A stretch of 64,000 bases of DNA from Devosia sp. Root436 (GTDB taxonomy: Bacteria > Pseudomonadota > Alphaproteobacteria > Rhizobiales > Devosiaceae). The stretch covers positions 1 through 64,000 of the forward strand of contig NZ_LMEM01000009.1 in the NCBI RefSeq assembly GCF_001426345.1, read 5' to 3'. Under the pieces are notes generated by a model that worked only from the letters and a program-made list of their open reading frames with translations, was not told where the DNA came from and made no database searches. Shown one piece after another: positions 1 to 64,000 of this stretch (positions within the stretch are counted from its first letter, which is position 1; each line of letters begins with the position of its first letter). The position numbers and the translations under genes were made by a program.

Positions 1-47
1 GGGGGGGGGCCAAGGTGTGCAGGATTTGGCCCCGATGCCGCAGTCGA

Positions 48-191
48 CACCCTCCCCCTTGTGGGGGGATCAAGGGTGGGGGTGGGCCACACGCACTGAG
101 TTGGCGGAGAGATACCCCCACCCTGCTCGATTCAACGGACTTAGCTGACGCTAAGTCCTATCTCGCTTCCCTCCCCACAAGGGGGAGGGTG
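48..191. repeat. REP/MITE-like inverted repeat, family A
   Basis: A 19-nt arm at 48-66 (CACCCTCCCCCTTGTGGGG) is repeated as its exact reverse complement at 173-191, enclosing about 106 bp without a gene. A related, less perfect copy sits between murF and murE. It lies just beyond the 3' end of flhB and could fold into a long hairpin. The first 224 bases of the window otherwise show nothing that supports a gene. Confidence 0.7.
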
Positions 192-224
192 GGTTCGGCG
201 GCCCTTGCACCATCGGGGCCATAA

Positions 225-1307
225 TCAGTTCGCCTTCCACCCTGCCCCGCGCTTGAGGCGCATGACGAAGCCGATGACTTCGGCGACGGCCTTGAAATGT
301 TCGTTGGGGATGGCGTCGTCGACATCGACGCTGGCGAACAGCGCGCGCGCCAGCGGCGGGTTTTCGACGATGGGCACGTCGTGCTCCCTGGCCAGTTCGC
401 GGATGCGCAAGGCCACGGCATCGGCGCCCTTGGCCACGCATCTGGGGGCTTTCATGCCCTTGTCGTATTTGAGCGCCACGGCAAAGTGGGTCGGGTTGGT
501 GATGACCACGGTGGCATCGGGGACCGCCGCCATCATGCGCCGGCGCGAGCGTTCCTGGCGCAATTGGCGCAGCTTGCCCTTGATATGGGGGTCGCCCTCC
601 ATCTGCTTGTATTCGTCGCGCGTCTCCTGGACCGTCATCATCAGCTTCTTCCACCATTTCTGGCGGACATAGAGATAATCGGCAAAGGCGATGACGGTGA
701 CGATGGCCAGCACCGCCACGAAAATCTTGATCCCGATTTCCTGGAAATCGGCCAGGATCATCAGTGGATCGGCCGTCATCATGGTGTCGAGCCGGTCGCG
801 CTCGGGCCACACCACCATGATGACCACGGTGCCGACGATGCCGATCTTGAGCAGGCCCTTGCCGAAATTGACCAGCGACTCGATGGAGAAGAGCCTCTTG
901 GCCCCGGCCAGGGGCGAAATCTTGGAGAGCTTCGGGGTGATCGGCTCGGCTGAAAACAACGGCCGATGCTGGATCAGGTTGGCGAGGATGGCGCAGGTCG
1001 AGAGTACGACGAGCGGTATGAGCACGGTGCCGATCAGTGCCAGCGCCAGCCCGTTGAAGAAGGCCGCAAAGCCCGCCCCGCCCAGCTCGAACTGGTCGGC
1101 ATTCATGATGATGAGCTTGAGCGATTCCGACAGGCTGGCGGCGGTGCCCGGCGCCATCATGGCGAAGATGGCGGCCGAGCCGAGCAGCATGAACCAGGTG
1201 ACCACTTCCTGGCTCTTGGCGACATCGCCCTTCTTGTGGGCGTCCTCAAGCTTCTTCTGGGAAGGGTCTTCTGTTTTGGCGTCCTGTTCGGGGGCCTCGC
1301 TAGACAT
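225..1307 (-). CDS. flhB: Flagellar type III export switch protein FlhB
   Basis: Inner-membrane component of the flagellar export gate that switches substrate specificity from rod/hook to filament proteins. The 360-residue product has the usual FlhB layout: a hydrophilic N-terminus beginning SSEAPEQDAKTEDPS, four membrane segments between about residues 35 and 215, and a cytoplasmic domain with the self-cleaving NPTH motif at 271-274. ATG start. It is the last gene of the minus-strand run flgB-flgC-fliE-fliQ-fliR-flhB. The 109-bp gap to fliR holds only an imperfect inverted repeat. Confidence 0.97.
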   Translation of the reverse strand: MSSEAPEQDAKTEDPSQKKLEDAHKKGDVAKSQEVVTWFMLLGSAAIFAMMAPGTAASLSESLKLIIMNADQFELGGAGFAAFFNGLALALIGTVLIPLVVLSTCAILANLIQHRPLFSAEPITPKLSKISPLAGAKRLFSIESLVNFGKGLLKIGIVGTVVIMVVWPERDRLDTMMTADPLMILADFQEIGIKIFVAVLAIVTVIAFADYLYVRQKWWKKLMMTVQETRDEYKQMEGDPHIKGKLRQLRQERSRRRMMAAVPDATVVITNPTHFAVALKYDKGMKAPRCVAKGADAVALRIRELAREHDVPIVENPPLARALFASVDVDDAIPNEHFKAVAEVIGFVMRLKRGAGWKAN

Positions 1308-1416
1308 CAGGATACCCCGCTATCCACGTAATGACGGCCTGCGAGCGGCGATTGGCTGCACGCCGGTTCTCGCCCCCCCCTCTCGGCTCGTCCTGACGTG
1401 GATTTCGGGGCACCCT

Positions 1417-2184
1417 CTAACCCCTCCACATGGCGAGATGGGCTTCGAAATGGCTGAGATACCAGCCCATCATCATGGTGAGGAGCATGGCGAACAGCAC
1501 GAGGCCGATCATGATATTGGCCGGCATCAGCAGGAAGAACACCTGCAAAGCCGGCATGAGCCGGGCGAGGATGCCGGCGCCGAGATTGAAGACGAGCCCG
1601 AAGACGATGAAGGGCGCGGCCATCTGGATGCCCACACTGAATGCGCCCGACACGGTGCGGATCGCCAATTGGGCCGCGTCGTCGAACATCAGGGGCGTAT
1701 CGAGCGGAAACACCACGTAGCTGTCATAGGTCGCGGCCAGGGCCACATGATGCAGGTCGGTGGCGAAGATCAGCACCATGCCCAAAAAGCTGAGGAAGCT
1801 GCCGAAGATGGCGCCCTGCACGCCGACCTGGGTCGGATCGGCCGCCATGGCGCTGGAAAGGCCGGTCTGGAAGGCGATAATCGCCCCGGCCACCTGCGTC
1901 GCCATGACAGTGATGCGAACGATGGCGCCCAGCATGATGCCGATGGCCAGTTCGTGAAAGATGAGGCCGACAATGTTCATGAAGTCGGCGGGCATCGCGG
2001 GCATGCTGGCCGACAGCAGCGGATAGACCACCAGCGTAAAGGCCAGCGCGAAGCTGAGGCGCATGCGCATCGGGATCATGTCCTCGCCGAGCGCCGGCAT
2101 CAGCATGAGGATGGCGCCGATGCGCGTGAACAGCAGGATATAGATAAAGGCCGTATCGGGCAGCCAATCGAGGCCGACGGTCAC
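1417..2184 (-). CDS. fliR: Flagellar export gate protein FliR
   Basis: Polytopic membrane protein of 255 residues that builds the FliPQR export channel with FliP and FliQ. Hydrophobic segments run through the whole length, and the conserved N-terminal region (FIYILLFTRIGAILMLMP) and the AxFQTGLSSA stretch near residue 105 are typical of the family. The start is GTG, placed 2 nt after the fliQ stop, so the two genes are probably translationally coupled. Confidence 0.96.
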   Translation of the reverse strand: MTVGLDWLPDTAFIYILLFTRIGAILMLMPALGEDMIPMRMRLSFALAFTLVVYPLLSASMPAMPADFMNIVGLIFHELAIGIMLGAIVRITVMATQVAGAIIAFQTGLSSAMAADPTQVGVQGAIFGSFLSFLGMVLIFATDLHHVALAATYDSYVVFPLDTPLMFDDAAQLAIRTVSGAFSVGIQMAAPFIVFGLVFNLGAGILARLMPALQVFFLLMPANIMIGLVLFAMLLTMMMGWYLSHFEAHLAMWRG

Positions 2185-2186
2185 GC

Positions 2187-2453
2187 TCAGCCGCCCACGA
2201 TGATCATGTCGACCACGCGGTTCATGTAGCCGCCCATGGTGGCACCGAGAAACGGCAGGGTCAGCAGCATGGTGACGAAGATGGCGATGATCTTTGGCAC
2301 GAAGACCAGGGTCTGTTCCTGGATCTGGGTCAGCGCCTGGAACAGCGCGATGATGACGCCGACGACCAGGCCCACCAGCATCATCGGCGCCGACACGATG
2401 ATCAGCGTCCAGATGCCGTCGCTGGCTATGTCGAGAACTTCTGCGCCGGTCAT
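2187..2453 (-). CDS. fliQ: Flagellar export gate protein FliQ
   Basis: An 88-residue protein with two membrane hairpin segments, the normal size for FliQ. The sequence around VVGVIIALFQALTQIQEQTL is diagnostic. The open frame extends upstream to 2582, but that extension is translated repeat DNA (the inverted repeat at 2504-2580). The ATG at 2453 gives the family length and N-terminus (MTGAEVLDIASDGIW). It sits between fliE and fliR in the same operon. Confidence 0.95.
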   Translation of the reverse strand: MTGAEVLDIASDGIWTLIIVSAPMMLVGLVVGVIIALFQALTQIQEQTLVFVPKIIAIFVTMLLTLPFLGATMGGYMNRVVDMIIVGG

Positions 2454-2503
2454 TGTCGGTTCCTGCCGGACGAATCGTCGTCCGCGGTCATTGTACGCCT
2501 GCC

Positions 2504-2580
2504 GCGTCATTCCCGCGAAAGCGGGAATCTCCCTTTCCACCCAGTACCGAGGGAGATTCCTGCTTTCGCGGGAATGACGC
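2504..2580. repeat. REP-like inverted repeat, family C
   Basis: GCGTCATTCCCGCGAAAGC at 2504-2522 recurs as an exact reverse complement at 2562-2580, each arm extended by GGGAATCTCC/GGGAGATTCC-type sequence. A second, half copy is found at 56183-56206. The element lies inside the flgB-flhB operon, between fliE and fliQ, and may form a stable mRNA hairpin there. Confidence 0.75.
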
Positions 2581-2607
2581 AAGGACTGGGCGAGACAATG
2601 GTGGTTC

Positions 2608-2943
2608 CTAGATCGGCATCCGCATGATTTCTTCGTAGGCGGAGATGACGCGGTCGCGGACGGTGACCATGCTTTCGATGGCCATTTCGGTCTCGCTGAG
2701 GGCCGTCACCATGTCGACGACATTGGCCTTGCCGTTGACCATGTCGATGGCCATCCGGTCGCTGGCCGCGCCGGTATCGACCACGCCCTGCACCTGCTGG
2801 GCCAGCATGTCGGCGAAATTGGTGCCATTGCCGCCCGAGGTCATGGCGGTGAGATCGGTCTGCGGGCGGGCGGCCTGGTTGATCAGCCGGCTGGCATTGC
2901 CATAGGCGGCGGTGGCGGCGTTAAAGGGGGTATTGATGGCCAT
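2608..2943 (-). CDS. fliE: Flagellar hook-basal body protein FliE
   Basis: FliE joins the MS ring to the proximal rod. The 111-residue protein has the conserved C-terminal half of the family, with the stretch ending MVTVRDRVISAYEEIMRMPI and the preceding ALSETEMAIES region. ATG start at 2943. It follows flgC by 35 nt and is separated from fliQ by a 154-nt gap that contains a family C inverted repeat. Confidence 0.95.
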   Translation of the reverse strand: MAINTPFNAATAAYGNASRLINQAARPQTDLTAMTSGGNGTNFADMLAQQVQGVVDTGAASDRMAIDMVNGKANVVDMVTALSETEMAIESMVTVRDRVISAYEEIMRMPI

Positions 2944-2978
2944 CTATTGCTCCTGAACTCTCTCGTCGCGCTTCCCCG

Positions 2979-3389
2979 TCAGCCGCGCAGGATGTCGAGC
3001 GTGCGCCCGAGCATCTGTCGCGTGACGGTGACGACGTTGAGATTGGCCTCGTAGGTGCGCTGGGCCTCGCGCATGTCCATCGCCTCGATCAGCGGATTGA
3101 CGTTGGGATATTGCACATAGCCGCTGGCGTCGGCGGCCGGGTGGCCGGGCTCGTAGCGCGAGGTGAAATCGCTCATGTCATAGGCGAGATTGCCCACCTC
3201 GACGATCTTGCCGCCGACATCGGGATCGAAGCTCGCCTCGAAGGTCGGGATGCGGCGGCGATAGGGTTCGTCCCCCGGCGCCTTGCCGGCGGAATCGGCA
3301 TTGGCGAGGTTTTCGGCGATGACGCGCATGCGGGCCGTCTGGGCGTGAAGCCCGGTAGCGGCGATGCGGAGCGATGAATTGAAGTCCAT
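2979..3389 (-). CDS. flgC: Flagellar proximal rod protein FlgC
   Basis: Rod subunit of 136 residues, the normal size. It has the N-terminal rod/hook signature (SLRIAATGLHAQTARMRVIAENLANA) and a C-terminal axial helix (EAQRTYEANLNVVTVTRQML). Exported through the FlhB/FliPQR gate after MS-ring assembly. It is the second gene of the operon, 15 nt after flgB. Confidence 0.96.
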   Translation of the reverse strand: MDFNSSLRIAATGLHAQTARMRVIAENLANADSAGKAPGDEPYRRRIPTFEASFDPDVGGKIVEVGNLAYDMSDFTSRYEPGHPAADASGYVQYPNVNPLIEAMDMREAQRTYEANLNVVTVTRQMLGRTLDILRG

Positions 3390-3404
3390 GTGGCGCTAGC
3401 TCTC

Positions 3405-3812
3405 TCAGGCCTGCCGGCCCAAGGCCGTTTTGAGGATCTTGATCGATTTCTGGTAGAGGCTGGTCGCGGCCTGGTAGTCCATCAGGTTGGTCGTGACCTT
3501 CATCATCTCGTCTTCGAGCGTCACCCCATTGCCTTCCGGGGTGATCTCGAAATTGGCCATGCGCTGGGCGTCAAAGGCGCCCCCTTCGCTGCTGGACACG
3601 GAAAAGTGCATGGGCTGGGTCGCCGAGGTGGTGACCGTGGCGGCGGAAAAGCCGGATTCTCGATCGGCAAAATCGTACTGGGCCAGGTCATGCCCGCGAT
3701 AGCCGGGGGTTTCCGCATTGGCCACATTCTCGGCCAGGAGGCCTTGACGGGTCTGGTGCCAGCGCATCTTGTCGGTGAGCGCCGAAAAGACCGGCATGTT
3801 CATGAGGCCCAT
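3405..3812 (-). CDS. flgB: Flagellar proximal rod protein FlgB
   Basis: Rod subunit. I place the start at the ATG at 3812 (MGLMNMPVFSALTDKM), giving 134 residues. The frame is open to 3857, but the extra 15 residues are not family-like and would run into the upstream regulatory sites. The N-terminal motif MRWHQTRQGLLAENVANAETPGYR is characteristic of FlgB. It is the first gene of the minus-strand operon to flhB. A CtrA-type box lies 63 bp and an ftr-like palindrome 40 bp upstream of the start. Confidence 0.94.
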   Translation of the reverse strand: MGLMNMPVFSALTDKMRWHQTRQGLLAENVANAETPGYRGHDLAQYDFADRESGFSAATVTTSATQPMHFSVSSSEGGAFDAQRMANFEITPEGNGVTLEDEMMKVTTNLMDYQAATSLYQKSIKILKTALGRQA

Positions 3813-3851
3813 TGGCCGAGTCCCCCGGAGTCGCTTTAAGCGCGGCGTGAT

Positions 3852-3866
3852 GGGCAAATCTTGCCG
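3852..3866. promoter_or_regulatory. ftr-like palindrome (putative FlbD site), flgB/fliO
   Basis: GGGCAAATCTTGCCG is one of four related palindromes in the window. The others are CGGCAAAATTTGCCG (12358), CGGCAAAATCTGCCG (42756) and CGGCAGAATTTGCCG (56086), all upstream of flagellar genes. Caulobacter FlbD binds similar ftr elements. Assignment to FlbD is inference; the repeated palindrome is seen directly. This copy is the most divergent of the four. Confidence 0.5.
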
Positions 3867-3874
3867 ACCTATGG

Positions 3875-3889
3875 TTAATCAAGCGTTAA
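3875..3889. promoter_or_regulatory. CtrA-type box, flgB promoter
   Basis: TTAA-TCAAGCG-TTAA is a perfect match to the TTAA-N7-TTAA recognition sequence of the cell-cycle regulator CtrA. It is 63 bp upstream of the flgB start, comparable to the boxes in front of fliL (69 bp) and fliX (54 bp). It lies in the divergent region between flgB (minus) and fliO (plus). Confidence 0.65.
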
Positions 3890-3993
3890 CCCGAGCGGTT
3901 TAGGGCAGCTGCAGCCTCGCATTCTGCACATTTGCCTTATGTGATAGGCAATATATGCCGCCGGATTCGGGCGGAACGCGATTTGGAGCCGAC

Positions 3994-4659
3994 ATGCAAT
4001 TCATCACCAGCCTGTTCAGTGGCTCAGGCAACAGTTTCCTCACCGCGATCTTCGCGCTCGGCGCGGTCATCGTGGCCATCCTGCTGGTGCTGTGGCTGCT
4101 CAAGCTGCTGTTCCGCGCCTCGGGCAATGTCACCCGTGGCCGCAACCGGCGGCTGGCGGTGGTGGATTCGCTGGCGCTCGACCCCAAGCGGCAATTGCTG
4201 ATCATCAGGCGGGACAATGTGGAACACCTGATCCTCACCGGTGGCGCGCAGGATGTGGTGGTGGAAACCGGCATTGCCGTGGAAGAGACTCCGGCGGCGC
4301 AGCCGACGCGGCGCCCCATCCCCATGGTGGCCACCCGCAAGCCCGCGCCGGCCAAGGCCGCGCCCGCCGCCCCGGCGCCCGTCGTGGTGGTGCCGCCCGC
4401 CGAACCGGCCCCCGCGGCTCCCGGCACCGCCATCGAGCGCCTGCGCGACCTGGGGCAGCCCACCAACAAGCGCGCGCACCTGTCGCTGCGCCATACCGGT
4501 CTGCTCCGCCCGGTCAGCGAAATGGAAATGCCGGTTTCCCCCGAAAACTCGTCCCCTCCGGTCGTGCCGGCCGCCGACTCAGCTAAAGAGGACAACGCGC
4601 GGCATGACGTAGAAGGCACCGACCTTGTCGAGGACAACAGCGAGGCAAACCGGAACTGA
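3994..4659 (+). CDS. fliO: Flagellar biosynthesis protein FliO
   Basis: Small membrane protein that assists assembly of the FliP ring. The ATG at 3994 is preceded by a GGAG at suitable spacing and gives 221 residues; the open frame itself reaches back to 3955. One membrane segment spans about residues 16-38. A FliO-type domain follows, with the block RLAVVDSLALDPKRQLLIIRRDNVEHLILTGG split by short conserved turns, then a long Pro/Ala-rich tail that aligns with nothing I recognise. The 3' end overlaps fliP by 35 nt in another frame. It is transcribed divergently from flgB. Confidence 0.85.
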   Translation: MQFITSLFSGSGNSFLTAIFALGAVIVAILLVLWLLKLLFRASGNVTRGRNRRLAVVDSLALDPKRQLLIIRRDNVEHLILTGGAQDVVVETGIAVEETPAAQPTRRPIPMVATRKPAPAKAAPAAPAPVVVVPPAEPAPAAPGTAIERLRDLGQPTNKRAHLSLRHTGLLRPVSEMEMPVSPENSSPPVVPAADSAKEDNARHDVEGTDLVEDNSEANRN

Positions 4660-5419
4660 GGCGCTGCCGTCGCGCCTGCGGCGGCTCACACCCTATGCCG
4701 GCCTCATTGCCTTTGCGCTCGCGGCGCTGATCCCGACCATCGCCTTCGGCCAGGACGTGTCGATCGACTTCGGCGACGACACGACGATCACCGAACGCGC
4801 CGTCCAGATCATCGGCCTCATCACGCTGCTGTCGCTGGCGCCGTCCATCCTGGTGATGGTCACCAGTTTCACCCGCATCGTGGTGGTGCTGTCGCTGCTG
4901 CGCACGGCGATCGGGCTGCAGACGGCCCCGCCCAATTCGGTGATGGTGTCGCTGGCACTGTTCCTGACCATCTTCGTCATGCAGCCGACTTTGCAGCAGA
5001 CCTATGACCAGGGCATCGCGCCGCTGCTGGCCGGCGACATCGAGATCGCCGAGGCGTTTGAGCTGGGCAGCGCCCCGCTGCACGAATTCATGCGCGCCAA
5101 TGTGCGCGAGCAGGACCTGACCCTGTTTTTCGACCTGACCGATGCACCGGTGCCCGACGAGCCCGAGGCGATCCCACTGCAGCTGCTGATCCCGGCCTTC
5201 ATGATCTCCGAATTGCGGCGTGCCTTCGAGATCGGATTCCTCCTGTTCCTGCCCTTCGTCGTCATCGACATGGTGGTGGCATCGGTGCTGATGAGCATGG
5301 GCATGATGATGCTGCCGCCGGTGGTGATCTCGCTGCCGTTCAAGCTGATCTTCTTCGTGCTGGTCGATGGCTGGTATCTGGTGGCGGGATCGCTGGTGCG
5401 CAGTTTCGTGAGTGGGTAG
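4625..5419 (+). CDS. fliP: Flagellar export gate protein FliP
   Basis: Core subunit of the export channel. The 264-residue product has a cleavable signal-like N-terminus, the conserved periplasmic entry (DVSIDFGDD) and the family block SILVMVTSFTRIVVVLSLLR. The C-terminal membrane region also fits (ISLPFKLIFFVLVDGW). The only usable start before the signal segment is a TTG at 4625, because a stop lies just upstream in this frame and no ATG or GTG precedes the signal sequence. It therefore starts 35 nt inside fliO, which suggests translational coupling. Confidence 0.94.
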   Translation: MSRTTARQTGTEALPSRLRRLTPYAGLIAFALAALIPTIAFGQDVSIDFGDDTTITERAVQIIGLITLLSLAPSILVMVTSFTRIVVVLSLLRTAIGLQTAPPNSVMVSLALFLTIFVMQPTLQQTYDQGIAPLLAGDIEIAEAFELGSAPLHEFMRANVREQDLTLFFDLTDAPVPDEPEAIPLQLLIPAFMISELRRAFEIGFLLFLPFVVIDMVVASVLMSMGMMMLPPVVISLPFKLIFFVLVDGWYLVAGSLVRSFVSG

Positions 5420-5451
5420 CGGGGTACGCTCAAGGTTAGCCATACTCGCGA

Positions 5452-5541
5452 TGTCACCCCGGCCTTGAGCCCGGGCCCATCTCGAGATCCTGCCGAATAA
5501 GACCATCTCAGGATGGATCCCGGCTCAAGGCCGGGATGACA
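5452..5541. repeat. REP-like inverted repeat, family D
   Basis: The arm at 5452-5475 (TGTCACCCCGGCCTTGAGCC...) is mirrored at 5519-5541 (...GGCTCAAGGCCGGGATGACA), with a second inner repeat around CATCTCGAGATCC/GGATGGATCC. It fills the gap between the convergent fliP and TPR-protein genes. Its arm resembles family E near pbpC (GTCACCCTCGGGCTTGACCC). Confidence 0.7.
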
Positions 5542-5566
5542 CCGAGTTTGCGGAAGCTGCCAGGAG

Positions 5567-8500
5567 CTACAGGCTCGCCAGGCCCGCGCTCGGCTCGGCG
5601 GCGTTGATGGGGGCCAGGGCGCCTTCGCCGGCATAGGTTTCGCGATAGGAGGCCAGGAAGGCGTTGATGCCGCCGACATCGGCGACCTGGCTGGCCACGG
5701 CCTTGAATTCGAGGCTGGTGACGGCGACCTGCCCGGTGACCAGGTCAAACATCGGCCATTCCGGCGTCACCACCATGGCATCGCCGAACTTGGCACGCAG
5801 GCGCGACAGCCCGAAAGCGTCGCCCGACAGGGCAAAACCGACAGCGGCCTTGATCAGCCCGAGCCGCACGGGCTGGCCCAGGGGCACACCGGCGGGCTGC
5901 TCGGCATAGAGCGCCTCCAGCATCTCGCTGGCCCGGTCGTAACGTTTGGCCTTCCAGTGCGCGTCGATGCGCAGCAGGGTCGCGTCGCGGCCATCCATAT
6001 CGCGCAGCAGATCGAGCGCCAGCTGGTCGCGGCCACCATCGATCATGGCGCGGGCTTCGAGAATGCGCCGCTGGCGCTGCAGCGATTCCGGCAAATCCGG
6101 CAGCCGCGTCTCGTTGAGCACGCGCAAGGCCTCCTGTGGCCGGCGATCGGCCAGGTAGATGACGGCCAGGTCGGCGGCGATCTGGGTGCGGGCGACACCG
6201 CGCAGGCGGTTTTCGAGCTGGTATTCGAGCAATTCGGCCGCCTGCGCCAGCAGGTCGACGCGCACCAGCCGGCGGGCCAGGTTGCGGATCATCTCGTCGC
6301 CGCGGGCGCCGGGCGGCGTCAGCTGGCGGAAATCGTAGTAGAGGCTGAGCGCATCGATGGGGCCCAGCGAGTCGGCGACGCCATCGAGGAACAGCTCGCT
6401 GAACATCTGTTGCGCCGTGTCGCGCAGGGCATTGACCGGCGGGCTCTCGGGATAATTGGCAACGGCCTGCCGCACGGTTTCAAAGCCCTGCCGGTAGTCG
6501 CCATCGCGGAAATAGAAATCCGCCAGCATGGTCTGCATGTCCGCTTCCAGCGGGTTGCCCCGCCACAGCAGCGATTCCGCCGACAGCGTATCGGTGGCCT
6601 TGGCCAGGTCGAGCGTGCCCTGCTCGTCGAGCAGGCGCAGGGTGCGATAGATGGCCTCGGCCCGCGTGGGACGGATATCTGCGGCGATCACCTGGCCATA
6701 GGTGTCGATCGCTTCCGAAATCCGGTCGCGGCCCTCGTCGATCCGGCCCGACATCAGGTGATAGAGGCTGGAATCCTCGGGATCGAGGCTGGCGAAGTCG
6801 ATCTGGTTGAGGAAACGCTCGGCCAGCGCCATGTCGTCGGTCTCGACGGCGGCGCGCAGGGCGGCGAAGTAGAACTTGTTGCGGACCCAGAGCGGATAAT
6901 TCTCGACGATGCTGTTGGCTTCGATGGCGTCGAACCGCGCGCCCTTGAAATCGTAGGATTCCACTCGGGCCATGGTGCGCCACAGCAGCGCGTCGAGCTC
7001 CTGCCCGACGCCGGTGGAATTGAGGATGCTGAGCGCATCGGCCGGGCGGTTGGCCAGTGTATCGGCAATGGCGCGCGTTATGCGCAGCTTGCGCGTCAGG
7101 TCTTCGGCCTCGAGCTCGGATTCCATCACATCGAGGACCCCCAGCGCTTCGTGGGCAAAGCGGTTCGCGACATAATACTGCGCCAGGTCCAGGCGGGCGA
7201 TGTCGCGCTCCCTGCCCTCGCCATCGGCCGCCGCGACCAGCAGGGCCTCGACGTGATCGTTGAGGACGCCGAAGTCCTTTTCTTCCAATGCCCCCAAATC
7301 CACGAAACTGCCGCGCAGGCTTTCGGTAATGCCATTGCCGATGGTGCGCGGCGCATCGACCGCCGAGACGGTGAGCCCGCCTGCGGTGGACAGCACCGCC
7401 AGATCGCTTTCGAGGGCAATGTCCAGCTCGGGGCTTTTCGGCTTGATGACGAGGCCATGCACGCTCCGCAGGGCGGAGAATTCGACATAGTCGAGCGTGC
7501 GGGTCACGCCGCGCGCGGGCGGATAGGCGGTGACGACCTTGAGCATGTCGCCCACCAGCGGGTCGCGGAAATCGTGAATGCGGGCCGGACGCGCCACATC
7601 GGCCACGACCTCGAAATTACCCTCGATGTCGCGGCGGCGGCTGAGCTCGATCGGCTCGGTCGGCGTCAGCATGATGTCGCCCAGCGACAGCACCCAGGCC
7701 ATGCCCTCCGAGCCGAGCGTCGCCAGCCGATCCTGCGACAGTTCCACTCGAACGACCTGCGTATCGCCAGACGTCACCACGGCAAATTCCCTGGCCAGGG
7801 CATCGAGTTCCTCGGAGTGATCAGGCGGCAGGATGCCCGAGACGGTGTCAAACATCATCCAGACCGTGTCGCCGCGGCGGAACACGGCGGCCGGCGTATC
7901 CTGCTCGAACGGAAACACCACGCGGACGGTCGAGCCCAGCACGCTGACAAACGGCGTCACGGTGCGCGCCGCGCTTTCGGGGAAGAGCTTGTCGACCTGG
8001 GCCTCGTCGGGCCCGCCGGGCGTCTCGACCTCGGGCTCGGCCTCCGCCGCCACGCCATCGGCCAGGCTGGCGGCGGTAAAGCTGGGCAGGCTGACCCCGG
8101 CAATATCGATATCGAGAACGAACTGGCGCGGCGAATTTTCATAGAAGCGCGGGGTGATGCCCTCGGCCAGGGTCAGCGACACCATGGCGCCATCGGGGCT
8201 GACCGCGCTTTCCACGGAGGCGATTTCGGGGGGCAGATTGACCGCCAGATCGCGCAGGTCGACGCCGACAGGCCATTCGAAGGCGATATGGCTGACGTCG
8301 CCTTCCTGGACATATTCGGCCGTCGTCGGCACGGTCCAGTCGAACTGGATGCGCATGAAAGTGGGGTTGCGGCCAACCCGGACGCTGGCCCGGGGGTCGA
8401 GCTCCACCACATCGGCAGCCTTGCGCTCGCGCTCGGCACGGATGGCGGCGAGCCGGGCCCGCTCGGCCAGCTCGTCGATGATTTCCTGCGGCAGAGCGGG

Positions 8501-8899
8501 CGGCATGCCCTGCCAGGTGGTCGGCAACAGATCGATGAAGAGCTTTTCACCGGCCTCGATGCGATTGAAAGTGAAGGCCGAGCGCAGGCCCAGGCGCAGC
8601 CCCATCCCGTCCGGATCGACGCGCGCCACCGACAGATACTGCCCCATCGTCGTACCGACATCGGGCAGGATGACCGACACCTTCTCGTCGAATTCGAGGG
8701 ACAGCACACCATTCTCGATGCGCATCGTATAGTCGGGGAGGTCGTCACGGCCGGGAAAGCTGAGGATCAGGCGGCCATAGCCGTCTTCCTGCGTGGCGAA
8801 GAGCTGGCCCTGTTCCTGGGCGAAAACGGGCGCAACCAGGCCCAGCACCGCGATAGCGCCAACCAGGACGGCCCGCCTCGCGTGCCGCAAACCAGCCAT
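5567..8899 (-). CDS. Large secreted TPR-like protein of the flagellar locus
   Basis: I do not recognise a named family. The ATG at 8899 gives 1,110 residues beginning with a signal peptide (MAGLRHARRAVLVGAIAVLG...APVFA); a GTG at 8914 would add five residues. The first ~300 residues are beta-rich. A charged Arg/Ala helix sits near residue 150-165. The region from about 560 onward is helical with TPR-like repeats (Ala/Leu-rich pairs such as AEAIYRTLRLLDEQG and LAQAAELLEYQLENRL). It lies downstream of motE on the same strand, so a periplasmic role in motor or motility function is possible, but this is inference from position. A weak CtrA-like box lies 112-127 bp upstream. Confidence 0.75.
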   Translation of the reverse strand: MAGLRHARRAVLVGAIAVLGLVAPVFAQEQGQLFATQEDGYGRLILSFPGRDDLPDYTMRIENGVLSLEFDEKVSVILPDVGTTMGQYLSVARVDPDGMGLRLGLRSAFTFNRIEAGEKLFIDLLPTTWQGMPPALPQEIIDELAERARLAAIRAERERKAADVVELDPRASVRVGRNPTFMRIQFDWTVPTTAEYVQEGDVSHIAFEWPVGVDLRDLAVNLPPEIASVESAVSPDGAMVSLTLAEGITPRFYENSPRQFVLDIDIAGVSLPSFTAASLADGVAAEAEPEVETPGGPDEAQVDKLFPESAARTVTPFVSVLGSTVRVVFPFEQDTPAAVFRRGDTVWMMFDTVSGILPPDHSEELDALAREFAVVTSGDTQVVRVELSQDRLATLGSEGMAWVLSLGDIMLTPTEPIELSRRRDIEGNFEVVADVARPARIHDFRDPLVGDMLKVVTAYPPARGVTRTLDYVEFSALRSVHGLVIKPKSPELDIALESDLAVLSTAGGLTVSAVDAPRTIGNGITESLRGSFVDLGALEEKDFGVLNDHVEALLVAAADGEGRERDIARLDLAQYYVANRFAHEALGVLDVMESELEAEDLTRKLRITRAIADTLANRPADALSILNSTGVGQELDALLWRTMARVESYDFKGARFDAIEANSIVENYPLWVRNKFYFAALRAAVETDDMALAERFLNQIDFASLDPEDSSLYHLMSGRIDEGRDRISEAIDTYGQVIAADIRPTRAEAIYRTLRLLDEQGTLDLAKATDTLSAESLLWRGNPLEADMQTMLADFYFRDGDYRQGFETVRQAVANYPESPPVNALRDTAQQMFSELFLDGVADSLGPIDALSLYYDFRQLTPPGARGDEMIRNLARRLVRVDLLAQAAELLEYQLENRLRGVARTQIAADLAVIYLADRRPQEALRVLNETRLPDLPESLQRQRRILEARAMIDGGRDQLALDLLRDMDGRDATLLRIDAHWKAKRYDRASEMLEALYAEQPAGVPLGQPVRLGLIKAAVGFALSGDAFGLSRLRAKFGDAMVVTPEWPMFDLVTGQVAVTSLEFKAVASQVADVGGINAFLASYRETYAGEGALAPINAAEPSAGLASL

Positions 8900-9025
8900 G
8901 ATTGCGGTCTTCACCGGCTTCTGCCCGCCCGACGCACTCTGTGCGTCTCATGGCGAAGCCTTCGGCTCCGGGATCACAAAACGCATGGGTTACACATATT
9001 CTGTGCCGACCCTATCGCTCCGTGC

Positions 9026-9040
9026 TTAACGTCACCTTAC
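9026..9040. promoter_or_regulatory. Possible CtrA-type box upstream of the TPR protein
   Basis: TTAA-CGTCACC-TTAC matches TTAA-N7-TTAA with one mismatch. It falls in the 142-bp gap between motE and the large TPR-like gene, so the latter may have its own promoter. Weaker than the other boxes. Confidence 0.3.
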
Positions 9041-9056
9041 GCCGAACGATAAAGCA

Positions 9057-10124
9057 TTATTGACCCACGATCTGCGGCAAGGCAGCCAGATCGTCGGGTG
9101 TCATTTCGGTTGCCGGCTTGTCCGCCAGCGCCGCCATCTGCACCGTCAGTTCCTGCGCTCGCGCCGGTAACATTTCCGCCAGGATCGGCGCCATCTTGCG
9201 CGGATTCATGGTCTTGGCGACGCGCAGCAGCACCTCCATGTCGAGCTCGTTGAAGATATTGGCGGCGTCCTTGGGCCGCATGGCCTCGTACATCGCCACG
9301 ATGCCGGCAAACTGGCCGGTTTCCATTTCGGTGCGCTGATCGACCAGAGTGGAAATCTGCGCTTCCAGGGCCTCAAGCGTCGATGCCCGCTCCGCGATGC
9401 GCTTTTCGGCGGCATCGACGATGGAGGCGCGCAGCGCCAGATCGCTCTCATATTGCTGCAGCTCGGTCCGGCGGGCGGTCAGCCGCTCGAGCAGCTGCTG
9501 TTCAGTCGCCGATACGCCATCGGCGCCGGCCAATGGCACGACGTCGCCACCCGTCGTGATCTCCATGGGCACCACATCGCCCGAAGGCAGGCAATCGGCG
9601 GCCATCTGGGCAGCAAAGCTGCCTTCGGGCACGGGCGCGGGTTCGGCCTTGGCCTGCCCACCGCTGGCAAGCTCGGTGGACATACCCTGCAGGACCACTT
9701 CCCCGCTATCGGTGATGGTGGCGTCGGATTCGACGCAATAAATGCTCGACGCAGCGCCGGGGACCGCCATGTCGGGGGCCGGCGCCGCGCCGATGGCCGG
9801 CAGAGCCGCTTCAACCGCCGCATCCCCGCCTTCGGCTGCGGGCGCGCCATGATCGCTGCTCGCCTCGGCCGGCTGCTCACCGATGGTCGGGGCGGAATCG
9901 GCGAGGGTGGGGCTGGTATCTTCCATGGTCGGCTCGCCCACCGGCGTCACCGTCAGATCGGCCTCGGTGGTTCCCGCCTCGCTGGCGCCACTGGCGCCTG
10001 CCGCCTGCACCACGCTGACGCCGCCGAGCACATAGCTGCCATTGGTGACGAGACCCAGGGTCTTGAGCACCAGCAGGGCGGCAATGGCCATGACGACGAC
10101 AGGGAGCAGGCGAATCCTGGTCAC
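9057..10124 (-). CDS. motE: MotE-family periplasmic motility chaperone
   Basis: In Sinorhizobium MotE is a periplasmic protein needed for folding of the stator protein MotC. The 355-residue product has an N-terminal membrane anchor (residues ~5-25). A long Ala/Glu/Pro-rich linker follows, then a coiled coil (about 210-270). The C-terminal MgtE-N-like domain carries MRPKDAANIFNELDMEVLL and RVAKTMNPRKMAPILAEM. The start is GTG and overlaps the stop of the upstream DUF6468 gene by 4 nt. Neither motC nor motA/B is in the window. Confidence 0.82.
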   Translation of the reverse strand: MTRIRLLPVVVMAIAALLVLKTLGLVTNGSYVLGGVSVVQAAGASGASEAGTTEADLTVTPVGEPTMEDTSPTLADSAPTIGEQPAEASSDHGAPAAEGGDAAVEAALPAIGAAPAPDMAVPGAASSIYCVESDATITDSGEVVLQGMSTELASGGQAKAEPAPVPEGSFAAQMAADCLPSGDVVPMEITTGGDVVPLAGADGVSATEQQLLERLTARRTELQQYESDLALRASIVDAAEKRIAERASTLEALEAQISTLVDQRTEMETGQFAGIVAMYEAMRPKDAANIFNELDMEVLLRVAKTMNPRKMAPILAEMLPARAQELTVQMAALADKPATEMTPDDLAALPQIVGQ

Positions 10125-10552
10125 GCGGCAACTCCGCGGGTCCGCACACGCGCCGAAAGCTGCTCAAGGGCAGACTGCACCTTGTTGGGCTGTTCCACCG
10201 GCTCGATGGCCTGGCTGTGGCGGGCAACGCTGGTGATCTTGGCGATACGCTCCATCAGCACCGTGCCGGCATTGACGTGATTGGCCAGCTCGATGCCGAA
10301 GCGCTCGGCTTCCTCGAGCCGCGAATTGAGCGACAGGTCGGCCTCGACGGCCGTCTGCTTGAGCTCCTTGATCGCCTGGTTGGCGAGGTTGGTGGCCCCC
10401 ACCAGGTCGGCCACCATCTGGCGCATCACGTCCTTGTCGGCGTGCAGGCGCTTGAGACGCTGGTTGAGCACGATGCAATATCCGATTGTCAGCGCGAGCA
10501 GGACGGCGACGGCGCTTTCCACGAGCAGCCCGAGAGGCAAGCCGAACATCAT
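10121..10552 (-). CDS. DUF6468 flagellar-operon protein
   Basis: A 143-residue protein with one N-terminal membrane segment (residues ~6-28) and a long helical cytoplasmic or periplasmic part (QRLKRLHADKDVMRQMVADLV). It matches my memory of the DUF6468 family that accompanies fliM/fliL in alphaproteobacterial flagellar operons; its function is not established. It overlaps fliM by 4 nt upstream and motE by 4 nt downstream, so the genes are tightly coupled. Confidence 0.75.
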   Translation of the reverse strand: MMFGLPLGLLVESAVAVLLALTIGYCIVLNQRLKRLHADKDVMRQMVADLVGATNLANQAIKELKQTAVEADLSLNSRLEEAERFGIELANHVNAGTVLMERIAKITSVARHSQAIEPVEQPNKVQSALEQLSARVRTRGVAA

Positions 10553-11742
10553 CGTTGTTGTTCCATTTTCTCGTCAATCGCCTCGAAGGCCGCCATGGTG
10601 ACCTTGGGCGGGTTAAGCGGGCGCGACACCCGCACGGATACGTGGTTGCCGATATGGCCCATGATGGCCTCGGTGAGATCGACATCGCCGCAGCGCAGCC
10701 GCACCGGATCGTTGGGCGACCGCTCGAACATCACGGTGTCGCCCGGCTTCATCGCCAGCATGCGCGAGAGCGGGAGGTCCTGCTCATGCAGCACCGCTTC
10801 GATCTCGACATCGGCGGCATAAATCTCGGTCGCCAGGTGGCCTTCCCAGATCGGGTCGCGGCCGAACTTTTCACCCATGAACATCTGCAGCAGTTGTTCG
10901 CGAATGGGCTCGATGGTGGCGTAGGGCAGCAGAATTTCGATCTTGCCGCCGCGATCGTCCATCTCGATGCGCAGCTCGATCAGGATAGCGGCATTGCCGG
11001 GCCGCGAAATGGCAGCGAAGCGCGGATTGGTCTCCATGCGCTCGAGCTTGAAATTGACCTGCGTCACCGGCTCGAAGGCGCGATGGGTATCATCGAGGAT
11101 AAGCTCGATCATCTTGCGGGCCAGCGCCATTTCGATGGTGGTATAGGGCCGGCCCTCGACGCGGATATTGCCACCGATGCGGCGGCCGCCCAGCAGCACG
11201 TCGATCATGGAGTAGATGAGGCTGGAATCGACCGTCAGCAGGCCATAATTCTCCCATTCCTCGGCCTTGATGACCGAGAGAATGGCCGGCAGCGGAATGG
11301 AATTGAGATAATCGCCGAAGCGGACCGACGAAATCGAGTCCATGGTGACTTCGACATTGTCGGAGGTGAAATTGCGCAGGGAGGTCGTCGCCAGCCGCAC
11401 CAGGCGGTCGAAGACGATTTCGAGCATCGGCAGGCGCTCGTAGCTGACCAGCGCCGAATTGATCAGGGCCTGGACCCCGGTCAGCTCGACATTGCTGCCC
11501 ACGCTGGCGTCAAACCCGAGCAGGCTATCGATTTCGTCCTGGTTGAGCACCCGGTCGGGGCCACCCTCGCCGTCGCCATTGTCGCCCTCGAGCATCGCTG
11601 CCCATTCGGCGGCGGCGGCGGCCGCGCGCTCGTCGTCGGTCATATCGTCGTCGCTGACGACATCGGCCATGCTGGCGCCGGGGGCCGTATCATCGAGCCC
11701 CCAGTCTTCGGCGAGTTTGTCCTGCTCGGTGGGGCCCGCCAT
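10549..11742 (-). CDS. fliM: Flagellar motor switch protein FliM
   Basis: C-ring protein that binds phosphorylated CheY. The 397-residue product has the CheY-binding motif EIDSLLGF at residues 70-77, the CheC-like middle domain (about 95-290) and a C-terminal SpoA domain (about 315-385). The motif is normally within the first ~15 residues; here it follows an acidic extension of about 65 residues with an Ala run and AAEWAAMLEG. Start ATG at 11742 overlaps the fliL stop by one base. Confidence 0.95.
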   Translation of the reverse strand: MAGPTEQDKLAEDWGLDDTAPGASMADVVSDDDMTDDERAAAAAAEWAAMLEGDNGDGEGGPDRVLNQDEIDSLLGFDASVGSNVELTGVQALINSALVSYERLPMLEIVFDRLVRLATTSLRNFTSDNVEVTMDSISSVRFGDYLNSIPLPAILSVIKAEEWENYGLLTVDSSLIYSMIDVLLGGRRIGGNIRVEGRPYTTIEMALARKMIELILDDTHRAFEPVTQVNFKLERMETNPRFAAISRPGNAAILIELRIEMDDRGGKIEILLPYATIEPIREQLLQMFMGEKFGRDPIWEGHLATEIYAADVEIEAVLHEQDLPLSRMLAMKPGDTVMFERSPNDPVRLRCGDVDLTEAIMGHIGNHVSVRVSRPLNPPKVTMAAFEAIDEKMEQQR

Positions 11743-12260
11743 TACTGCACCAGAATTTCCTTGAACAGGACGGATTCGACGCGGCTTGGATAGATCGCCA
11801 CATTGACGCGGCGCAGCAGCTCTTCCTTGAGGCGATAGACCCCGGCGGACCCCTCGAGGTCCGAGCGGCGCAGTTCGCGCAGGTAAATCTGGAAGGCATC
11901 GACCACCTTGGCCATGCGCGGCTGGATCTCGAGCATCATTTCCTGATTGGCGACTTCGAGCGCGATGGTGAGCTTCATGAATGCGCCGCTCTGACCGTTC
12001 TCGTCATGCAGGTTCACGATCATGGGCGGCAGGTTGAAGATGAAGGTATGGCCCGCCGCAGCCGCAGCCGCAGCCGCTTGCTCGTCGGCAGTTGCCGCGC
12101 CCTCGGCGTCCACCGCCGGCGCGGAGGAGGATGACAGGAAGAAATAGAGCCCCGCCCCGCCCAGCAGCACGACGATCGCCGCCGCACCGATGATGATGAA
12201 GAGCTTCGGGATCCCCTTCCGGGCTGGGGCACCGTCTTCAAGGTCTGCTTCAGCGGCCAT
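11742..12260 (-). CDS. fliL: Flagellar basal body-associated protein FliL
   Basis: Stator-supporting single-pass membrane protein of 172 residues. A cytoplasmic N-terminus (~18 residues) and a membrane segment at ~19-41 precede an Ala-rich linker and the periplasmic FliL domain (PPMIVNLHDENGQSGAFMKLTIALE). The C-terminus (YPSRVESVLFKEILVQ) is family-like. First gene of the minus-strand operon fliL-fliM-DUF6468-motE, with a CtrA-type box 69 bp upstream. Confidence 0.94.
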   Translation of the reverse strand: MAAEADLEDGAPARKGIPKLFIIIGAAAIVVLLGGAGLYFFLSSSSAPAVDAEGAATADEQAAAAAAAAGHTFIFNLPPMIVNLHDENGQSGAFMKLTIALEVANQEMMLEIQPRMAKVVDAFQIYLRELRRSDLEGSAGVYRLKEELLRRVNVAIYPSRVESVLFKEILVQ

Positions 12261-12328
12261 GCCAACCTGCCAGAATATGAGGCTTTTCCGGACGATTCCG
12301 GCTGTTCGTCCAGCTAAGCGCCCGATGG

Positions 12329-12343
12329 TTAACGATTGGTTAC
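12329..12343. promoter_or_regulatory. CtrA-type box, fliL promoter
   Basis: TTAA-CGATTGG-TTAC, one mismatch from TTAA-N7-TTAA, 69 bp upstream of the fliL start. In Caulobacter the fliLM operon is an early, CtrA-activated unit, and this position fits the same arrangement. The region is shared with the divergent flgF operon. Confidence 0.6.
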
Positions 12344-12357
12344 AAACTGACCCGAAG

Positions 12358-12372
12358 CGGCAAAATTTGCCG
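12358..12372. promoter_or_regulatory. ftr-like palindrome (putative FlbD site), fliL/flgF
   Basis: CGGCAAAATTTGCCG, a perfect 7+1+7 palindrome apart from the central base. It lies 90 bp upstream of the sigma-54 promoter of flgF, a typical enhancer distance for a sigma-54 activator such as FlbD. It also lies near the fliL promoter on the other strand. Confidence 0.6.
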
Positions 12373-12461
12373 GGCAGCTTTTGCCTGCCCCGGAAAGACT
12401 AGCGCAGCAGGGCTAACCCCGCCTGATCGCTATCTCTTTGATTTTATTAAATTTCACCGGC

Positions 12462-12477
12462 TGGCATGGTTTCTGCA
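12462..12477 (+). promoter_or_regulatory. Sigma-54 promoter (-24/-12) of flgF operon
   Basis: TGGCATGGTTTCTGCA carries the invariant GG and GC with 10 nt between them and fits TGGCAC-N5-TTGCA. The same 31-bp context (ctggca-ggttt-gcaatgtga...ggcgag) recurs in front of flgI. It is 71 bp upstream of the flgF start. Confidence 0.8.
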
Positions 12478-12548
12478 ATGTGAATGGCGAGGCCGTTTGC
12501 TTGGGGAAGTGGGCAGTCTCGGGGACGTTAACATTCCGGGGATCAGCA

Positions 12549-13289
12549 ATGATCGAGAATGCGCAACTGATCAGCCTGTCCAGGCAGATCGCGCTGCAGC
12601 GGCAGATGGATGTGGTGGCCAACAACATGGCCAACATCAACACGACCGGCTTCAAGGCAGAGAATATCCTGTTCGAGGAATATGTGATGCCGGTCGCCCG
12701 CGACCAGGATTTCCCGCGCCTCGACCAGCCCCTCTCCTATGTGCAGGACTGGGCCACGATCCACGATCTGGCCGGTGGCGCCATGGTGCAGACCGGCAAC
12801 GATCTCGATGTCGCCCTCAATGGCGACGGCTTCTTTGCCGTGCAAACGCCTGGCGGCGAACGCTGGAGCAAATCCGGCGCCTTCCAGCTCAGCGCCAACG
12901 GCACCCTGGTCGACCTCAACGGCAATCCGGTGCTCGGCGAAGCCGGCCCGATCCAGTTCGGCCCCGAGGAAAACGGCATCCTGATCGCCGCCGACGGTTC
13001 GGTCAGCTCCAGCGCCGGCCCCAAGGGACGCCTCCGTCTCGTCGAATTCGCCAATCCGCAGGAACTGACCCGCGAGGGCAACAACCTGTTTGCCGGCGGC
13101 ACGCCGGTCGCGGCTACCAATACTAGGGCCATGCAGGGCTTCGTGGAGCGCTCCAACGTCTCGGGCGTCTCCGAAATGGCCGAGATGATCCGCGTGACCC
13201 GCGCCTATGAATCGGCCGCCAACCTTGCCCAGAAGCAGGATGAACTGCGCCGCAGCGCCATCCAGCGCCTTGGCGACGCCAACAGCTAA
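12549..13289 (+). CDS. flgF: Flagellar proximal rod protein FlgF
   Basis: Rod subunit of 246 residues. The ATG at 12549 gives the family N-terminus (MIENAQLISLSRQIALQRQ, then VVANNMANINTTGFK); the open frame back to 12438 would run through the sigma-54 promoter and is not coding. C-terminal axial helix MAEMIRVTRAYESAANL. First gene of flgF-flgG-flgA-flgH, the same order as in Caulobacter. Confidence 0.96.
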   Translation: MIENAQLISLSRQIALQRQMDVVANNMANINTTGFKAENILFEEYVMPVARDQDFPRLDQPLSYVQDWATIHDLAGGAMVQTGNDLDVALNGDGFFAVQTPGGERWSKSGAFQLSANGTLVDLNGNPVLGEAGPIQFGPEENGILIAADGSVSSSAGPKGRLRLVEFANPQELTREGNNLFAGGTPVAATNTRAMQGFVERSNVSGVSEMAEMIRVTRAYESAANLAQKQDELRRSAIQRLGDANS

Positions 13290-13304
13290 CCCTGAGGATA
13301 TGCC

Positions 13305-14090
13305 ATGAAAGCCCTCTATATCGCATCGACCGGCATGAGCGCCCAGGAACGCAACGTCGAAGTCATTTCCAACAATATCGCCAACATGCGGACCACCGGC
13401 TACAAGCGCCAGCGCGCCGAGTTCGAGGACCTGCTCTACCAGCAGGTCACCCGCGCCGGCTCGCCGACCTCGGACCAGGGCACGCTGATCCCGGCCGGCC
13501 TCGAAATCGGTTCCGGCGTGCGCACCGTCTCCACCCCGCGCGTGATGAGCCAGGGCACGGTCAACATCACCGAGCGCGAACTCGACGTCGCGGTGCGCGG
13601 TGAAGGCTTCTTCATGGTACAGCTGCCCGATGGCCGTACCGGCTACACCCGCGACGGTTCGTTCGAACGCTCGCCCGAGGGCGAGATCGTGACCTCGACG
13701 GGCTACCCCATCGATCCGGGCATCACCATTCCCGGCACCGCCGACGGCGTCGCCATTTCGCCCGACGGCATGGTCAGCGCCTATCTCGACAATGACACCA
13801 CCCCCACCCAGCTCGGCCAGCTCCAGCTGGCGCGCTTCGTCAACAAGTCGGGCCTCGAATCGATGGGCGACAACCTGTTCCTCGAAACCGCCGCCAGTGG
13901 CCCGGCGCAAGTCAGCGTGCCCAATACCGACGGCGCAGGCGACCTGCTGCAGGGGTATCTGGAAATGGCCAACGTCAATTCCGTCACCGAAATCGCCGAC
14001 CTCATCGCGGCCCAGCGCGCCTACGAGATGAACGCCCGCGTCATCTCCGGCGCCGACCAGATGATGCAGGCCACGAGCCAGCTGCGTTGA
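13305..14090 (+). CDS. flgG: Flagellar distal rod protein FlgG
   Basis: Distal rod subunit of 261 residues, the standard length. It has the N-terminal MKALYIASTGMSAQE block, the NNIANMRTTGYKRQRAEFEDLLYQ segment typical of FlgG (split here by short turns) and a C-terminal axial helix. Starts 15 nt after flgF. Confidence 0.97.
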   Translation: MKALYIASTGMSAQERNVEVISNNIANMRTTGYKRQRAEFEDLLYQQVTRAGSPTSDQGTLIPAGLEIGSGVRTVSTPRVMSQGTVNITERELDVAVRGEGFFMVQLPDGRTGYTRDGSFERSPEGEIVTSTGYPIDPGITIPGTADGVAISPDGMVSAYLDNDTTPTQLGQLQLARFVNKSGLESMGDNLFLETAASGPAQVSVPNTDGAGDLLQGYLEMANVNSVTEIADLIAAQRAYEMNARVISGADQMMQATSQLR

Positions 14091-14104
14091 TGGGAGGGGT
14101 GAAG

Positions 14105-15049
14105 ATGATCCTGCGTTCCGCTATCGCCATGACAGCCGGCCTGATGCTGTCAGGCGCCGCCTGGGCCAGCCCGGTCCTCAGGTCCGATATCGTGGTCAGT
14201 GCCGCCATCGTCACGGTCGGCGACATGTTCGAGGATGCCGGCGCGGCCGCCGAACAGGCGCTGTTCCGGGCGCCTTTGCCCGGCACCAGCGGCCTGGTGG
14301 GCCTCGCCGATATCGACGCCGCCCTGGCGCGCATCGGCATCGACACATTCGACGCCGGTGGCCTCGACGGCGTGCGCGTCTCCCGCGCTGCAGCCGTCAT
14401 CGACGAAGCCGCGCTGTCCGAGCTGATCGCCGCCGATCTGGCCGCCCGCGGCATCCTGGGCGCCGGCATGAGCGTCGATACGCTGTTTTCGGCGCCGGTG
14501 CAGCCGCTCAATGCCGAAGCGGTGGCGCAGCCGGCCAGCATCATCAGCCTGCGCTACCTGCCCGGCACCGGCGCCTTCACCGCCCGCTTCGCCATTGCCG
14601 GCATCGCCCAGCCGCTGGATCTCAGCGGGACGATCGAACTGATGATCGAGGCCCCGCATCTCAATGCCAGCCTGCCTGCGGGTACCCTGCTGACGGCCGG
14701 CAATATCGAGATGCGCCCGGTGCCGCTGAAATTCGTCGAAAGCACCGGCGTCCCTCGGCTGGAAGACGTGGTCGGCAAGGCGCTGGTGCGGCAGAGCCGC
14801 GACGGCATGATGCTGAAGCCCGCCGACGTCGTCGTGCCCCTGCTGATCAGCAAGAATGACCCCGTCACCATCTACTTCCGCCAGGGCCCGATGACGCTGA
14901 CCGTCAAGGGCCAGGCCGTCACCGGCGCCGTCTCGGGCGCGCCCATGCAAGTTCTCAACCTCATGTCCAAGCGCGTCATCAGCGCCACCGCCATTTCCGC
15001 GGGCGCCGTCGAAGTCAGCGCCGACCCGCTCACCGTTGCGGGCCTCTAA
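14105..15049 (+). CDS. flgA: Flagellar P-ring assembly chaperone FlgA
   Basis: Periplasmic chaperone for FlgI. I choose the ATG at 14105 (MILRSAIAMTAGLML), 7 nt after a GGAGGGG sequence, over the TTG/ATG pair at 14087-14092. This gives 314 residues with a signal peptide ending near AAWAS and C-terminal SAF and FlgA domains (LPAGTLLTAGNIEMRPVP, VVGKALVRQSRDGMML). It is longer than the enterobacterial protein through an N-terminal region of about 150 residues, as in other alphaproteobacteria. Confidence 0.9.
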   Translation: MILRSAIAMTAGLMLSGAAWASPVLRSDIVVSAAIVTVGDMFEDAGAAAEQALFRAPLPGTSGLVGLADIDAALARIGIDTFDAGGLDGVRVSRAAAVIDEAALSELIAADLAARGILGAGMSVDTLFSAPVQPLNAEAVAQPASIISLRYLPGTGAFTARFAIAGIAQPLDLSGTIELMIEAPHLNASLPAGTLLTAGNIEMRPVPLKFVESTGVPRLEDVVGKALVRQSRDGMMLKPADVVVPLLISKNDPVTIYFRQGPMTLTVKGQAVTGAVSGAPMQVLNLMSKRVISATAISAGAVEVSADPLTVAGL

Positions 15050-15068
15050 GCCTCAGGAGACCAGACCC

Positions 15069-15806
15069 ATGAACCTTATCAAGATAGCCACCCTCCTGAC
15101 GCTTGCGGCCAGCCTTGGTGCCTGCAGCACCATGGACCAGCTTGCCAGCATCGGCCAGGCGCCGCCGCTGACCGCCATTGCCGACCCAACCACCACGGCG
15201 GGCTACCAGCCGGTGCATATGCCGATGCCGGAAGCGATCGCCGACACCTACCAGCCCAATTCGCTCTATCGCACCTCGGCCAAGGGCTTCTTCAAGGATG
15301 AGCGCGCCCACCGCATCGGCGACATCCTGACGGTGATGGTGACCATCGACGACAGCGCCCAGATCGCCAACACCACCCAGTCGAACCGCACCTCGACCAA
15401 TTCGGCCGGCATGGGCGGTATCTTCGGCGCCGCCGTGGACAATCTCAGTGGCGGGGCCATCGACCCGTCCGCCGCCATCGACTTCGAATCCGGCCTCACC
15501 AATCGCGGCAACGGCTCGGTCAACCGCTCGGAAAGCCTGGAGACGTCGGTCGCCGCCGTGGTGACCCAGGTACTGCCCAATGGCAACCTGGTCATCGAGG
15601 GGCGCCAGGAAGTGCGGGTCAACTTCGAAGTGCGCGACCTCATCGTCGCCGGCATCGTGCGGCCCTCCGATATCCAGGCCAACAACACGATCCTGTCCTC
15701 AAAGATCGCCGAGGCCCGCATCTCCTATGGCGGCCGCGGCCAGATCACCAACATGCAGCAGCCCCGCTATGGCCAGCAGGCCATGGACGCCATCCTGCCC
15801 TTCTAG
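15069..15806 (+). CDS. flgH: Flagellar L-ring lipoprotein FlgH
   Basis: Outer-membrane ring of the basal body. The ATG at 15069 follows an AGGAG and gives 245 residues with a lipoprotein signal peptide: lipobox LGAC, lipidated Cys19. The family blocks SLYRTSAKGFFKDERAHRIGDI and VLPNGNLVIEGRQEVRVN (given in parts) and the C-terminal RISYGGRGQI are present. Last gene of the operon, followed 160 bp later by a strong terminator. Confidence 0.96.
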   Translation: MNLIKIATLLTLAASLGACSTMDQLASIGQAPPLTAIADPTTTAGYQPVHMPMPEAIADTYQPNSLYRTSAKGFFKDERAHRIGDILTVMVTIDDSAQIANTTQSNRTSTNSAGMGGIFGAAVDNLSGGAIDPSAAIDFESGLTNRGNGSVNRSESLETSVAAVVTQVLPNGNLVIEGRQEVRVNFEVRDLIVAGIVRPSDIQANNTILSSKIAEARISYGGRGQITNMQQPRYGQQAMDAILPF

Positions 15807-15967
15807 CAACGCTACCGTGGGGCCAACGCGCTTCCGGCGCCAATTGACTCACCACGGCGAGTTGCCAACAGCCTTCCCTGCCGCCGCATTCCCCCAATGG
15901 CGCGGCAGGGCTCCCCGGCAGGCCAGAATGGCCCTGCCCGGCCGGCTCCAGAACAGGCCCGGCCTTA

Positions 15968-16006
15968 AAAGAGGCGCAGCCCCCGGCTGCGCCTCTTCCC
16001 CTTTTC
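15968..16006 (+). terminator. Rho-independent terminator after flgH
   Basis: An 11-bp perfect stem (GAGGCGCAGCC / GGCTGCGCCTC) with a 3-nt loop, then TTCCCCTTTT. It closes the flgF-flgH transcript. The preceding 160 bp (15807-15967) contain only smaller GC-rich hairpins and no gene. Confidence 0.85.
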
Positions 16007-16061
16007 AGGGAACGTATCGGGCCTGCTATGGTTGACCCCAGCAGTGAACAAGGAGATTGCC

Positions 16062-16220
16062 ATGTCCATGGGCGCAGGTATTGCCGTGGGGATCGCCATT
16101 GGCGTCGCGATCGGTGCCGCGATGGATAATGTCGCGATGGGGATCGGCATCGGCATTGCGATCGGCATCGCCATGGGCGGCGCCTGGCAGGCCTATGACA
16201 GGAACAAGCCGAAGGATTAG
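16062..16220 (+). CDS. Small glycine-zipper membrane protein
   Basis: A 52-residue protein starting at the ATG at 16062, 7-8 nt after AAGGAG. It is nearly all small and hydrophobic residues: two hydrophobic stretches ([18 protein letters not shown] and [15 protein letters not shown]) with Gly every second or fourth position, joined by a short DNVAM turn, and a charged tail YDRNKPKD. This predicts a glycine-zipper hairpin in a membrane. Function unknown. Its last 4 nt overlap the convergent mraY gene. The good ribosome-binding site argues it is real. Confidence 0.7.
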
Positions 16221-17302
16221 CGCAGCTTGAGGCTACTCAGCCCGATCAGCGCCAGCACGAAGGAGATGATCCAGAAGCGGATCACGACCTGGCTTTCGGT
16301 CCAGCCGAGATGCTCGAAATGGTGGTGGATCGGCGCCATGCGGAACACGCGCTTGCCGGTGAGGCGGAACGAGGCCACCTGCACGATCACCGACACGGTT
16401 TCAAGCACGAACAGCCCGCCGATAATGGCCAGCACGATTTCGTGCTTGGTGGCGATGGCTATGGAGCCCAGCGCGCCGCCCAGGGCCAGCGAGCCGGTAT
16501 CGCCCATGAATATCTGGGCCGGTGGAGCGTTGAACCACAGAAAGCCCAGGCCTGCCCCGATCAGCGCGCCGCAGACCACCGACAGCTCAGCCGTGCCCGG
16601 CACGTAGTTGAGCAACAGATAGTCCGAGAAGGTCACGCTGCCCACGAGATAGGCGATGAGCGCGAAACATGCGGCGGCAACCATGACCGGCACGATGGCC
16701 AGGCCATCAAGACCATCGGTGAGGTTGACCGAATTGCCGGCCGCCACGACGACGAAGCCGCCGAACAGGATGTAGAAATAGCCCAGGTTGAGCGCCAGGT
16801 CCTTGACGAAGGGGAACAGCAGCGAGGTGCCGTAGCCGCCCGAAGACAGCTGGGACATGGCGAAGGCGGCGATACAGCCGATCAGCGCTTCGAGCAGCAG
16901 GCGCTGCTTGCCGCCGAAGCCGGCATGGCTCATGCGCTTGACCTTGAGATAGTCGTCGTAAAAGCCGATGGCGCCGAAGCCGATCGTCACGAACAGCACT
17001 ACCCAGACATAGCCATTGGCGAGATTGGCCCAGAGCAGCGTCGAAAACACCGCGCCCGACAGGATCATCAGCCCGCCCATGGTGGGAGTGCCCTTCTTGG
17101 TCAGCAGGTGGCCGGCCGGACCATCCTCGCGGATCGGCTGGCCCCGCCCCTGCTTGAGGCGCAGCATGGCGATCATCCCCGGTCCGAACAGGAACACGAA
17201 GAACAGCGCGGTGATGACGGCGCCCGCAGTGCGGAAAGTGATGTAGCGGAAGACGTTGAAGGCCGCGAACGCTTCGCCCAACTGGCCGAGAAAGTACAAC
17301 AT
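16217..17302 (-). CDS. mraY: Phospho-MurNAc-pentapeptide transferase MraY
   Basis: Makes lipid I from UDP-MurNAc-pentapeptide and undecaprenyl phosphate at the inner membrane. The 361-residue polytopic protein keeps the conserved aspartates in GFYDDYLK and [10 protein letters not shown] and the [11 protein letters not shown] motif near residue 325. Last gene of the minus-strand dcw segment here. murD, ftsW and murG, which usually follow, are absent; the next genes are flagellar and convergent. Confidence 0.97.
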
Positions 17303-17329
17303 GAAACGGAGAGTCCTCGTTGGCTGGGA

Positions 17330-18721
17330 TCAGTTGTCTTCGAACTGCTTGCGGATCCGGTCGACGATTTCAGCAAGCCCCACGCCGTTGGAGCCTTTGA
17401 CCATAAGAGCGTCGCCATAAGCAAGATCGTTGAGCACGATGTCCCCCATCTCTGCGGCCGTCTGTGTATGCGCGGCCACACGGCCCGGCCCCAGGGCCCC
17501 GGCCAGCGCCGCCATTGCGGGACCGACCAGGTAGACCCGCTCGGCCCCCGACGCGGTGACGGCGGGCATCAGGCTGGCATGCAGGCTCGCCGATTGCGGA
17601 CCCAGTTCGAGCATGTCGCCCAGGATGAGTATCTTGCGGCCATCAGGCGCCGCCTGCGCGGCGAACACATCGAGGGCCGCCATCATCGAGGCGGTATTGG
17701 CATTGTAGCTTTCATCGATCAGCAGCAGCGGCCGCTCGGATGGACCGAGCAGGCGTCGTTCGCCACGGCCCGGCTGCGCGCCGAACCCGGCCAGCGCTCG
17801 CAGGGCCACCGCAGGCTCGACGCCGGCCAGATGCGCTACCGCCAATGCCGCCGTGGCATTGGCGACCATGTGGCGGCCGGGCACGCTGAGCACCAGCGCG
17901 TGGCGCTCGCCCGCATGCTCGATGGTGGCAAAGCTGCGATCGGCGGCGGTTTCCACCTCGATGATGCGCCAGTCGGCGCCGCGCGCTTCGCCATAGGTGA
18001 CGATATTGGTGACGCCAGCCGCATTGGCTTCATCGAGCAGCACGGCAAGCTGGGCGTGGTCGGCATTGAGGACGGCGGTGCCATCGGGCTCCAGCCCGGC
18101 GAAAATCTCGGCCTTGGCGCGGGCAATGCCGTCAAGCGAGCCAAAGGCTTCCAGATGTGCCGGCGCGATAGTGGTGATGACGGCGACATGGGGCCGGACC
18201 AGTTGCGCCAGCGGCCGGATTTCGTCCGGCCCGCTCATGCCCATTTCGAACACGCCGAACTGGGCGTCTTCGGGAAAGCGCGCCAGCATCAACGGCACGC
18301 CCCAGTGATTGTTGAAGCTCTTGATCGAGGCATGGGTGGCGCCTGCCGCCTCGAACACCATGCGGATGGCTTCCTTGGTCGTGGTCTTGCCGACGCTGCC
18401 GGTGACGCCGACCACGATGGCCCGGCTGCGCGCGCGCGCGGCCCGGGCAAGGTCGCTGAGGCCCGCAAGTGCATCGGGGACGACAATGCGCGCTTCGCCC
18501 TCGCCCCGGCTGACCAGGGCGGCGACGGCGCCATTTTCCAGCGCCTTGTCGACGAAATCATGCCCATCGAAGCGGTCGCCCTTGATGGCGACGAACAGCG
18601 CATCGGGCCCCAGCTCACGGGAATCGATGGAGATGGAATTGATGGATGTGGATGGATCGAGCGTGGTGGAGCCGCCGGTGGCGGCAAGGATGTCGGCGAT
18701 GGTGTAGAGGGGGTGGGTCAT
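17330..18721 (-). CDS. murF: UDP-MurNAc-tripeptide-D-Ala-D-Ala ligase MurF
   Basis: Adds D-Ala-D-Ala to the cell-wall precursor in the cytoplasm. 463 residues from the ATG at 18721 (a TTG lies one codon upstream). The Mur ligase P-loop GVTGSVGKTTTKEAI is near residue 110, followed by the central ATPase and C-terminal ligand domain. Between murF and murE is a 156-bp gap filled by a family A repeat, an interruption in an otherwise tight cluster. Confidence 0.96.
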   Translation of the reverse strand: MTHPLYTIADILAATGGSTTLDPSTSINSISIDSRELGPDALFVAIKGDRFDGHDFVDKALENGAVAALVSRGEGEARIVVPDALAGLSDLARAARARSRAIVVGVTGSVGKTTTKEAIRMVFEAAGATHASIKSFNNHWGVPLMLARFPEDAQFGVFEMGMSGPDEIRPLAQLVRPHVAVITTIAPAHLEAFGSLDGIARAKAEIFAGLEPDGTAVLNADHAQLAVLLDEANAAGVTNIVTYGEARGADWRIIEVETAADRSFATIEHAGERHALVLSVPGRHMVANATAALAVAHLAGVEPAVALRALAGFGAQPGRGERRLLGPSERPLLLIDESYNANTASMMAALDVFAAQAAPDGRKILILGDMLELGPQSASLHASLMPAVTASGAERVYLVGPAMAALAGALGPGRVAAHTQTAAEMGDIVLNDLAYGDALMVKGSNGVGLAEIVDRIRKQFEDN

Positions 18722-18748
18722 CAATGGCGCCCGCGAACTGGATGCGGC

Positions 18749-18851
18749 TCCTCTCCCTTGACGGGGGAGGTTGGGAGGGGGTGATGGGAGCCACGATATC
18801 GGGGCTTACCGTCCCCCACCCCAGCCCTCCCCGCAAGGGGGAGGGAGTGGG
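18749..18851. repeat. REP/MITE-like inverted repeat, family A (diverged)
   Basis: CTCCTCTCCCTTGACGGGGGAGG on the left and CCCTCCCCGCAAGGGGGAGGG on the right form an imperfect inverted repeat of about 100 bp. The right arm matches the arm of the copy at 48-191 (CCCTCCCCCTTGTGGGG in reverse). It occupies the murE-murF gap. Confidence 0.6.
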
Positions 18852-18877
18852 ATCGAGTATGCGGATCGCTCAAAATC

Positions 18878-20320
18878 TTACCCCTTGATCGCCTCCGCCA
18901 CCACTTCGTGGTCGGAGAAATGCGTCTTTGTCGTGCCGACGATCTGGTAGTCCTCGTGTCCCTTGCCCGCGACGAGCAGGACGTCGCCGGACTTGAGCCC
19001 CTTGACCGCCTCGGTGATCGCCGCCTTGCGGTCGCCGATTTCCCTGGCGCCCTTGGCCGTGGCGAGGATTTCCGCGCGGATGGTCCTGGCATCCTCGGTG
19101 CGCGGATTGTCGTCGGTCACGATCACGTTGTCGGCAAGCTCGCTGGCGATTGCGCCCATTTGGGGGCGCTTGCCCTTGTCGCGATCGCCGCCGCAGCCGA
19201 AGACCACGGTCAGCTTGCTGGTCGCATAGGGACGCAGCGCCTCCAGCGCCGTCTTGAGGGCGTCCGGGGTGTGCGAATAGTCGATGAAGACCGCCGCGCC
19301 ATTATGCTCGGCTACCAGCTCCAGCCGCCCCTTGGCGCCCACCAATTCGCTGAGCGCCGGGAAGGCCTGGGCCTTGTCGACGCCGCTGGACATGGCCAGC
19401 GCCGCCGCCACGATGGCGTTGCTGACCTGGAACTCCCCGGTCAGCGGCAGGTGGAAGCTGAGCTTCTCGCCAACATGACGAACCTCGACGCGCTGGCCAT
19501 AGCCCTCGGGCTTGATATCGAGCACTTCGATATAGGCGCCCTCGCGGCCCACCGTCAGCAGCGTGGCGCTGGCGCCGAGCGCTGCGAACATGAAGGGCTC
19601 GTATTCCGGGTCATCGACATTGACGATCGCCGCGCCGCCATCGACCAGCAGGTCGGTGAACAGGCGCAGCTTGGCGTTGCGATAGGCGTCCATGTCCTTG
19701 TGGTAGTCGAGATGGTCGCGGCTGAGATTGGTAAAGGCGACGGCCTCGAAATGGATGCCGTCGAGCCGGCGCTGTTCGAGCCCGTGGCTGGAGGCCTCAA
19801 GCGCTACATGGTTGATGCCCTGGGCCTTGAGCGCCCGCATCGACTGATGCAGCGTGCGCGAATCCGGGGTGGTGAGGCTGCCATCGATATGGCGCGTCGC
19901 CGTATCCACGCCCAGCGTGCCGACACTGGCGCCGGCAATGCCGGCATAGTGCCAGATCTGGCGCACGAAGGCGGCGACAGAGGTCTTGCCGTTGGTGCCG
20001 GTGACGGCCACGGTGATTTCCGGCTGCGGCTCGAAAATGCGCGAGGCGGCGCGGGCATAGGAGGCCCGCACATCCTTGACGATGATGACAGGCACGCCGG
20101 GGTCGCCTACGGGCGCGCTGTCGCTGATGACAGCCAGGGCGCCGCGCTTGACCGCGTCGGCCACGAACTGGTTGCCATGCACATTGGCGCCCGGCAGGGC
20201 GAAGAATATGTCGCCAGGCTCGATCCGGCGACTGTCGGAATTGAGGCCGAATACGGCGCCCAGGCCCTTTTTTGGGCGGGCGCCGGAGCCTTCGAGCAGT
20301 TGTGTTACGCTGAGTGACAC
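18878..20320 (-). CDS. murE: UDP-MurNAc-tripeptide synthetase MurE (meso-DAP type)
   Basis: Adds the third amino acid to the peptidoglycan stem. 480 residues with the ATP-binding TGTNGKTSV near residue 110 and the DNPR motif (VTDDNPRTEDA) in the C-terminal domain, which marks ligases using meso-diaminopimelate. The start is GTG at 20320, preceded by an AGAAGGA sequence. It lies 24 nt downstream of ftsI. Confidence 0.96.
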   Translation of the reverse strand: MSLSVTQLLEGSGARPKKGLGAVFGLNSDSRRIEPGDIFFALPGANVHGNQFVADAVKRGALAVISDSAPVGDPGVPVIIVKDVRASYARAASRIFEPQPEITVAVTGTNGKTSVAAFVRQIWHYAGIAGASVGTLGVDTATRHIDGSLTTPDSRTLHQSMRALKAQGINHVALEASSHGLEQRRLDGIHFEAVAFTNLSRDHLDYHKDMDAYRNAKLRLFTDLLVDGGAAIVNVDDPEYEPFMFAALGASATLLTVGREGAYIEVLDIKPEGYGQRVEVRHVGEKLSFHLPLTGEFQVSNAIVAAALAMSSGVDKAQAFPALSELVGAKGRLELVAEHNGAAVFIDYSHTPDALKTALEALRPYATSKLTVVFGCGGDRDKGKRPQMGAIASELADNVIVTDDNPRTEDARTIRAEILATAKGAREIGDRKAAITEAVKGLKSGDVLLVAGKGHEDYQIVGTTKTHFSDHEVVAEAIKG

Positions 20321-20344
20321 GGCGATGAATCCTTCTGGATCAAT

Positions 20345-22054
20345 CTATCTGAGGACGGAGGGAACGAGATTCTGGTCCAGAATCTCGGAGAAATCGGGGG
20401 CGATGCCAAGCATCGGCGCAACACGCTGCACGATGCGGCCGGTCACCATGCCGGCATTCCAGCCGGCGGTGGTGCCCGATTGGGCGTTTTCCAGCTTCGG
20501 CTCGTCCACCATGATGATCATGGCATAGCGCGGATTGTCGAGCGGGAAGGCCGAGCCGAAGAAGTTGGTGACCTTGTTGGACGAATAGCGGCCATCGACC
20601 ACCTTTTCGGCCGTGCCGGTCTTGCCGCCGACGCGATAGCCCAGGGCTTCCTTGTTCATCTGCGAGCCGGAACCTTCCAGCGCATTGAGGCGCATCAGGT
20701 AGCGGATTTCCGCGCTCGTCTCGGGCTTCAGCACGCGGCGATAAAGCGCCTCGGCCTCGGCAATGTCGCGCTTGTAGAGCGTGGGGGCGATATAATTGCC
20801 GCCGTTGACGAAGGCGGCATAGGCCGTAACCATGTGCAAAGGCGACACCGACAGGCCATGGCCGAACGAGGCCGTGGCGGCGCCGACATCGGAAAATTCC
20901 TTGGGCACAGTCGGCAGGCGCATTTCCGGCAGCTCGAACGGCACGCGTATGTCGAACCCCATCGTGGTGAGGAAGGCGCGATAGGCCTCCTTGCCCATGG
21001 CCTGCATGACGCGGATGGTGCCGATATTGGACGAGTATTTGTAGACTTCCGGCAGGCTCAAAATGCGGTGCTTGCCGTGGAAATCGTCGATGGTGAAGCG
21101 GCCGAAGCGGATGCCGAAGCGCGCGTCGAACTGGTCGTTGATGGTCACCGAGCCGCTATCCAGCGCCGCCGCCATGGTGACGGTCTTGAAGATCGAGCCG
21201 GGCTCGAAAATACCCGCCGTAATGCGATTGAAGCTGTCCTTGACCAGAGCTGTCGCCGGATCGTTGGGATCGAAATCGGGCAGCGAGGCCAGCGCGATGA
21301 TCTCGCCGGTATGGATATCCATCATCACCCCGGCCGCGGCGATGGCCTGGTAGCGGGTCATGGCATCCACGAGCTGTTCGTGCATGACATGCTGCACGCG
21401 CATGTCGACGCTGAGCTCGACCGGCGCCAGCGCATTGCCGCGCGCCAGGCCCAAATCCTGCAGCAGGGCGACATTCTCGCCATCCATGTGGTTCTCGATG
21501 CCCGATATGCCCTGGTTGTCGATATTGGTCGACCCCAGGATATGGCTGGCCTCGGTCATGCCGGGATAGAAGCGCTTGGATTCGGTGATGAAGTCGATGC
21601 CCGGAATACCCAGGCGCATGACTTTTTCCTGGATAGCGGGGCTGAGCTCGCGCTCCACCCAGACGAAGCCCTTGTCGCCGGTCAGCCGGTTTCGCAGCCA
21701 GGCCTCGTCGAGTTCGGGCAGCACGGTGCGCAGCTTGCGCACGGCCTCCTCGACATCGATGATGCGGCGCGGCTCGGCGAACAGCGAGGGCACGCGGATA
21801 TCGACGGCCATTTCGAGGCCGTTGCGATCGAGAATCGGCGGGCGCGTCGCGGTGATGACATCGCGCGCCTGCCCTTCGATGGTGGAATCCTGCACCACCA
21901 TGCCCAGTTGCACCAGCCTGCCCCCGACCAGGCCGAAGCCCATCACCAGCGCCAGCACCATCCAGCGGATGCGCGCCTGGGTGAGGTTGCCGCGCACCTT
22001 GCGGGCACCGTCGAGCGAGATGGTGGGGCCGAAATCTTCTGCGGTAACGGCCAT
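20345..22054 (-). CDS. ftsI: Septal peptidoglycan transpeptidase FtsI (PBP3)
   Basis: Class B penicillin-binding protein of the divisome. 569 residues: short cytoplasmic tail, membrane anchor at about 31-52, dimerisation domain, transpeptidase domain. Catalytic motifs are visible: SxxK in GSIFK near residue 280, SxN in YSSN near 338, and KTG in GGKTGTAEK near 480. The start codon shares one base with the ftsL stop. Confidence 0.96.
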   Translation of the reverse strand: MAVTAEDFGPTISLDGARKVRGNLTQARIRWMVLALVMGFGLVGGRLVQLGMVVQDSTIEGQARDVITATRPPILDRNGLEMAVDIRVPSLFAEPRRIIDVEEAVRKLRTVLPELDEAWLRNRLTGDKGFVWVERELSPAIQEKVMRLGIPGIDFITESKRFYPGMTEASHILGSTNIDNQGISGIENHMDGENVALLQDLGLARGNALAPVELSVDMRVQHVMHEQLVDAMTRYQAIAAAGVMMDIHTGEIIALASLPDFDPNDPATALVKDSFNRITAGIFEPGSIFKTVTMAAALDSGSVTINDQFDARFGIRFGRFTIDDFHGKHRILSLPEVYKYSSNIGTIRVMQAMGKEAYRAFLTTMGFDIRVPFELPEMRLPTVPKEFSDVGAATASFGHGLSVSPLHMVTAYAAFVNGGNYIAPTLYKRDIAEAEALYRRVLKPETSAEIRYLMRLNALEGSGSQMNKEALGYRVGGKTGTAEKVVDGRYSSNKVTNFFGSAFPLDNPRYAMIIMVDEPKLENAQSGTTAGWNAGMVTGRIVQRVAPMLGIAPDFSEILDQNLVPSVLR

Positions 22055-22437
22055 TATTCGATCCCCTCCACCTCGAGGATGGCATCGATCGGGTCGACGC
22101 CGGCTGCCAGGGATTCAAACAGGGAGTCCATGGCTGCTGTATTGGGCTTGGCCGGGCGCATCGGCAGGTCGGCAAAGGCGCCGAACTGCTCCTGCTTCAC
22201 CGGCGCGATGGCCAGCGCCATTTCATGGCGGCGCACGATGGGCTCGATATGGCCGGGCTGGCTCAGCACCGCCTCGTCGGCCTTGACCAGCGAGAGCTGG
22301 CCTTCCTGGCTGTCGATCTCGGCAATGAGGGCGGTGCGAATGCTGGCGGTGTTCTCGATGGAGAATTTGAGCGCATAGACCCCGGCCAGCATCAGCGCGC
22401 TGGTGAAGATCAGGATGATGTTGAGGTTGCGGATCAT
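22054..22437 (-). CDS. ftsL: Cell division protein FtsL
   Basis: Small bitopic divisome protein. 127 residues from the ATG at 22437 (MIRNLNIILIFTSALML), with one membrane segment (about 5-24) followed by a periplasmic coiled coil (SIENTASIRTALIAEIDSQE). The frame is open further upstream, but that part overlaps rsmH and is not family-like. ATGA overlap with rsmH and a one-base overlap with ftsI. Confidence 0.9.
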   Translation of the reverse strand: MIRNLNIILIFTSALMLAGVYALKFSIENTASIRTALIAEIDSQEGQLSLVKADEAVLSQPGHIEPIVRRHEMALAIAPVKQEQFGAFADLPMRPAKPNTAAMDSLFESLAAGVDPIDAILEVEGIE

Positions 22438-23435
22438 GCAGCGCCCCGCACCTGGGGAACGCTGAGGCCATCGAAGCGCACCGGGCGCGCCGCGGCGCCG
22501 GAACGGGTGGCGGCGCGCAGGATGGACGAGCGGGCACGTGGATTGCGGCCAAGTTCGGCCTCGCCCGGCTTCTGCGCCTTGGCGACCTCGACCCAACGCC
22601 GTTCCTCGCCCACCACCTGCGGCAGATGCCGGGACTGCGCCGGACCGCCCTTGTCGGGATCGAAGAAGCGCTTGACGATGCGATCTTCCAGCGAATGGAA
22701 GGTGACGACGGCGAGCCGACCGCCTTCGGCCAATAGCCGCTCGGCGGCGAACAGGGCTTCCACCAACTGTTCGAACTCGGCATTGACGGCGATGCGCAGG
22801 GCCTGGAACGACCGGGTCGCCGGGTGGGCATCCCCCGGCTTGCGGCCAATGGCCTTTTCGATGATGCGGGCCAGCTCCAGCGTCGTCCCGATCGGTGCGG
22901 TCTCGCGCGCGGCGACGATGAACTGGGCAATGCGGCGTGACTTGCGTTCCTCGCCAAAGGCATAGAGCAGATTGGCCAGCGACTCGGCATCAAGGGTGTT
23001 GACGAGATCGGCGGCGCTTTCGCCCGCCCCGCTCATGCGCATGTCGAGCGGCCCCTCGCGCATGAAGGAAAAGCCGCGCTCGGCCTGGTCGAGCTGCATG
23101 GAGGAGACGCCGATATCGAGCACCACGCCGTCGATCGGGCCATGCTCGGCGGCGAGGCTGTCGAGCTCGGAAAACGTGCCGGCGACAAAGATGAAGCGGC
23201 CTTCGAATTCGGCCATCAGCGCGTCGGCATAGGGTGTGACGGAGGGGTCGCGATCGATGGCGATGACCACGGCGCCCGCCTCGAGCAGCGCCCGCGAATA
23301 ACCACCCGCGCCAAACGTGCCATCGACAATGCGCTTGCCTGAGAGCGGGGACAGCGCCGCAAGAACCTCGTCCAGCAGGACAGGAACATGCGGGCCAGTA
23401 TTCTGGCTGGTTTCGGGCACGGAACGCTTGCCCAT
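22434..23435 (-). CDS. rsmH: 16S rRNA (cytosine1402-N4)-methyltransferase RsmH
   Basis: Methylates C1402 in the ribosomal P site. 333 residues from the ATG at 23435 (MGKRSVPETS); a TTG at 23462 is a less likely start. SAM-binding motif GTFGAGGYS near residue 40 and the downstream block DGVVLDIGVSSMQLDQAERGFSF (in parts) are typical. First gene of the dcw segment. mraZ, usual upstream neighbour, is absent; a divergent histidine kinase gene lies there instead. Confidence 0.96.
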   Translation of the reverse strand: MGKRSVPETSQNTGPHVPVLLDEVLAALSPLSGKRIVDGTFGAGGYSRALLEAGAVVIAIDRDPSVTPYADALMAEFEGRFIFVAGTFSELDSLAAEHGPIDGVVLDIGVSSMQLDQAERGFSFMREGPLDMRMSGAGESAADLVNTLDAESLANLLYAFGEERKSRRIAQFIVAARETAPIGTTLELARIIEKAIGRKPGDAHPATRSFQALRIAVNAEFEQLVEALFAAERLLAEGGRLAVVTFHSLEDRIVKRFFDPDKGGPAQSRHLPQVVGEERRWVEVAKAQKPGEAELGRNPRARSSILRAATRSGAAARPVRFDGLSVPQVRGAA

Positions 23436-23654
23436 AAAGGTCACTACTCCACTCCCGGCCAAGCAAGCCGGTTCGTAAACTTCCCCGCACTTTGCGTCAC
23501 GACGCTTAAGATTCTATTTCCCATTAGCGGTTTGGCGGCGGATTTGCGGGTTCCGGTGGAAAAGCGCGGCATAAAATCGGCCACTCTTAATATTTGCATA
23601 TTGCGAGACGCTTGGGTTCCGGGCCATGAACATGTGACGAGGGGAGCCCGCGCA

Positions 23655-25148
23655 TTGCCCATTTCATCGAACGTCTTCGTACGCTCGACCGTCGCCTTGC
23701 TGGTCGTCGCCTTTCTGGCCCTGGCCGGTATTGTCGGCACCACCATCTGGCTGGTCGAACGCACTCAGGTCTATTTCAACGAAGTGGTCGAGGCGCGTGA
23801 TGCGCGCACCGTGACGGTGGACCTGCGCACCGCCCTGCAGGACGCCGAAACCGGGCAGCGCGGCTTCCTGCTGACGCAGAACGAGGCCTATCTGGAGCCC
23901 TATGCGGCGGCGCTGCAGACGGTCGAGGCCCAGTTTGCGGAGCTGAAGGCGGTGCTGGCGCCCTACCCCCAGGCCGCCGAGCCGCTCACGGCCCTGCGCG
24001 CCGACATCGATTTCAAGCTCGCCGAGATGGAACACACCATCGAACTGGTCCGCGCCGGGCGGGTTGCCGAGGCGCTTGCCGTGGTCGATACCGACAACGG
24101 CAAGGCGGCGATGGATCGCTCGCGGGTATTTTTCGACGCCCTCATCAAGGCGGCCGACGATCGGCTGAGCACGGGCGTCAGAGACCAGCGCGACGCCGCC
24201 ACCGCGCTGCGCTGGGTGACCATTGTCGGCGCCTTCGTGATCTTAGCGGTCGCGGGCGGCGCGATCTGGACGGTCATGACCCATACGCGCGAATTGGCCA
24301 GTGCCCGCCGCGAAGTCGATCTTGCCAATACCGGCCTGGAGGAGCGCGTGCGCGAACGCACGTCCGAGCTGGGCCGGGCCAACGAGGAAATCCAGCGCTT
24401 CGCCTATATCGTGACGCACGATCTGCGGGCGCCGCTGGTCAATATCATGGGCTTCACCAGCGAGCTGGAAACCAGCGTCGGCCAGCTTGCCGGCTATATG
24501 AAGGACCACCCCGACGACGGCGATCCACACCTCGCGGAAGCCAGGGTGGCCGCGACCGAGGATCTGCCGGAAGCCATCACCTTCATCCGAGCGGCCACCC
24601 GCAAGATGGACAGCCTGATCAACGCCATCCTCAAGATTTCGCGCGAAGGCCGGCGGCAGCTCAAGGCCGAGACGCTGGACCTGGGTGATATCATCGCGGC
24701 GACCGTGGCCAGCGTGCAGCACCAGATTGCCGAAAGCGGCGGCGTGGCGACCGTGGATGTGCAGGTGCCGCGCATCACCTCGGACCGGCTGTCGCTGGAA
24801 CAGATTTTCGGCAACCTGCTCGACAATGCCGTCAAGTATCAGCAACCCGGACGGCCGCTGAACATTGTAGTCCGAGCGCGGCAAGCCTGGGGCAACCGGA
24901 TCGAAATCGAGATCGAGGATAACGGCCGTGGCATCGCCGCTGCCGACCACGAGCGCGTGTTCGAGCTGTTCCGCCGCGCCGGCACCCAGAGCCAGCCCGG
25001 CGAAGGCATCGGCCTGGCCCATGTGCGGACCATGGTTCGCAGCCTGGGCGGCGACATCACCCTGCGCTCCGAGCCGGATGCAGGCACGACTTTCATCATC
25101 ACCCTGCCGCGCGACCTGCGCAGCTATCTAGGGAGCCAAGGCAAATGA
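23655..25148 (+). CDS. CHASE3-domain sensor histidine kinase
   Basis: Membrane sensor kinase. The likely start is the TTG at 23655, 8 nt after GAGGGGAG, giving 497 residues. The frame is open to 23388, but that would overlap rsmH and add no recognisable domain. Membrane segment ~9-32, periplasmic CHASE3-type domain (~38-180, with AETGQRGFLLT), second membrane segment ~193-213, coiled coil, HisKA with phospho-His in YIVTHDLRAPL near residue 258, then HATPase with N box LLDNAVKY and EDNGRGI. Overlaps the following receiver gene by 4 nt (ATGA). The signal sensed is unknown. Confidence 0.88.
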   Translation: MPISSNVFVRSTVALLVVAFLALAGIVGTTIWLVERTQVYFNEVVEARDARTVTVDLRTALQDAETGQRGFLLTQNEAYLEPYAAALQTVEAQFAELKAVLAPYPQAAEPLTALRADIDFKLAEMEHTIELVRAGRVAEALAVVDTDNGKAAMDRSRVFFDALIKAADDRLSTGVRDQRDAATALRWVTIVGAFVILAVAGGAIWTVMTHTRELASARREVDLANTGLEERVRERTSELGRANEEIQRFAYIVTHDLRAPLVNIMGFTSELETSVGQLAGYMKDHPDDGDPHLAEARVAATEDLPEAITFIRAATRKMDSLINAILKISREGRRQLKAETLDLGDIIAATVASVQHQIAESGGVATVDVQVPRITSDRLSLEQIFGNLLDNAVKYQQPGRPLNIVVRARQAWGNRIEIEIEDNGRGIAAADHERVFELFRRAGTQSQPGEGIGLAHVRTMVRSLGGDITLRSEPDAGTTFIITLPRDLRSYLGSQGK

Positions 25149-25591
25149 GCAATGACGGCAAGCCCGTAACCATCATCATGATCGAGGACGACGAGGGCCA
25201 TGCGCGCCTCATCGAGAAGAACATCCGCCGCGCCGGCGTCGCCAACGAGATCATTCCCTTCGCCAACGGCACCGATGCCCTGGCCTTCCTGATGGGGCCC
25301 GATGGCAGCGGCATTACCAACAAGGGCCGGCAATTGCTGGTGCTGCTCGACCTCAACCTGCCGGACATGACCGGCGTGGACATTCTCGAAAAGGTCAAGG
25401 GCAACGAGCATACGCGGCGCTCCCCGGTAGTCGTTCTCACCACCACCGACGATCAGCGCGAAATCCAGCGCTGCTATGACCTGGGCGCCAATGTCTACAT
25501 CACCAAGCCGGTGGACTATGACGGTTTTGCCAATGCGATCCGCCAGCTTGGGCTGTTCTTCTCGGTCATGCAGGTTCCGGAAACCGACTGA
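25145..25591 (+). CDS. Single-domain response regulator (Rcp1-like)
   Basis: Stand-alone receiver of 148 residues with no output domain. Acidic pair D15-D16, phospho-acceptor D69 in LLDLNLPDM, T100, and K121 in ITKPVD are all present. The insertion FLMGPDGSGITNKGRQ before the acceptor strand is typical of Rcp1-type regulators paired with CHASE3 or phytochrome kinases. It starts inside the kinase stop codon and is followed 2 nt later by the receiver-kinase, so the three act as one unit. Confidence 0.9.
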   Translation: MSNDGKPVTIIMIEDDEGHARLIEKNIRRAGVANEIIPFANGTDALAFLMGPDGSGITNKGRQLLVLLDLNLPDMTGVDILEKVKGNEHTRRSPVVVLTTTDDQREIQRCYDLGANVYITKPVDYDGFANAIRQLGLFFSVMQVPETD

Positions 25592-25593
25592 TC

Positions 25594-26631
25594 ATGGCCA
25601 ACCGGACGCCGTGTGTCCTTTATGTCGATGACGATGCCGGCCTCGCCCGATTGGTGCAGAAGGCGCTGGAGCGGCGTGGCTATGTCTTCGAGCATGCCAC
25701 CACCGGCGAGGATGGACTCGCCCGCATCCGCCAGGGCGGCATCGACGTAGTGGCGCTCGACCACTACCTGCCCGCCGGCACCGGGCTGGACGTGCTGGCC
25801 CACATGGTTGGCATCCAGGACCCGCCGGCCGTGGTCTATGTGACGGGCACGGCAGAAACCGCCGTCGCCGTCGCCGCGCTCAAGGCCGGGGCAGCGGACT
25901 ATGTGCTCAAGACCGTCGACAGCGACTTTCTCGAATTGCTCTGCACCGCCATCGAGCAGGCTGCCGAACTGCTGCGGCTGAACCGTGCCCAGGCGCAGGC
26001 CGAGCGCGAAATGCGCGAAGCGCGCGAGCGCGCCGAAATGCTGCTGGGCGAGGTCAATCACCGCGTCGCCAACAGCCTGGCCATGGTCGCCGCCCTGGTC
26101 GGGCTGCAGGCCAATGCCGTCGACAATGAAGAGGCCAGGGGCGCCCTCGCCGAGACGCAGGTCCGCATCCAGGCCATTGCCGGGGTCCACCGCCACCTCT
26201 ACACGTCGGACGACGTGCGCTCGGTCCAGATCGGGGACTATCTGCATAGTCTGGCAGCCGAACTCGAAGCCACCATGCAGGCGGCCGGCAACGATTCCCG
26301 CATCCTGGTGACGGTCGAGAATTTCACCATTCCCACCGAGAAGGCGGCATCCATTGGGGTGGTCGTCACCGAACTGGTCACCAACGCCATCAAATACGCC
26401 TATGCCGACCGGGCCCGCGGCGACGTGCGCATCATCATGGCGCGCGACCAGGACCAGACCATCGACCTCCGCGTCGAGGATGACGGCATCGGCTGGGATG
26501 GTACCGGCAAGCCGCAGGGCACCGGACTCGGCAGCCGTATCGTCAAGGCGATGGCGCACAGCCTCGGCGCCAGGGTGGGCTATGGCAGCACCGGCAGCGG
26601 CACCAAGGTTTCACTGCGCTTCACGGCATGA
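25594..26631 (+). CDS. Receiver-HisKA_2 histidine kinase hybrid
   Basis: 345 residues. An N-terminal receiver (residues ~7-120, acidic DDD at 12-14, phospho-acceptor D56 in ALDHYLP) is followed by a helical linker. Next come a HisKA_2-type dimerisation domain with phospho-His in GEVNHRVANSL and an HATPase domain with TELVTNAIKYAY and EDDGIGWDG. This architecture is common in alphaproteobacterial stress-signalling kinases. Probably receives phosphate from the upstream CHASE3 kinase or competes with the single-domain regulator; the output partner is not in the window. Confidence 0.88.
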   Translation: MANRTPCVLYVDDDAGLARLVQKALERRGYVFEHATTGEDGLARIRQGGIDVVALDHYLPAGTGLDVLAHMVGIQDPPAVVYVTGTAETAVAVAALKAGAADYVLKTVDSDFLELLCTAIEQAAELLRLNRAQAQAEREMREARERAEMLLGEVNHRVANSLAMVAALVGLQANAVDNEEARGALAETQVRIQAIAGVHRHLYTSDDVRSVQIGDYLHSLAAELEATMQAAGNDSRILVTVENFTIPTEKAASIGVVVTELVTNAIKYAYADRARGDVRIIMARDQDQTIDLRVEDDGIGWDGTGKPQGTGLGSRIVKAMAHSLGARVGYGSTGSGTKVSLRFTA

Positions 26632-26642
26632 TCCGCATCACT

Positions 26643-26835
26643 CAGCTGGACCACGACGTCGCCGGCCTTGCGCCCGGCCTCGACGTAAAGATGTGCATCG
26701 GCGACCTGGGTCAGCGGAAAGCGCCGGTCGGTCACCGCCCGCACCGCGCCGGCTTCGACCAGTGCGACGAGTACGTCCATGTCCTTGAGCTGGCATCCAC
26801 CGGCCGCAACCAGCGCGCTGGTGGCAGCAGCCCAA
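26643..26835 (-). pseudogene. Remnant of a zinc-binding/quinone oxidoreductase (MDR) C-terminus
   Basis: Reading the minus strand gives DVLVALVEAGAVRAVTDRRF followed by PLTQVADAHLYVEAGRKAGDVVVQL. This matches the end of medium-chain dehydrogenases/quinone oxidoreductases, where a pattern like R-x-F-x-L-x-x-A-x-x-A-H-x-x-x-E-x-G-x-x-x-G-K-V-V-L is normal. The family is ~320 residues; only about 50-65 remain. The reading frame runs on without the usual stop and the upstream part is lost at rnpB. I take it as a decayed gene fragment. Confidence 0.6.
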
Positions 26836-26911
26836 TTCGCCTTCCTCCGGCGTTGCTCGCCTAAAATGGCACCGCCGACCTCCATCTCTGGAGATCGGCG
26901 GCATATTCTAC

Positions 26912-27307
<396 letters not shown>

Positions 27308-27313
27308 GGGGTG

Positions 27314-27342
27314 ATGTAGAGAGCTAGAGGCCCCCGCGTCAA
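27314..27342 (-). promoter_or_regulatory. rnpB promoter
   Basis: On the minus strand TTGACG, 17 nt and CTACAT form a housekeeping-type -35/-10 pair, ending 7 nt before the predicted RNase P RNA 5' end. The -35 overlaps the stop codon of the upstream DnaJ-like gene. Confidence 0.6.
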
Positions 27343-28064
27343 GCGCTGGCCGGATCGGCAGTCAGCAGCGGCGTCTGCCGGGGCTTGGTCAGCGCCTGGT
27401 AGGCGAGGTTGATCGCCTTCATCCGCGCGGTTGCCACATCGATCAGATCCTCGGGTACGCCCTTGGCGATCAGCCGGTCGGGGTGATGCTCGGCCACCAG
27501 CGAGCGATAGACGCGACGGATTTCATCCGGATCGGCATTGGGCGCCAGGCCCAGCACGGCATAGGGATCAACGCCCGCTTCCAGCCGCACATGCTGGCTG
27601 GCCATCTGCTCGAAGCGCATCTCGTCGAAGCCGAAAATGTCGCTGACATTCTTGAGATAGTCGAGCTCGGCCTCATGCACCATGCCATCGGCGGTCGCGA
27701 TATAGAACAGGCTATCGAGCACATGTTCCAGCGTATCGGGGCTGTCGGCGAAGAAGCGGGTAACCTTGCGCGCATAGGCGTCGTAGCCGGCAACATCCTG
27801 CTTGGCCAGGTTGAACACCCGCGCCACCTGCTCCTCGTGGCCATGGGCGATTTCCACCGTGGCGCGGAAAGCGCGCTCCTCGGAAGCCGTCACCGCGCCG
27901 TCGGCCACCGCCATCTTGGCGGCAAGCGCAATCAGCGCCAGCGTGAAGGCGGCATCGCGCCCGCCCGGCAGCCAGGTATCAGGGTCGAGCGCATTGACCA
28001 ACGACCCTGCCAGGCCCGTTCGCTGGCCGAACGAGCCGACGAAGTCGCTCAATCTCTGCCACAT
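27339..28064 (-). CDS. TerB/DnaJ co-chaperone (DjlA-like)
   Basis: 241 residues from the ATG at 28064 (MWQRLSDFVG); the frame is open to 28187. The N-terminal half is a TerB-type helical domain (ALIALAAKMAVADGAVTASEE near 45-65 and FYIATADGMVHEAELDYL near 120-137). A C-terminal J domain follows (about 165-232) with the HPD motif in AEHHPDRLI. Unlike E. coli DjlA there is no N-terminal membrane anchor. J domain implies action on DnaK; the substrate is unknown. Confidence 0.88.
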   Translation of the reverse strand: MWQRLSDFVGSFGQRTGLAGSLVNALDPDTWLPGGRDAAFTLALIALAAKMAVADGAVTASEERAFRATVEIAHGHEEQVARVFNLAKQDVAGYDAYARKVTRFFADSPDTLEHVLDSLFYIATADGMVHEAELDYLKNVSDIFGFDEMRFEQMASQHVRLEAGVDPYAVLGLAPNADPDEIRRVYRSLVAEHHPDRLIAKGVPEDLIDVATARMKAINLAYQALTKPRQTPLLTADPASA

Positions 28065-28220
28065 GTCGATTTTCTCTTCAGGCTTGCGCATGCAATCCAC
28101 TACCGGCTGCGCCTTTGCGAGGGGAATCGGGCGATCATCTGCCCGATCAGGACGTGCACGATAACGAGTGCGGGCTGCCAGGTCCATTGCCGGCAGCGCA
28201 TGGCCGCCTCTTGCGTAGCG

Positions 28221-28589
28221 TTAGTCCGCCTTCTCTTCGCTGCGGCGTGCCACGACGAATTCCCGCCCGCCGGGCAATCGCGCGGTATTGGGCCTGTCGG
28301 GATCGACCACGCGCCAGAATGGCAGCGCCTTGCGGCCGGCCTGATGGTCGGCGACGGACCTGGCTGCAACGAGCTTGATCATGCGCTGGGTGGTCACCGG
28401 GCAGGTCGCTTCGGCGCCATATTGCCGCGCCAGATTGTCCCGCAACTCGGCGAGCGAGCGCGTCTCGCCCAAGGGCACGGCCTCGATCTGGCGGGCAACG
28501 GCCTCGGCGCTGGGCAGCAGCATGGCCTGATCGACCATGACCCCGTTGACCCGGTGTGGGCGGTTCTTGATGGCGCTGTCGTCTGTCAT
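28221..28589 (-). CDS. MGMT/Atl1-like DNA-binding domain protein
   Basis: 122 residues from the ATG at 28589. The region VPLGETRSLAELRDNLARQYGAEATCP and the C-terminal PFWRVVDPDRP...LPGGREF resemble the winged-helix part of the methyltransferase-like (MGMT/Atl1) fold, in which a PCHRV-type active site is replaced. Here WRVV follows PF without the alkyl-acceptor Cys, so it should not repair by itself. A DNA-binding or lesion-recognition role is inference. Confidence 0.55.
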   Translation of the reverse strand: MTDDSAIKNRPHRVNGVMVDQAMLLPSAEAVARQIEAVPLGETRSLAELRDNLARQYGAEATCPVTTQRMIKLVAARSVADHQAGRKALPFWRVVDPDRPNTARLPGGREFVVARRSEEKAD

Positions 28590-28676
28590 GGCACCAGCAT
28601 AGCGCATCGACGCGGCGCGGCTTGATCGAATTTGCGCTCTGTGAAAGAGCTTGGGCAAATACCGGAGTTAGCCCGC

Positions 28677-30167
28677 ATGTCCTTCCAGAAACTCGACACC
28701 CTCGGCCGCAAGCTCGAAGCGCTGGAGCATGCGCTGTCCATATTGGGCGCCGATGAAGCCACGCATATGGCGGTGGGCGGCGGTGAGAAGCGGGCCGAGG
28801 CCATGTCCAACCTGGCCGGCATGTATCATGCCCAGGCCACCGCGCCCGAAATCGCCGACTGGATCGAGGCGGCGAAGCCAGAGAGCGAGGACCAGAAACT
28901 CGCTTTGGCCGAGTTCAAGCGGCAATATATCAACGCCACCTGCCTGCCGACCGAGTTCGTCGAGCGGCGTACGGCCGCCACGATGCGCTCGGAACAGCTG
29001 TGGCGCGACCTGCGCGCCAAGGGCGACTGGGACAGTTTTTTGCCGGCGCTGGAAGGCGTGGTGGCTCTGGTGCGCGAGGAGGCGCAGTTGCGTAGCGAGG
29101 CGCTGAAGCTGGCGCCCTATGATGCGCTGATGGACCAGTATGATCCCGGCAACCGGACGGCCGAGCTCGACGGGGTGTTCGACGATCTCAAGAGCTTCCT
29201 CAAGGGCTTCGTGCCCGAGGCGCTGGATGCGCAGGAGCGCCGGCTGGCCAGGCGCCCGCGCAAGAGCCTCAACGGGCCTTACCCGATCGACAAGCAGCGC
29301 GAACTGGGCCTGGGCGCCATGCGCGCCGTCGGCTTCGACTTTACCCATGGCTCGCTTGCCGTGTCGCATCACCCCTTTTGCGGCGGCGTACCGACCGATG
29401 TGCGCATGACCACGCGCTATCGCACGGACGAATTCCTGTCTTCGCTCATGGGCGTGCTGCATGAAACCGGCCACGCACTCTATGAGCAGGGCCTGCCCAA
29501 GGACTGGTCGCATTGGCCGCTCGGCAAGGCGCGCGGCATGGGCATCCACGAAAGCCAGAGCCTGTTCGTGGAAATGCAGCTTGCCCGCAGCCCCGAATTC
29601 TGGGAATTCGCCCTGCCACTGGTGCATCTGCATCTGGGCGAGGGCGCCATTCCCGGCTGGGATATCGCCGATATCCTCAACGAGGTGAACTTCGTCGAGC
29701 GCGGCTATATCCGCGTCGATGCCGACGAGGTGACCTATCCGCTTCATGTCATCCTGCGCTATGAGCTGGAACAGGACCTGGTCAATGGCAAGCTCGAAGC
29801 CAGCCAGATTCCCGAGGCCTGGGACGCCAAGATGACCGAATATCTCGGCATCTCGACCATCAACGACCCCAAGGATGGCCCGATGCAGGACGTGCATTGG
29901 CCCGGCGGCGCCTTTGGCTACTTCCCGAGCTACACGCTGGGCGCCATGATCGCCGCACAGCAATGGGCGGCGCTGGAAAAGGCCCAGCCTGATGTGCGCG
30001 AGGATATCAGGAAGGGCGAGTTCGGCGGGGTGAACCAATGGCGGAGCCACAATATCTGGAGCCAGGGTTCGCGCTGGTCGACGCCGGAGCTGATTACGCG
30101 GGCAACGGGTGAGAAGCTGAATGCGGACTTCTTCAAGGCGCATTTGAAGAAGCGGTATTTGGGGTAG
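28677..30167 (+). CDS. Metallocarboxypeptidase Taq, M32 family
   Basis: Cytoplasmic zinc carboxypeptidase. 496 residues from the ATG at 28677, preceded by GGAG. The zinc-binding HEXXH is HETGH near residue 262, with the downstream HESQS segment supplying the third ligand region. The family blocks FTHGSLAVSHHPFCGG and DVRMTTRYR upstream of it, and VHWPGGAFGYFPSYTLG near 420, are clear. Full length for M32. Confidence 0.94.
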   Translation: MSFQKLDTLGRKLEALEHALSILGADEATHMAVGGGEKRAEAMSNLAGMYHAQATAPEIADWIEAAKPESEDQKLALAEFKRQYINATCLPTEFVERRTAATMRSEQLWRDLRAKGDWDSFLPALEGVVALVREEAQLRSEALKLAPYDALMDQYDPGNRTAELDGVFDDLKSFLKGFVPEALDAQERRLARRPRKSLNGPYPIDKQRELGLGAMRAVGFDFTHGSLAVSHHPFCGGVPTDVRMTTRYRTDEFLSSLMGVLHETGHALYEQGLPKDWSHWPLGKARGMGIHESQSLFVEMQLARSPEFWEFALPLVHLHLGEGAIPGWDIADILNEVNFVERGYIRVDADEVTYPLHVILRYELEQDLVNGKLEASQIPEAWDAKMTEYLGISTINDPKDGPMQDVHWPGGAFGYFPSYTLGAMIAAQQWAALEKAQPDVREDIRKGEFGGVNQWRSHNIWSQGSRWSTPELITRATGEKLNADFFKAHLKKRYLG

Positions 30168-30177
30168 GCACCTCTTC

Positions 30178-30303
30178 ACCTCTCCCTTTGGGGGAGAGGT
30201 CGACTTGTGAAGCAAGGCGGGTGAGGGGGCCTTCCCCACGCACCGCACCAGTAAAGGCCCCCTCACCCGGCCTACGGCCGACCTCTCCCCCAAAGGGAGA
30301 GGT
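30178..30303. repeat. REP/MITE-like inverted repeat, family B (full copy)
   Basis: The 23-nt end (ACCTCTCCCTTTGGGGGAGAGGT starts at 30178) is repeated as its exact reverse complement at 30281-30303. An inner pair, GTGAGGGGGCCTT / AAGGCCCCCTCAC, nests inside. Total 126 bp. Part copies are at 33081-33103 and 35980-36033. It separates the M32 gene from the ABC-F gene. Confidence 0.8.
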
Positions 30304-30318
30304 AAGAGAGGCCAGAAC

Positions 30319-30346
30319 TTGACATCCCTGCCACCGTCCCTATTTT
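30319..30346 (+). promoter_or_regulatory. Putative sigma-70 promoter of the ABC-F gene
   Basis: TTGACA, 16 nt, TATTTT: a consensus -35 and acceptable -10. It starts 16 bp beyond the family B repeat and about 90 bp upstream of the ABC-F start codon. Confidence 0.45.
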
Positions 30347-30434
30347 CCACCCAACCGCAGCACTGACCGGACGGTTCTCATGGATTCCACGCTGAACGAC
30401 TGCCTCGCTTGCATCGCTCACCTGGAATCCGTCC

Positions 30435-32030
30435 ATGCCTGCCTCCGTTTCCCTGCGTCAGCTTTCCTATTCGACATCAGCTAACCAGCCGCTTTTCACC
30501 GGTCTCGATCTTGCCTTTGGCAGTGGCCGTACCGGACTCATCGGCCGTAACGGCACGGGCAAATCCACTTTGCTCCGCATCATCACCGGGCACCTGCAAC
30601 CCACCGCCGGGTCGGTGACGGTGCAGGGCGGCATCGGCATGCTCAACCAGTCGGTCCAGGTCGCGCCCGGCGACACGGTGGGCGATCATCTCGGCGTCGC
30701 CGCCGAACTGGCGCGGCTTGATCGGCTGGAACAGGAACTGGGCACCATCGACGATGCCGCCGAAGCGGACTGGACCCTGCCCGGCCGGATCGAAACGGCG
30801 CTTGCCGATGTCGGCCTGCTGGCCTATGCGCCGGACCGGCTGCTATCGACGCTGAGCGGCGGCCAGCGCACGCGGCTGGCCCTGGCCCGGCTGATCCTGG
30901 CGGCGCCCGATATCATCCTGCTCGACGAGCCCACCAACAACCTGGATGCCGACGGACGGCAGGCGGTGATCGACCTGCTGCATGGCTGGCGCGGCGCGGC
31001 CATCGTGGTCAGCCACGATCGCGCCTTGCTGGGTGAAATGGATGCCATTGTCGAGCTGACGACGCTGGGCGCCAGGACCTACGGCGGCAACTGGGACCAC
31101 TATGCCGAGCGCAAGGCGCTGGACCTGGCAGCGGCGGAACATGAACTCTCCACGGCCGAGCGCAAGGTCGCCGAGATCGCCCGCAAGATTCAGGCCGTGG
31201 CCGAAAAGAAGGCCCGCAAGGACGGCGCCGGCAAACACAGGGCCGCCAGAGGCGATATTCCCAAGATCATGCTGGGCGGCATGAAGGAGAACTCGGAAAA
31301 TACCAGCGGCGAGGGCGCCCGCCTTGCCAGCCGCCTGCGCGGCGATGCAGCGGAGGCGGCCAGCGACGCCCGGGCCAAAGTGGAAATCCTGACGCCGCTA
31401 TCGGTAGTCCTGATGTCCACCGGCTTGCCTGCCGGTCGCACTATATTGCAGGCGGATAGCCTGACCGGTGGGCCGGATGAGACATTGCCGGTCATCCGCG
31501 ATCTGTCGCTGCAACTGACCGGGCCGGAACGCGTCGCCATCACCGGCCCCAATGGATCGGGCAAGACGACGCTGTTGCGGCTGCTGACCGGCGTCCTGCC
31601 CGCCTTGTCCGGAACAGCCCGCATCCTCGTGCCCTTCGCCATGCTCGACCAGACCGTTAGCCTGCTCGACCCGGCGCTTTCCATCCGCGACAATTTCCGC
31701 AACCTCAACCCCGATGCGGACGAGAAGACCTGCCGGTCGGCGCTGGCCCATTTCATGTTCCGGGCCGATACGGCCCTGCAGCAAGTGGGCACGCTGAGCG
31801 GCGGCGAAATGCTGCGGGCGGGCCTGGCCTGCACCATCGGCGGCAATCACCCACCGCAACTGCTGGTGCTCGACGAACCCACCAATCACCTCGATATCCA
31901 CGCCATCGAGCAGGTGGAAGCGGGACTACGGGGCTATGACGGCGCGCTGCTGGTGGTGAGCCATGACGCCGCGTTCCTCGAGGCCATCGGCATCGACCGA
32001 ACAATTGCCTTGTCGATGAACGCAAACTGA
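30435..32030 (+). CDS. ABC-F family ATPase
   Basis: Cytoplasmic ribosome-associated type ABC protein with two nucleotide-binding domains and no membrane part. 531 residues. Domain 1: Walker A GRNGTGKST (~35-43), signature LSGGQRTRLA, Walker B IILLDEPTNNLD. A charged linker (AERKVAEIARKIQAVAEKKAR) precedes domain 2: GPNGSGKTT, LSGGEMLRAG, VLDEPTNHLD. Members act on ribosomes as translation factors or protect them from antibiotics; the sequence alone does not tell which applies here. Confidence 0.92.
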   Translation: MPASVSLRQLSYSTSANQPLFTGLDLAFGSGRTGLIGRNGTGKSTLLRIITGHLQPTAGSVTVQGGIGMLNQSVQVAPGDTVGDHLGVAAELARLDRLEQELGTIDDAAEADWTLPGRIETALADVGLLAYAPDRLLSTLSGGQRTRLALARLILAAPDIILLDEPTNNLDADGRQAVIDLLHGWRGAAIVVSHDRALLGEMDAIVELTTLGARTYGGNWDHYAERKALDLAAAEHELSTAERKVAEIARKIQAVAEKKARKDGAGKHRAARGDIPKIMLGGMKENSENTSGEGARLASRLRGDAAEAASDARAKVEILTPLSVVLMSTGLPAGRTILQADSLTGGPDETLPVIRDLSLQLTGPERVAITGPNGSGKTTLLRLLTGVLPALSGTARILVPFAMLDQTVSLLDPALSIRDNFRNLNPDADEKTCRSALAHFMFRADTALQQVGTLSGGEMLRAGLACTIGGNHPPQLLVLDEPTNHLDIHAIEQVEAGLRGYDGALLVVSHDAAFLEAIGIDRTIALSMNAN

Positions 32031-32127
32031 ACTCGCTCCTCAGAGGCCGTTCCAAATCAGTGGGCTAATCCTCGTGTCATCGGCAAGAAGCGCTCGGAGG
32101 GAGCGCAGCCAAGACAGGAGAGACCAA

Positions 32128-32562
32128 ATGATCGCCAAGTTCTTCATCACCGCAGTCGCCGCCGTCGCCATCGCTGCCTCGGCTGCCCCCACCATGGCCA
32201 ACGACGTCTTCGTCAACCAGTTCGGCTTCGGCAATGCCGCCGGCGGCAGCCAGCTCGGCTGGAACAACAAGCTCGGCATGCACCAGACCGGCAACTGGAA
32301 CACCGCAGTCGGCCACCAGAATGGCGGCAACAATGTCGGCGCCATCGGCCAGCAGGGCAACAACAACTATGGCGACACCTGGCAGAACGGCTGGAACAAC
32401 GCCGCCGGCGTCGGCCAGTTCGGCGACAACCACACCGCAGTCCTGACCCAGGACGGCAATGGCAATGTCGCGGCCGGCGTGCAGGTCGGCAATGGCTGCA
32501 ACGCCAATGTGGTCCAGGCCGGCTCGGGCAATGTCACCGCCTTCGTCCAGGCCTGCCCCTGA
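32128..32562 (+). CDS. Curlin-like 11-residue-repeat amyloid protein 1
   Basis: Predicted secreted amyloid subunit. 144 residues from the ATG at 32128 after ACAGGAG. Signal peptide to about residue 24 (AAPTMA). The rest is ten back-to-back 11-residue units of the form Q-x-G-x-x-N-x-x-x-x-x (QFGFGNAAGGS, QLGWNNKLGMH, QTGNWNTAVGH and so on), ending QACP. Curlin strands use the same Q-x-G-x-N pattern. Two Cys, in the ninth unit and the C-terminus, are unusual for curlins. It is followed by csgH and a second curlin-like gene; no csgG, csgE or csgF is in the window. Confidence 0.8.
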   Translation: MIAKFFITAVAAVAIAASAAPTMANDVFVNQFGFGNAAGGSQLGWNNKLGMHQTGNWNTAVGHQNGGNNVGAIGQQGNNNYGDTWQNGWNNAAGVGQFGDNHTAVLTQDGNGNVAAGVQVGNGCNANVVQAGSGNVTAFVQACP

Positions 32563-32587
32563 TCGGCTCCTTACGTGAGCTGCAAAT

Positions 32588-32613
32588 AGCCGGAAGGGCC
32601 AACCCTTCCGGCT
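32588..32613. other. Strong intercistronic hairpin between curlin-like gene and csgH
   Basis: AGCCGGAAGGG, a CCAA loop, and CCCTTCCGGCT form an 11-bp perfect stem without a T-run. It sits 26 nt after the curlin-like stop and 31 nt before the csgH start. It may stabilise the upstream message or partly terminate, giving more fibre subunit than chaperone; this is inference. Confidence 0.6.
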
Positions 32614-32643
32614 CGCCTGCCCAACCGATTTCAGGAGGAAGCC

Positions 32644-33027
32644 ATGACCATCCCATCCCGGCGCAGCAGCGCCATCGCCATCGGCCTCGTCGTCGCCACG
32701 CTGGCAGCCAGTGCCGGCCTCGCCAATTCCACCAGCACCGCCCAATGTGGCCTCGCCACCAGTTCCGAACGCGGCATGCTGGCGCTCGAGGGCACCATCA
32801 TCAGCCCGGTCGCCATCAGCGGCGAATACCGCCTCGCCATTCGCAGTTCAGGTAATGGCGGCTCGTCCAATATCAGCCAGGGCGGCTATTTCACCGCCAA
32901 TGCCAACGAGGCCACGCCGCTCGGCAAGGTGCTGATCAATGCCGGCTCCAGCTACAGCATCGACTTCGATGTCACCGCCGGCGGTGCCACGATCGATTGC
33001 GACCAGGACATTGCGAGCCTGCGTTGA
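32644..33027 (+). CDS. csgH: CsgH-like curli amyloid inhibitor
   Basis: Periplasmic chaperone of the CsgC/CsgH type that stops premature curlin polymerisation; CsgH is the alphaproteobacterial form. 127 residues with a signal peptide ending near AGLAN. The mature part has the features expected of the beta-sandwich: MLALEGTIISPVAISGEYRLAI split by a turn, the SSNISQGGYFTA strand and a C-terminal TIDCDQ. Two Cys could form a disulphide. AGGAGG ribosome-binding site. Position between two curlin-like genes strongly supports the call. Confidence 0.78.
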   Translation: MTIPSRRSSAIAIGLVVATLAASAGLANSTSTAQCGLATSSERGMLALEGTIISPVAISGEYRLAIRSSGNGGSSNISQGGYFTANANEATPLGKVLINAGSSYSIDFDVTAGGATIDCDQDIASLR

Positions 33028-33050
33028 AAACACGACATCGAGACGGCTGA

Positions 33051-33078
33051 GGGCTCCGGGACACCGGGGCCCTTTTTC
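33051..33078 (+). terminator. Rho-independent terminator after csgH
   Basis: GGGCTCCGG / CCGGGGCCC stem (9 bp with one G-U), short loop, then TTTTT. It suggests the second curlin-like gene has its own promoter. Confidence 0.8.
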
Positions 33079-33080
33079 TT

Positions 33081-33103
33081 ACCTCTCCCTTTGGGGGAGA
33101 GGT
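33081..33103. repeat. Family B repeat, single end
   Basis: Identical to the 23-nt left end of the element at 30178-30303. Only this end is present, directly behind the csgH terminator. Confidence 0.7.
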
Positions 33104-33234
33104 GAAGGCGCCCCCCGCCTGAATCGCTGAACCCATTCTGAACATCCCGCTCCAAACCGGTTCAGTCGCTTCCCCCTAGTGTCAGGTCATCGGCTGGAAC
33201 ACCAGCACCAACCAGACCCTCAGGGAGAGATGCC

Positions 33235-33654
33235 ATGACCACCAAGTTCACCAGAACCTTCGCCGCCGCCTTCGTAGCCGCCGTCATCGGCGTCGCCGGC
33301 CTTGCCGCCCCCGCCATGGCCGCCGGCCAGGTGTCGATCAGCTTCACCCCGACCGACCCGGACCAGCAGCAGGCGCTCGGCACCGGCCTCCAGCTTTTCT
33401 CGCTGATGCAGGGCCTGTCCTCGACCGGCGCCAATGCCAGCCAGCATGGCAACTTCAATTCGGCCGGCTTCAATCAGAACGGTTCCGGCAATCATGGCCT
33501 GATCGTGCAGGAAGGCGATGGCCACCAGGGCACCATCGAGCAGAACGGCAACAACAATAATTGCGGACTGTTCCAGTTCGGCGAAAACACCAACGGCCAG
33601 TGCGTGCAGAATGGCGACGGCCAGTCGAGCATCACGACTGTCTTCGGGTTCTGA
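33235..33654 (+). CDS. Curlin-like 11-residue-repeat amyloid protein 2
   Basis: 139 residues with a signal peptide to about residue 29 (AAPAMA). A non-repetitive segment (VSISFTPTDPDQQQALGTGL) is followed by six 11-residue units from about residue 70: QHGNFNSAGFN, QNGSGNHGLIV, QEGDGHQGTIE, QNGNNNNCGLF, QFGENTNGQCV, QNGDGQSSITT. It has fewer repeats than its neighbour and a longer N-terminal region, as expected of a minor or nucleator subunit; that role is inference. Two Cys again fall in the repeat region. Confidence 0.75.
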   Translation: MTTKFTRTFAAAFVAAVIGVAGLAAPAMAAGQVSISFTPTDPDQQQALGTGLQLFSLMQGLSSTGANASQHGNFNSAGFNQNGSGNHGLIVQEGDGHQGTIEQNGNNNNCGLFQFGENTNGQCVQNGDGQSSITTVFGF

Positions 33655-33674
33655 TAGCAACCGATCTCGACACG

Positions 33675-33702
33675 ACGGGCCCCTCGGGGCCCGTTTTCGT
33701 TT
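33675..33702 (+). terminator. Rho-independent terminator after curlin-like gene 2
   Basis: ACGGGCCCC-TC-GGGGCCCGT followed by TTTCGTTT. It ends the curli-like locus before the convergent pbpC. Confidence 0.8.
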
Positions 33703-33739
33703 GCCCCGGCCGTGGTTGATGGGCAGCCGAGCACAGGCC

Positions 33740-35872
33740 CTAGTTCAAGAACACGGTCACCGTGTCCGCCCGACCCTCGGCATCTACCACCGATAGCGTG
33801 ACGAAGCCGGGACCGTCGGGTTCCCACAAGCTCTGGCGGGCAAATTCGGGGCGGCCGAAGGGCGCGCCATTGGCGAAGAAGGTGAAGGGCGGCACACCAT
33901 TGCGCACTTTGACCATCAGTGACGACATAGCGCCTTCGGCCAACCCCAGATCGACATCGACGCCATCGCCGGGAAAGGCGATTTCCGGAGCGGCGACGCG
34001 CGCGACCATATCTTCGTCCGGGTGACGGAAGCGGCGCAACGGGGTGGGCAACTCGCTGTTGGAGGCCAGGACCGCGCCCTGCGGCGCCCGGGGCAATGGC
34101 GCCTTGCGATTGCCCAGGCGGTCGAAGGCCTCGAACAGGATCGGCGCGGCGCCGGTAATGCCGGCAAGGCCCGGCACCGGGGCGCCATCGGGGCGACCGA
34201 CCCAGACGCCGATAACTGTCTTGCCGTCGAAGCCGATGGCCCAGCCATCGCGATAGCCGTAGGAGGTGCCGGTCTTGTAGGCGATACGGCCCGGCGATCC
34301 GTTGAGCGGCGGCGGTACGTCGGCGAGAATGTCGGAGACATACCAGGCGGCTATCGGGTCTAGCACCGGGGCAGCGATCTCGGCGGCCGGCGCCGGATAG
34401 ATGCCGTCATGGAGCTGGATCGGCATGCCGCCATTGCCGATGGCGGCATAGACCGAGACCAGATCGCGCAGGGTGATGCCGACGCCACCGAGTCCTACGG
34501 CGAGGCTGGGTGCGGTATCGACCGGCAGGCGGGGCTCGGCATGGGCGCGGCGCAGGCGCGAGACGAGGCGCGCCGGGCCGACCGCATCGAGCACCACCAC
34601 GGCGGGGATATTGAGCGATTCCGTCAGGGCATCGTGGATGGTGACCGTGCCGCGATTGAAGCCGTCGAAATTGACCGGGACATAGGCGCCGAAGGCGGTT
34701 GGACGATCCTCGATCATGCTCTGGGGATGGGCCAGGCCCAGTTCGAAGGCGAGGCCGTAGATCAGTGGCTTGAGGGTCGAGCCGGGCGAGCGGATGGCAT
34801 TGGTCATGTCGACGAAGCCGGCGCTTTCGGTGGCCAGCAGGCCCGCCGAGCCCACCGACGCCAGCACTTCGCCGCTGGCGATATCGGCGACTACGATGGC
34901 GACCGACACTTTTGGATCGATCAGGCGGGCACGACCGGCGGCGAGGTGCTCCAGGGCATCCTGCAAACGCTTGTCGATGGTCAGTTCTACCGAACGCGCC
35001 TCCGGCTGCGCCCTGACCGCCTGCTCGGCCATGTGGGCAGCCAGCATGGGGAAATCGCGGCGGGCCGATGACACCGGCTCTCGCTTGGCAGCGATGGCGT
35101 CCTCCTCGAGCAATGCGCCCATGGCCACCAGCCGGTCGAGCACCATGTCGCGGCTGCGCCGGGCCGCCACCGGATCGCGGTCGGGGCGGCGGGCCTCGGG
35201 CGATTGCGGCAGCGCCACCAGCAAGGCCGCTTCGGCGGTAGTGAGGCGCGTCGGCTCCTTGCCGAAATAGGCCAGGGTCGCGGCGCGAATGCCCTCGATA
35301 TTGCCGCCATAGGGCGCCAGCGTCAGGTAGAGGTCGATGATCTCGTCCTTGCCGAGATCGTGTTCCAGCCGGTCGGCATGCACCATCTGGCGCAGCTTGC
35401 CCCAGACATTGCGGGTCGGCTCGCCCTCGATCAGCCGCGCCACCTGCATGGTGAGCGTCGAGCCGCCCGAGACGACGCGGCCACCGGCGCCGACGAACTG
35501 GCCGGCGGCGCGCAGCATGGAACTCCAGGCAATGCCGTGATGGTCGGCAAAGCCACGATCCTCGTAGGCAATGAGCATATCGATGAAGCGCGGATCGACC
35601 GCCGTCCGGTCCACCGGCAGGCGCCAGCGACCATCGCCGGTGGTGAAGGGCCGCAGCAGCAGGCCATCGCGGTCGGTTACGGCGACGGAAACCGGCAGTG
35701 TCGCCAGATCGGGCGTCGGCGGCAACGTCGCGGCTATGCCGATGATGGTGGAATTGAGCTGGATCGCCCCTGCGCAGGCGAGGACGAAGAGGCCAAAGCC
35801 GGTGAGGGTCAGCCAGCGCGTCCAATGGCGGCGATTGGCTGGGCCGGTATCACTCATAGGTTCGCGACCCAT
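33740..35872 (-). CDS. pbpC: Bifunctional penicillin-binding protein 1C
   Basis: Class A PBP with glycosyltransferase and transpeptidase domains. About 710 residues; starts at GTG 35875, ATG 35872 or ATG 35857 are all possible and none has a clear ribosome-binding site. Membrane anchor ~20-42; GT51 motifs AYEDRGFADHHG and GGSTLTMQVARL; transpeptidase SxxK in SPGSTLKPLIYG and KTG in YKTGTSYGYRDGWA; C-terminal PBP1C-type beta domain. pbpC next to an alpha-2-macroglobulin gene is a widespread pairing, thought to couple wall repair to protease trapping. Confidence 0.95.
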   Translation of the reverse strand: MGREPMSDTGPANRRHWTRWLTLTGFGLFVLACAGAIQLNSTIIGIAATLPPTPDLATLPVSVAVTDRDGLLLRPFTTGDGRWRLPVDRTAVDPRFIDMLIAYEDRGFADHHGIAWSSMLRAAGQFVGAGGRVVSGGSTLTMQVARLIEGEPTRNVWGKLRQMVHADRLEHDLGKDEIIDLYLTLAPYGGNIEGIRAATLAYFGKEPTRLTTAEAALLVALPQSPEARRPDRDPVAARRSRDMVLDRLVAMGALLEEDAIAAKREPVSSARRDFPMLAAHMAEQAVRAQPEARSVELTIDKRLQDALEHLAAGRARLIDPKVSVAIVVADIASGEVLASVGSAGLLATESAGFVDMTNAIRSPGSTLKPLIYGLAFELGLAHPQSMIEDRPTAFGAYVPVNFDGFNRGTVTIHDALTESLNIPAVVVLDAVGPARLVSRLRRAHAEPRLPVDTAPSLAVGLGGVGITLRDLVSVYAAIGNGGMPIQLHDGIYPAPAAEIAAPVLDPIAAWYVSDILADVPPPLNGSPGRIAYKTGTSYGYRDGWAIGFDGKTVIGVWVGRPDGAPVPGLAGITGAAPILFEAFDRLGNRKAPLPRAPQGAVLASNSELPTPLRRFRHPDEDMVARVAAPEIAFPGDGVDVDLGLAEGAMSSLMVKVRNGVPPFTFFANGAPFGRPEFARQSLWEPDGPGFVTLSVVDAEGRADTVTVFLN

Positions 35873-35880
35873 CACGGAGC

Positions 35881-35964
35881 GTCACCCTCGGGCTTGACCC
35901 GAGGGCTCTATACTTACCGCTTGCTCCGCAAGTGTAACGCCCTCGGGTCAAGCCCGAGGGTGAC
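35881..35964. repeat. REP-like inverted repeat, family E
   Basis: A 25-nt arm at 35881-35905 (GTCACCCTCGGGCTTGACCC...) is repeated as its exact reverse complement at 35940-35964. It lies just upstream of pbpC, and its arms resemble family D at 5452-5541. Confidence 0.8.
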
Positions 35965-35979
35965 GGCTGGTGGGTGTGG

Positions 35980-36033
35980 AAGGCCCCCTCACCCGTCGGC
36001 TTCGCCGCCGACCTCTCCCCCAAAGGGAGAGGT
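35980..36033. repeat. Family B repeat, right half
   Basis: AAGGCCCCCTCACCC followed by the 23-nt end at 36011-36033 matches the right half of the full element at 30178-30303. It lies between pbpC and the alpha-2-macroglobulin gene. Confidence 0.7.
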
Positions 36034-36070
36034 GGGAGTGCGTACGACCCGCAATGCACCAACGCGGTCA

Positions 36071-39000
36071 TCATGGCCCGGCCGGCGTGACCTCGATGGC
36101 GCCGGCAGCCGTGTTCGCCCGGAATTCGGGACGATACATGTCTTCCACCGTGGCGCCGGGCAGTACGAACGTACCCGGCGACACCGCGCGCACCAGATAG
36201 GCGGTGGTGAAGCTGCCGGTTTCGTCGAAGTAACGGAAGGCCGCGACATACTGGTCGGTGCGGGATTCGACATGGCTGGCGCTGTCGAGCTCGAGCCAGC
36301 TGAAGTCATTGACGCCACCGCCCGCCGACAGGTCGGGATTTTCGATCTCGAAGCCCGCAGGCAGCGGATCGGCTACCACATACTGGCCCGAACCGAGCGT
36401 CTGCGGCCGCACGCGCAGCACCACGATCAGCCGCTCGTTCTGCGCGATGGGCGCAGCCTGCGGATCGATCGGCGTGCCGTCGGGCAGGAAGTATTCGCGC
36501 GTGATGGTGAAACCGCTGCTGGTGGCTGGCGGCGGCGTGAGCGGATAGCCGGTCACGGTCACCTTGGCCTCGGTATCATCAGTGCCGGTATTGGCGACCT
36601 CGACCGTTGCGAAACCCTGCTGCTCGTAGCGGCGGTAGACCTGGCCGGTCAGGGCCTCGCCATCGAGCGTCACCGAGCCATCGGTGCTGGATGCACCAAG
36701 TGCGGCGGCGGCGAGCAGGGTCCAGCTATCCTCCTGTGTCGAGGTATAGGTGGCGCGGTCGCGCAGCTTGGCGAGCTGGTTGGCCAGATCGGTCAGGTTG
36801 ACGCTGTCGGGCTTGAACTCGGCAGCCAGAGCCAGCACACCGGCCAGATCGCGCAGGCGGGTGCCATAGTCGCCGCGATAGCGCCGGATGTTGTCAGGGG
36901 CAGTGAGCCCGGCCACGGCCGCTTCGAAGGCGGAATTGGCCCGTGTCGGATCGCCGTAGAGCGCCAGTGCCGCCCCGAGTTGCGCCTGGGCCAGGGGCGA
37001 GCCGAAGGCCGAGAGGCGCGCCTCGTGATAGTAGCGCAGATCGCCCATGGAGACCCGCCCTGCCCGCGCCAGGTCGTAGAGCGCATAGGCGATATCCTCG
37101 CCGCCCTTGTCGAAATCGGCGGCGTAGGACAGCTGGTTGGCGAGATTGTCGAAGGCCATGGTCATCGACTGCTCGGGCACATCGTAGCCGGCGGCCACGG
37201 CGCGCTGCAGGAAGTCTGTGACAAAGCCGTCGAGCCACAGGTCACCGCCATCGAACGGCCCCCAGAGGCCGAAGCCGCCGTTGGAGCTCTGTTTGGAGAG
37301 CAGGTTGGCGATGGCGTCGATGACCGTCTGGTTGAGCTTGTCGTCACCCGCTATGCCCACGAGCTTGGCCACGTCGTTGAGATAGAGCAGCGGCAGGGCC
37401 CGGCTCGATAGCTGCTCGGCACAGCCATAGGGATAGCGATCGAGAGCCAGCAGCAGGCCGGGCACGTCGAGACGCGCGATCGGCCCGATAGCCAGGGTCA
37501 TCGCCCCGGTATCGGACATGTAACTGTCGAAGAAGTCCGGTCCGACGGTGATGCTTTCGCCGGCCTTGATCGGCAGCACGCGGCTGGTGGTGACCGGCGC
37601 AGAGGTGGGCCGCACGCCGAGGAGCAGTTCCTTGGTCTGCATCGCGCCGTCGGGCGCCGTGATGGTCAGCACCACCGGCCAATCGCCGATCTGCATGCCG
37701 TTGAGCGTGAGGTCAAGCGCGGTTCGATCGCCGACCGCCAGTTCGACCTGGGTATCCGCGGCCGGGGTGGCGATGCCTTCACCGGTCGAGAGCGATACGC
37801 CATAGCTGCCCGCGCCACCGCTGAGATTGTTGATCTCGACCAGCAGGCGAGACTCATCGCCGACCCGCAGGAAACGCGGCGGGCTGAGGGTGACAACGAC
37901 AGGATCGCGCACAATGACATCGGCCGAAGCATGGCCGACCGCTGTCTCGGTCCAGGCCATGGCCATGACCCGCACCGTGCCGGAGAAATCGGGCATGTCG
38001 AAGGTAATGATTGCCTTGCCCTCGGCATCGACTTCCACAATGCCTGAATGGAGGGCAACGAGGACCGAGGTTGCCGGGGGTGTGCCGGTGCGCGAGGCAC
38101 CGCCGTCGCCGCCCGAACGCATGGCGCCGGCCAGACCCTGGGTCGGATCGATCAGCGAGCCATAGAGGTCACGTATATCCATGCCGAGCTGACGCTGGCC
38201 AAAATACCAGCCGTCAGGGTTCGGCACCTTGAAATTGGTGAGATTGAGAATGCCCAGATCCACCGCCGCCACCGCGACATAGGCCTGCTGGCCGGCAGCC
38301 AGATTGCCCAGTTCGACCGTGGTGGTGAAGCTCTGGCGCGGCAGGGTGACCTCGGGCGTGTCCAGCGTCACGTCGAGCTTGCGGTCGCCGGGCTCGACAT
38401 CGGCAAAGGCGAGGCCCAGGGCCCGTGATGGCATGCGCTTCTCGGCGGCGTCGGACGGACGATAGAGGATCGCCGTGACATAGGCGCCGGGGCCCCATTC
38501 TTCAGTGACCTCCAACGGAACCGTGGTGCCGCCCTCGGGCACGTCCACCGCCTGCATGGCGATGACGCGGTTATCGACAACCATCACCAGCGCCGTGCCG
38601 GCAAACTGCGGATCGAGCTTGAGATTGGCGGTTTCGCCGACGCGATAGGCTGGCTTGTCGAGCGCCACCTGCAGCGTGTCGGGCGTGTCGCTGCCCGCAT
38701 CGGCGTAATAGTAGCCGGCATAGAACTCGTAGCTGGACGAGGTGGCGCCCTCGCCGGTGCTTTGCACCTCGACGCGATAGCGGCCCCAATCGACATTGGC
38801 ACCGATGGTTACCGGGCCGCCGTCAGGCGTAGCGGCGGTGCCGCTGGCGACTTCGCGCGAGGTGGTGATGGCCTCCCACTGCCAGGTGCTGCCATTGCGG
38901 TACCATTGATAATTGGTTTCGATGCGGGCGATGGTCCAGTTGAGGCCTGTCCTGGCAATGGCCTCGCCATCCGGAGAGACGGCGACGATATCGAAGCTGG

Positions 39001-41569
39001 CTTCGCTGCCTTCGGCAAGGCCCGAAGCGTCACTGAAGACCGGCTTGATGCCGATGCGATCGACGGTGGCGAGCAACGGCCGGCTGATGCTGCGTTCGAT
39101 GCTGCGGCCATTGCTGTCGATGAGGCGGAGCAGCAGTTGCGCCGTGAGCGGTCGCGTCGTGGCCTGCGGCTCGGGCAGCACGATTTCGGCAACGACATTG
39201 CCGGCGTCATCGGTGGTGCCGACAACGCCCAGCGGTTCGCGGGTGGTTTCGATCGTGTCGTCGAGGCGACCAAACGTGTAGCCCGGAAAGCCTTCCAGCG
39301 TGCTCCTCGGGCTGACGATGGCATCGGCCTCGACGGCCAGATTGGGCGCCGTGGCGCCATAGAGATACTTGGCAGCAATATCGACCTCGGTGACCTCGCC
39401 GGCCACGACGGGCGCATCGGCGGCGCTGACCTCGAAGGCCAGGCGCTCGGGCTCGAAATCTTCCACAAGGAAGCTGGTGCTGGAAAGAGCCTGCGCGTCG
39501 GGGTCGGCATAGAGCCGGGCGGTCCACGAGCCGCGCATGGCTTCGGCCACCATGGGCAAGGCGACGAAATAGCCGCCCGCACCCTGGTCGTTGAGCAATT
39601 GCGTGCTGGCGACGACGCCATCCGGGCGCTCGACCTCCAGCGTCAGCGGCAGGCCGGTTACGGCAACGGCCCGTTCATCACGCAGCAAAGCAGTGAGATA
39701 GACGGTTTCGCCGGGGCGATAGACGCCGCGCTCGGTGGTGGCGAACAGGTCGAGCGGACCCGGCGAGGGCCGGCCCTCGACGCCGCGATCGGTCAGGTCG
39801 AAAGCCGGGCGGCCGAGGTCGAGGAAGGCATAGTCGCCATCATCGGTTTCGGCGACCAGCAATTGCGGCGCCCTGCCCCCTTCGCCGCGCGCCAGGCCCG
39901 GCGCAAAAATGGCGCGGCCATCGGCATCGGTGGTGGCTTCGCCCAGGATTTCATTGTTGACGGCCACAAGGCGCACGGTGGCGCCTTCGACCGGCTGGGC
40001 ATCATCGAGGCCGCGCACGAAGGCATGGACGCCGTCGTCGCCAGAAATGGTGGTGAGACCGAGGTCGGTAACGATGAACCACTGCGTGGCCACGCTGTCC
40101 CAGTATTCGGTATTTTCGTCCTTGATCTTGGCGGTGATCACATAGGCGCCCGCCTCCATCTGGCCAATCGTCTCGGCCACCGGAATGGCCGTAGTGGTCA
40201 ATTCGTTCGGCTGACCGCGCGCCAGATCGACCTCGCCCTGCCAGACCTGTTCGCCGACACGGCCGGCAATGTCCTCGGCGTCATACTCGGTGAGGCTGCC
40301 CTGGAAGATGCCATCGCGTACGGCGGTCGCTATCGAGCGGTCGCCAACGCGATAGATCATGACCTGAGCCACATCGGCATTGACCGAGGTGATCGGCAGA
40401 CCGCCGCCGAGACCGGCGGGCATGACATAGGCATTGTTGGCAAAGCCGACAAAGGGCGAGCGATCGGGCACGTAGACGTCGAGCACGACATCCTTGAGCA
40501 GTTCCTCGCCATCGACCGACGGCAGGCCGGCGCGCAGGCGAATGGCATAGCGCCCGCCATGCTGCACGCCCTCGATGCAAATCTGGTCCTGCTCGGCCTC
40601 GACGGCGGCCTGCGGCGTATCGGTGACGACCACATAGGCCGAAAGGTCGGTGGAACTGTAAGGGAGCGGGCTGGAGAAGACGGCGCAGATGCGCGGCGCG
40701 GCTCCCTCGGCATCGACGACGTGATTGACCACGCGGAAGCCATGCTGGGCAACGACATCGTCGAGATGCGTCGCGACCCCATCATTGGCGGCCAGTTGGA
40801 GGCTCACGCGATAAGTGGCGATCACCTCCCGCCACATTTCGCGATATTCCATGCCATTGGCGAGGGTGGCCAGGGCATTGGCGCGATCCAGCGGTGCACT
40901 CGCGCGCAGGAAGGCATTCATGGCAGCGGCGGTGGCAACCCGCGCCAGATCGGCGCTGTTGTCGCCTTCCGACTGCCCCGCGACCATCTCGGCCTGCGTC
41001 AGTGCGGCCTGGGCCAGTGCCTGCCAGACCGCACGGTCATTGGCGTTGATGGCCAGCGCCTGCCGATAGGCGACGATAGCTGCAGCGGGGTTGTCGGCAG
41101 CGGCGGCTTCATTGCCGGACTGCACCAGGCTGGCATAGGTCACCTTGGGCGGCGGCGCGTCGGTCTGGAGCAGGTTGTTGGCGAAACTGCGGGCGTCGCC
41201 GATGATACCCTGGGCGGGGAATGGCAGTTCGGCCTGACGGACAGCCTCGATCACCGCAGGCGACGGCGCGCGGCTGACCCGTCCGGACGTGGCGCCGGAA
41301 AATTCTGTCGGCTCGCCCACGGTGCCCTTGAGGAAGCACCAGTTCGACTGCGAATTGAAGGTGAAGGCCCGGCAGATATTATCGCCGGCACAGGCCGCGC
41401 TGCAGGCGTCGAGGTCGGTGTTGCGGATAATCGAATAATCGTAACCCGGCAGATCGGTATTCGGCAGTTGGGTGATCTTGTAGTCCGCTGCCATCGCCGC
41501 TGCCGGCAAGCCCAGGGCGAGAATAACAGCCAGGCCCAGCGCACGCATCTTCGAGACGATCTGCAGCAT
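36071..41569 (-). CDS. yfhM: Alpha-2-macroglobulin family protein with N-terminal PAN domain
   Basis: Giant periplasmic protease trap, 1,832 residues. The ATG at 41569 follows GGAGGGA by 6 nt; the frame is open to 41677. Signal peptide ending PAAAMA without a lipobox, so probably soluble or otherwise anchored. A PAN/apple-like domain (about 25-100, with DLDACSAACAGDNICRAF) precedes a helical TPR-like region, then MG domains. The thioester motif is GCAEQ with Cys near residue 1383, followed by the helical thioester domain. Directly upstream of pbpC. The PAN-like domain and CAEQ in place of the more usual CLEQ are worth noting. Confidence 0.93.
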   Translation of the reverse strand: MLQIVSKMRALGLAVILALGLPAAAMAADYKITQLPNTDLPGYDYSIIRNTDLDACSAACAGDNICRAFTFNSQSNWCFLKGTVGEPTEFSGATSGRVSRAPSPAVIEAVRQAELPFPAQGIIGDARSFANNLLQTDAPPPKVTYASLVQSGNEAAAADNPAAAIVAYRQALAINANDRAVWQALAQAALTQAEMVAGQSEGDNSADLARVATAAAMNAFLRASAPLDRANALATLANGMEYREMWREVIATYRVSLQLAANDGVATHLDDVVAQHGFRVVNHVVDAEGAAPRICAVFSSPLPYSSTDLSAYVVVTDTPQAAVEAEQDQICIEGVQHGGRYAIRLRAGLPSVDGEELLKDVVLDVYVPDRSPFVGFANNAYVMPAGLGGGLPITSVNADVAQVMIYRVGDRSIATAVRDGIFQGSLTEYDAEDIAGRVGEQVWQGEVDLARGQPNELTTTAIPVAETIGQMEAGAYVITAKIKDENTEYWDSVATQWFIVTDLGLTTISGDDGVHAFVRGLDDAQPVEGATVRLVAVNNEILGEATTDADGRAIFAPGLARGEGGRAPQLLVAETDDGDYAFLDLGRPAFDLTDRGVEGRPSPGPLDLFATTERGVYRPGETVYLTALLRDERAVAVTGLPLTLEVERPDGVVASTQLLNDQGAGGYFVALPMVAEAMRGSWTARLYADPDAQALSSTSFLVEDFEPERLAFEVSAADAPVVAGEVTEVDIAAKYLYGATAPNLAVEADAIVSPRSTLEGFPGYTFGRLDDTIETTREPLGVVGTTDDAGNVVAEIVLPEPQATTRPLTAQLLLRLIDSNGRSIERSISRPLLATVDRIGIKPVFSDASGLAEGSEASFDIVAVSPDGEAIARTGLNWTIARIETNYQWYRNGSTWQWEAITTSREVASGTAATPDGGPVTIGANVDWGRYRVEVQSTGEGATSSSYEFYAGYYYADAGSDTPDTLQVALDKPAYRVGETANLKLDPQFAGTALVMVVDNRVIAMQAVDVPEGGTTVPLEVTEEWGPGAYVTAILYRPSDAAEKRMPSRALGLAFADVEPGDRKLDVTLDTPEVTLPRQSFTTTVELGNLAAGQQAYVAVAAVDLGILNLTNFKVPNPDGWYFGQRQLGMDIRDLYGSLIDPTQGLAGAMRSGGDGGASRTGTPPATSVLVALHSGIVEVDAEGKAIITFDMPDFSGTVRVMAMAWTETAVGHASADVIVRDPVVVTLSPPRFLRVGDESRLLVEINNLSGGAGSYGVSLSTGEGIATPAADTQVELAVGDRTALDLTLNGMQIGDWPVVLTITAPDGAMQTKELLLGVRPTSAPVTTSRVLPIKAGESITVGPDFFDSYMSDTGAMTLAIGPIARLDVPGLLLALDRYPYGCAEQLSSRALPLLYLNDVAKLVGIAGDDKLNQTVIDAIANLLSKQSSNGGFGLWGPFDGGDLWLDGFVTDFLQRAVAAGYDVPEQSMTMAFDNLANQLSYAADFDKGGEDIAYALYDLARAGRVSMGDLRYYHEARLSAFGSPLAQAQLGAALALYGDPTRANSAFEAAVAGLTAPDNIRRYRGDYGTRLRDLAGVLALAAEFKPDSVNLTDLANQLAKLRDRATYTSTQEDSWTLLAAAALGASSTDGSVTLDGEALTGQVYRRYEQQGFATVEVANTGTDDTEAKVTVTGYPLTPPPATSSGFTITREYFLPDGTPIDPQAAPIAQNERLIVVLRVRPQTLGSGQYVVADPLPAGFEIENPDLSAGGGVNDFSWLELDSASHVESRTDQYVAAFRYFDETGSFTTAYLVRAVSPGTFVLPGATVEDMYRPEFRANTAAGAIEVTPAGP

Positions 41570-41677
41570 CGTTGTCCCTCCCAAGCTCAACGCCATCATA
41601 TGGACGCGAAGCTGAGGCGGAAACAAGGCCACAACAATATCGGATCGCCAGAAGATTAACGTTTGCCAATCCAGCAA

Positions 41678-41708
41678 GAAAAGGCCCGCATTGTCCGCGG
41701 GCCTTCAT
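41678..41708 (-). terminator. Rho-independent terminator after dksA
   Basis: On the minus strand AAGGCCCGC, a 7-nt loop, GCGGGCCTT and then TTCTT. It lies 24 bp beyond the dksA stop and before the alpha-2-macroglobulin start. Confidence 0.75.
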
Positions 41709-41731
41709 TGCATTGTCATTTTCCGGAGAGC

Positions 41732-42151
41732 TTATTCGTCCCGATAGACCTTCTCGCGGCGCTCGTGCATTTCCTGGGCTTCCAGGCTCAGCGTAGCGAT
41801 GGGGCGGGCGTCGAGACGGGCAATGCCGATCGGATCGCCGGTTTCCTCGCAATAGCCGTAGGTGCCATCGTCAATGCGCTTGAGCGCCGCATCGATCTTG
41901 GAGATCAGCTTGCGCTGGCGATCGCGGGTGCGCAGTTCGAGCGAGCGGTCGCTTTCGGAACTGGCACGATCCGCCATATCAGGGTGATTCTGGCTTTCTT
42001 CCTGCAGGTTCTCCAGGGTCTCGCGGCTCTCGCGGAGGATATCATCCTTCCACGCGTTGAGCTTGGCCCGGAAATACTCCCGCTGGCGCGGGTTCATGAA
42101 CGGCTCGTTGTCACTGGGCCGGTATTCAACCACTTCTGCAACCGAAGACAT
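41732..42151 (-). CDS. dksA: RNA polymerase-binding regulator DksA
   Basis: Binds the secondary channel of RNA polymerase and works with ppGpp. 139 residues from the ATG at 42151 (MSSVAEVVEYRP). Coiled-coil arm ~35-100 (REYFRAKLNAWKDDILRE...SDRSLELRTRDRQRKLISKI) and a C-terminal globular part GYCEETGDPIGIARLDARP. Only one of the four zinc-ligand Cys of E. coli DksA is present, as in other alphaproteobacterial homologues. Located next to fliX, an arrangement I recall from Caulobacter. Confidence 0.93.
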   Translation of the reverse strand: MSSVAEVVEYRPSDNEPFMNPRQREYFRAKLNAWKDDILRESRETLENLQEESQNHPDMADRASSESDRSLELRTRDRQRKLISKIDAALKRIDDGTYGYCEETGDPIGIARLDARPIATLSLEAQEMHERREKVYRDE

Positions 42152-42304
42152 CAGCAGACTCAACTCCAATGCACCCCTAAGGCGGCCTATATATGCGCCT
42201 CGACCCCACCGGGCAAGCGCACAAAAGCGGCGGTGCTTAACACAGGAAAGCCCCGGCGCGTCAGGCGCATAGCGCGATATTGACAACATTTTGATGACCA
42301 GGGG

Positions 42305-42724
42305 TCAGACGGCCGGGAAACGCCCGAACTTGGCCAGTTCCACACGCACGCGCAGATCGATGTCATCGAGCACCGCGTCAAGCCCCGGCAGCGAGCGCTC
42401 GCGCGCTTCGGACAGCATGGCTACCATCCGGTCCAGCCGATCGGCACTGATCCGGCCGACCAGCAGATCCGCCTTGATATCGTCGAGCAGATCAAGCAGC
42501 GAGGCCCCGCGCCGCGCCGCCTTCTTCCGGCCGCTGAGCGGACCGTCCACGGCCTGCAGGGCCAGGATGGCGTCAATCCCGCCGGTGACCTGCATCGGCA
42601 CATTGCCCGCCACCCGCGCCGGGGCATTGCCGCCGGCCGGCACGAAATCTCCGCTCGCGCCGGAACGGCCGACAGCACTGCCGCGGCCGGCGCCCGTCGT
42701 TCGGTTGGTGGTTTCGATGCGCAA
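42305..42724 (-). CDS. fliX: Flagellar assembly regulator FliX
   Basis: In Caulobacter FliX couples assembly of early flagellar structures to activity of the sigma-54 activator FlbD. About 139 residues. No ATG is available; a TTG at 42724 gives the family-like start (M)RIETTNRTTGAG. Disordered Gly/Ala-rich N-terminus, then the conserved block VTGGIDAILALQAVDGP...RRGASLLDLLDDIKADLL and the end LRVRVELAKFG. Divergent from flgI, with an ftr-like site and a CtrA box 32 and 54 bp upstream. Confidence 0.85.
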   Translation of the reverse strand: MRIETTNRTTGAGRGSAVGRSGASGDFVPAGGNAPARVAGNVPMQVTGGIDAILALQAVDGPLSGRKKAARRGASLLDLLDDIKADLLVGRISADRLDRMVAMLSEARERSLPGLDAVLDDIDLRVRVELAKFGRFPAV

Positions 42725-42755
42725 GGCTGGACTCAAATCGGTTTGCTGCGGTCAC

Positions 42756-42770
42756 CGGCAAAATCTGCCG
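42756..42770. promoter_or_regulatory. ftr-like palindrome (putative FlbD site), fliX/flgI
   Basis: CGGCAAAATCTGCCG, differing from the 12358 copy by one base. It is about 130 bp upstream of the flgI sigma-54 promoter and 32 bp upstream of fliX, so it could act on both. Confidence 0.6.
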
Positions 42771-42777
42771 CCAGCCG

Positions 42778-42792
42778 TTAACAAGGCCTTAA
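42778..42792. promoter_or_regulatory. CtrA-type box, fliX promoter
   Basis: TTAA-CAAGGCC-TTAA, a perfect TTAA-N7-TTAA, 54 bp upstream of the fliX start. Confidence 0.65.
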
Positions 42793-42898
42793 CGCGCCCG
42801 GCAAGAATTGCTCACCAGGCCGCCCGGATGGGCCAAACCCGACCCAGACCAGGACAAATCCCCTTGAATCTCAACGCACTGTCGCTGCCGGAGCAAAC

Positions 42899-42914
42899 TG
42901 GCACGGTTTTCGCA
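42899..42914 (+). promoter_or_regulatory. Sigma-54 promoter (-24/-12) of flgI operon
   Basis: TGGCACGGTTTTCGCA matches TGGCAC-N5-TTGCA with one change. 59 bp upstream of the flgI start. The sequence on either side is shared with the flgF promoter. Confidence 0.8.
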
Positions 42915-42972
42915 ATGTGATCGGCGAGTGCTGGGCCATGGGGATGGTACGGCCGGAATACGGGGATGCCGA

Positions 42973-44097
42973 ATGACCAAATCACTGCTGCACAAGCTGA
43001 TCGCGGGGGCACTCACCATTATAATGGTGCTGCTGCCGACGCTCGAAGCCCAGGCCGCGGCCGCGCGCATCAAGGATATCGTCGACTTCGAGGGCGTACG
43101 CGAAAACCAACTGGTCGGCTATGGCCTGGTGGTCGGGCTCAACGGCACCGGCGACAGCCTCAACAATTCCCCATTCACCAAGCAGTCGCTGCAATCGATG
43201 CTGGAGCGGCTTGGTGTGAATACGGCTGGCGAGAATGTCCGCACCGCCAATGTGGCGGCCGTCATGGTCACCGCCAACCTGCCGCCCTTCGCTACCCAGG
43301 GTTCGCGCATGGACGTGTCGGTCGCGGCACTGGGTGACAGCGATAGCCTGCAGGGTGGCACGCTGCTGGTGACCCCGCTGCTCGGGGCCGATGGCGAAGT
43401 CTATGCCATCGCCCAGGGCCCGGTTTCCATCAATGGCTTCAAGGCCGAGGGCGACGCCGCCACCATCATTTCCGGCGTGCCCACCACCGGCCGCATTTCC
43501 TCGGGCGCCCTGATCGAGCGCGAGATCGACTTCCACCTCGGCAGCCAGACCTCGCTGCGCCTGGCCTTGCGCAACCCGGACCTGACGACCGCACGCCGCA
43601 TTGCCCTGGCCGTCAACGACTTCATCGGCGCCCCCACCGCAACGCCGGAAGACCCCGCCACGGTGCGCGTCACCCTGCCCTATGGCTTCAACGGCAATAT
43701 CGTCGATCTGCTGACCGACATCGAGCAGTTGATGGTCGAGACTGACCAGATTGCCAAGATCGTCATCGACGAAAATTCCGGCATCATCGTCATGGGCAAG
43801 GATGTGCGCGTGTCGAGCGTGGCGGTGGCACAATCCAACCTCACCGTCACCATCGCCGAGAACCCCAATGTGGTGCAGCCCAATCCGCTGAGCCTGGGCG
43901 TGACGGCCGTCGAACCCAATACCGACCTCAACGCCAACCTGTCCGAGACCGCCCTGTCGGTCGTCAACGAATCCGTATCGCTGCAGGAACTGGTGGACGG
44001 GCTGAACGCGCTGGGCATCTCCCCGCGCGACCTGATCGCCATCCTGCAGGCGATCAAGGCGACCGGCGCGCTGCAGGCAGAAATCGAGGTGCTGTGA
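42973..44097 (+). CDS. flgI: Flagellar P-ring protein FlgI
   Basis: Forms the periplasmic ring around the rod. 374 residues from the ATG at 42973; the frame opens earlier but overlaps the promoter region. Signal peptide ending near AQAAAA, then the family block RIKDIVDFEGVRENQLVGYG (in parts), LVVGLNGTGDSL, and the C-terminal LQELVDGLNALGISPRDLIAILQAI. First gene of flgI-flgJ-flbY, the order reported for Caulobacter flgI-cheL-flbY. Confidence 0.97.
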   Translation: MTKSLLHKLIAGALTIIMVLLPTLEAQAAAARIKDIVDFEGVRENQLVGYGLVVGLNGTGDSLNNSPFTKQSLQSMLERLGVNTAGENVRTANVAAVMVTANLPPFATQGSRMDVSVAALGDSDSLQGGTLLVTPLLGADGEVYAIAQGPVSINGFKAEGDAATIISGVPTTGRISSGALIEREIDFHLGSQTSLRLALRNPDLTTARRIALAVNDFIGAPTATPEDPATVRVTLPYGFNGNIVDLLTDIEQLMVETDQIAKIVIDENSGIIVMGKDVRVSSVAVAQSNLTVTIAENPNVVQPNPLSLGVTAVEPNTDLNANLSETALSVVNESVSLQELVDGLNALGISPRDLIAILQAIKATGALQAEIEVL

Positions 44098-44414
44098 TGC
44101 TGGAGACCATCAAGCAGGCCGGCTCGACGCTCACGCCGGGCCAGATCGCCAAGGTCCGTCAGCAGGCCGAAGATTTTGAGGGCGTGTTCCTCAATACGCT
44201 GACCAAGGAACTCTTCTCGTCCATCAAGACCGACGCCAGCGTCATGGGCGGCGGCTTTGGCGAAGAGACCTGGCGCTCCATGCAATCCGAACAGCTTGCC
44301 AACACCATGGCGCAGAATGGCGGGCTGGGTATCGCCGAACAACTCCTGCCCGACCTGCTCGCCATGCAGGAAGCGGCCAATAACCAGAACACCTTGCCGG
44401 GAGCCTATAAATGA
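44097..44414 (+). CDS. flgJ: Rod-binding protein (FlgJ N-domain/CheL type)
   Basis: 105 residues matching only the N-terminal rod-capping domain of FlgJ (AEDFEGVFLNTLTKELFSS...GGGFGEETWRSMQSEQLA). The muramidase domain is absent, as is normal in alphaproteobacteria, so another enzyme must open the wall for the rod. The ATG shares a base with the flgI stop (TGATG); a GTG lies one codon earlier. Confidence 0.92.
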   Translation: MLETIKQAGSTLTPGQIAKVRQQAEDFEGVFLNTLTKELFSSIKTDASVMGGGFGEETWRSMQSEQLANTMAQNGGLGIAEQLLPDLLAMQEAANNQNTLPGAYK

Positions 44415-44878
44415 CCGCAGCCGCACGCCTCGCCGCCCTCGACAGCCTGCCGGCCGACGAGCTCTGCCGCATGGCCGAGATCGCCCTCGCCGCCCTTGTC
44501 GACGTGATGAACCAGGAAACCACCCTGCTTCGCGCCGGCCATATGCGGCGGGCTGGCACGCTGACGCCTGAAAAGACGCGGCTGGCGCAGGACTATGTGA
44601 GCTTTGCCCGCTCGGTGCAGCGCCAGGGTGCGCGCCTCAAGGCGCAGGCGCCCGATGCCGTCGAGCGCCTGCGCCTGGGCCACGAGCGCCTGGCCACGCA
44701 GATGGCCGAGAACCTGCGCGTTCTGGCAACGGCGCGGATGGTCACCGAAGACCTGCTGACAGATGTCGCCAAGATCGTGGGACAGCAGAACAAGGCAAAG
44801 ACCTATGGACGCGGCGGCGCCATTGCAACAGACCCAGCAGCATCGGCCCGTGGCATCGCAGTCAATCGGGCGCTTTGA
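44411..44878 (+). CDS. flbY: FlbY-like flagellar protein (FlgN type)
   Basis: 155 residues, almost entirely helical (ELCRMAEIALAALVDVMNQETTLL, RLRLGHERLATQMAENLRVL in parts), with the layout of FlgN-type export chaperones. The third position after flgI and flgJ/cheL matches flbY of Caulobacter. In FlgN proteins this helix bundle binds hook-filament junction proteins; that role is inferred here. ATGA overlap with flgJ. Confidence 0.7.
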   Translation: MTAAARLAALDSLPADELCRMAEIALAALVDVMNQETTLLRAGHMRRAGTLTPEKTRLAQDYVSFARSVQRQGARLKAQAPDAVERLRLGHERLATQMAENLRVLATARMVTEDLLTDVAKIVGQQNKAKTYGRGGAIATDPAASARGIAVNRAL

Positions 44879-44982
44879 CTTGAGGTCAATTTTAACCAAT
44901 TGTAACGGATTGAAGTAAAGGCGCTGCAAGAGCGGTGTATATATGATGACAGCTGGCATTCGTGAATGCACTGGACAGCGTC

Positions 44983-45330
44983 ATGATTACTGCAATTGCG
45001 GCAGATCCAATCATCAGTAGCAGCGGCCTCGCTGGCTATCGCACGCGCCCCAACCTTGGGGAGCGCAGCCTGCTGCCCGATAGCCCGCCGCCGGCGCCCA
45101 AGAATTCCGGCGCCAGCGACAATGGCACCTTCCCCCAGCATGACACGCCGGCCGAACCACTGCCGAAGCAAGACGCGGAAAGCTTTGGCGTCGCCTCCTT
45201 GTTTGCCGCCGCCGTAATTGCCGGCAAGATGCCGCCGGTACCCACCACGATGGAAGAACTGATCATGCGCATCGGCTCCATTCCGCTACCGCCGGAATCC
45301 GAGGCCCGGATCAAGGATCTGCTGGCCTAG
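44983..45330 (+). CDS. Hypothetical protein in flagellar block
   Basis: About 115 residues from the ATG at 44983, or 122 from a GTG at 44962; neither start has a convincing ribosome-binding site. Low-complexity Pro/Ser-rich N-terminal half, then a short hydrophobic stretch (ASLFAAAVIAGKMPPVP) and an amphipathic helix (TMEELIMRIGSIPLPPESEARIKDLLA in parts). Not recognised. It ends 40 nt before a strong terminator and sits between flbY and the first flagellin, which supports it being expressed. Confidence 0.55.
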   Translation: MITAIAADPIISSSGLAGYRTRPNLGERSLLPDSPPPAPKNSGASDNGTFPQHDTPAEPLPKQDAESFGVASLFAAAVIAGKMPPVPTTMEELIMRIGSIPLPPESEARIKDLLA

Positions 45331-45370
45331 GTTAAACGCAAGCTAACGCAGCGCACGACCGCACCAGAAC

Positions 45371-45404
45371 AAAGCCCCGGCAATCCGGGGCTTTTTATTT
45401 TTGG
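45371..45404 (+). terminator. Rho-independent terminator before flagellin 1
   Basis: AAAGCCCCGG, CAAT loop, CCGGGGCTTT, then TTATTTTT. It separates the flgI operon and following small gene from the flagellins. Confidence 0.85.
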
Positions 45405-45448
45405 CCGTCAGGTATCGTGCGCAATTTGCCCAAATATTCATCAGCCGC

Positions 45449-45463
45449 TTAATCCTTCTTTAG
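45449..45463. promoter_or_regulatory. CtrA-type box, flagellin 1
   Basis: TTAA-TCCTTCT-TTAG, one mismatch from TTAA-N7-TTAA, 77 bp upstream of the flagellin start. No -24/-12 sigma-54 promoter with correct spacing was found in this region. Confidence 0.45.
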
Positions 45464-45539
45464 AGCCTGTCGGATGAGGATCGCCTTGCCTCAGGAAGAG
45501 GCGCTTTAGTTTGCGTAATCCTAGAAAAGGACTCTACAA

Positions 45540-47312
45540 ATGGGTGACATCTCTCTTTCGAAAGCCGTCCGCTCGAACCTGCTCTCGCTCAAGAGCACCG
45601 CGGACATGATGGCGTCGACGCAAAACCGTCTCGCCACCGGCAACAAGGTCAACTCGGCTCTCGACAATCCGTCCAGCTGGTTCACCGCCCAGGGCCTCAA
45701 CAACCGCGCCAGCGATCTCGGCGCCCTGCTCGACTCGATGGCTAACGGCGTTCAGACGCTGGAAGCCGCCGACAATGGCCTGACCGCCATGACCAAGACC
45801 CTTGAATCTATGCAGTCGACCCTGCGCCAGGCGCGTCAGGACAAGTCCTTCCAGACCTCGTCCTTCGTGCTGAACAAGGTTGATGCCAATGCCGAAGACC
45901 TCGGCCAGCTGACCTTCACGGGTGGTTCGGTCACCAACACTGTCGGTATCGACCTGACCAAGACCGGTTCGGGCTCGACGGCTTCTACCGCCGCCAAGTA
46001 CGAAGCGCCTGCCGCCGCTGCCAAGGCAACCGCCGTCGGCGACGTGGCCAATGACGGCTCAGTCGACGCCACCTTCACTGTGGAGTTTGGTGGCAAGACT
46101 GCAACCTTCAACTATGTTGCAGACGCGACCACGCCGACGCTGGCCGACATGGAAGCACAGATCGCCGATCAACTGGCCGACTCTGAGCTCGCCGGTGTTG
46201 TTGAATTTGCCTCCACGGGCGGCAAGTTCACCTTCTCGACAGCCGAAAACGCCGATGGCGACATCACTGTTGGCGGCACCGACGTTGATGCGGTCTTCGG
46301 TACCGCTCCGGCTGACCCGGACGCTCCGGTTGCCGGCGAACGCACTGCCACCACCGGTTCCGATGGCATGCACGAGCTCACGATCAACGGCAAGAAGGTC
46401 ACGCTCGACGTTACGACTGGTGCCGATGCCGAGACTGCCGTTGCCACCATCAACACTGCCCTTGGCGCCGACAAGAAGTTCGAAGCGTTCAAGGACACCG
46501 GCGGCAAGATCGGCATTCGCGCCATCGCCGACGATGCCGGCACGCTGACGATCGGTGGCGCTGACGCTGCCCTGTTTGCCGCTCCCACCACCAGCACCAC
46601 GCTGAAGTTCGCACGTTCGGTCGACGAACTGGTGACGGCCATCAACGACAACACGTCGCTGAAGGGCAGCATCCGCGCCTCCAACGACAATGGCAAGCTG
46701 CGTATCGAGAACCAGTCGACCAAGGCTCTCGATGTCGAAGGCCTGACCGACGGCAAGATCAGCGGCGGCACTGCCAAGTCGTCGATCGACGGTAACTCGG
46801 TTCGTTCCGGCCTGGCCGATCAGTTCAACGAACTGCGCGACCAGCTCGACAAGCTTGCCGATGACGCTGCCTTCAACGGTATCAACCTGCTGCGTGGCGA
46901 CAAGCTGTCGATCACCTTCAATGAGACCGGCACGTCCTCGATCGATATCCAGACCAAGGACAACAAGACGATCAACTCGGCCAACCTGGGCGTGTCGACC
47001 ACTCTTGAAGCCTCCGATCTGGACAGCGACACTTCGATCGATGCCCAGCTGAGCAAGTTGAAGTCTGCCCTGAACGACGTTCGTGCCCAGGCTTCGTCCT
47101 TCGGCTCGAATCTCTCGATCGTGCAGAATCGCCAGACCTTCACCAACTCGATGATCGACACCCTCCAGAGCGGTGCCGGTAACCTGACCCTGGCCGACAT
47201 GAACGCGGAAGCTGCCAATCTTCTGGCTCTGCAGACGCGCCAGTCGCTCTCGCAGAACTCGCTGTCGCTGGCCAGCCAGGCCGACCAGTCGGTTCTCCAG
47301 CTGATCCGCTAA
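45540..47312 (+). CDS. Flagellin 1
   Basis: Filament subunit, 590 residues. Conserved D0/D1 N-terminus (SLSKAVRSNLLSLKSTADMM, RLATGNKVNSALDNPSSWFT) and C-terminus (GSNLSIVQNRQTFTNSMIDTL to LASQADQSVLQLIR) flank a large outer region (about 110-430) with repeated NGKKVTL and GGKIGIRAI type modules. Most Hyphomicrobiales flagellins are 300-400 residues, so the outer domain is expanded. Codon use is more T-rich (ggt, gct, gtt) than neighbouring genes, suggesting high expression. Its paralogue follows 193 bp later. Confidence 0.95.
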   Translation: MGDISLSKAVRSNLLSLKSTADMMASTQNRLATGNKVNSALDNPSSWFTAQGLNNRASDLGALLDSMANGVQTLEAADNGLTAMTKTLESMQSTLRQARQDKSFQTSSFVLNKVDANAEDLGQLTFTGGSVTNTVGIDLTKTGSGSTASTAAKYEAPAAAAKATAVGDVANDGSVDATFTVEFGGKTATFNYVADATTPTLADMEAQIADQLADSELAGVVEFASTGGKFTFSTAENADGDITVGGTDVDAVFGTAPADPDAPVAGERTATTGSDGMHELTINGKKVTLDVTTGADAETAVATINTALGADKKFEAFKDTGGKIGIRAIADDAGTLTIGGADAALFAAPTTSTTLKFARSVDELVTAINDNTSLKGSIRASNDNGKLRIENQSTKALDVEGLTDGKISGGTAKSSIDGNSVRSGLADQFNELRDQLDKLADDAAFNGINLLRGDKLSITFNETGTSSIDIQTKDNKTINSANLGVSTTLEASDLDSDTSIDAQLSKLKSALNDVRAQASSFGSNLSIVQNRQTFTNSMIDTLQSGAGNLTLADMNAEAANLLALQTRQSLSQNSLSLASQADQSVLQLIR

Positions 47313-47338
47313 GTCCAGGCTACATCGACATAAATTGG

Positions 47339-47372
47339 AAGGGCGGGCCGCAAGGTCCGCCCTTTCTCTTTG
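47339..47372 (+). terminator. Rho-independent terminator after flagellin 1
   Basis: AAGGGCGGGCC, GCAA loop, GGTCCGCCCTT, then TCTCTTT. Flagellin 2 is therefore a separate transcript. Confidence 0.75.
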
Positions 47373-47416
47373 TGCCTGCCAACCGGTTATGGTTTATGCC
47401 GCGTCAATTTTCATGG

Positions 47417-47431
47417 TTAACGCCGCTTTAA
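47417..47431. promoter_or_regulatory. CtrA-type box, flagellin 2
   Basis: TTAA-CGCCGCT-TTAA, a perfect match, 74 bp upstream of the second flagellin start and so at nearly the same distance as in flagellin 1. Confidence 0.6.
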
Positions 47432-47504
47432 CGAAAGGCTGCCTAAATGGTTACCAACGGGGCCAGAACAGGCCCGAAGGACCAATAGGGCAAGGATCAC
47501 ATAG

Positions 47505-49319
47505 ATGTCCGACATTTCTCTTTCGAAAGCAGTTCGCTCCAACCTGCTCTCGCTGCAGGGCACTGCGGACATGATGGCGCGCACCCAGGATCGCCTGGCG
47601 ACCGGCAACAAGGTCAATTCCGCGCTGGACAATCCGAGCAACTGGTTCACGGCCCAGGGCCTCAACAATCGCGCCAGCGACCTTGGCGCCCTGCTCGACT
47701 CGATGGCCAATGGCGTCCAGACCCTGGAAGCCGCCGACAATGGCCTCACCGCCATGACCAAGACGCTGGAATCGATGCAGTCGACCCTGCGCCAGGCGCG
47801 CCAGGACAAGTCGTTCCAGACCGAATCCTTCGTGATGGCCGATATCGACGCCAATGACCCGCTGCTCGGCACGCTGAATTTCTCGGGCGGCGCGATAACC
47901 AACACGGTCAATGTCGACCTGATCAAGACCGGCACGGGCTTCTCGGCTGCCATGACGGATGCCTATGCGGCACCGACCGCTGCGGGCAAGGCTTCGCTGG
48001 CACCGGGCAGCGCCGTCACCCCTCTCGTCGATGCCGACGTCCAGGCCGCGCTCGACCTCAAATTTAAGTTTGACGGCGGCGATGAGCTCGACCTGAGCTT
48101 GTCGCTCGACGCGACCCGCACGCTGGCCGAAACTGCTACCCTGATGCAGGAGAAGATCGACGCGTCCTCCGTTTATGCGGGCAAGGTCACGGTTACCCAG
48201 GTCGGTGGTGTCTTCAAACTCGAGACTGTTGGCAATGTCGACGGCGAGTTCGAGGTTACCGGCGGCGACGCTGACGCCTTCTTTGGCACTGCTCCAGTTG
48301 ATCCGGATGCGCCAACGACCGCCGAACGCCAGTCCGCCGAAGGCTCCAACGGCACGCACGATTTCACCATCAACGGCAAGAAGATCACGCTCACGCCCAC
48401 GACCGGCCTTGATCTCGATACCGCCATTGCCTCGATCAACACCCAGCTCGGCGGCGACGCCAAGTTCGAGGCTTACGACGCCCTGGGCGGCAAGATCGGC
48501 CTGCGCGCAATCAAGGACAATGCCGGCCCCCTGACCATCGGCGGGCCCGATGCGGACTTCTTCGGCATCCCGGCGGGCGGCGTCGTTGCCGGCACCTCAG
48601 GCACGCTGAATTTTGCCCGCACCACCGACGAAATGGTGGCCGTCATCAACGCCAATACCGCGCTGAAGGGCAATATTCGTGCTTCCAACGACAATGGCAA
48701 GCTGCGCATCGAAAACCAGTCGACCCAGGAGCTGACTGTCGAGGGCAAGGATGCCGACGGGGCCATCAATGGCGGCACCGGCACCTCCACCATCGGCGGC
48801 AATTCGGTGCGTACGGGCCTGGCCGACCAGTTCAACGAGTTGCGCGACCAGCTCGACAAGCTCGCCGACGACGCCTCGTTCAACGGCATCAACCTGTTGC
48901 GCGGCGACAAGCTGACCATCACCTTCAACGAGACGGGCACATCGTCCATCGACATCCAGACCAAGGGCGGCGACACCATCAACGCCAGCAATCTGGGCGT
49001 GCCGACCTCGCTGTTGCCCGAACAGCTCGACAGCGATCTGTCGATCGATGCGTTGCTGACCGACGTCAAGGCCGCGCTCGACCAGGTTCGGTCGCAGGCA
49101 TCCACTTTCGGCTCGAACCTGTCGATCGTCGAAAACCGCCAGACCTTCACCAACTCGATGGTGGACACGCTGCAGACCGGCGCCGGCAACCTCACCCTGG
49201 CCGACATGAACGAAGAAGCGGCCAACCTGCTGGCGCTGCAGACCCGCCAGCAGCTGTCGCAGAACTCGCTGTCGCTGGCCAGCCAGGCCGACCAGTCGAT
49301 CCTGCAGCTGCTGCGGTAA
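47505..49319 (+). CDS. Flagellin 2
   Basis: Filament subunit, 604 residues, paralogue of flagellin 1. The first ~100 and last ~170 residues are nearly identical between the two, and the middle diverges (for example AFKDTGGKIG against AYDALGGKIG). Same expanded outer domain. ATG at 47505 after CAAGGA. Own CtrA-type box and terminator. Tandem duplication is the simplest origin. Confidence 0.95.
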   Translation: MSDISLSKAVRSNLLSLQGTADMMARTQDRLATGNKVNSALDNPSNWFTAQGLNNRASDLGALLDSMANGVQTLEAADNGLTAMTKTLESMQSTLRQARQDKSFQTESFVMADIDANDPLLGTLNFSGGAITNTVNVDLIKTGTGFSAAMTDAYAAPTAAGKASLAPGSAVTPLVDADVQAALDLKFKFDGGDELDLSLSLDATRTLAETATLMQEKIDASSVYAGKVTVTQVGGVFKLETVGNVDGEFEVTGGDADAFFGTAPVDPDAPTTAERQSAEGSNGTHDFTINGKKITLTPTTGLDLDTAIASINTQLGGDAKFEAYDALGGKIGLRAIKDNAGPLTIGGPDADFFGIPAGGVVAGTSGTLNFARTTDEMVAVINANTALKGNIRASNDNGKLRIENQSTQELTVEGKDADGAINGGTGTSTIGGNSVRTGLADQFNELRDQLDKLADDASFNGINLLRGDKLTITFNETGTSSIDIQTKGGDTINASNLGVPTSLLPEQLDSDLSIDALLTDVKAALDQVRSQASTFGSNLSIVENRQTFTNSMVDTLQTGAGNLTLADMNEEAANLLALQTRQQLSQNSLSLASQADQSILQLLR

Positions 49320-49345
49320 ACGCTCCATTCAGGACAAACCAGCGA

Positions 49346-49378
49346 TGAAGGCGGGCCAAGGCCCGCCTTCATTGTTTT
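49346..49378 (+). terminator. Rho-independent terminator after flagellin 2
   Basis: TGAAGGCGGGCC / GGCCCGCCTTCA stem with a minimal loop, followed by TTGTTTT. Confidence 0.8.
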
Positions 49379-49435
49379 CGCCACAGTCGCAAGCTAGATC
49401 AAAGAGGATAATTGCGAGTCGGGAGGCTTGGCTGA

Positions 49436-49861
49436 ATGGCGCTCAAGGTGGAACTGAAACCTGGCGAAAAACTGTTGGTGGGCAACTGCATCATCACCAA
49501 TTCGGACCAGCGCACGCGCCTGTTTATCGATGGCCGGGCGCCCATCCTTCGCGAGAAGGACATCCTGACATCGGAGACCGCCACGACGCCAGCGAAGCGG
49601 ATCTACCTGGCAATACAGCTGATGTATATCGACGAGGACCTGGAAGCGGCCAGGATTTCCTACACCAACCTGTCGAAAGACTTCCTCGAAGCCGTCCCCT
49701 CGGCAATTGAAATCATTAACCAAATCAATAACGAGATATTAACTGGCGCCCTGTACAAAGCTCTGAAAGCTGCCCAACGGCTTACCGAGTACGAACAGGA
49801 ACTCCTAGACCATGCATCAGCAAGGCGCTCTGGCCTACCAGCAGACGACGAAAGTCGTTGA
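49436..49861 (+). CDS. flbT: Flagellin mRNA regulator FlbT
   Basis: In Caulobacter FlbT binds the flagellin 5' UTR and promotes mRNA decay until the hook is finished. 141 residues; the family start LKVELKPGEKLLVGNCIITN (after MA) and the RLFIDGRAPILREKDIL and KRIYLAIQLMYIDE blocks are clear. The C-terminal 17 residues are encoded inside the start of flaF, an unusually long 50-nt overlap. Confidence 0.95.
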   Translation: MALKVELKPGEKLLVGNCIITNSDQRTRLFIDGRAPILREKDILTSETATTPAKRIYLAIQLMYIDEDLEAARISYTNLSKDFLEAVPSAIEIINQINNEILTGALYKALKAAQRLTEYEQELLDHASARRSGLPADDESR

Positions 49862-50186
49862 ATCGCCCCGTGAACGCGAATCTGCCCTGCTGATGAAGGC
49901 GGCCGCCGGCCTGCAACGCGTGAAGGATGAGTGGGATATCGGCACCCAGCAGGAGCTCAAGTCGGCCCTGGCCTTCAACCGCAAGCTCTGGACCATCTTC
50001 ATGGCCTCGGTGACCAAGGAAGACAATCCCCTGCCCCAGGACGTGCGCCAGAACATCGCCAATCTGGGCATGTTCATCATGAACCAGACCCGCGACATCC
50101 TGCTCGAAGTCAATCCGCAGCCACAACAGCTCGACGTGCTGGTGCGGCTCAACCGCCAGATTGCCGCCGGCCTGCGCGGCAACTGA
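49812..50186 (+). CDS. flaF: Flagellin synthesis regulator FlaF
   Basis: Needed for flagellin synthesis and secretion in Caulobacter, acting opposite to FlbT. 124 residues with the family-typical YQQTTKVVESPREREALLLMKAA-like start (AYQQTTKVVESPRERES) and LWTIFMASVTKEDNPLP, NIANLGMFIMNQTRDIL. Its ATG is in the +1 frame inside flbT. Gene order flbT-flaF is the reverse of the rhizobial flaF-flbT order. Confidence 0.94.
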   Translation: MHQQGALAYQQTTKVVESPRERESALLMKAAAGLQRVKDEWDIGTQQELKSALAFNRKLWTIFMASVTKEDNPLPQDVRQNIANLGMFIMNQTRDILLEVNPQPQQLDVLVRLNRQIAAGLRGN

Positions 50187-50202
50187 CCGGACACCCCCTA
50201 AA

Positions 50203-50235
50203 CAAAAAACCCTCGGCCTGTGCCGAGGGTTTTTG
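50203..50235. terminator. Bidirectional terminator, flaF / flgL
   Basis: AAAAAACCCTCGGC, CTGT loop, GCCGAGGGTTTTT: a stem with A-run before and T-run after, so it can stop transcripts from both convergent operons. Confidence 0.85.
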
Positions 50236-50252
50236 TTGGCCGTGATGCGCGG

Positions 50253-52208
50253 CTACATGAAGTTCACGAGGCTGAGCTGGCTTATCATCGAAGTGGCCTG
50301 GTAGCTGGCCTGTAGCCGCGTCTGCAGGGCCAGGATTTCCATCGCCACGTCTTCCTTGCTCACCGTCTCGATATCGCTCAGCAGGTTGTCGAGCTGCGCC
50401 TTGTAGTTGGTGTGGCGATCGGCGGCGTTGTTGATGCCGATCTGGGCCACGGCCAGCTCCATCGTCAGAACCTCGATGGAGCCGCGCTCGGAATTGTGCG
50501 ACTCCGACAATTCCGACTGCTGCCGCCGCGCCATGGCGTCGAACCGCGCCTTCGCATTGGTATCGGCATCCGGATAGGTCTCGACCGACATGGCGCCGAG
50601 GGAGCGCACCATGCGCAACAGGCCGGATTCGTTGGCTTCGAGGCCGTAGCTGACGCGCGTGGCGTCATCGACCTGGGCGGTGACGCTCTGGCGGGGATTG
50701 CCCTCGGCAACCATCGCCGTCTCGGTGAGGGCCTGCTGCAATCCCTTGCTGAAATTCTCGGCGTTTTCGTCGGCGGTGGTGCCAATGCTGAACTGGCCCG
50801 CTATCGCCTTGCCCACTACCGCGGTCAGTTCGACCATGCGCGTCGTGCCATTGGGTTCGGTCAGGGTAACGCTGACCTTCTCGCCGGCCGTCAGCGTCCC
50901 CGTGAACGCGACCGCGACACTGCTGGGATCGGCGGGGGTGTAGGTGGTGTCGATATTGGTCGTATCGGGCGATACCGCGGTGATCTGGAAGCCATGCGCT
51001 GCCGAAACCGGCGACTTTTCCTGCAATGTCACGACGCCGCTGGCCGTTTGTATTCCCAGCCGGCCCAGTCCCTCTGCCGCCACCGCCGGGGATTGGCCGC
51101 GATACCACAGCACGGTGTCGGCGTCGGTCGCCACCTTGAGGGCCGTCGCCGTGGCAGGATCGCCATCGACCCGCAAAGCCGGCTCGCCCGGACCGTTAAA
51201 GAACATTTCCGCGGCAGCGAAAGTCGATGCCGCTGCCAGATCGGACCCGGCCACTGTTTCGAGGCTGGCCTGGAGGGCCGCCTTGAAGTTGGTGGCGGTA
51301 ATGGCCGGATCGGCAGGAACGGCGGGCGGGCCGACAACCCCGGGATCGACCACGAACTCTCCCTTGCCCGGCGGGGCATCCTCGGGAGCGATCGCGGTGA
51401 GCGTGATCTGGGTATCGAGGCCATCGGGCAATTGCAGGCCCAGCGTGATGGTCTGGCCCGGCAGCATCTGCTCGGCGGGCGGCGCTTCGAAGGTGATGGT
51501 GTTGGTATTGCCGAGCTGCGGCACGGCGACGGGCGAGGCGGCGATCGCCCCGACATTGACCGATGTCGCCGGCGCCGTGCTGGTCACGCGCAGCAGCTTG
51601 AAGCCGAATGGGTGAATGCCGTCCTCGGTCAGGCTGACGGAGTTTGTCGTCGGCTGGTCGAGCTTCAGGCGCCCCAGGCCATCGGCGCCGGCATCGGCCG
51701 CCTTGCGCTCGCCCACCACGCTCTTGAAGCCGTCCTTGCCGCCAATGCCTTCGAGCAGGCTGGTCGTATCGGGCAGCGGCGCGCTGTCGGTATTGGAGCC
51801 GCCGAACAGATAGCGCCCCGCCACATCGGCATTGAGCAGGGTGACCATCTCGTCGAACCGCGCCTTGGACAGGCCCGGCACCGTGGCCATGTTGATATTG
51901 TTGGTGCCGTACTGCCCCTGCACCGCCGAATTGCGGGCCTCGCCCTCGATGGCATCGAGACGGGTCATGGTCTTGTCGAGAAAGCTCAGGCGCAGGTTGA
52001 CTGTGTCGATATTGGCCGAGAAGCCCTCGATCTTGCTGAGGCGCGCGCGCACCGACAGCGACATGGGCAGGTCACGCCCCATTTCGGAGAGCTTGGATGC
52101 GCGTTCGCCGGTACCCAGCTGCATCTGCAGCGTGGCGAAGCGGCCTTGCATCTTCGAGATGACGCCGAATCCGGTTTGCAGCGGAAACATCGACTTGTTG
52201 ACGATCAT
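50253..52208 (-). CDS. flgL: Hook-filament junction protein FlgL (expanded)
   Basis: 651 residues, well above the 300-400 usual for FlgL. The N-terminal part (~1-150, with VISKMQGRFATLQMQLGTGE and NADVAGRYLFGGSNTDSAPL in parts) and the C-terminal helices (~560-651, ending LALQTRLQASYQATSMISQL) are FlgL/flagellin-like. Between them is an insertion of about 350 residues made of beta-rich repeats (LTAIAPEDAPPGKGEF, LTAVVGKAIAGQFSIG) resembling the outer modules of the flagellins here. Last gene of flgE-flgK-flgL. Confidence 0.88.
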   Translation of the reverse strand: MIVNKSMFPLQTGFGVISKMQGRFATLQMQLGTGERASKLSEMGRDLPMSLSVRARLSKIEGFSANIDTVNLRLSFLDKTMTRLDAIEGEARNSAVQGQYGTNNINMATVPGLSKARFDEMVTLLNADVAGRYLFGGSNTDSAPLPDTTSLLEGIGGKDGFKSVVGERKAADAGADGLGRLKLDQPTTNSVSLTEDGIHPFGFKLLRVTSTAPATSVNVGAIAASPVAVPQLGNTNTITFEAPPAEQMLPGQTITLGLQLPDGLDTQITLTAIAPEDAPPGKGEFVVDPGVVGPPAVPADPAITATNFKAALQASLETVAGSDLAAASTFAAAEMFFNGPGEPALRVDGDPATATALKVATDADTVLWYRGQSPAVAAEGLGRLGIQTASGVVTLQEKSPVSAAHGFQITAVSPDTTNIDTTYTPADPSSVAVAFTGTLTAGEKVSVTLTEPNGTTRMVELTAVVGKAIAGQFSIGTTADENAENFSKGLQQALTETAMVAEGNPRQSVTAQVDDATRVSYGLEANESGLLRMVRSLGAMSVETYPDADTNAKARFDAMARRQQSELSESHNSERGSIEVLTMELAVAQIGINNAADRHTNYKAQLDNLLSDIETVSKEDVAMEILALQTRLQASYQATSMISQLSLVNFM

Positions 52209-52240
52209 CTTACTCTACTCCTTCGCATCCACCGCTGCCG

Positions 52241-54082
52241 TCACGTCGAAGCAAGCAGCGCGTCGAGCAGTTCCTTGACGACGGAAACCACGCGCGCATT
52301 TGCGGCATAGGCATTCTGCAATTCCATTAGCCGCGCCATTTCCTCGTCGACATTGACGCCGTAGTCGGATTCCATCTGGTCGACGATGGTATCCAGCGTC
52401 AGTTGGCGGTCGTCATTCTTGCTGATGGCCGCATTGATGGTCGATCCCTGGAAGCCGACCACCTGCGAAATCAGTTCGCTGAGATTGCCGCTCAACTGGA
52501 AGCGTCCGGTATTGGCGGCAGGATTGCCCCCGGAGACGAACTGCATCTTGCTGAGCTGGTCGATCACATAATCGGCGCGGTCGGCATCGCCCAGCGTACC
52601 GCCGACCTCGTATTGCACCAGCAGGCGGTTGTCGGCGAGGATCACCGGATCGATCGAGATACGCGCCGCAAAGCCCTGCTTCTGCGGCGGGTCGGTATCG
52701 AGATTGTTGGTGAAAGCCGAGTTGCCCTGATCGACGAACAGGTTGAACCCCAGCCCCGAACCCTGCAGGCTGGTCGAGCTGGAGCGAGCGACGGCAGTGC
52801 GCACATCGGTCTTACCGGCAGCGCCATCGTCGAGAATGCGCAGGTTGTTAGCGCCAGTGCTGCTGATATCGAGGTTCGGCAGCTTGGCATCGAGCGCCGC
52901 GGCGACCGCCGCCGCGCCGGCCGAGAAATCCACGCCGATGACCCGTTGGCCCGAGGCATCCACATAGTCCTGCGCCTGGCTGGTATTGACGATGCGCACC
53001 CGCTTTTCGACGCCGTTCTCGGCATAGGTGAGCAGGACATCATTGCCCGGCGCCATATTGGAAATGTCGACATCGAGGCCTTCGGCGCCAGCGCCATCGG
53101 TAGCGGCCACGCCATTGGTCTTGTTGGTCGAGAAAGCCTGCGCCAGGCCCGCGGCGATTTCATCGAGCTGGTCCTGCGCCTCGACCAGGGTCTTGTCGCG
53201 CAGCGTGACGAGGCCGCCGAGTTCCCCACCCTGCAGGACGCCCTGCGTCACCAGGTCGATGGTGAGGCCGGAGGGCGTGGTCAGCGTCATCTTGCCGACC
53301 TTGGTCTTGGCTGGATCGACGTCGAACACCGAATTCGGCGACAGGTTGCCGGCGCTCTCGAACTTGAAGGTCGATACGCCATTGTCGATCAGGCCGACGC
53401 CTGAACGCGTCATCAGCGCCACGGTGCCGTCCGGCCGATAGTCCGCCCGCACGTCGATCATTTCGGCGACCGAACCGATCAGGCGGTCACGCTGGTCGAG
53501 CAGGGCCGCGCGGGACGTCTCCGTCATGCCCAGATCGAGCATGCGGTTATTGACCTCGGCAAGCGAGTTCAACATCCCGTTGAGATTGTGGACGTTGGAG
53601 GCAATCTGCCCCTCCGTCTCCTGGCGCATGCCCTGGATGGTGGTGGAAAGCCGGTTGAGCGTTTCCACCATGCTTTGTGCCGAGGCAACGGCCTGGGCCC
53701 GGGAGTTGTAGTCATCGGGACTGGTGGCAATGCCCTGGAGGGCATTCTGCAAGTCGCCAAACACGGTATCGAGCGAGCCGGCCGTGCCGGGCTTGCCCAT
53801 GAAACCCTGGAGGCGATCGAGATAGCCGGCCTGGATGCCGGAATTGGCGGTGTCCGATACCTGGCGGTTGTAATAGGCCTGCAGGCTGGAATTGAAGGCG
53901 CGATGCGTGCCCACCGAGCGGGCGTAGCTGCTGTCCTGCGAATTATAGTCGACAATGTTGAGCGACTGCCGGTGATAGCCCGGCGTGCCCGAATTGGCGA
54001 TGTTGCGGCTCAGGATGTCGAGAGAGTCCTGATTGACCCGCAGACCGGACACAGCGTTGGTGAGTGATGCCGTCAGACCCAT
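52241..54082 (-). CDS. flgK: Hook-filament junction protein FlgK
   Basis: 613 residues. N-terminal axial motif (SLTNAVSGLRVNQDSLDILSRNIAN in parts, GTPGYHRQSLNIV), helical D1 domain, and C-terminal end MARLMELQNAYAANARVVSVVKELLDALL (in parts). First of the two junction proteins exported after the hook. It is 66 bp downstream of flgE and 32 bp upstream of flgL on the minus strand. Confidence 0.95.
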   Translation of the reverse strand: MGLTASLTNAVSGLRVNQDSLDILSRNIANSGTPGYHRQSLNIVDYNSQDSSYARSVGTHRAFNSSLQAYYNRQVSDTANSGIQAGYLDRLQGFMGKPGTAGSLDTVFGDLQNALQGIATSPDDYNSRAQAVASAQSMVETLNRLSTTIQGMRQETEGQIASNVHNLNGMLNSLAEVNNRMLDLGMTETSRAALLDQRDRLIGSVAEMIDVRADYRPDGTVALMTRSGVGLIDNGVSTFKFESAGNLSPNSVFDVDPAKTKVGKMTLTTPSGLTIDLVTQGVLQGGELGGLVTLRDKTLVEAQDQLDEIAAGLAQAFSTNKTNGVAATDGAGAEGLDVDISNMAPGNDVLLTYAENGVEKRVRIVNTSQAQDYVDASGQRVIGVDFSAGAAAVAAALDAKLPNLDISSTGANNLRILDDGAAGKTDVRTAVARSSSTSLQGSGLGFNLFVDQGNSAFTNNLDTDPPQKQGFAARISIDPVILADNRLLVQYEVGGTLGDADRADYVIDQLSKMQFVSGGNPAANTGRFQLSGNLSELISQVVGFQGSTINAAISKNDDRQLTLDTIVDQMESDYGVNVDEEMARLMELQNAYAANARVVSVVKELLDALLAST

Positions 54083-54148
54083 TCACAGGACTCCGAACTG
54101 AAGGACCGGCCCGGAGCCTGGCTCCGAGCCCCACTGGCTTGCTCCGCG

Positions 54149-55933
54149 TCAGCGGATCATGTTGAGCGCTTCCTGGAGCATGTCGTCGGCCGCACTGACG
54201 ATGCGCGTACCGGCCGCATAGGCCTGCTGAGTCACGATCAGCTTGGTGAACTCGTCGGAAATATCGGTGTTGGAGGCTTCGAGCGCCCCGCCGATGACGC
54301 CAGAGCCGGAGAGATCGAGAATGGCCTCGCCCGATTCCGAGGTGCTGGCGAATACGCCGCCATCGAGCCGCTTGAGCTTGTTGATGGCGTTGAACTCGGC
54401 CGTCACCACCTGGGCCATGTCGATGCGTTCGCCGTTGGAATAGGTGGCCACGACACGGCCGCTGTCATTGATCGCCACCGAGACGAACTCGCCGGCGCCG
54501 TAACCGTTCTGGTTCAGCGTGGAGACGTTCACCGTGCCGTTGACGTCGGCGAACTGGGACACGCCGTTGGTATCGTGCTTGAGCTCCACATCGCCCAAGG
54601 CCACGCCGTTGACGACGAGATCGTTGATCATCGCCGTGGGAACGCCGGGAGGCACCAGCGAGCCATCGCCACGGAACACATAGTCCTGATCCACCCGCGT
54701 CCACATCGGCGATGTACCCGTCGCCGCGCTGTTGGACATGTAATAGAGGTTCCATGTGTCCGCGCCACCCGCGGCAGCGCTGTCCACCTTGGCCCAGCGC
54801 ATCTGCACGTTGGCCGGAGCGCCGTTCTCGGCATAGACCGTGATGGCACCACCAGCGATCGAATTGGCCTTGAACTCGGCATCGAGGTCGGCCGCGACCG
54901 TCTCCACGTCCGGCCGCGTCGGCGCGCTGGACGCGCCATCCGTCAGCCCCAGGGCCGTCATGGCTGCGGCGTCGCCTGTCACCGAGAAGGACGCATGGAA
55001 GTCCGAGCCCAGCGTGATCTCGAGGTTGTCGGCGCCATTGATGCCGACGGTGGCCGTCGCCGCAGCCGGGCCGCCCGCCGAGATCAATCCCGCCTGCATT
55101 GCGGCGAGAGCAGCGTTGATCGTCACTGCCGGAACGGTGGTGGCCGATACGTCGATGCCGGTGTTGGTGCCGGCATAGGCTGCCACATCGCTGTCGTAGA
55201 AGTCGAATTTGACCGCAGTGCCATTTACCGTGACGGTGATGGATTCGCCCGGGGTCATCACCGTAGCCGCGTTGAGTGTACCATCCGTCAACAGACCGCC
55301 GGCACCGGCCTTCGTCGCCGTGGTGGAGCCGGCCAGGTAGTCGTTGGCCTCCATCAATTCGCTGTTGTAGATGGTCGGGTTGTAGCCGGTATTCTTGGGC
55401 AGTTGCGGCAGGTTGGCCTGGTAGTTGACGCGAGTCGTCGCCTGGGCCGGCAGGAAGTTGTTGGAGAGCTTGATCACCTCGGGCACTGACCCCGAAATAT
55501 TGCCGGTCAGCGTGTCGATCGGCAGGCCCTTGAGGTAGTAGCCGGCTCCGTTGACCAGCAGACCATCCTTGTCGATCTCGAAATCGCCGCGGCGGGTATA
55601 GAAATTGGTGCCGGCGAACACTGCATTGCCGTCCGACTGGCCGATCTTGGGCTCGACGACGAAGAAGCCGTTGGAATTGAGCGCGATGAAGGTTTCGTCC
55701 GACACCGTCTTGATATCGCCCTGCACATTGTTGGTGCCGCGCGACTGCGCCAGCACGGCGCCGGGAACCTGGCGCGAGATCGGAGCATCGGGGATCAGAT
55801 CGATGAAATCGGTTTCGATGCGCTTGTAGCCCGTCGTCTGCGAGTTCGCGATATTGCCCGAGATGTTCTCCAGTGCGTGGGCCTGGGCCCGCAGACCGGT
55901 CACCGCACTGGAAAGAGCGCCATAAATGCCCAT
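54149..55933 (-). CDS. flgE: Flagellar hook protein FlgE
   Basis: Hook subunit of 594 residues. The ATG at 55933 gives MGIYGALSSAVTGLRAQAHA and ENISGNIANSQTTGYKRIETDF, the typical hook start; upstream frame contains the promoter. C-terminal TKLIVTQQAYAAGTRIVSAADDMLQ. The central region carries a flagellin-like NGADNLEITLG module. First gene of the flgE-flgK-flgL operon, with a near-consensus sigma-54 promoter 53 bp upstream. Confidence 0.95.
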   Translation of the reverse strand: MGIYGALSSAVTGLRAQAHALENISGNIANSQTTGYKRIETDFIDLIPDAPISRQVPGAVLAQSRGTNNVQGDIKTVSDETFIALNSNGFFVVEPKIGQSDGNAVFAGTNFYTRRGDFEIDKDGLLVNGAGYYLKGLPIDTLTGNISGSVPEVIKLSNNFLPAQATTRVNYQANLPQLPKNTGYNPTIYNSELMEANDYLAGSTTATKAGAGGLLTDGTLNAATVMTPGESITVTVNGTAVKFDFYDSDVAAYAGTNTGIDVSATTVPAVTINAALAAMQAGLISAGGPAAATATVGINGADNLEITLGSDFHASFSVTGDAAAMTALGLTDGASSAPTRPDVETVAADLDAEFKANSIAGGAITVYAENGAPANVQMRWAKVDSAAAGGADTWNLYYMSNSAATGTSPMWTRVDQDYVFRGDGSLVPPGVPTAMINDLVVNGVALGDVELKHDTNGVSQFADVNGTVNVSTLNQNGYGAGEFVSVAINDSGRVVATYSNGERIDMAQVVTAEFNAINKLKRLDGGVFASTSESGEAILDLSGSGVIGGALEASNTDISDEFTKLIVTQQAYAAGTRIVSAADDMLQEALNMIR

Positions 55934-55985
55934 GTGAAACTCCGTAAAACCCGTTTGCGTCGTCGGACGCGTTCGACAATAACGA

Positions 55986-56001
55986 TGCAAGCGGGGTGCC
56001 A
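55986..56001 (-). promoter_or_regulatory. Sigma-54 promoter (-24/-12) of flgE operon
   Basis: On the minus strand TGGCACCCCGCTTGCA, an exact TGGCAC-N5-TTGCA. It is the best of the three sigma-54 promoters here. The 306-bp gap 55934-56239 holds this promoter, the ftr-like site and a repeat half copy, and no gene. Confidence 0.85.
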
Positions 56002-56085
56002 ACTCGCCTTGCCGTTGATTTTGCTGAGTTATCTGGTGCGGGCGAGCCGAAATGTGGCGACATCCCGGCAATTGAGTCCGAGCCG

Positions 56086-56100
56086 GCGGCAGAATTTGCC
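56086..56100. promoter_or_regulatory. ftr-like palindrome (putative FlbD site), flgE
   Basis: CGGCAGAATTTGCCG, 85 bp upstream of the flgE sigma-54 promoter. A possible half site (CCCGGCAATTG) lies 17 bp closer to it. Confidence 0.6.
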
Positions 56101-56182
56101 GCCCGCTTGTGAACAGTGGGCGGTTGCATTAAATGCAACCTGGCATTCTTCCACCGCGTCATTGGTGCGCTGGAAGAAGGGA

Positions 56183-56206
56183 GATTCCCGCTTTCGCGGG
56201 AATGAC
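56183..56206. repeat. Family C repeat, half copy
   Basis: GATTCCCGCTTTCGCGGGAATGAC matches the right arm of the element at 2504-2580. It lies just upstream of the P-loop protein gene. Confidence 0.6.
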
Positions 56207-56239
56207 ACGGTGATGGGGCGGCGAAAGCCGTGTCTACGG

Positions 56240-57106
56240 ATGCTGTTCAGTAGTGCCGATGAGTTCGTCAACGCCCCGCGCCGCGCGGTGACTGTGTTCG
56301 GCATGGCTGGCGTCGGCAAGACGCGCTTGAGCGCCATGCTGCGCGCCAGCAACTGGTTTCACTACTCCGCCGACTATCGCATCGGCACGCGCTATATGGG
56401 CGAGTACATCGTCGACAACTTCAAACGCGAGGCGATGAAGGTGCCGTTCCTGGCCGAGCTGTTGCGCTCGGACTCGATCTACATCTCGTCCAACATCACC
56501 TTCGACAATCTCGATCCGCTGTCGAGCTATCTCGGCACGCCCGGCAATCCCGACAAGGGCGGCCTGCCGCTGGCCGAATACCAGCGCCGGCAGGAACAGC
56601 ACCGGATCGCCGAGGTCGATGCGCTCAAGGACGTGCCGCATTTCATCGAGCGCGCCAAGGCGCTCTATGGCTATGACGACTTCATCGCCGATACCGGCGG
56701 CTCGCTGATCGAGGTGATCGACCCCACCGATCCGCAAGACCCGGTGGTGAAGACTCTGGCCGCTTCGACCGCCCTGCTCTATATCCGCGGCACGGAAAAG
56801 GACGCGGCCGAACTGGTACGGCGCTTCAGGCAATCACCCAAGCCGATGTATTACCGCCCGCCCTTCCTCATCGAGAAATGGTCTGAATACAAGCTGATCC
56901 ACGGCATCGTAGAAGATTGCGATGTCGACCCGCTCGGCTTCGGCGCCTGGGGCTTCGAGGCCCTGCTGCATGACCGGCTGCCGCGCTACCAGGCGCTGGC
57001 CGATAATTTCGGCTATGTGGTCGAAGCTTCGGACCTCGCCACCGTGCGCGACGGCGACGAATTCATTGATCTCATGGCCGCCGCGATCGAGCAGCGAATG
57101 CGTTAG
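56240..57106 (+). CDS. P-loop ATPase of unknown function
   Basis: 288 residues from the ATG at 56240; a possible ATG at 56213 would overlap the repeat. Walker A GMAGVGKT at about 21-28. Other conserved-looking parts are SDYIYISSN-like SDSIYISSNITFDNLDPLSS, DTGGSLIEVIDP (a possible Walker B region with D and E) and RPPFLIEKWSEY. No DNA-binding, membrane or ABC signature. I recall similar proteins in other Hyphomicrobiales only as unnamed ATPases. Encoded 67 bp before metA on the same strand. Confidence 0.8.
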   Translation: MLFSSADEFVNAPRRAVTVFGMAGVGKTRLSAMLRASNWFHYSADYRIGTRYMGEYIVDNFKREAMKVPFLAELLRSDSIYISSNITFDNLDPLSSYLGTPGNPDKGGLPLAEYQRRQEQHRIAEVDALKDVPHFIERAKALYGYDDFIADTGGSLIEVIDPTDPQDPVVKTLAASTALLYIRGTEKDAAELVRRFRQSPKPMYYRPPFLIEKWSEYKLIHGIVEDCDVDPLGFGAWGFEALLHDRLPRYQALADNFGYVVEASDLATVRDGDEFIDLMAAAIEQRMR

Positions 57107-57173
57107 CGCGGACTCCACTGGAGACGCGCAATGCCTGAATCGCTTTTCGATCAAACTCGCTCAAGAGGCTGAT

Positions 57174-58091
57174 ATGCCTATCCGAATTCCTGACAACCTG
57201 CCCGCCCGCAAGACGCTCGAAGACGAGGGCGTCTATGTGATGGATTCCGCGCGCGCCGCGCGGCAGGACATCCGCCCGCTCGAAATCGGCCTGCTCAACC
57301 TGATGCCCAACAAGGAGCGCACCGAGACCCAGTTCACCCGCCTCATCGGCTCGACGCCGCTGCAGGTGGAACTGACGCTGGTGCGCGTCACCGATCATCA
57401 GTCCAAGAACACATCCGAGGATTACCTCAAGACCTTCTACAAGACCTGGGAAGAGGTGCGGGAAAAGAAGTTCGACGGCTTCATCATCACCGGCGCGCCG
57501 ATCGCCAATCTGCCCTTCGAGGAGGTGCGCTACTGGCCCGAAATGCTGGAGATCATGGATTGGACTCAGACCAACGTTCACCACACCATGTTCATCTGCT
57601 GGGGTGCGCAGGCGGCTCTGCACCATTTCCATGGCGCCCGGCGCTATCGTATGGCCGAGAAGGCCTTCGGCGTGTTCCGCCATCAGGTCATCAATCCGCG
57701 CTCGCCCTTCCTGCGCGGCTTCTCGGACAGCCCGATGATCCCGGTGTCACGCTACAACGATATCGACCGCACGACCTTCGGCCCCGATCTGGAAGTGCTG
57801 ATCGACAATCCGAATATCGGCATCTGCATGCTGGGCGACCAGAAGCATCGCGCCGTGCATTTCCTCAACCACCTCGAATATGACAACCGCTCGCTGGCCG
57901 ACGAATATGAGCGCGACGTCAAGGCAGGGCTGGGCACGCCCCCACCGGCAAACCTGTTTCCCAACGGTGACACGTCGGCCATGCCCGAAAACCGCTGGCG
58001 CAGCCACGCCCATCTGCTGTTCCAGAACTGGATCAACGAGATCTATCAGACTACGCCATACGAGATGGACAGGATCGGCACCGGCGCCTGA
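57174..58091 (+). CDS. metA: Homoserine O-acyltransferase MetA
   Basis: First step of methionine synthesis from homoserine. 305 residues from the ATG at 57174. Catalytic Cys142 in FICWGAQAAL; His and Glu of the triad in NHLEYD (H233, E235). Position 111, which is Gly in the succinyl-CoA-using E. coli enzyme and Glu in acetyl-CoA-using Bacillus enzymes, is Ala here (ITGAPIANL), so the acyl donor is uncertain. A small hairpin (57106-57129) precedes it; no SAM riboswitch was recognised. Confidence 0.94.
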   Translation: MPIRIPDNLPARKTLEDEGVYVMDSARAARQDIRPLEIGLLNLMPNKERTETQFTRLIGSTPLQVELTLVRVTDHQSKNTSEDYLKTFYKTWEEVREKKFDGFIITGAPIANLPFEEVRYWPEMLEIMDWTQTNVHHTMFICWGAQAALHHFHGARRYRMAEKAFGVFRHQVINPRSPFLRGFSDSPMIPVSRYNDIDRTTFGPDLEVLIDNPNIGICMLGDQKHRAVHFLNHLEYDNRSLADEYERDVKAGLGTPPPANLFPNGDTSAMPENRWRSHAHLLFQNWINEIYQTTPYEMDRIGTGA

Positions 58092-58179
58092 CCCGGTCGG
58101 GCTCCGCCACGGCGGAGCCCAAACGCTTGAACCGCCGCCACAAATCCCTATCTTGCGTAGGGACAAGCGAGACAAAAGC

Positions 58180-59631
58180 GTGCCCCAGCCACCCACGACC
58201 ATCGTCGACGAACTGGGCATCGCCCTGTCCAACCTGGCCGACGTCGCCACGGGCGCCTTTACCCCGACATTGCGGCTGGGCGTCACCGGCCTCAGCCGGG
58301 CCGGCAAGACCATCTTCATCACTGCTTTGGTGCATAACCTGCTCACGGGCGGCCGCCTGCCCGGCTTCGCGCCTTTGGCCGAGGGCCGTTTCATCGGCGC
58401 AAGGCTGGCCGAATATCCCGACGCCACCATTCCTCGTTTCGCCTATGAGCAGCATCTCGATGCGCTCACCGGAAAGACGCCGGCCTGGCCGGAAAGCACA
58501 CGGCGGATTTCCCAGCTTCGCGTGGTGCTGAAATTCCAGTCCAGAAACTGGTATTCCGGCATGACCGGGCCTTCCACCGTCAACCTCGATATCGTCGATT
58601 ATCCCGGCGAATGGCTGCTCGACCTGCCGCTGCTGGGCCTGAGCTTTGCCGAATGGAGCGCCGAGGCGCTGGAGCGCGCCGACCGCCCCGGTTCCGGCAA
58701 GGAGGCCGGTCCGTTCCTCGACCTGCTCGAAAGCATCGATCCGCTTAAGGAGGCTAACGACCCCGACGCGGAAAAGCTGGCCGCCGCCTTCACCGACTAT
58801 CTGCGCAAGAGCCGCGAACATCAGGCGCTCTCGACCCTGCCGCCCGGCCGCTTCCTGCTGCCGGGAGACCTGGAGGGATCGCCCGCGCTGACCTTCGCGC
58901 CATTGCCGCCGCAGCGGCAGGCCATTCGCGGCAATAGCCTCTATGCCATGCTGGAGCACCGCTACCAGGCCTATAAGGACCGCATAGTGCGCCCCTTCTT
59001 CCGCGATCACTTCGCCCGATTGGATCGGCAGATCGTGCTGGTGGACGCGCTGCGGGCGCTCAATGCCGGCCCGACCGCTGTGGCAGACCTGGAGACGGCG
59101 CTGACGGCTGTGCTCTCCTGCTTCCGCCAGGGCGAGACCAATCCCCTGCTGCGCCCCTTCGTACGCAAGATCGATCGGATATTGTTCGCCGCCACCAAGG
59201 CCGACCATGTGCATCACACCAGCCATGACCGGCTGGAAGCCATCCTCAATCGCCTCGTGGCCAATGCTTCAAAGCGCGCGCGCTTTGCCGGGGCCGAGGT
59301 CAAATCCATCGCCATGGCCGGCATCCGCGCCACGCGCGAGGGCACGATATCAGAGGGTGGCGAGACGCTGCCGACGATAATCGGCACGCCGATGCACGGC
59401 GAGACGCTTGATGGCACCAGCTATGACGGCAAGACGGAAATCGCCTTGTTTCCCGGTGACTTGCCGGAACGGCCGGATTCACTGTTCGAGGACGGCACGC
59501 CCGTTGCGCTCAACTTTCTGCGCTTCACGCCGCCGCAGAAGCTCGATCGCAACGCCAATGGCGACGTGGTGCTGCCCCATATCCGCTTCGACCGCGCGCT
59601 CGATTATCTGGTGGGAGACTGGCTCGCATGA
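58180..59631 (+). CDS. ycjX: YcjX-family P-loop protein
   Basis: About 483 residues from a GTG at 58180; a TTG at 58153 is possible. Walker A GLSRAGKT at 37-44 and the family regions NLDIVDYPGEWLLDLPLL and IDRILFAATKADHVHHT (in parts) identify YcjX (DUF463). In E. coli ycjX and ycjF are stress-induced neighbours; biochemical role unclear. Overlaps the ycjF start by 4 nt. Confidence 0.92.
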   Translation: MPQPPTTIVDELGIALSNLADVATGAFTPTLRLGVTGLSRAGKTIFITALVHNLLTGGRLPGFAPLAEGRFIGARLAEYPDATIPRFAYEQHLDALTGKTPAWPESTRRISQLRVVLKFQSRNWYSGMTGPSTVNLDIVDYPGEWLLDLPLLGLSFAEWSAEALERADRPGSGKEAGPFLDLLESIDPLKEANDPDAEKLAAAFTDYLRKSREHQALSTLPPGRFLLPGDLEGSPALTFAPLPPQRQAIRGNSLYAMLEHRYQAYKDRIVRPFFRDHFARLDRQIVLVDALRALNAGPTAVADLETALTAVLSCFRQGETNPLLRPFVRKIDRILFAATKADHVHHTSHDRLEAILNRLVANASKRARFAGAEVKSIAMAGIRATREGTISEGGETLPTIIGTPMHGETLDGTSYDGKTEIALFPGDLPERPDSLFEDGTPVALNFLRFTPPQKLDRNANGDVVLPHIRFDRALDYLVGDWLA

Positions 59632-60647
59632 AACGCCCCATCGCCCGCCCGACCACACCGGCTGACGACTCCCCCGAAAGCTTCCGCGCACCGCGGGCCT
59701 TTGCGCCGGCCAAGGTGGAAATAGTCGAACCGGAATTCGATGCTGCTACCGACGAAACACTCATCGCGCCGGCACCGCGCCGCATGGGCTGGGTCGGGCG
59801 GCTGGCCTGGACGGCGGGCGGCGTATTGGTGTCTGCCGGGCTGGGCCTCGCGGCCGACCGGCTGATCCGCGACCTCTTTGCCGCCAATGAATGGCTGGGC
59901 TGGCTGGGGCTCGGTGTGCTGGGGGTCTTCCTCATCGCGGTGCTGGCACTGGCCACCCGCGAAGTCTTCGCCTTGCGCCGCCTGCGCGTGCTCGATGCCT
60001 TGAGGCGAGGTGCGGCGCAAGCCACGGCCGACAATGACGGACACAAGGCAAAGCACGTCGTCGAAAGCCTTGAGGGCATCTATGCCGGCCGACCCGACCT
60101 GGCGCGGGCGCGGCAGGGCGTGGCCGACAACCTGCCCCATATGTTCGACGGGCACGAAATGATCGCGCTGGCCGAGCGCAGCCTGATGGCGCCGCTCGAC
60201 GCCAGGGCGAAGGTGCTGACGGCCGCCTCGGCCCGCCGCGTCGCGCTGGTGACGACGGTGTCGCCGCGCGCGCTGGTCGACATCGCCTTCGTCATCTATG
60301 AGAGCTTCCGCCTCTCCGGTGCCATTGCACGGCTCTACGGGGCCCGTCCGGGCTTTTTCGGCTCCTGGCGGCTGCTGGGGGCCATCCTGACCCATCTGGC
60401 CGTCACGGGCGGCCTGGTGCTCACTGACGGGGTGGTGGAGCAGCTGGTGGGCCAGGGGCTGGCGGCCAAGCTCTCCGCCCGGCTGGGCGAGGGCGTGGTC
60501 AATGGCTTGATGACCGTGCGCGTCGGCATCGCCGCCATGCGCGTCGTGCGCCCCCTGCCGTTCGAGACGCAGAAACAGCCGATGGTACGGGACTTCATCC
60601 CCGAACTGACCAACGTCACTACTGCCCAGGCAAAAAGCCCTCAGTAG
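59628..60647 (+). CDS. ycjF: YcjF-family (DUF697) membrane protein
   Basis: 339 residues. Disordered N-terminus (~1-65), two membrane segments (~67-90 and 95-115), cytoplasmic helical part, and the DUF697 domain (~205-320, with TTVSPRALVDIAFVIYESF in parts) also hydrophobic. The ycjX-ycjF pair is conserved and ATGA-coupled here. Convergent with the ferredoxin gene. Confidence 0.9.
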   Translation: MKRPIARPTTPADDSPESFRAPRAFAPAKVEIVEPEFDAATDETLIAPAPRRMGWVGRLAWTAGGVLVSAGLGLAADRLIRDLFAANEWLGWLGLGVLGVFLIAVLALATREVFALRRLRVLDALRRGAAQATADNDGHKAKHVVESLEGIYAGRPDLARARQGVADNLPHMFDGHEMIALAERSLMAPLDARAKVLTAASARRVALVTTVSPRALVDIAFVIYESFRLSGAIARLYGARPGFFGSWRLLGAILTHLAVTGGLVLTDGVVEQLVGQGLAAKLSARLGEGVVNGLMTVRVGIAAMRVVRPLPFETQKQPMVRDFIPELTNVTTAQAKSPQ

Positions 60648-60650
60648 ACC

Positions 60651-60974
60651 TCACGCGTCCTTGGCGGCGCTCGACGCCAGGGTCAGCTTGAGCCCATCGA
60701 TCGCATCGCTGCACAGGATCTGGCAGCAGAGCCGGGAATTGGAGCGGACGTCACCGACGCTGTCGAGCATGTCCTCCTCTTCGTCGCTGGGGGCGCCGAC
60801 CACATCGAGCCAGTCCTTGTCGACATAGACATGGCAGGTGGCGCAGCTCATGGCGCCACCGCATTCTGCCTTGATATTGAGGCCCCAGTCGCGGATCACT
60901 TCCATGACGCGCCAGCCCTCGAGCCCTTCGAGCTCGTGGTTTTCCCCAGCCTGGTCAGTGACATGGATGATCAT
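60651..60974 (-). CDS. [2Fe-2S] ferredoxin
   Basis: Small electron carrier, 107 residues. Cluster ligands C38, C44, C47 (ECGGAMSCATCHVYV) and C84 (in RLCCQI) match the vertebrate/ISC-type ferredoxin pattern. It follows the ferredoxin reductase directly on the same strand and lies close to cysH-cysI, so it may deliver electrons to sulfite reductase; an ISC-assembly or hydroxylase role is the alternative. Confidence 0.92.
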   Translation of the reverse strand: MIIHVTDQAGENHELEGLEGWRVMEVIRDWGLNIKAECGGAMSCATCHVYVDKDWLDVVGAPSDEEEDMLDSVGDVRSNSRLCCQILCSDAIDGLKLTLASSAAKDA

Positions 60975-62012
<1,038 letters not shown>

Positions 62013-62115
62013 TCAGGCCAGCATGGCCATACTTTGCTCGGCCTCATCCCCGCGCAAGCGGAAATAACGCCGTGAATGGAAAGGATCAAATCCTGACGAG
62101 TGCGATCCACTTACC

Positions 62116-63390
62116 CTAGAGAACGCGACGAAGAAAGGGGCGCGTGCCGACGGGAACTTCCCTGGTGCCGACCGGCTGATAAAACAGCGCCACCTCTGGC
62201 AGGCGGTCCTCGATGAGCGCCTGGCGCGTCGGTTCGTGGGTGACCACGAAGGCGGTGAAGCCGCAACGCCGCATCAGCGGAATCTGGTCCTGCAAAACAT
62301 CACCAATGGCCCTGATTTCGTTAGCGTACTGGTAACGTTGAGACAGCAGACGTGCGGTTGAATAGCCACGGCCATCGGTGAAGCCGGGGAACTTGATGGC
62401 GATCGAGGCGAAGCGCCCCACATCGGCCTCCACATCCTCGGCACGGTCACCCGGCGACACCAGCAGCCCCAGCGGATGCGGGTTGGCCAGGAACGCCGCG
62501 CGATTGGCGAGGAACACCGGCAGCGGAACATGGGTGTAGCTGGCCGTGGCCGGATCGCTGTCTTCGGTCCACTCATGGAACGGATCGGCGATGAAGGCGC
62601 CGTCTTTCCACAGCGTATGGCGGGTCGCGGCAGTCATCGGCCTGGCAATCGCTCCGTTGAAATCGAAGTGGATGCCGCACTCTTTCTTGTTGAGACCGCG
62701 CCACCGTCCAGCGCGCGGATCCTCGCCCTCGGCAACGACCGAGGTGCAAGGCGCGCAGCCAATGGACTTGTAGCCCTTAGCGAACAGCGGATGCTCGGGC
62801 AAGCCGTGGTCGATCTTATACTGGTTGACGTCCGCATCGGTGAAGTAGGCCAACGGATTGACCTTGATGCGGTTGTCGCTGGTCAGCTCGAAATGCGGCA
62901 GCACGCCGCGTTCCCTGGTCTGGAAGCGCTTCCGCCCGGTGACCCAGCCGCCATACATCTCGGTGATCGGCTCGAGCGGCTCGGTCTTGCGGATATGGCA
63001 GCAGGAATCGGGATCGGTTTCCCAGAGGTCGCCCTTGGGATCGAAGCGCTTCACGTCATCGGAACTGGGATGGATGGCATGGACGTTGATCAGGCCTAGA
63101 TGCTTCTTGAGCGTCTCGACATAGTCGAGCGTCTCGCGGAAATGCTTGCCGGTTTCGAGGAAATAGACCGGCATCGACGGATCGACCTGCGCCACCAGAT
63201 GCAGCAGCACGGAGGAATCGGCGCCAAAGGACGAAACGATGGCCAGATCCCCCGGCAGCACGTCGCTGACGGCGTAACGGAGCACGCCCAGCGCGTCCAT
63301 TTCGTCGAACATGCCGTTGAGCGCCAGGATGCCCAGCGCGCGCAGCTTGTCATGCGCGGGCTGGACCGGGGCGAGCTTAGGCAGTGCCAT
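62116..63390 (-). CDS. cysH: APS/PAPS reductase CysH fused to DUF934 domain
   Basis: Reduces activated sulfate to sulfite. 424 residues from the ATG at 63390; the open frame further upstream is a shadow of cysI. Residues ~1-255 are CysH: SSFGADSSVLLHL, paired Cys in DSCCHIRKTEP and IGCAPCT, and catalytic Cys in KKECGIHF. The CC/CxxC set binds a [4Fe-4S] cluster, indicating APS rather than PAPS as substrate. Residues ~265-424 form a DUF934 domain (FTDGRGYSTARLLSQRY, RCGFTAFVV) that is usually a separate gene in this operon. Overlaps cysI by 14 nt. Confidence 0.9.
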   Translation of the reverse strand: MALPKLAPVQPAHDKLRALGILALNGMFDEMDALGVLRYAVSDVLPGDLAIVSSFGADSSVLLHLVAQVDPSMPVYFLETGKHFRETLDYVETLKKHLGLINVHAIHPSSDDVKRFDPKGDLWETDPDSCCHIRKTEPLEPITEMYGGWVTGRKRFQTRERGVLPHFELTSDNRIKVNPLAYFTDADVNQYKIDHGLPEHPLFAKGYKSIGCAPCTSVVAEGEDPRAGRWRGLNKKECGIHFDFNGAIARPMTAATRHTLWKDGAFIADPFHEWTEDSDPATASYTHVPLPVFLANRAAFLANPHPLGLLVSPGDRAEDVEADVGRFASIAIKFPGFTDGRGYSTARLLSQRYQYANEIRAIGDVLQDQIPLMRRCGFTAFVVTHEPTRQALIEDRLPEVALFYQPVGTREVPVGTRPFLRRVL

Positions 63391-64000
63391 AAAGGGCCTC
63401 CTTGAAGGGCGCTTCGCCCAGGCGGCGATAGGCTTCGATGAAGGTTTCGTCGGCGCTGGTGCGACGGGCGATATAGGTATCGACCAGCGTCTCGATGGCG
63501 CCGGGGACATTTTCGGCCTCGAAACCGGGGCCGATGATCTTGCCCACCGAAGCATTCTCCGTGGCGTCGCCACCCAGGGTGATCTGGTAGAGCTCGCCGC
63601 CCTTCTTCTCGACGCCGAGGATGCCGATATGGCCGACATGGTGGTGGCCGCAGGCATTGATGCAGCCGGAAATCTTGATCTTGAGCGCGCCGATCTCGGC
63701 CTGGCGCTGCGGCGCGGCGAATTTGCGCGAGATTTCCTGCGCGATCGGGATCGAGCGGGCATTGGCCAGCGCACAGAAATCAAGACCGGGGCAGCAGATC
63801 ATATCGGTGATGAGACCGGTATTGCCCTCGGCCAGTTCGGCCGCCACCAGTGCATCATAGACCGCGCGCAGATCGGCGATGGCGACATGGGGCAGGACCA
63901 GGTTCTGCTCATGAGTGACGCGCAATTCATCGAACGAGTAGCGTTCGGCGAGGTCCGCCACCACATCCATCTGCACATCGGTCGCATCGCCCGGCGCGCC
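63377..64000 (-). CDS. cysI: Sulfite/nitrite reductase hemoprotein CysI, C-terminal part
   Basis: Partial: the 5' part lies beyond the window. About 207 C-terminal residues remain. Cluster/siroheme ligands are visible in MICCPGLDFC and in KISGCINACGHHHVG, the two conserved Cys pairs of ferredoxin-dependent sulfite and nitrite reductases. Being upstream of and overlapping cysH indicates assimilatory sulfite reduction. The nearby ferredoxin and reductase could supply its electrons. Confidence 0.9.
   Translation of the reverse strand, partial: GAPGDATDVQMDVVADLAERYSFDELRVTHEQNLVLPHVAIADLRAVYDALVAAELAEGNTGLITDMICCPGLDFCALANARSIPIAQEISRKFAAPQRQAEIGALKIKISGCINACGHHHVGHIGILGVEKKGGELYQITLGGDATENASVGKIIGPGFEAENVPGAIETLVDTYIARRTSADETFIEAYRRLGEAPFKEALYGTA

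What the first reader, a model, noticed from the sequence alone, without database searches (positions are those of the whole stretch)
32128..33654. Compact curli-like locus with strict 11-residue repeats, a CsgH-like chaperone, and Cys-containing subunits
Two secreted proteins consist of consecutive 11-residue Q-x-G-x-x-N units (ten and six units) and flank a CsgH-type curli inhibitor. No CsgG/E/F exporter or CsgD regulator is in the window. The 11-residue strand without the usual paired 22-residue curlin repeat, and two Cys in each subunit and in CsgH, are unusual and could mean redox-controlled or cross-linked fibres. The first subunit looks like the major and the second like a minor or nucleating subunit.
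Basis: partly seen in the sequence, partly recalled or inferred. Interest (0 to 1): 0.75.

Follow-up and report, generated by a model that had tools for sequence, protein, structure and literature searches.

The report
Curli-like gene trio lacking its exporter
This bacterium, a Devosia relative, carries a conserved three-gene set for curli-like fibres with a matching anti-clumping chaperone, but its genome shows no sign of the pore known to export curli, so how the fibres would leave the cell is an open and testable question.

Summary
The locus is real: csgA (32128-32562), csgH (32644-33027) and csgB (33235-33654) match Curlin_rpt and CsgH models and PDB 2N59. It belongs to a published class, CsgA/B+CsgH clusters without CsgEFG (PMC3521004; PMC12822426). 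The own genome (99.97% complete) has no CsgG, CsgF or CsgE match. That is usual here: 71 of 79 CsgH-bearing genomes of the family and 42 of 53 in an order sample lack any CsgG-family match. Added here: gene order A-H-B recurs across families; 62 of 81 CsgA are 143-145 aa; Cys pairs of CsgA and CsgB come and go together; dN/dS is below 1 throughout; 54 of 56 distinct exporter-less CsgB end in F or W, against 1 of 21 curlin ORFs in type I loci. That tail has the terminal core, but never the full consensus, of an outer-membrane beta-signal. Best reading: curli-like fibres exported by an unidentified non-CsgG route. The route was not found and amyloid formation is untested.

The parts
32128..32562 (+). 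csgA-like major curlin subunit, 144 aa, 11 consecutive 11-residue units, C-terminal Cys pair (C124, C143)
   Evidence: Pfam Curlin_rpt 48.6 bits; unit spacing; orthologue alignment; profile hits PDB 8c50 E 2.4e-23 and E. coli CsgA 8enq E 4.1e-4
32588..32613 (+). hairpin (11 bp stem, 4-base loop, no T run) between csgA and csgH; possibly an mRNA-stability or attenuation element
   Evidence: Sequence; first 60 bases after csgA: window z -4.5, mean z -2.07 over 66 distinct stretches, 31 of 66 below -2, 15 of 66 not below -1; stems differ in sequence between loci. In some loci the 60 bases run into csgH
32644..33027 (+). csgH, periplasmic CsgC/CsgH-fold anti-amyloid chaperone (by family), 127 aa, Cys at the family disulphide positions C35 and C119
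   Evidence: PF21112 67.5 bits; NF041112 91.7 bits; PDB 2N59 E 1.3e-10
33049..33074 (+). intrinsic-terminator-like hairpin with T run between csgH and csgB, which would give csgB its own transcript
   Evidence: 2 such sites found in the 2-kb stretch; shuffles give a mean of 1.6, so statistically weak; no sigma-70-type promoter match found
33235..33654 (+). csgB-like minor curlin, 139 aa: non-repeat N-terminal segment with a predicted helix, six regular 11-residue units, Cys pair C110/C123, C-terminus VFGF
   Evidence: Curlin_rpt 24.7 bits; alignment; C-terminal tally; PDB 8c50 E 3e-15
33674..33695 (+). terminator-like hairpin after csgB
   Evidence: same caveat

Best explanation
An exporter-less curli locus of the CsgA/B+CsgH class. 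CsgA (major) and CsgB (minor, presumed nucleator) are carried by Sec into the periplasm, where CsgH keeps them from forming amyloid. Intramolecular disulphides close one beta-arch in CsgA and one in CsgB. The subunits then cross the outer membrane by a route other than CsgG, encoded elsewhere or provided by a housekeeping machine, and assemble as curli-like beta-solenoid fibres nucleated by CsgB. Shown here: family membership, recurring gene order, no CsgG/E/F match, conservation, purifying selection, Cys pairing pattern. Inferred: Sec export, chaperone action, disulphides, nucleator role, surface fibre. Unknown: the route through the outer membrane.
For: Profile matches. No CsgG, CsgF or CsgE match in the own genome; 71 of 79 CsgH-positive genomes of the family and 42 of 53 CsgH-positive genomes in a 397-genome order sample lack any CsgG-family match, among them genomes listed with one contig such as G014, G022, G025, G062 and G072, so assembly gaps are not the cause. 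71 of 80 CsgH ORFs outside the nine type I loci have a curlin ORF just upstream and 51 of 80 one downstream, same strand. Nei-Gojobori dN/dS is below 1 in all 36 comparisons (12 pairs x 3 genes), range 0.08-0.50. CsgH of Rhodopseudomonas palustris inhibits E. coli CsgA amyloid formation in vitro (PMC4838910 passages).
Against: No exporter was found, so a surface location is not shown. The AlphaFold models are of low confidence (mean pLDDT 53.8 and 52.3) and Foldseek gave no match at E <= 0.001. Two basic residues of the set mutated together in R. palustris CsgH (R45, K47) are N and S in the window protein, and N in 54 and S in 47 of 80 CsgH outside type I; the window CsgH mature part is net -4 (residue mapping is mine, from the alignment). 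29 of 80 such CsgH ORFs had no curlin ORF found downstream (some lie at contig ends).
Confidence: 0.62

Rival explanations
1. Periplasmic amyloid or structural protein: without CsgG, CsgA and CsgB stay in the periplasm, with CsgH limiting polymerisation, and never form surface fibres.
For: No CsgG/E/F match; the chaperone is kept beside the subunits; no exporter candidate recurs in the flanks across families.
Against: A major/minor two-subunit arrangement is the logic of surface nucleation, and free periplasmic amyloid would be expected to be harmful (established knowledge of curli, not tested here).
Confidence: 0.15
2. CsgB carries an outer-membrane targeting tail: its conserved C-terminal [FYW]-G-[FW] strand docks on BamA, placing CsgB in or across the outer membrane and replacing the CsgG-CsgF platform.
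For: 54 of 56 distinct type II CsgB ends are F or W (the other 2 end GWR), over nine families. Aromatic at -1 with hydrophobic at -3: 51 of 56 CsgB, 20 of 23 OMP_b-brl tails, 2 of 79 CsgA, 0 of 21 curlin ORFs of type I loci, 32 of 1207 other ORFs and 20 of the 295 of those with a signal-like start.
Against: The full consensus (polar-x-G-x-x-hydrophobic-x-hydrophobic; PMC10945584 passages) is met by 0 of 56 CsgB against 19 of 24 OMP tails. The mature protein is N/Q/G-rich (45%), unlike a membrane barrel. The tail could be a solenoid cap. The sequences are related, so the counts are not independent.
Confidence: 0.12
3. Redox-controlled or disulphide cross-linked fibres.
For: Cys pairs in CsgA and CsgB.
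Against: Pairs are both present or both absent with a single exception in CsgA, and by repeat register sit at the start and end of the last two units (CsgA) or at inward positions of neighbouring strands (CsgB) (inference), which suggests internal staples. CsgB outside the window's family lacks the pair (0 of 19; 27 of 37 within it).
Confidence: 0.07
4. Decaying remnant of a full curli operon that has lost csgEFG.
For: No exporter; a type with linked CsgF- and CsgG-like genes exists in the order.
Against: dN/dS 0.08-0.50, CsgA length 143-145 aa in 62 of 81, recurring gene order, and both types in the same genome in G011, G039 and G124.
Confidence: 0.03

Closest known systems
CsgA/B+CsgH curli clusters of Alphaproteobacteria (Dueholm 2012, PMC3521004, passages; PMC12822426, section 10 read)
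   Same: Curlin subunits next to csgH, without csgE, csgF, csgG. The 2012 paper says that for many Alphaproteobacteria only the subunits could be identified, with csgH in the operon; the 2025 paper lists CsgA/B+CsgH among the five commonest cluster compositions.
   Different: No difference in kind seen. Added here: recurring A-H-B order, narrow CsgA length, paired Cys, conserved F/W C-terminus of CsgB.
Escherichia coli curli (type VIII secretion, csgBAC/csgDEFG)
   Same: Curlin repeats, two subunits, periplasmic chaperone of the same fold family.
   Different: CsgH in place of CsgC; no CsgE, CsgF or CsgG match in the genome.
Type I CsgH curli loci of the same order (L074, L075, L085-L091)
   Same: Curlin gene next to csgH.
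   Different: Main curlins mostly long (347-1327 aa); a CsgG-family gene in 8 of 9 loci (not L075) and a csgF-like cluster in 7 of 9; 1 of 21 curlin ORFs ends in F/W.
R. palustris CsgH (PDB 2N59)
   Same: Sequence match E 1.3e-10, both Cys aligned.
   Different: Basic residues R45 and K47 correspond to N and S.

Membership tests
CsgA/B+CsgH exporter-less curli class | csgH adjacent to curlin-repeat genes | tested here: met
CsgA/B+CsgH exporter-less curli class | no csgE, csgF or csgG near or in the genome | tested here: met
   whole genome, six frames, E <= 0.001
Type VIII (CsgG-dependent) curli system | CsgG outer-membrane pore | tested here: not met
   0 matches in own genome; E. coli control rings
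Type VIII (CsgG-dependent) curli system | CsgE and CsgF | tested here: not met
   E. coli control rings in both
Type VIII (CsgG-dependent) curli system | CsgD regulator | not tested
   No search made; [quoted passage not shown]
Curlin subunits (CsgA/CsgB) | Curlin_rpt above cut-off | tested here: met
   48.6 and 24.7 bits, cut-off 20.7
Curlin subunits (CsgA/CsgB) | beta-solenoid fold | tested here: inconclusive
   11 evenly spaced strands in the CsgA model but pLDDT 53.8 and no confident Foldseek match
Curlin subunits (CsgA/CsgB) | amyloid fibre formation | not testable with these tools
   needs purified protein
CsgH | CsgH profile and two distant Cys | tested here: met
   Cys pair in 85 of 89 CsgH ORFs
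CsgH | basic surface patch needed for inhibition | tested here: inconclusive
   Partly lost at aligned positions; no structure made
Outer-membrane beta-signal (CsgB tail) | C-terminal hydrophobic-x-aromatic core | tested here: met
   51 of 56; the window CsgB ends F-G-F
Outer-membrane beta-signal (CsgB tail) | full consensus with Gly at -6 and polar at -8 | tested here: not met
   0 of 56 against 19 of 24 OMP controls

The most novel reading that the evidence does not exclude
Exporter-less curli use the BAM complex instead of CsgG: CsgB's conserved C-terminal [FYW]-G-[FW] strand engages BamA and its N-terminal helix holds it at the outer membrane, making a surface nucleator and an exit for CsgA. 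That would be a second, CsgG-independent route for curli secretion.
Probability: 0.1. Interest if true: 0.8.

Novelty: new member of a known kind. Interest (0 to 1): 0.42.

Why it matters
CsgH-bearing curli loci without CsgG were noted in 2012 with the remark that alternative proteins must fill the missing roles (PMC3521004 passages), and the searches listed under Tried and rejected gave no answer. In the genomes sampled here this is the rule rather than the exception for CsgH carriers (71 of 79; 42 of 53), the trio is under selection, and its CsgB has a sharply conserved end seen in only 1 of 21 curlin ORFs of type I loci. This gives a concrete, cheap handle (the last three residues of CsgB) for asking how curli cross the outer membrane without CsgG.

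Tried and rejected
Distant or unlinked CsgG: the Pfam family reaches weak relatives (52-59 bits in G028, G033, G036, G038, G074; the one in L020 rescanned gives PF03783 alone at 58 bits), yet the own genome gives none at E <= 0.001. Exporter in the flanks: clustering of ORFs in 85 fetched loci plus the window (CsgH found in all but L076) showed no outer-membrane gene recurring beside type II; flanks differ between genera. Clusters were judged by recurrence and by eye; I did not run family profiles on all neighbours. CsgB N-terminus as a CsgF-like plug: hhalign probability 0.5%, rejected. Secretin as exporter: present in 133 of 136 genomes of the family; the three without include one CsgH carrier, G005, 82% complete; uninformative. 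Class-level spread: CsgH in 6 of 385 genomes, the own genome included, 5 of 385 over the cut-off, too few to test the CsgB tail outside the order. Literature: the searches gave no exporter for this class and no mention of a CsgB beta-signal (listings seen; passages or a section read in nine papers); only open-licence PMC papers are held.

CsgA tallies (81 sequences, start codons chosen by script) include fragments and divergent paralogues. The CsgB tail count uses distinct last-60-residue ends of ORFs with at least three Q-x-[GN]-x-x-[NDS] motifs and a profile score above 25 bits (56); the CsgB Cys count uses 58 aligned sequences. The 21 curlin ORFs of type I loci include a few that look spurious by eye. 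The 1207 background ORFs were chosen mechanically and will include spurious ones. Of 30 OMP loci 3 gave no clean frame and were dropped; 27 were read, 23 distinct 10-residue tails, 24 distinct 12-residue tails; one of these (L140) was read on the wrong strand and counts as a miss, so the control is slightly understated. The -1/-3/-5/-7 pattern was chosen after seeing CsgB and is not used as evidence; the F/W ending was also noticed before it was counted.

Full report
What is there. The window lies in contig C9 of a 3.92-Mb, 16-contig, 99.97% complete genome. Its own name is not given; of five named relatives of CsgH, four are Devosia records and one an unclassified alphaproteobacterial MAG, and Devosia is Devosiaceae, Hyphomicrobiales, so 'family' and 'order' below are taken to be these. 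Three genes lie on the + strand: csgA 32128-32562 (144 aa), csgH 32644-33027 (127 aa), csgB 33235-33654 (139 aa). CsgA and CsgB score 48.6 and 24.7 bits with Curlin_rpt (cut-off 20.7), CsgH 67.5 bits with PF21112 and 91.7 with NF041112, and E 1.3e-10 with the NMR structure 2N59 of a CsgH. A CsgA profile finds the solved curli subunits 8c50 and 8enq, a CsgB profile finds 8c50.

Repeats. Mature CsgA is eleven 11-residue units with Q in exact register; no shuffle of 20,000 reaches this. Sleutel 2023 (PMC10192328, passages only) describes the curlin repeat as two motifs joined by XGXX, with QX10Q kernels; an 11-residue spacing is therefore half a standard repeat, and the strictness here is a regular version of it, not a different fold.

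No exporter, and this is usual here. Own genome: CsgG 0, CsgF 0, CsgE 0. In 136 genomes of the family CsgH occurs in 79, Curlin_rpt in 85, the CsgG family in 12, CsgF in 7; 8 of the 79 CsgH genomes have any CsgG-family match, five of these only at 52-59 bits. In 397 genomes drawn from the order, CsgH occurs in 53 and the CsgG family in 40, together in 11; in 7 of the 11 the two lie on one contig within about 13 kb. CsgE is absent from all 33 genomes tested, all CsgH carriers. Dueholm 2012 (PMC3521004, passages) already reported Alphaproteobacteria with only subunits plus csgH, and a 2025 review (PMC12822426, section 10 read) lists CsgA/B+CsgH among the five commonest compositions, which make up 3846 of 4723 clusters. 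So the locus is a new member of a known kind. Against too strong a reading: Sleutel 2023 found CsgG missing in only 1033 of 43279 CsgA genomes, so the class is rare in RefSeq as a whole.

Two architectures. ORF clustering in 85 fetched loci plus the window separates nine type I loci (mostly long curlins and csgH, with a CsgG-family gene in 8 and a csgF-like cluster in 7 of 9) from type II, to which the window belongs: csgA, csgH, csgB in that order. Of 80 CsgH ORFs outside type I (76 loci), 71 have a curlin ORF directly upstream and 51 one downstream. Flanks differ between genera. In many Devosia-type loci the trio lies near genes that I recognise by eye as flagellar (no profile was run on them); in the window it lies between a peptidase M32 and an ABC-type ATPase on one side and a class A penicillin-binding protein and an alpha-2-macroglobulin on the other. 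No exporter candidate recurs.

Constraint. 62 of 81 CsgA sequences are 143-145 aa and 71 of 81 are 141-149 aa, over most families sampled, whereas curlins in general have 3 to 52 repeats. dN/dS is 0.08-0.42 for csgA, 0.09-0.50 for csgH and 0.09-0.40 for csgB in 12 pairs each. The trio is thus not decaying.

Cysteines. CsgH: both Cys in 85 of 89; this is the known family disulphide. CsgA: both in 65 of 81, one in 1; CsgB: both in 28 of 58, never one; in the set the CsgB pair is in 27 of 37 of the window's family and 0 of 19 elsewhere. Pairing suggests intramolecular disulphides. By register the CsgA pair lies at the start and end of the last two units and the CsgB pair at inward positions of adjacent strands (inference). 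No bond was tested.

CsgB ends. Of 56 distinct type II CsgB ends, 54 are F or W and 2 are GWR, across nine families. Aromatic at -1 with hydrophobic at -3 holds in 51 of 56, against 20 of 23 outer-membrane beta-barrel (PF13505) tails from relatives, 2 of 79 CsgA, 0 of 21 curlin ORFs of type I loci, 32 of 1207 other ORFs and 20 of the 295 of those with a signal-like start. The full beta-signal consensus given in PMC10945584 (passages) is met in 0 of 56, against 19 of 24 controls. So the tail resembles at most the terminal core of a beta-signal; membership fails. A solenoid cap or another docking role is equally open. The N-terminal segment of CsgB (helix predicted at mature residues 13-31, low confidence) shows no similarity to CsgF.

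Regulation. A hairpin without T run follows csgA (window z -4.5; mean -2.07 over 66 stretches), and terminator-like hairpins follow csgH and csgB (2 found against 1.6 expected by chance). This would fit more CsgA than CsgH and separate expression of csgB; inference only.

Verdict. A curli-like system of the known exporter-less CsgH class, probably making surface fibres through an unidentified outer-membrane route. The main open point is that route; the conserved CsgB tail is the sharpest handle found.

Noticed in passing
L075 (G051:C1:205000-222000): A CsgF-like gene, a 1306-aa curlin ORF and a divergent CsgH (found only by the session's own CsgH profile) lie together in a genome listed with one contig and without any CsgG-family match: an apparent type I locus that also lacks CsgG.
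   Followed up: partly
L112, L113 (family f40, genus g55): Several csgA-csgH pairs in one genome, up to three within 20 kb, mostly without an adjacent csgB.
   Followed up: no
L060 (G059:C1:1012982-1031242): Tandem duplication csgA-csgH-csgA-csgH-csgB.
   Followed up: no
G028, G033, G036, G038, G074: Weak CsgG-family genes (52-59 bits) far from, or on another contig than, the CsgH site of those genomes; role unknown.
   Followed up: partly
window 33740-41677 (-): Class A penicillin-binding protein next to a bacterial alpha-2-macroglobulin with an N-terminal PAN domain, downstream of the trio on the opposite strand.
   Followed up: no
CsgH in the window and relatives: Basic positions mutated in R. 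palustris CsgH (R45, K47) are N in 54 and S in 47 of 80 CsgH outside type I, so the inhibition surface may differ.
   Followed up: partly
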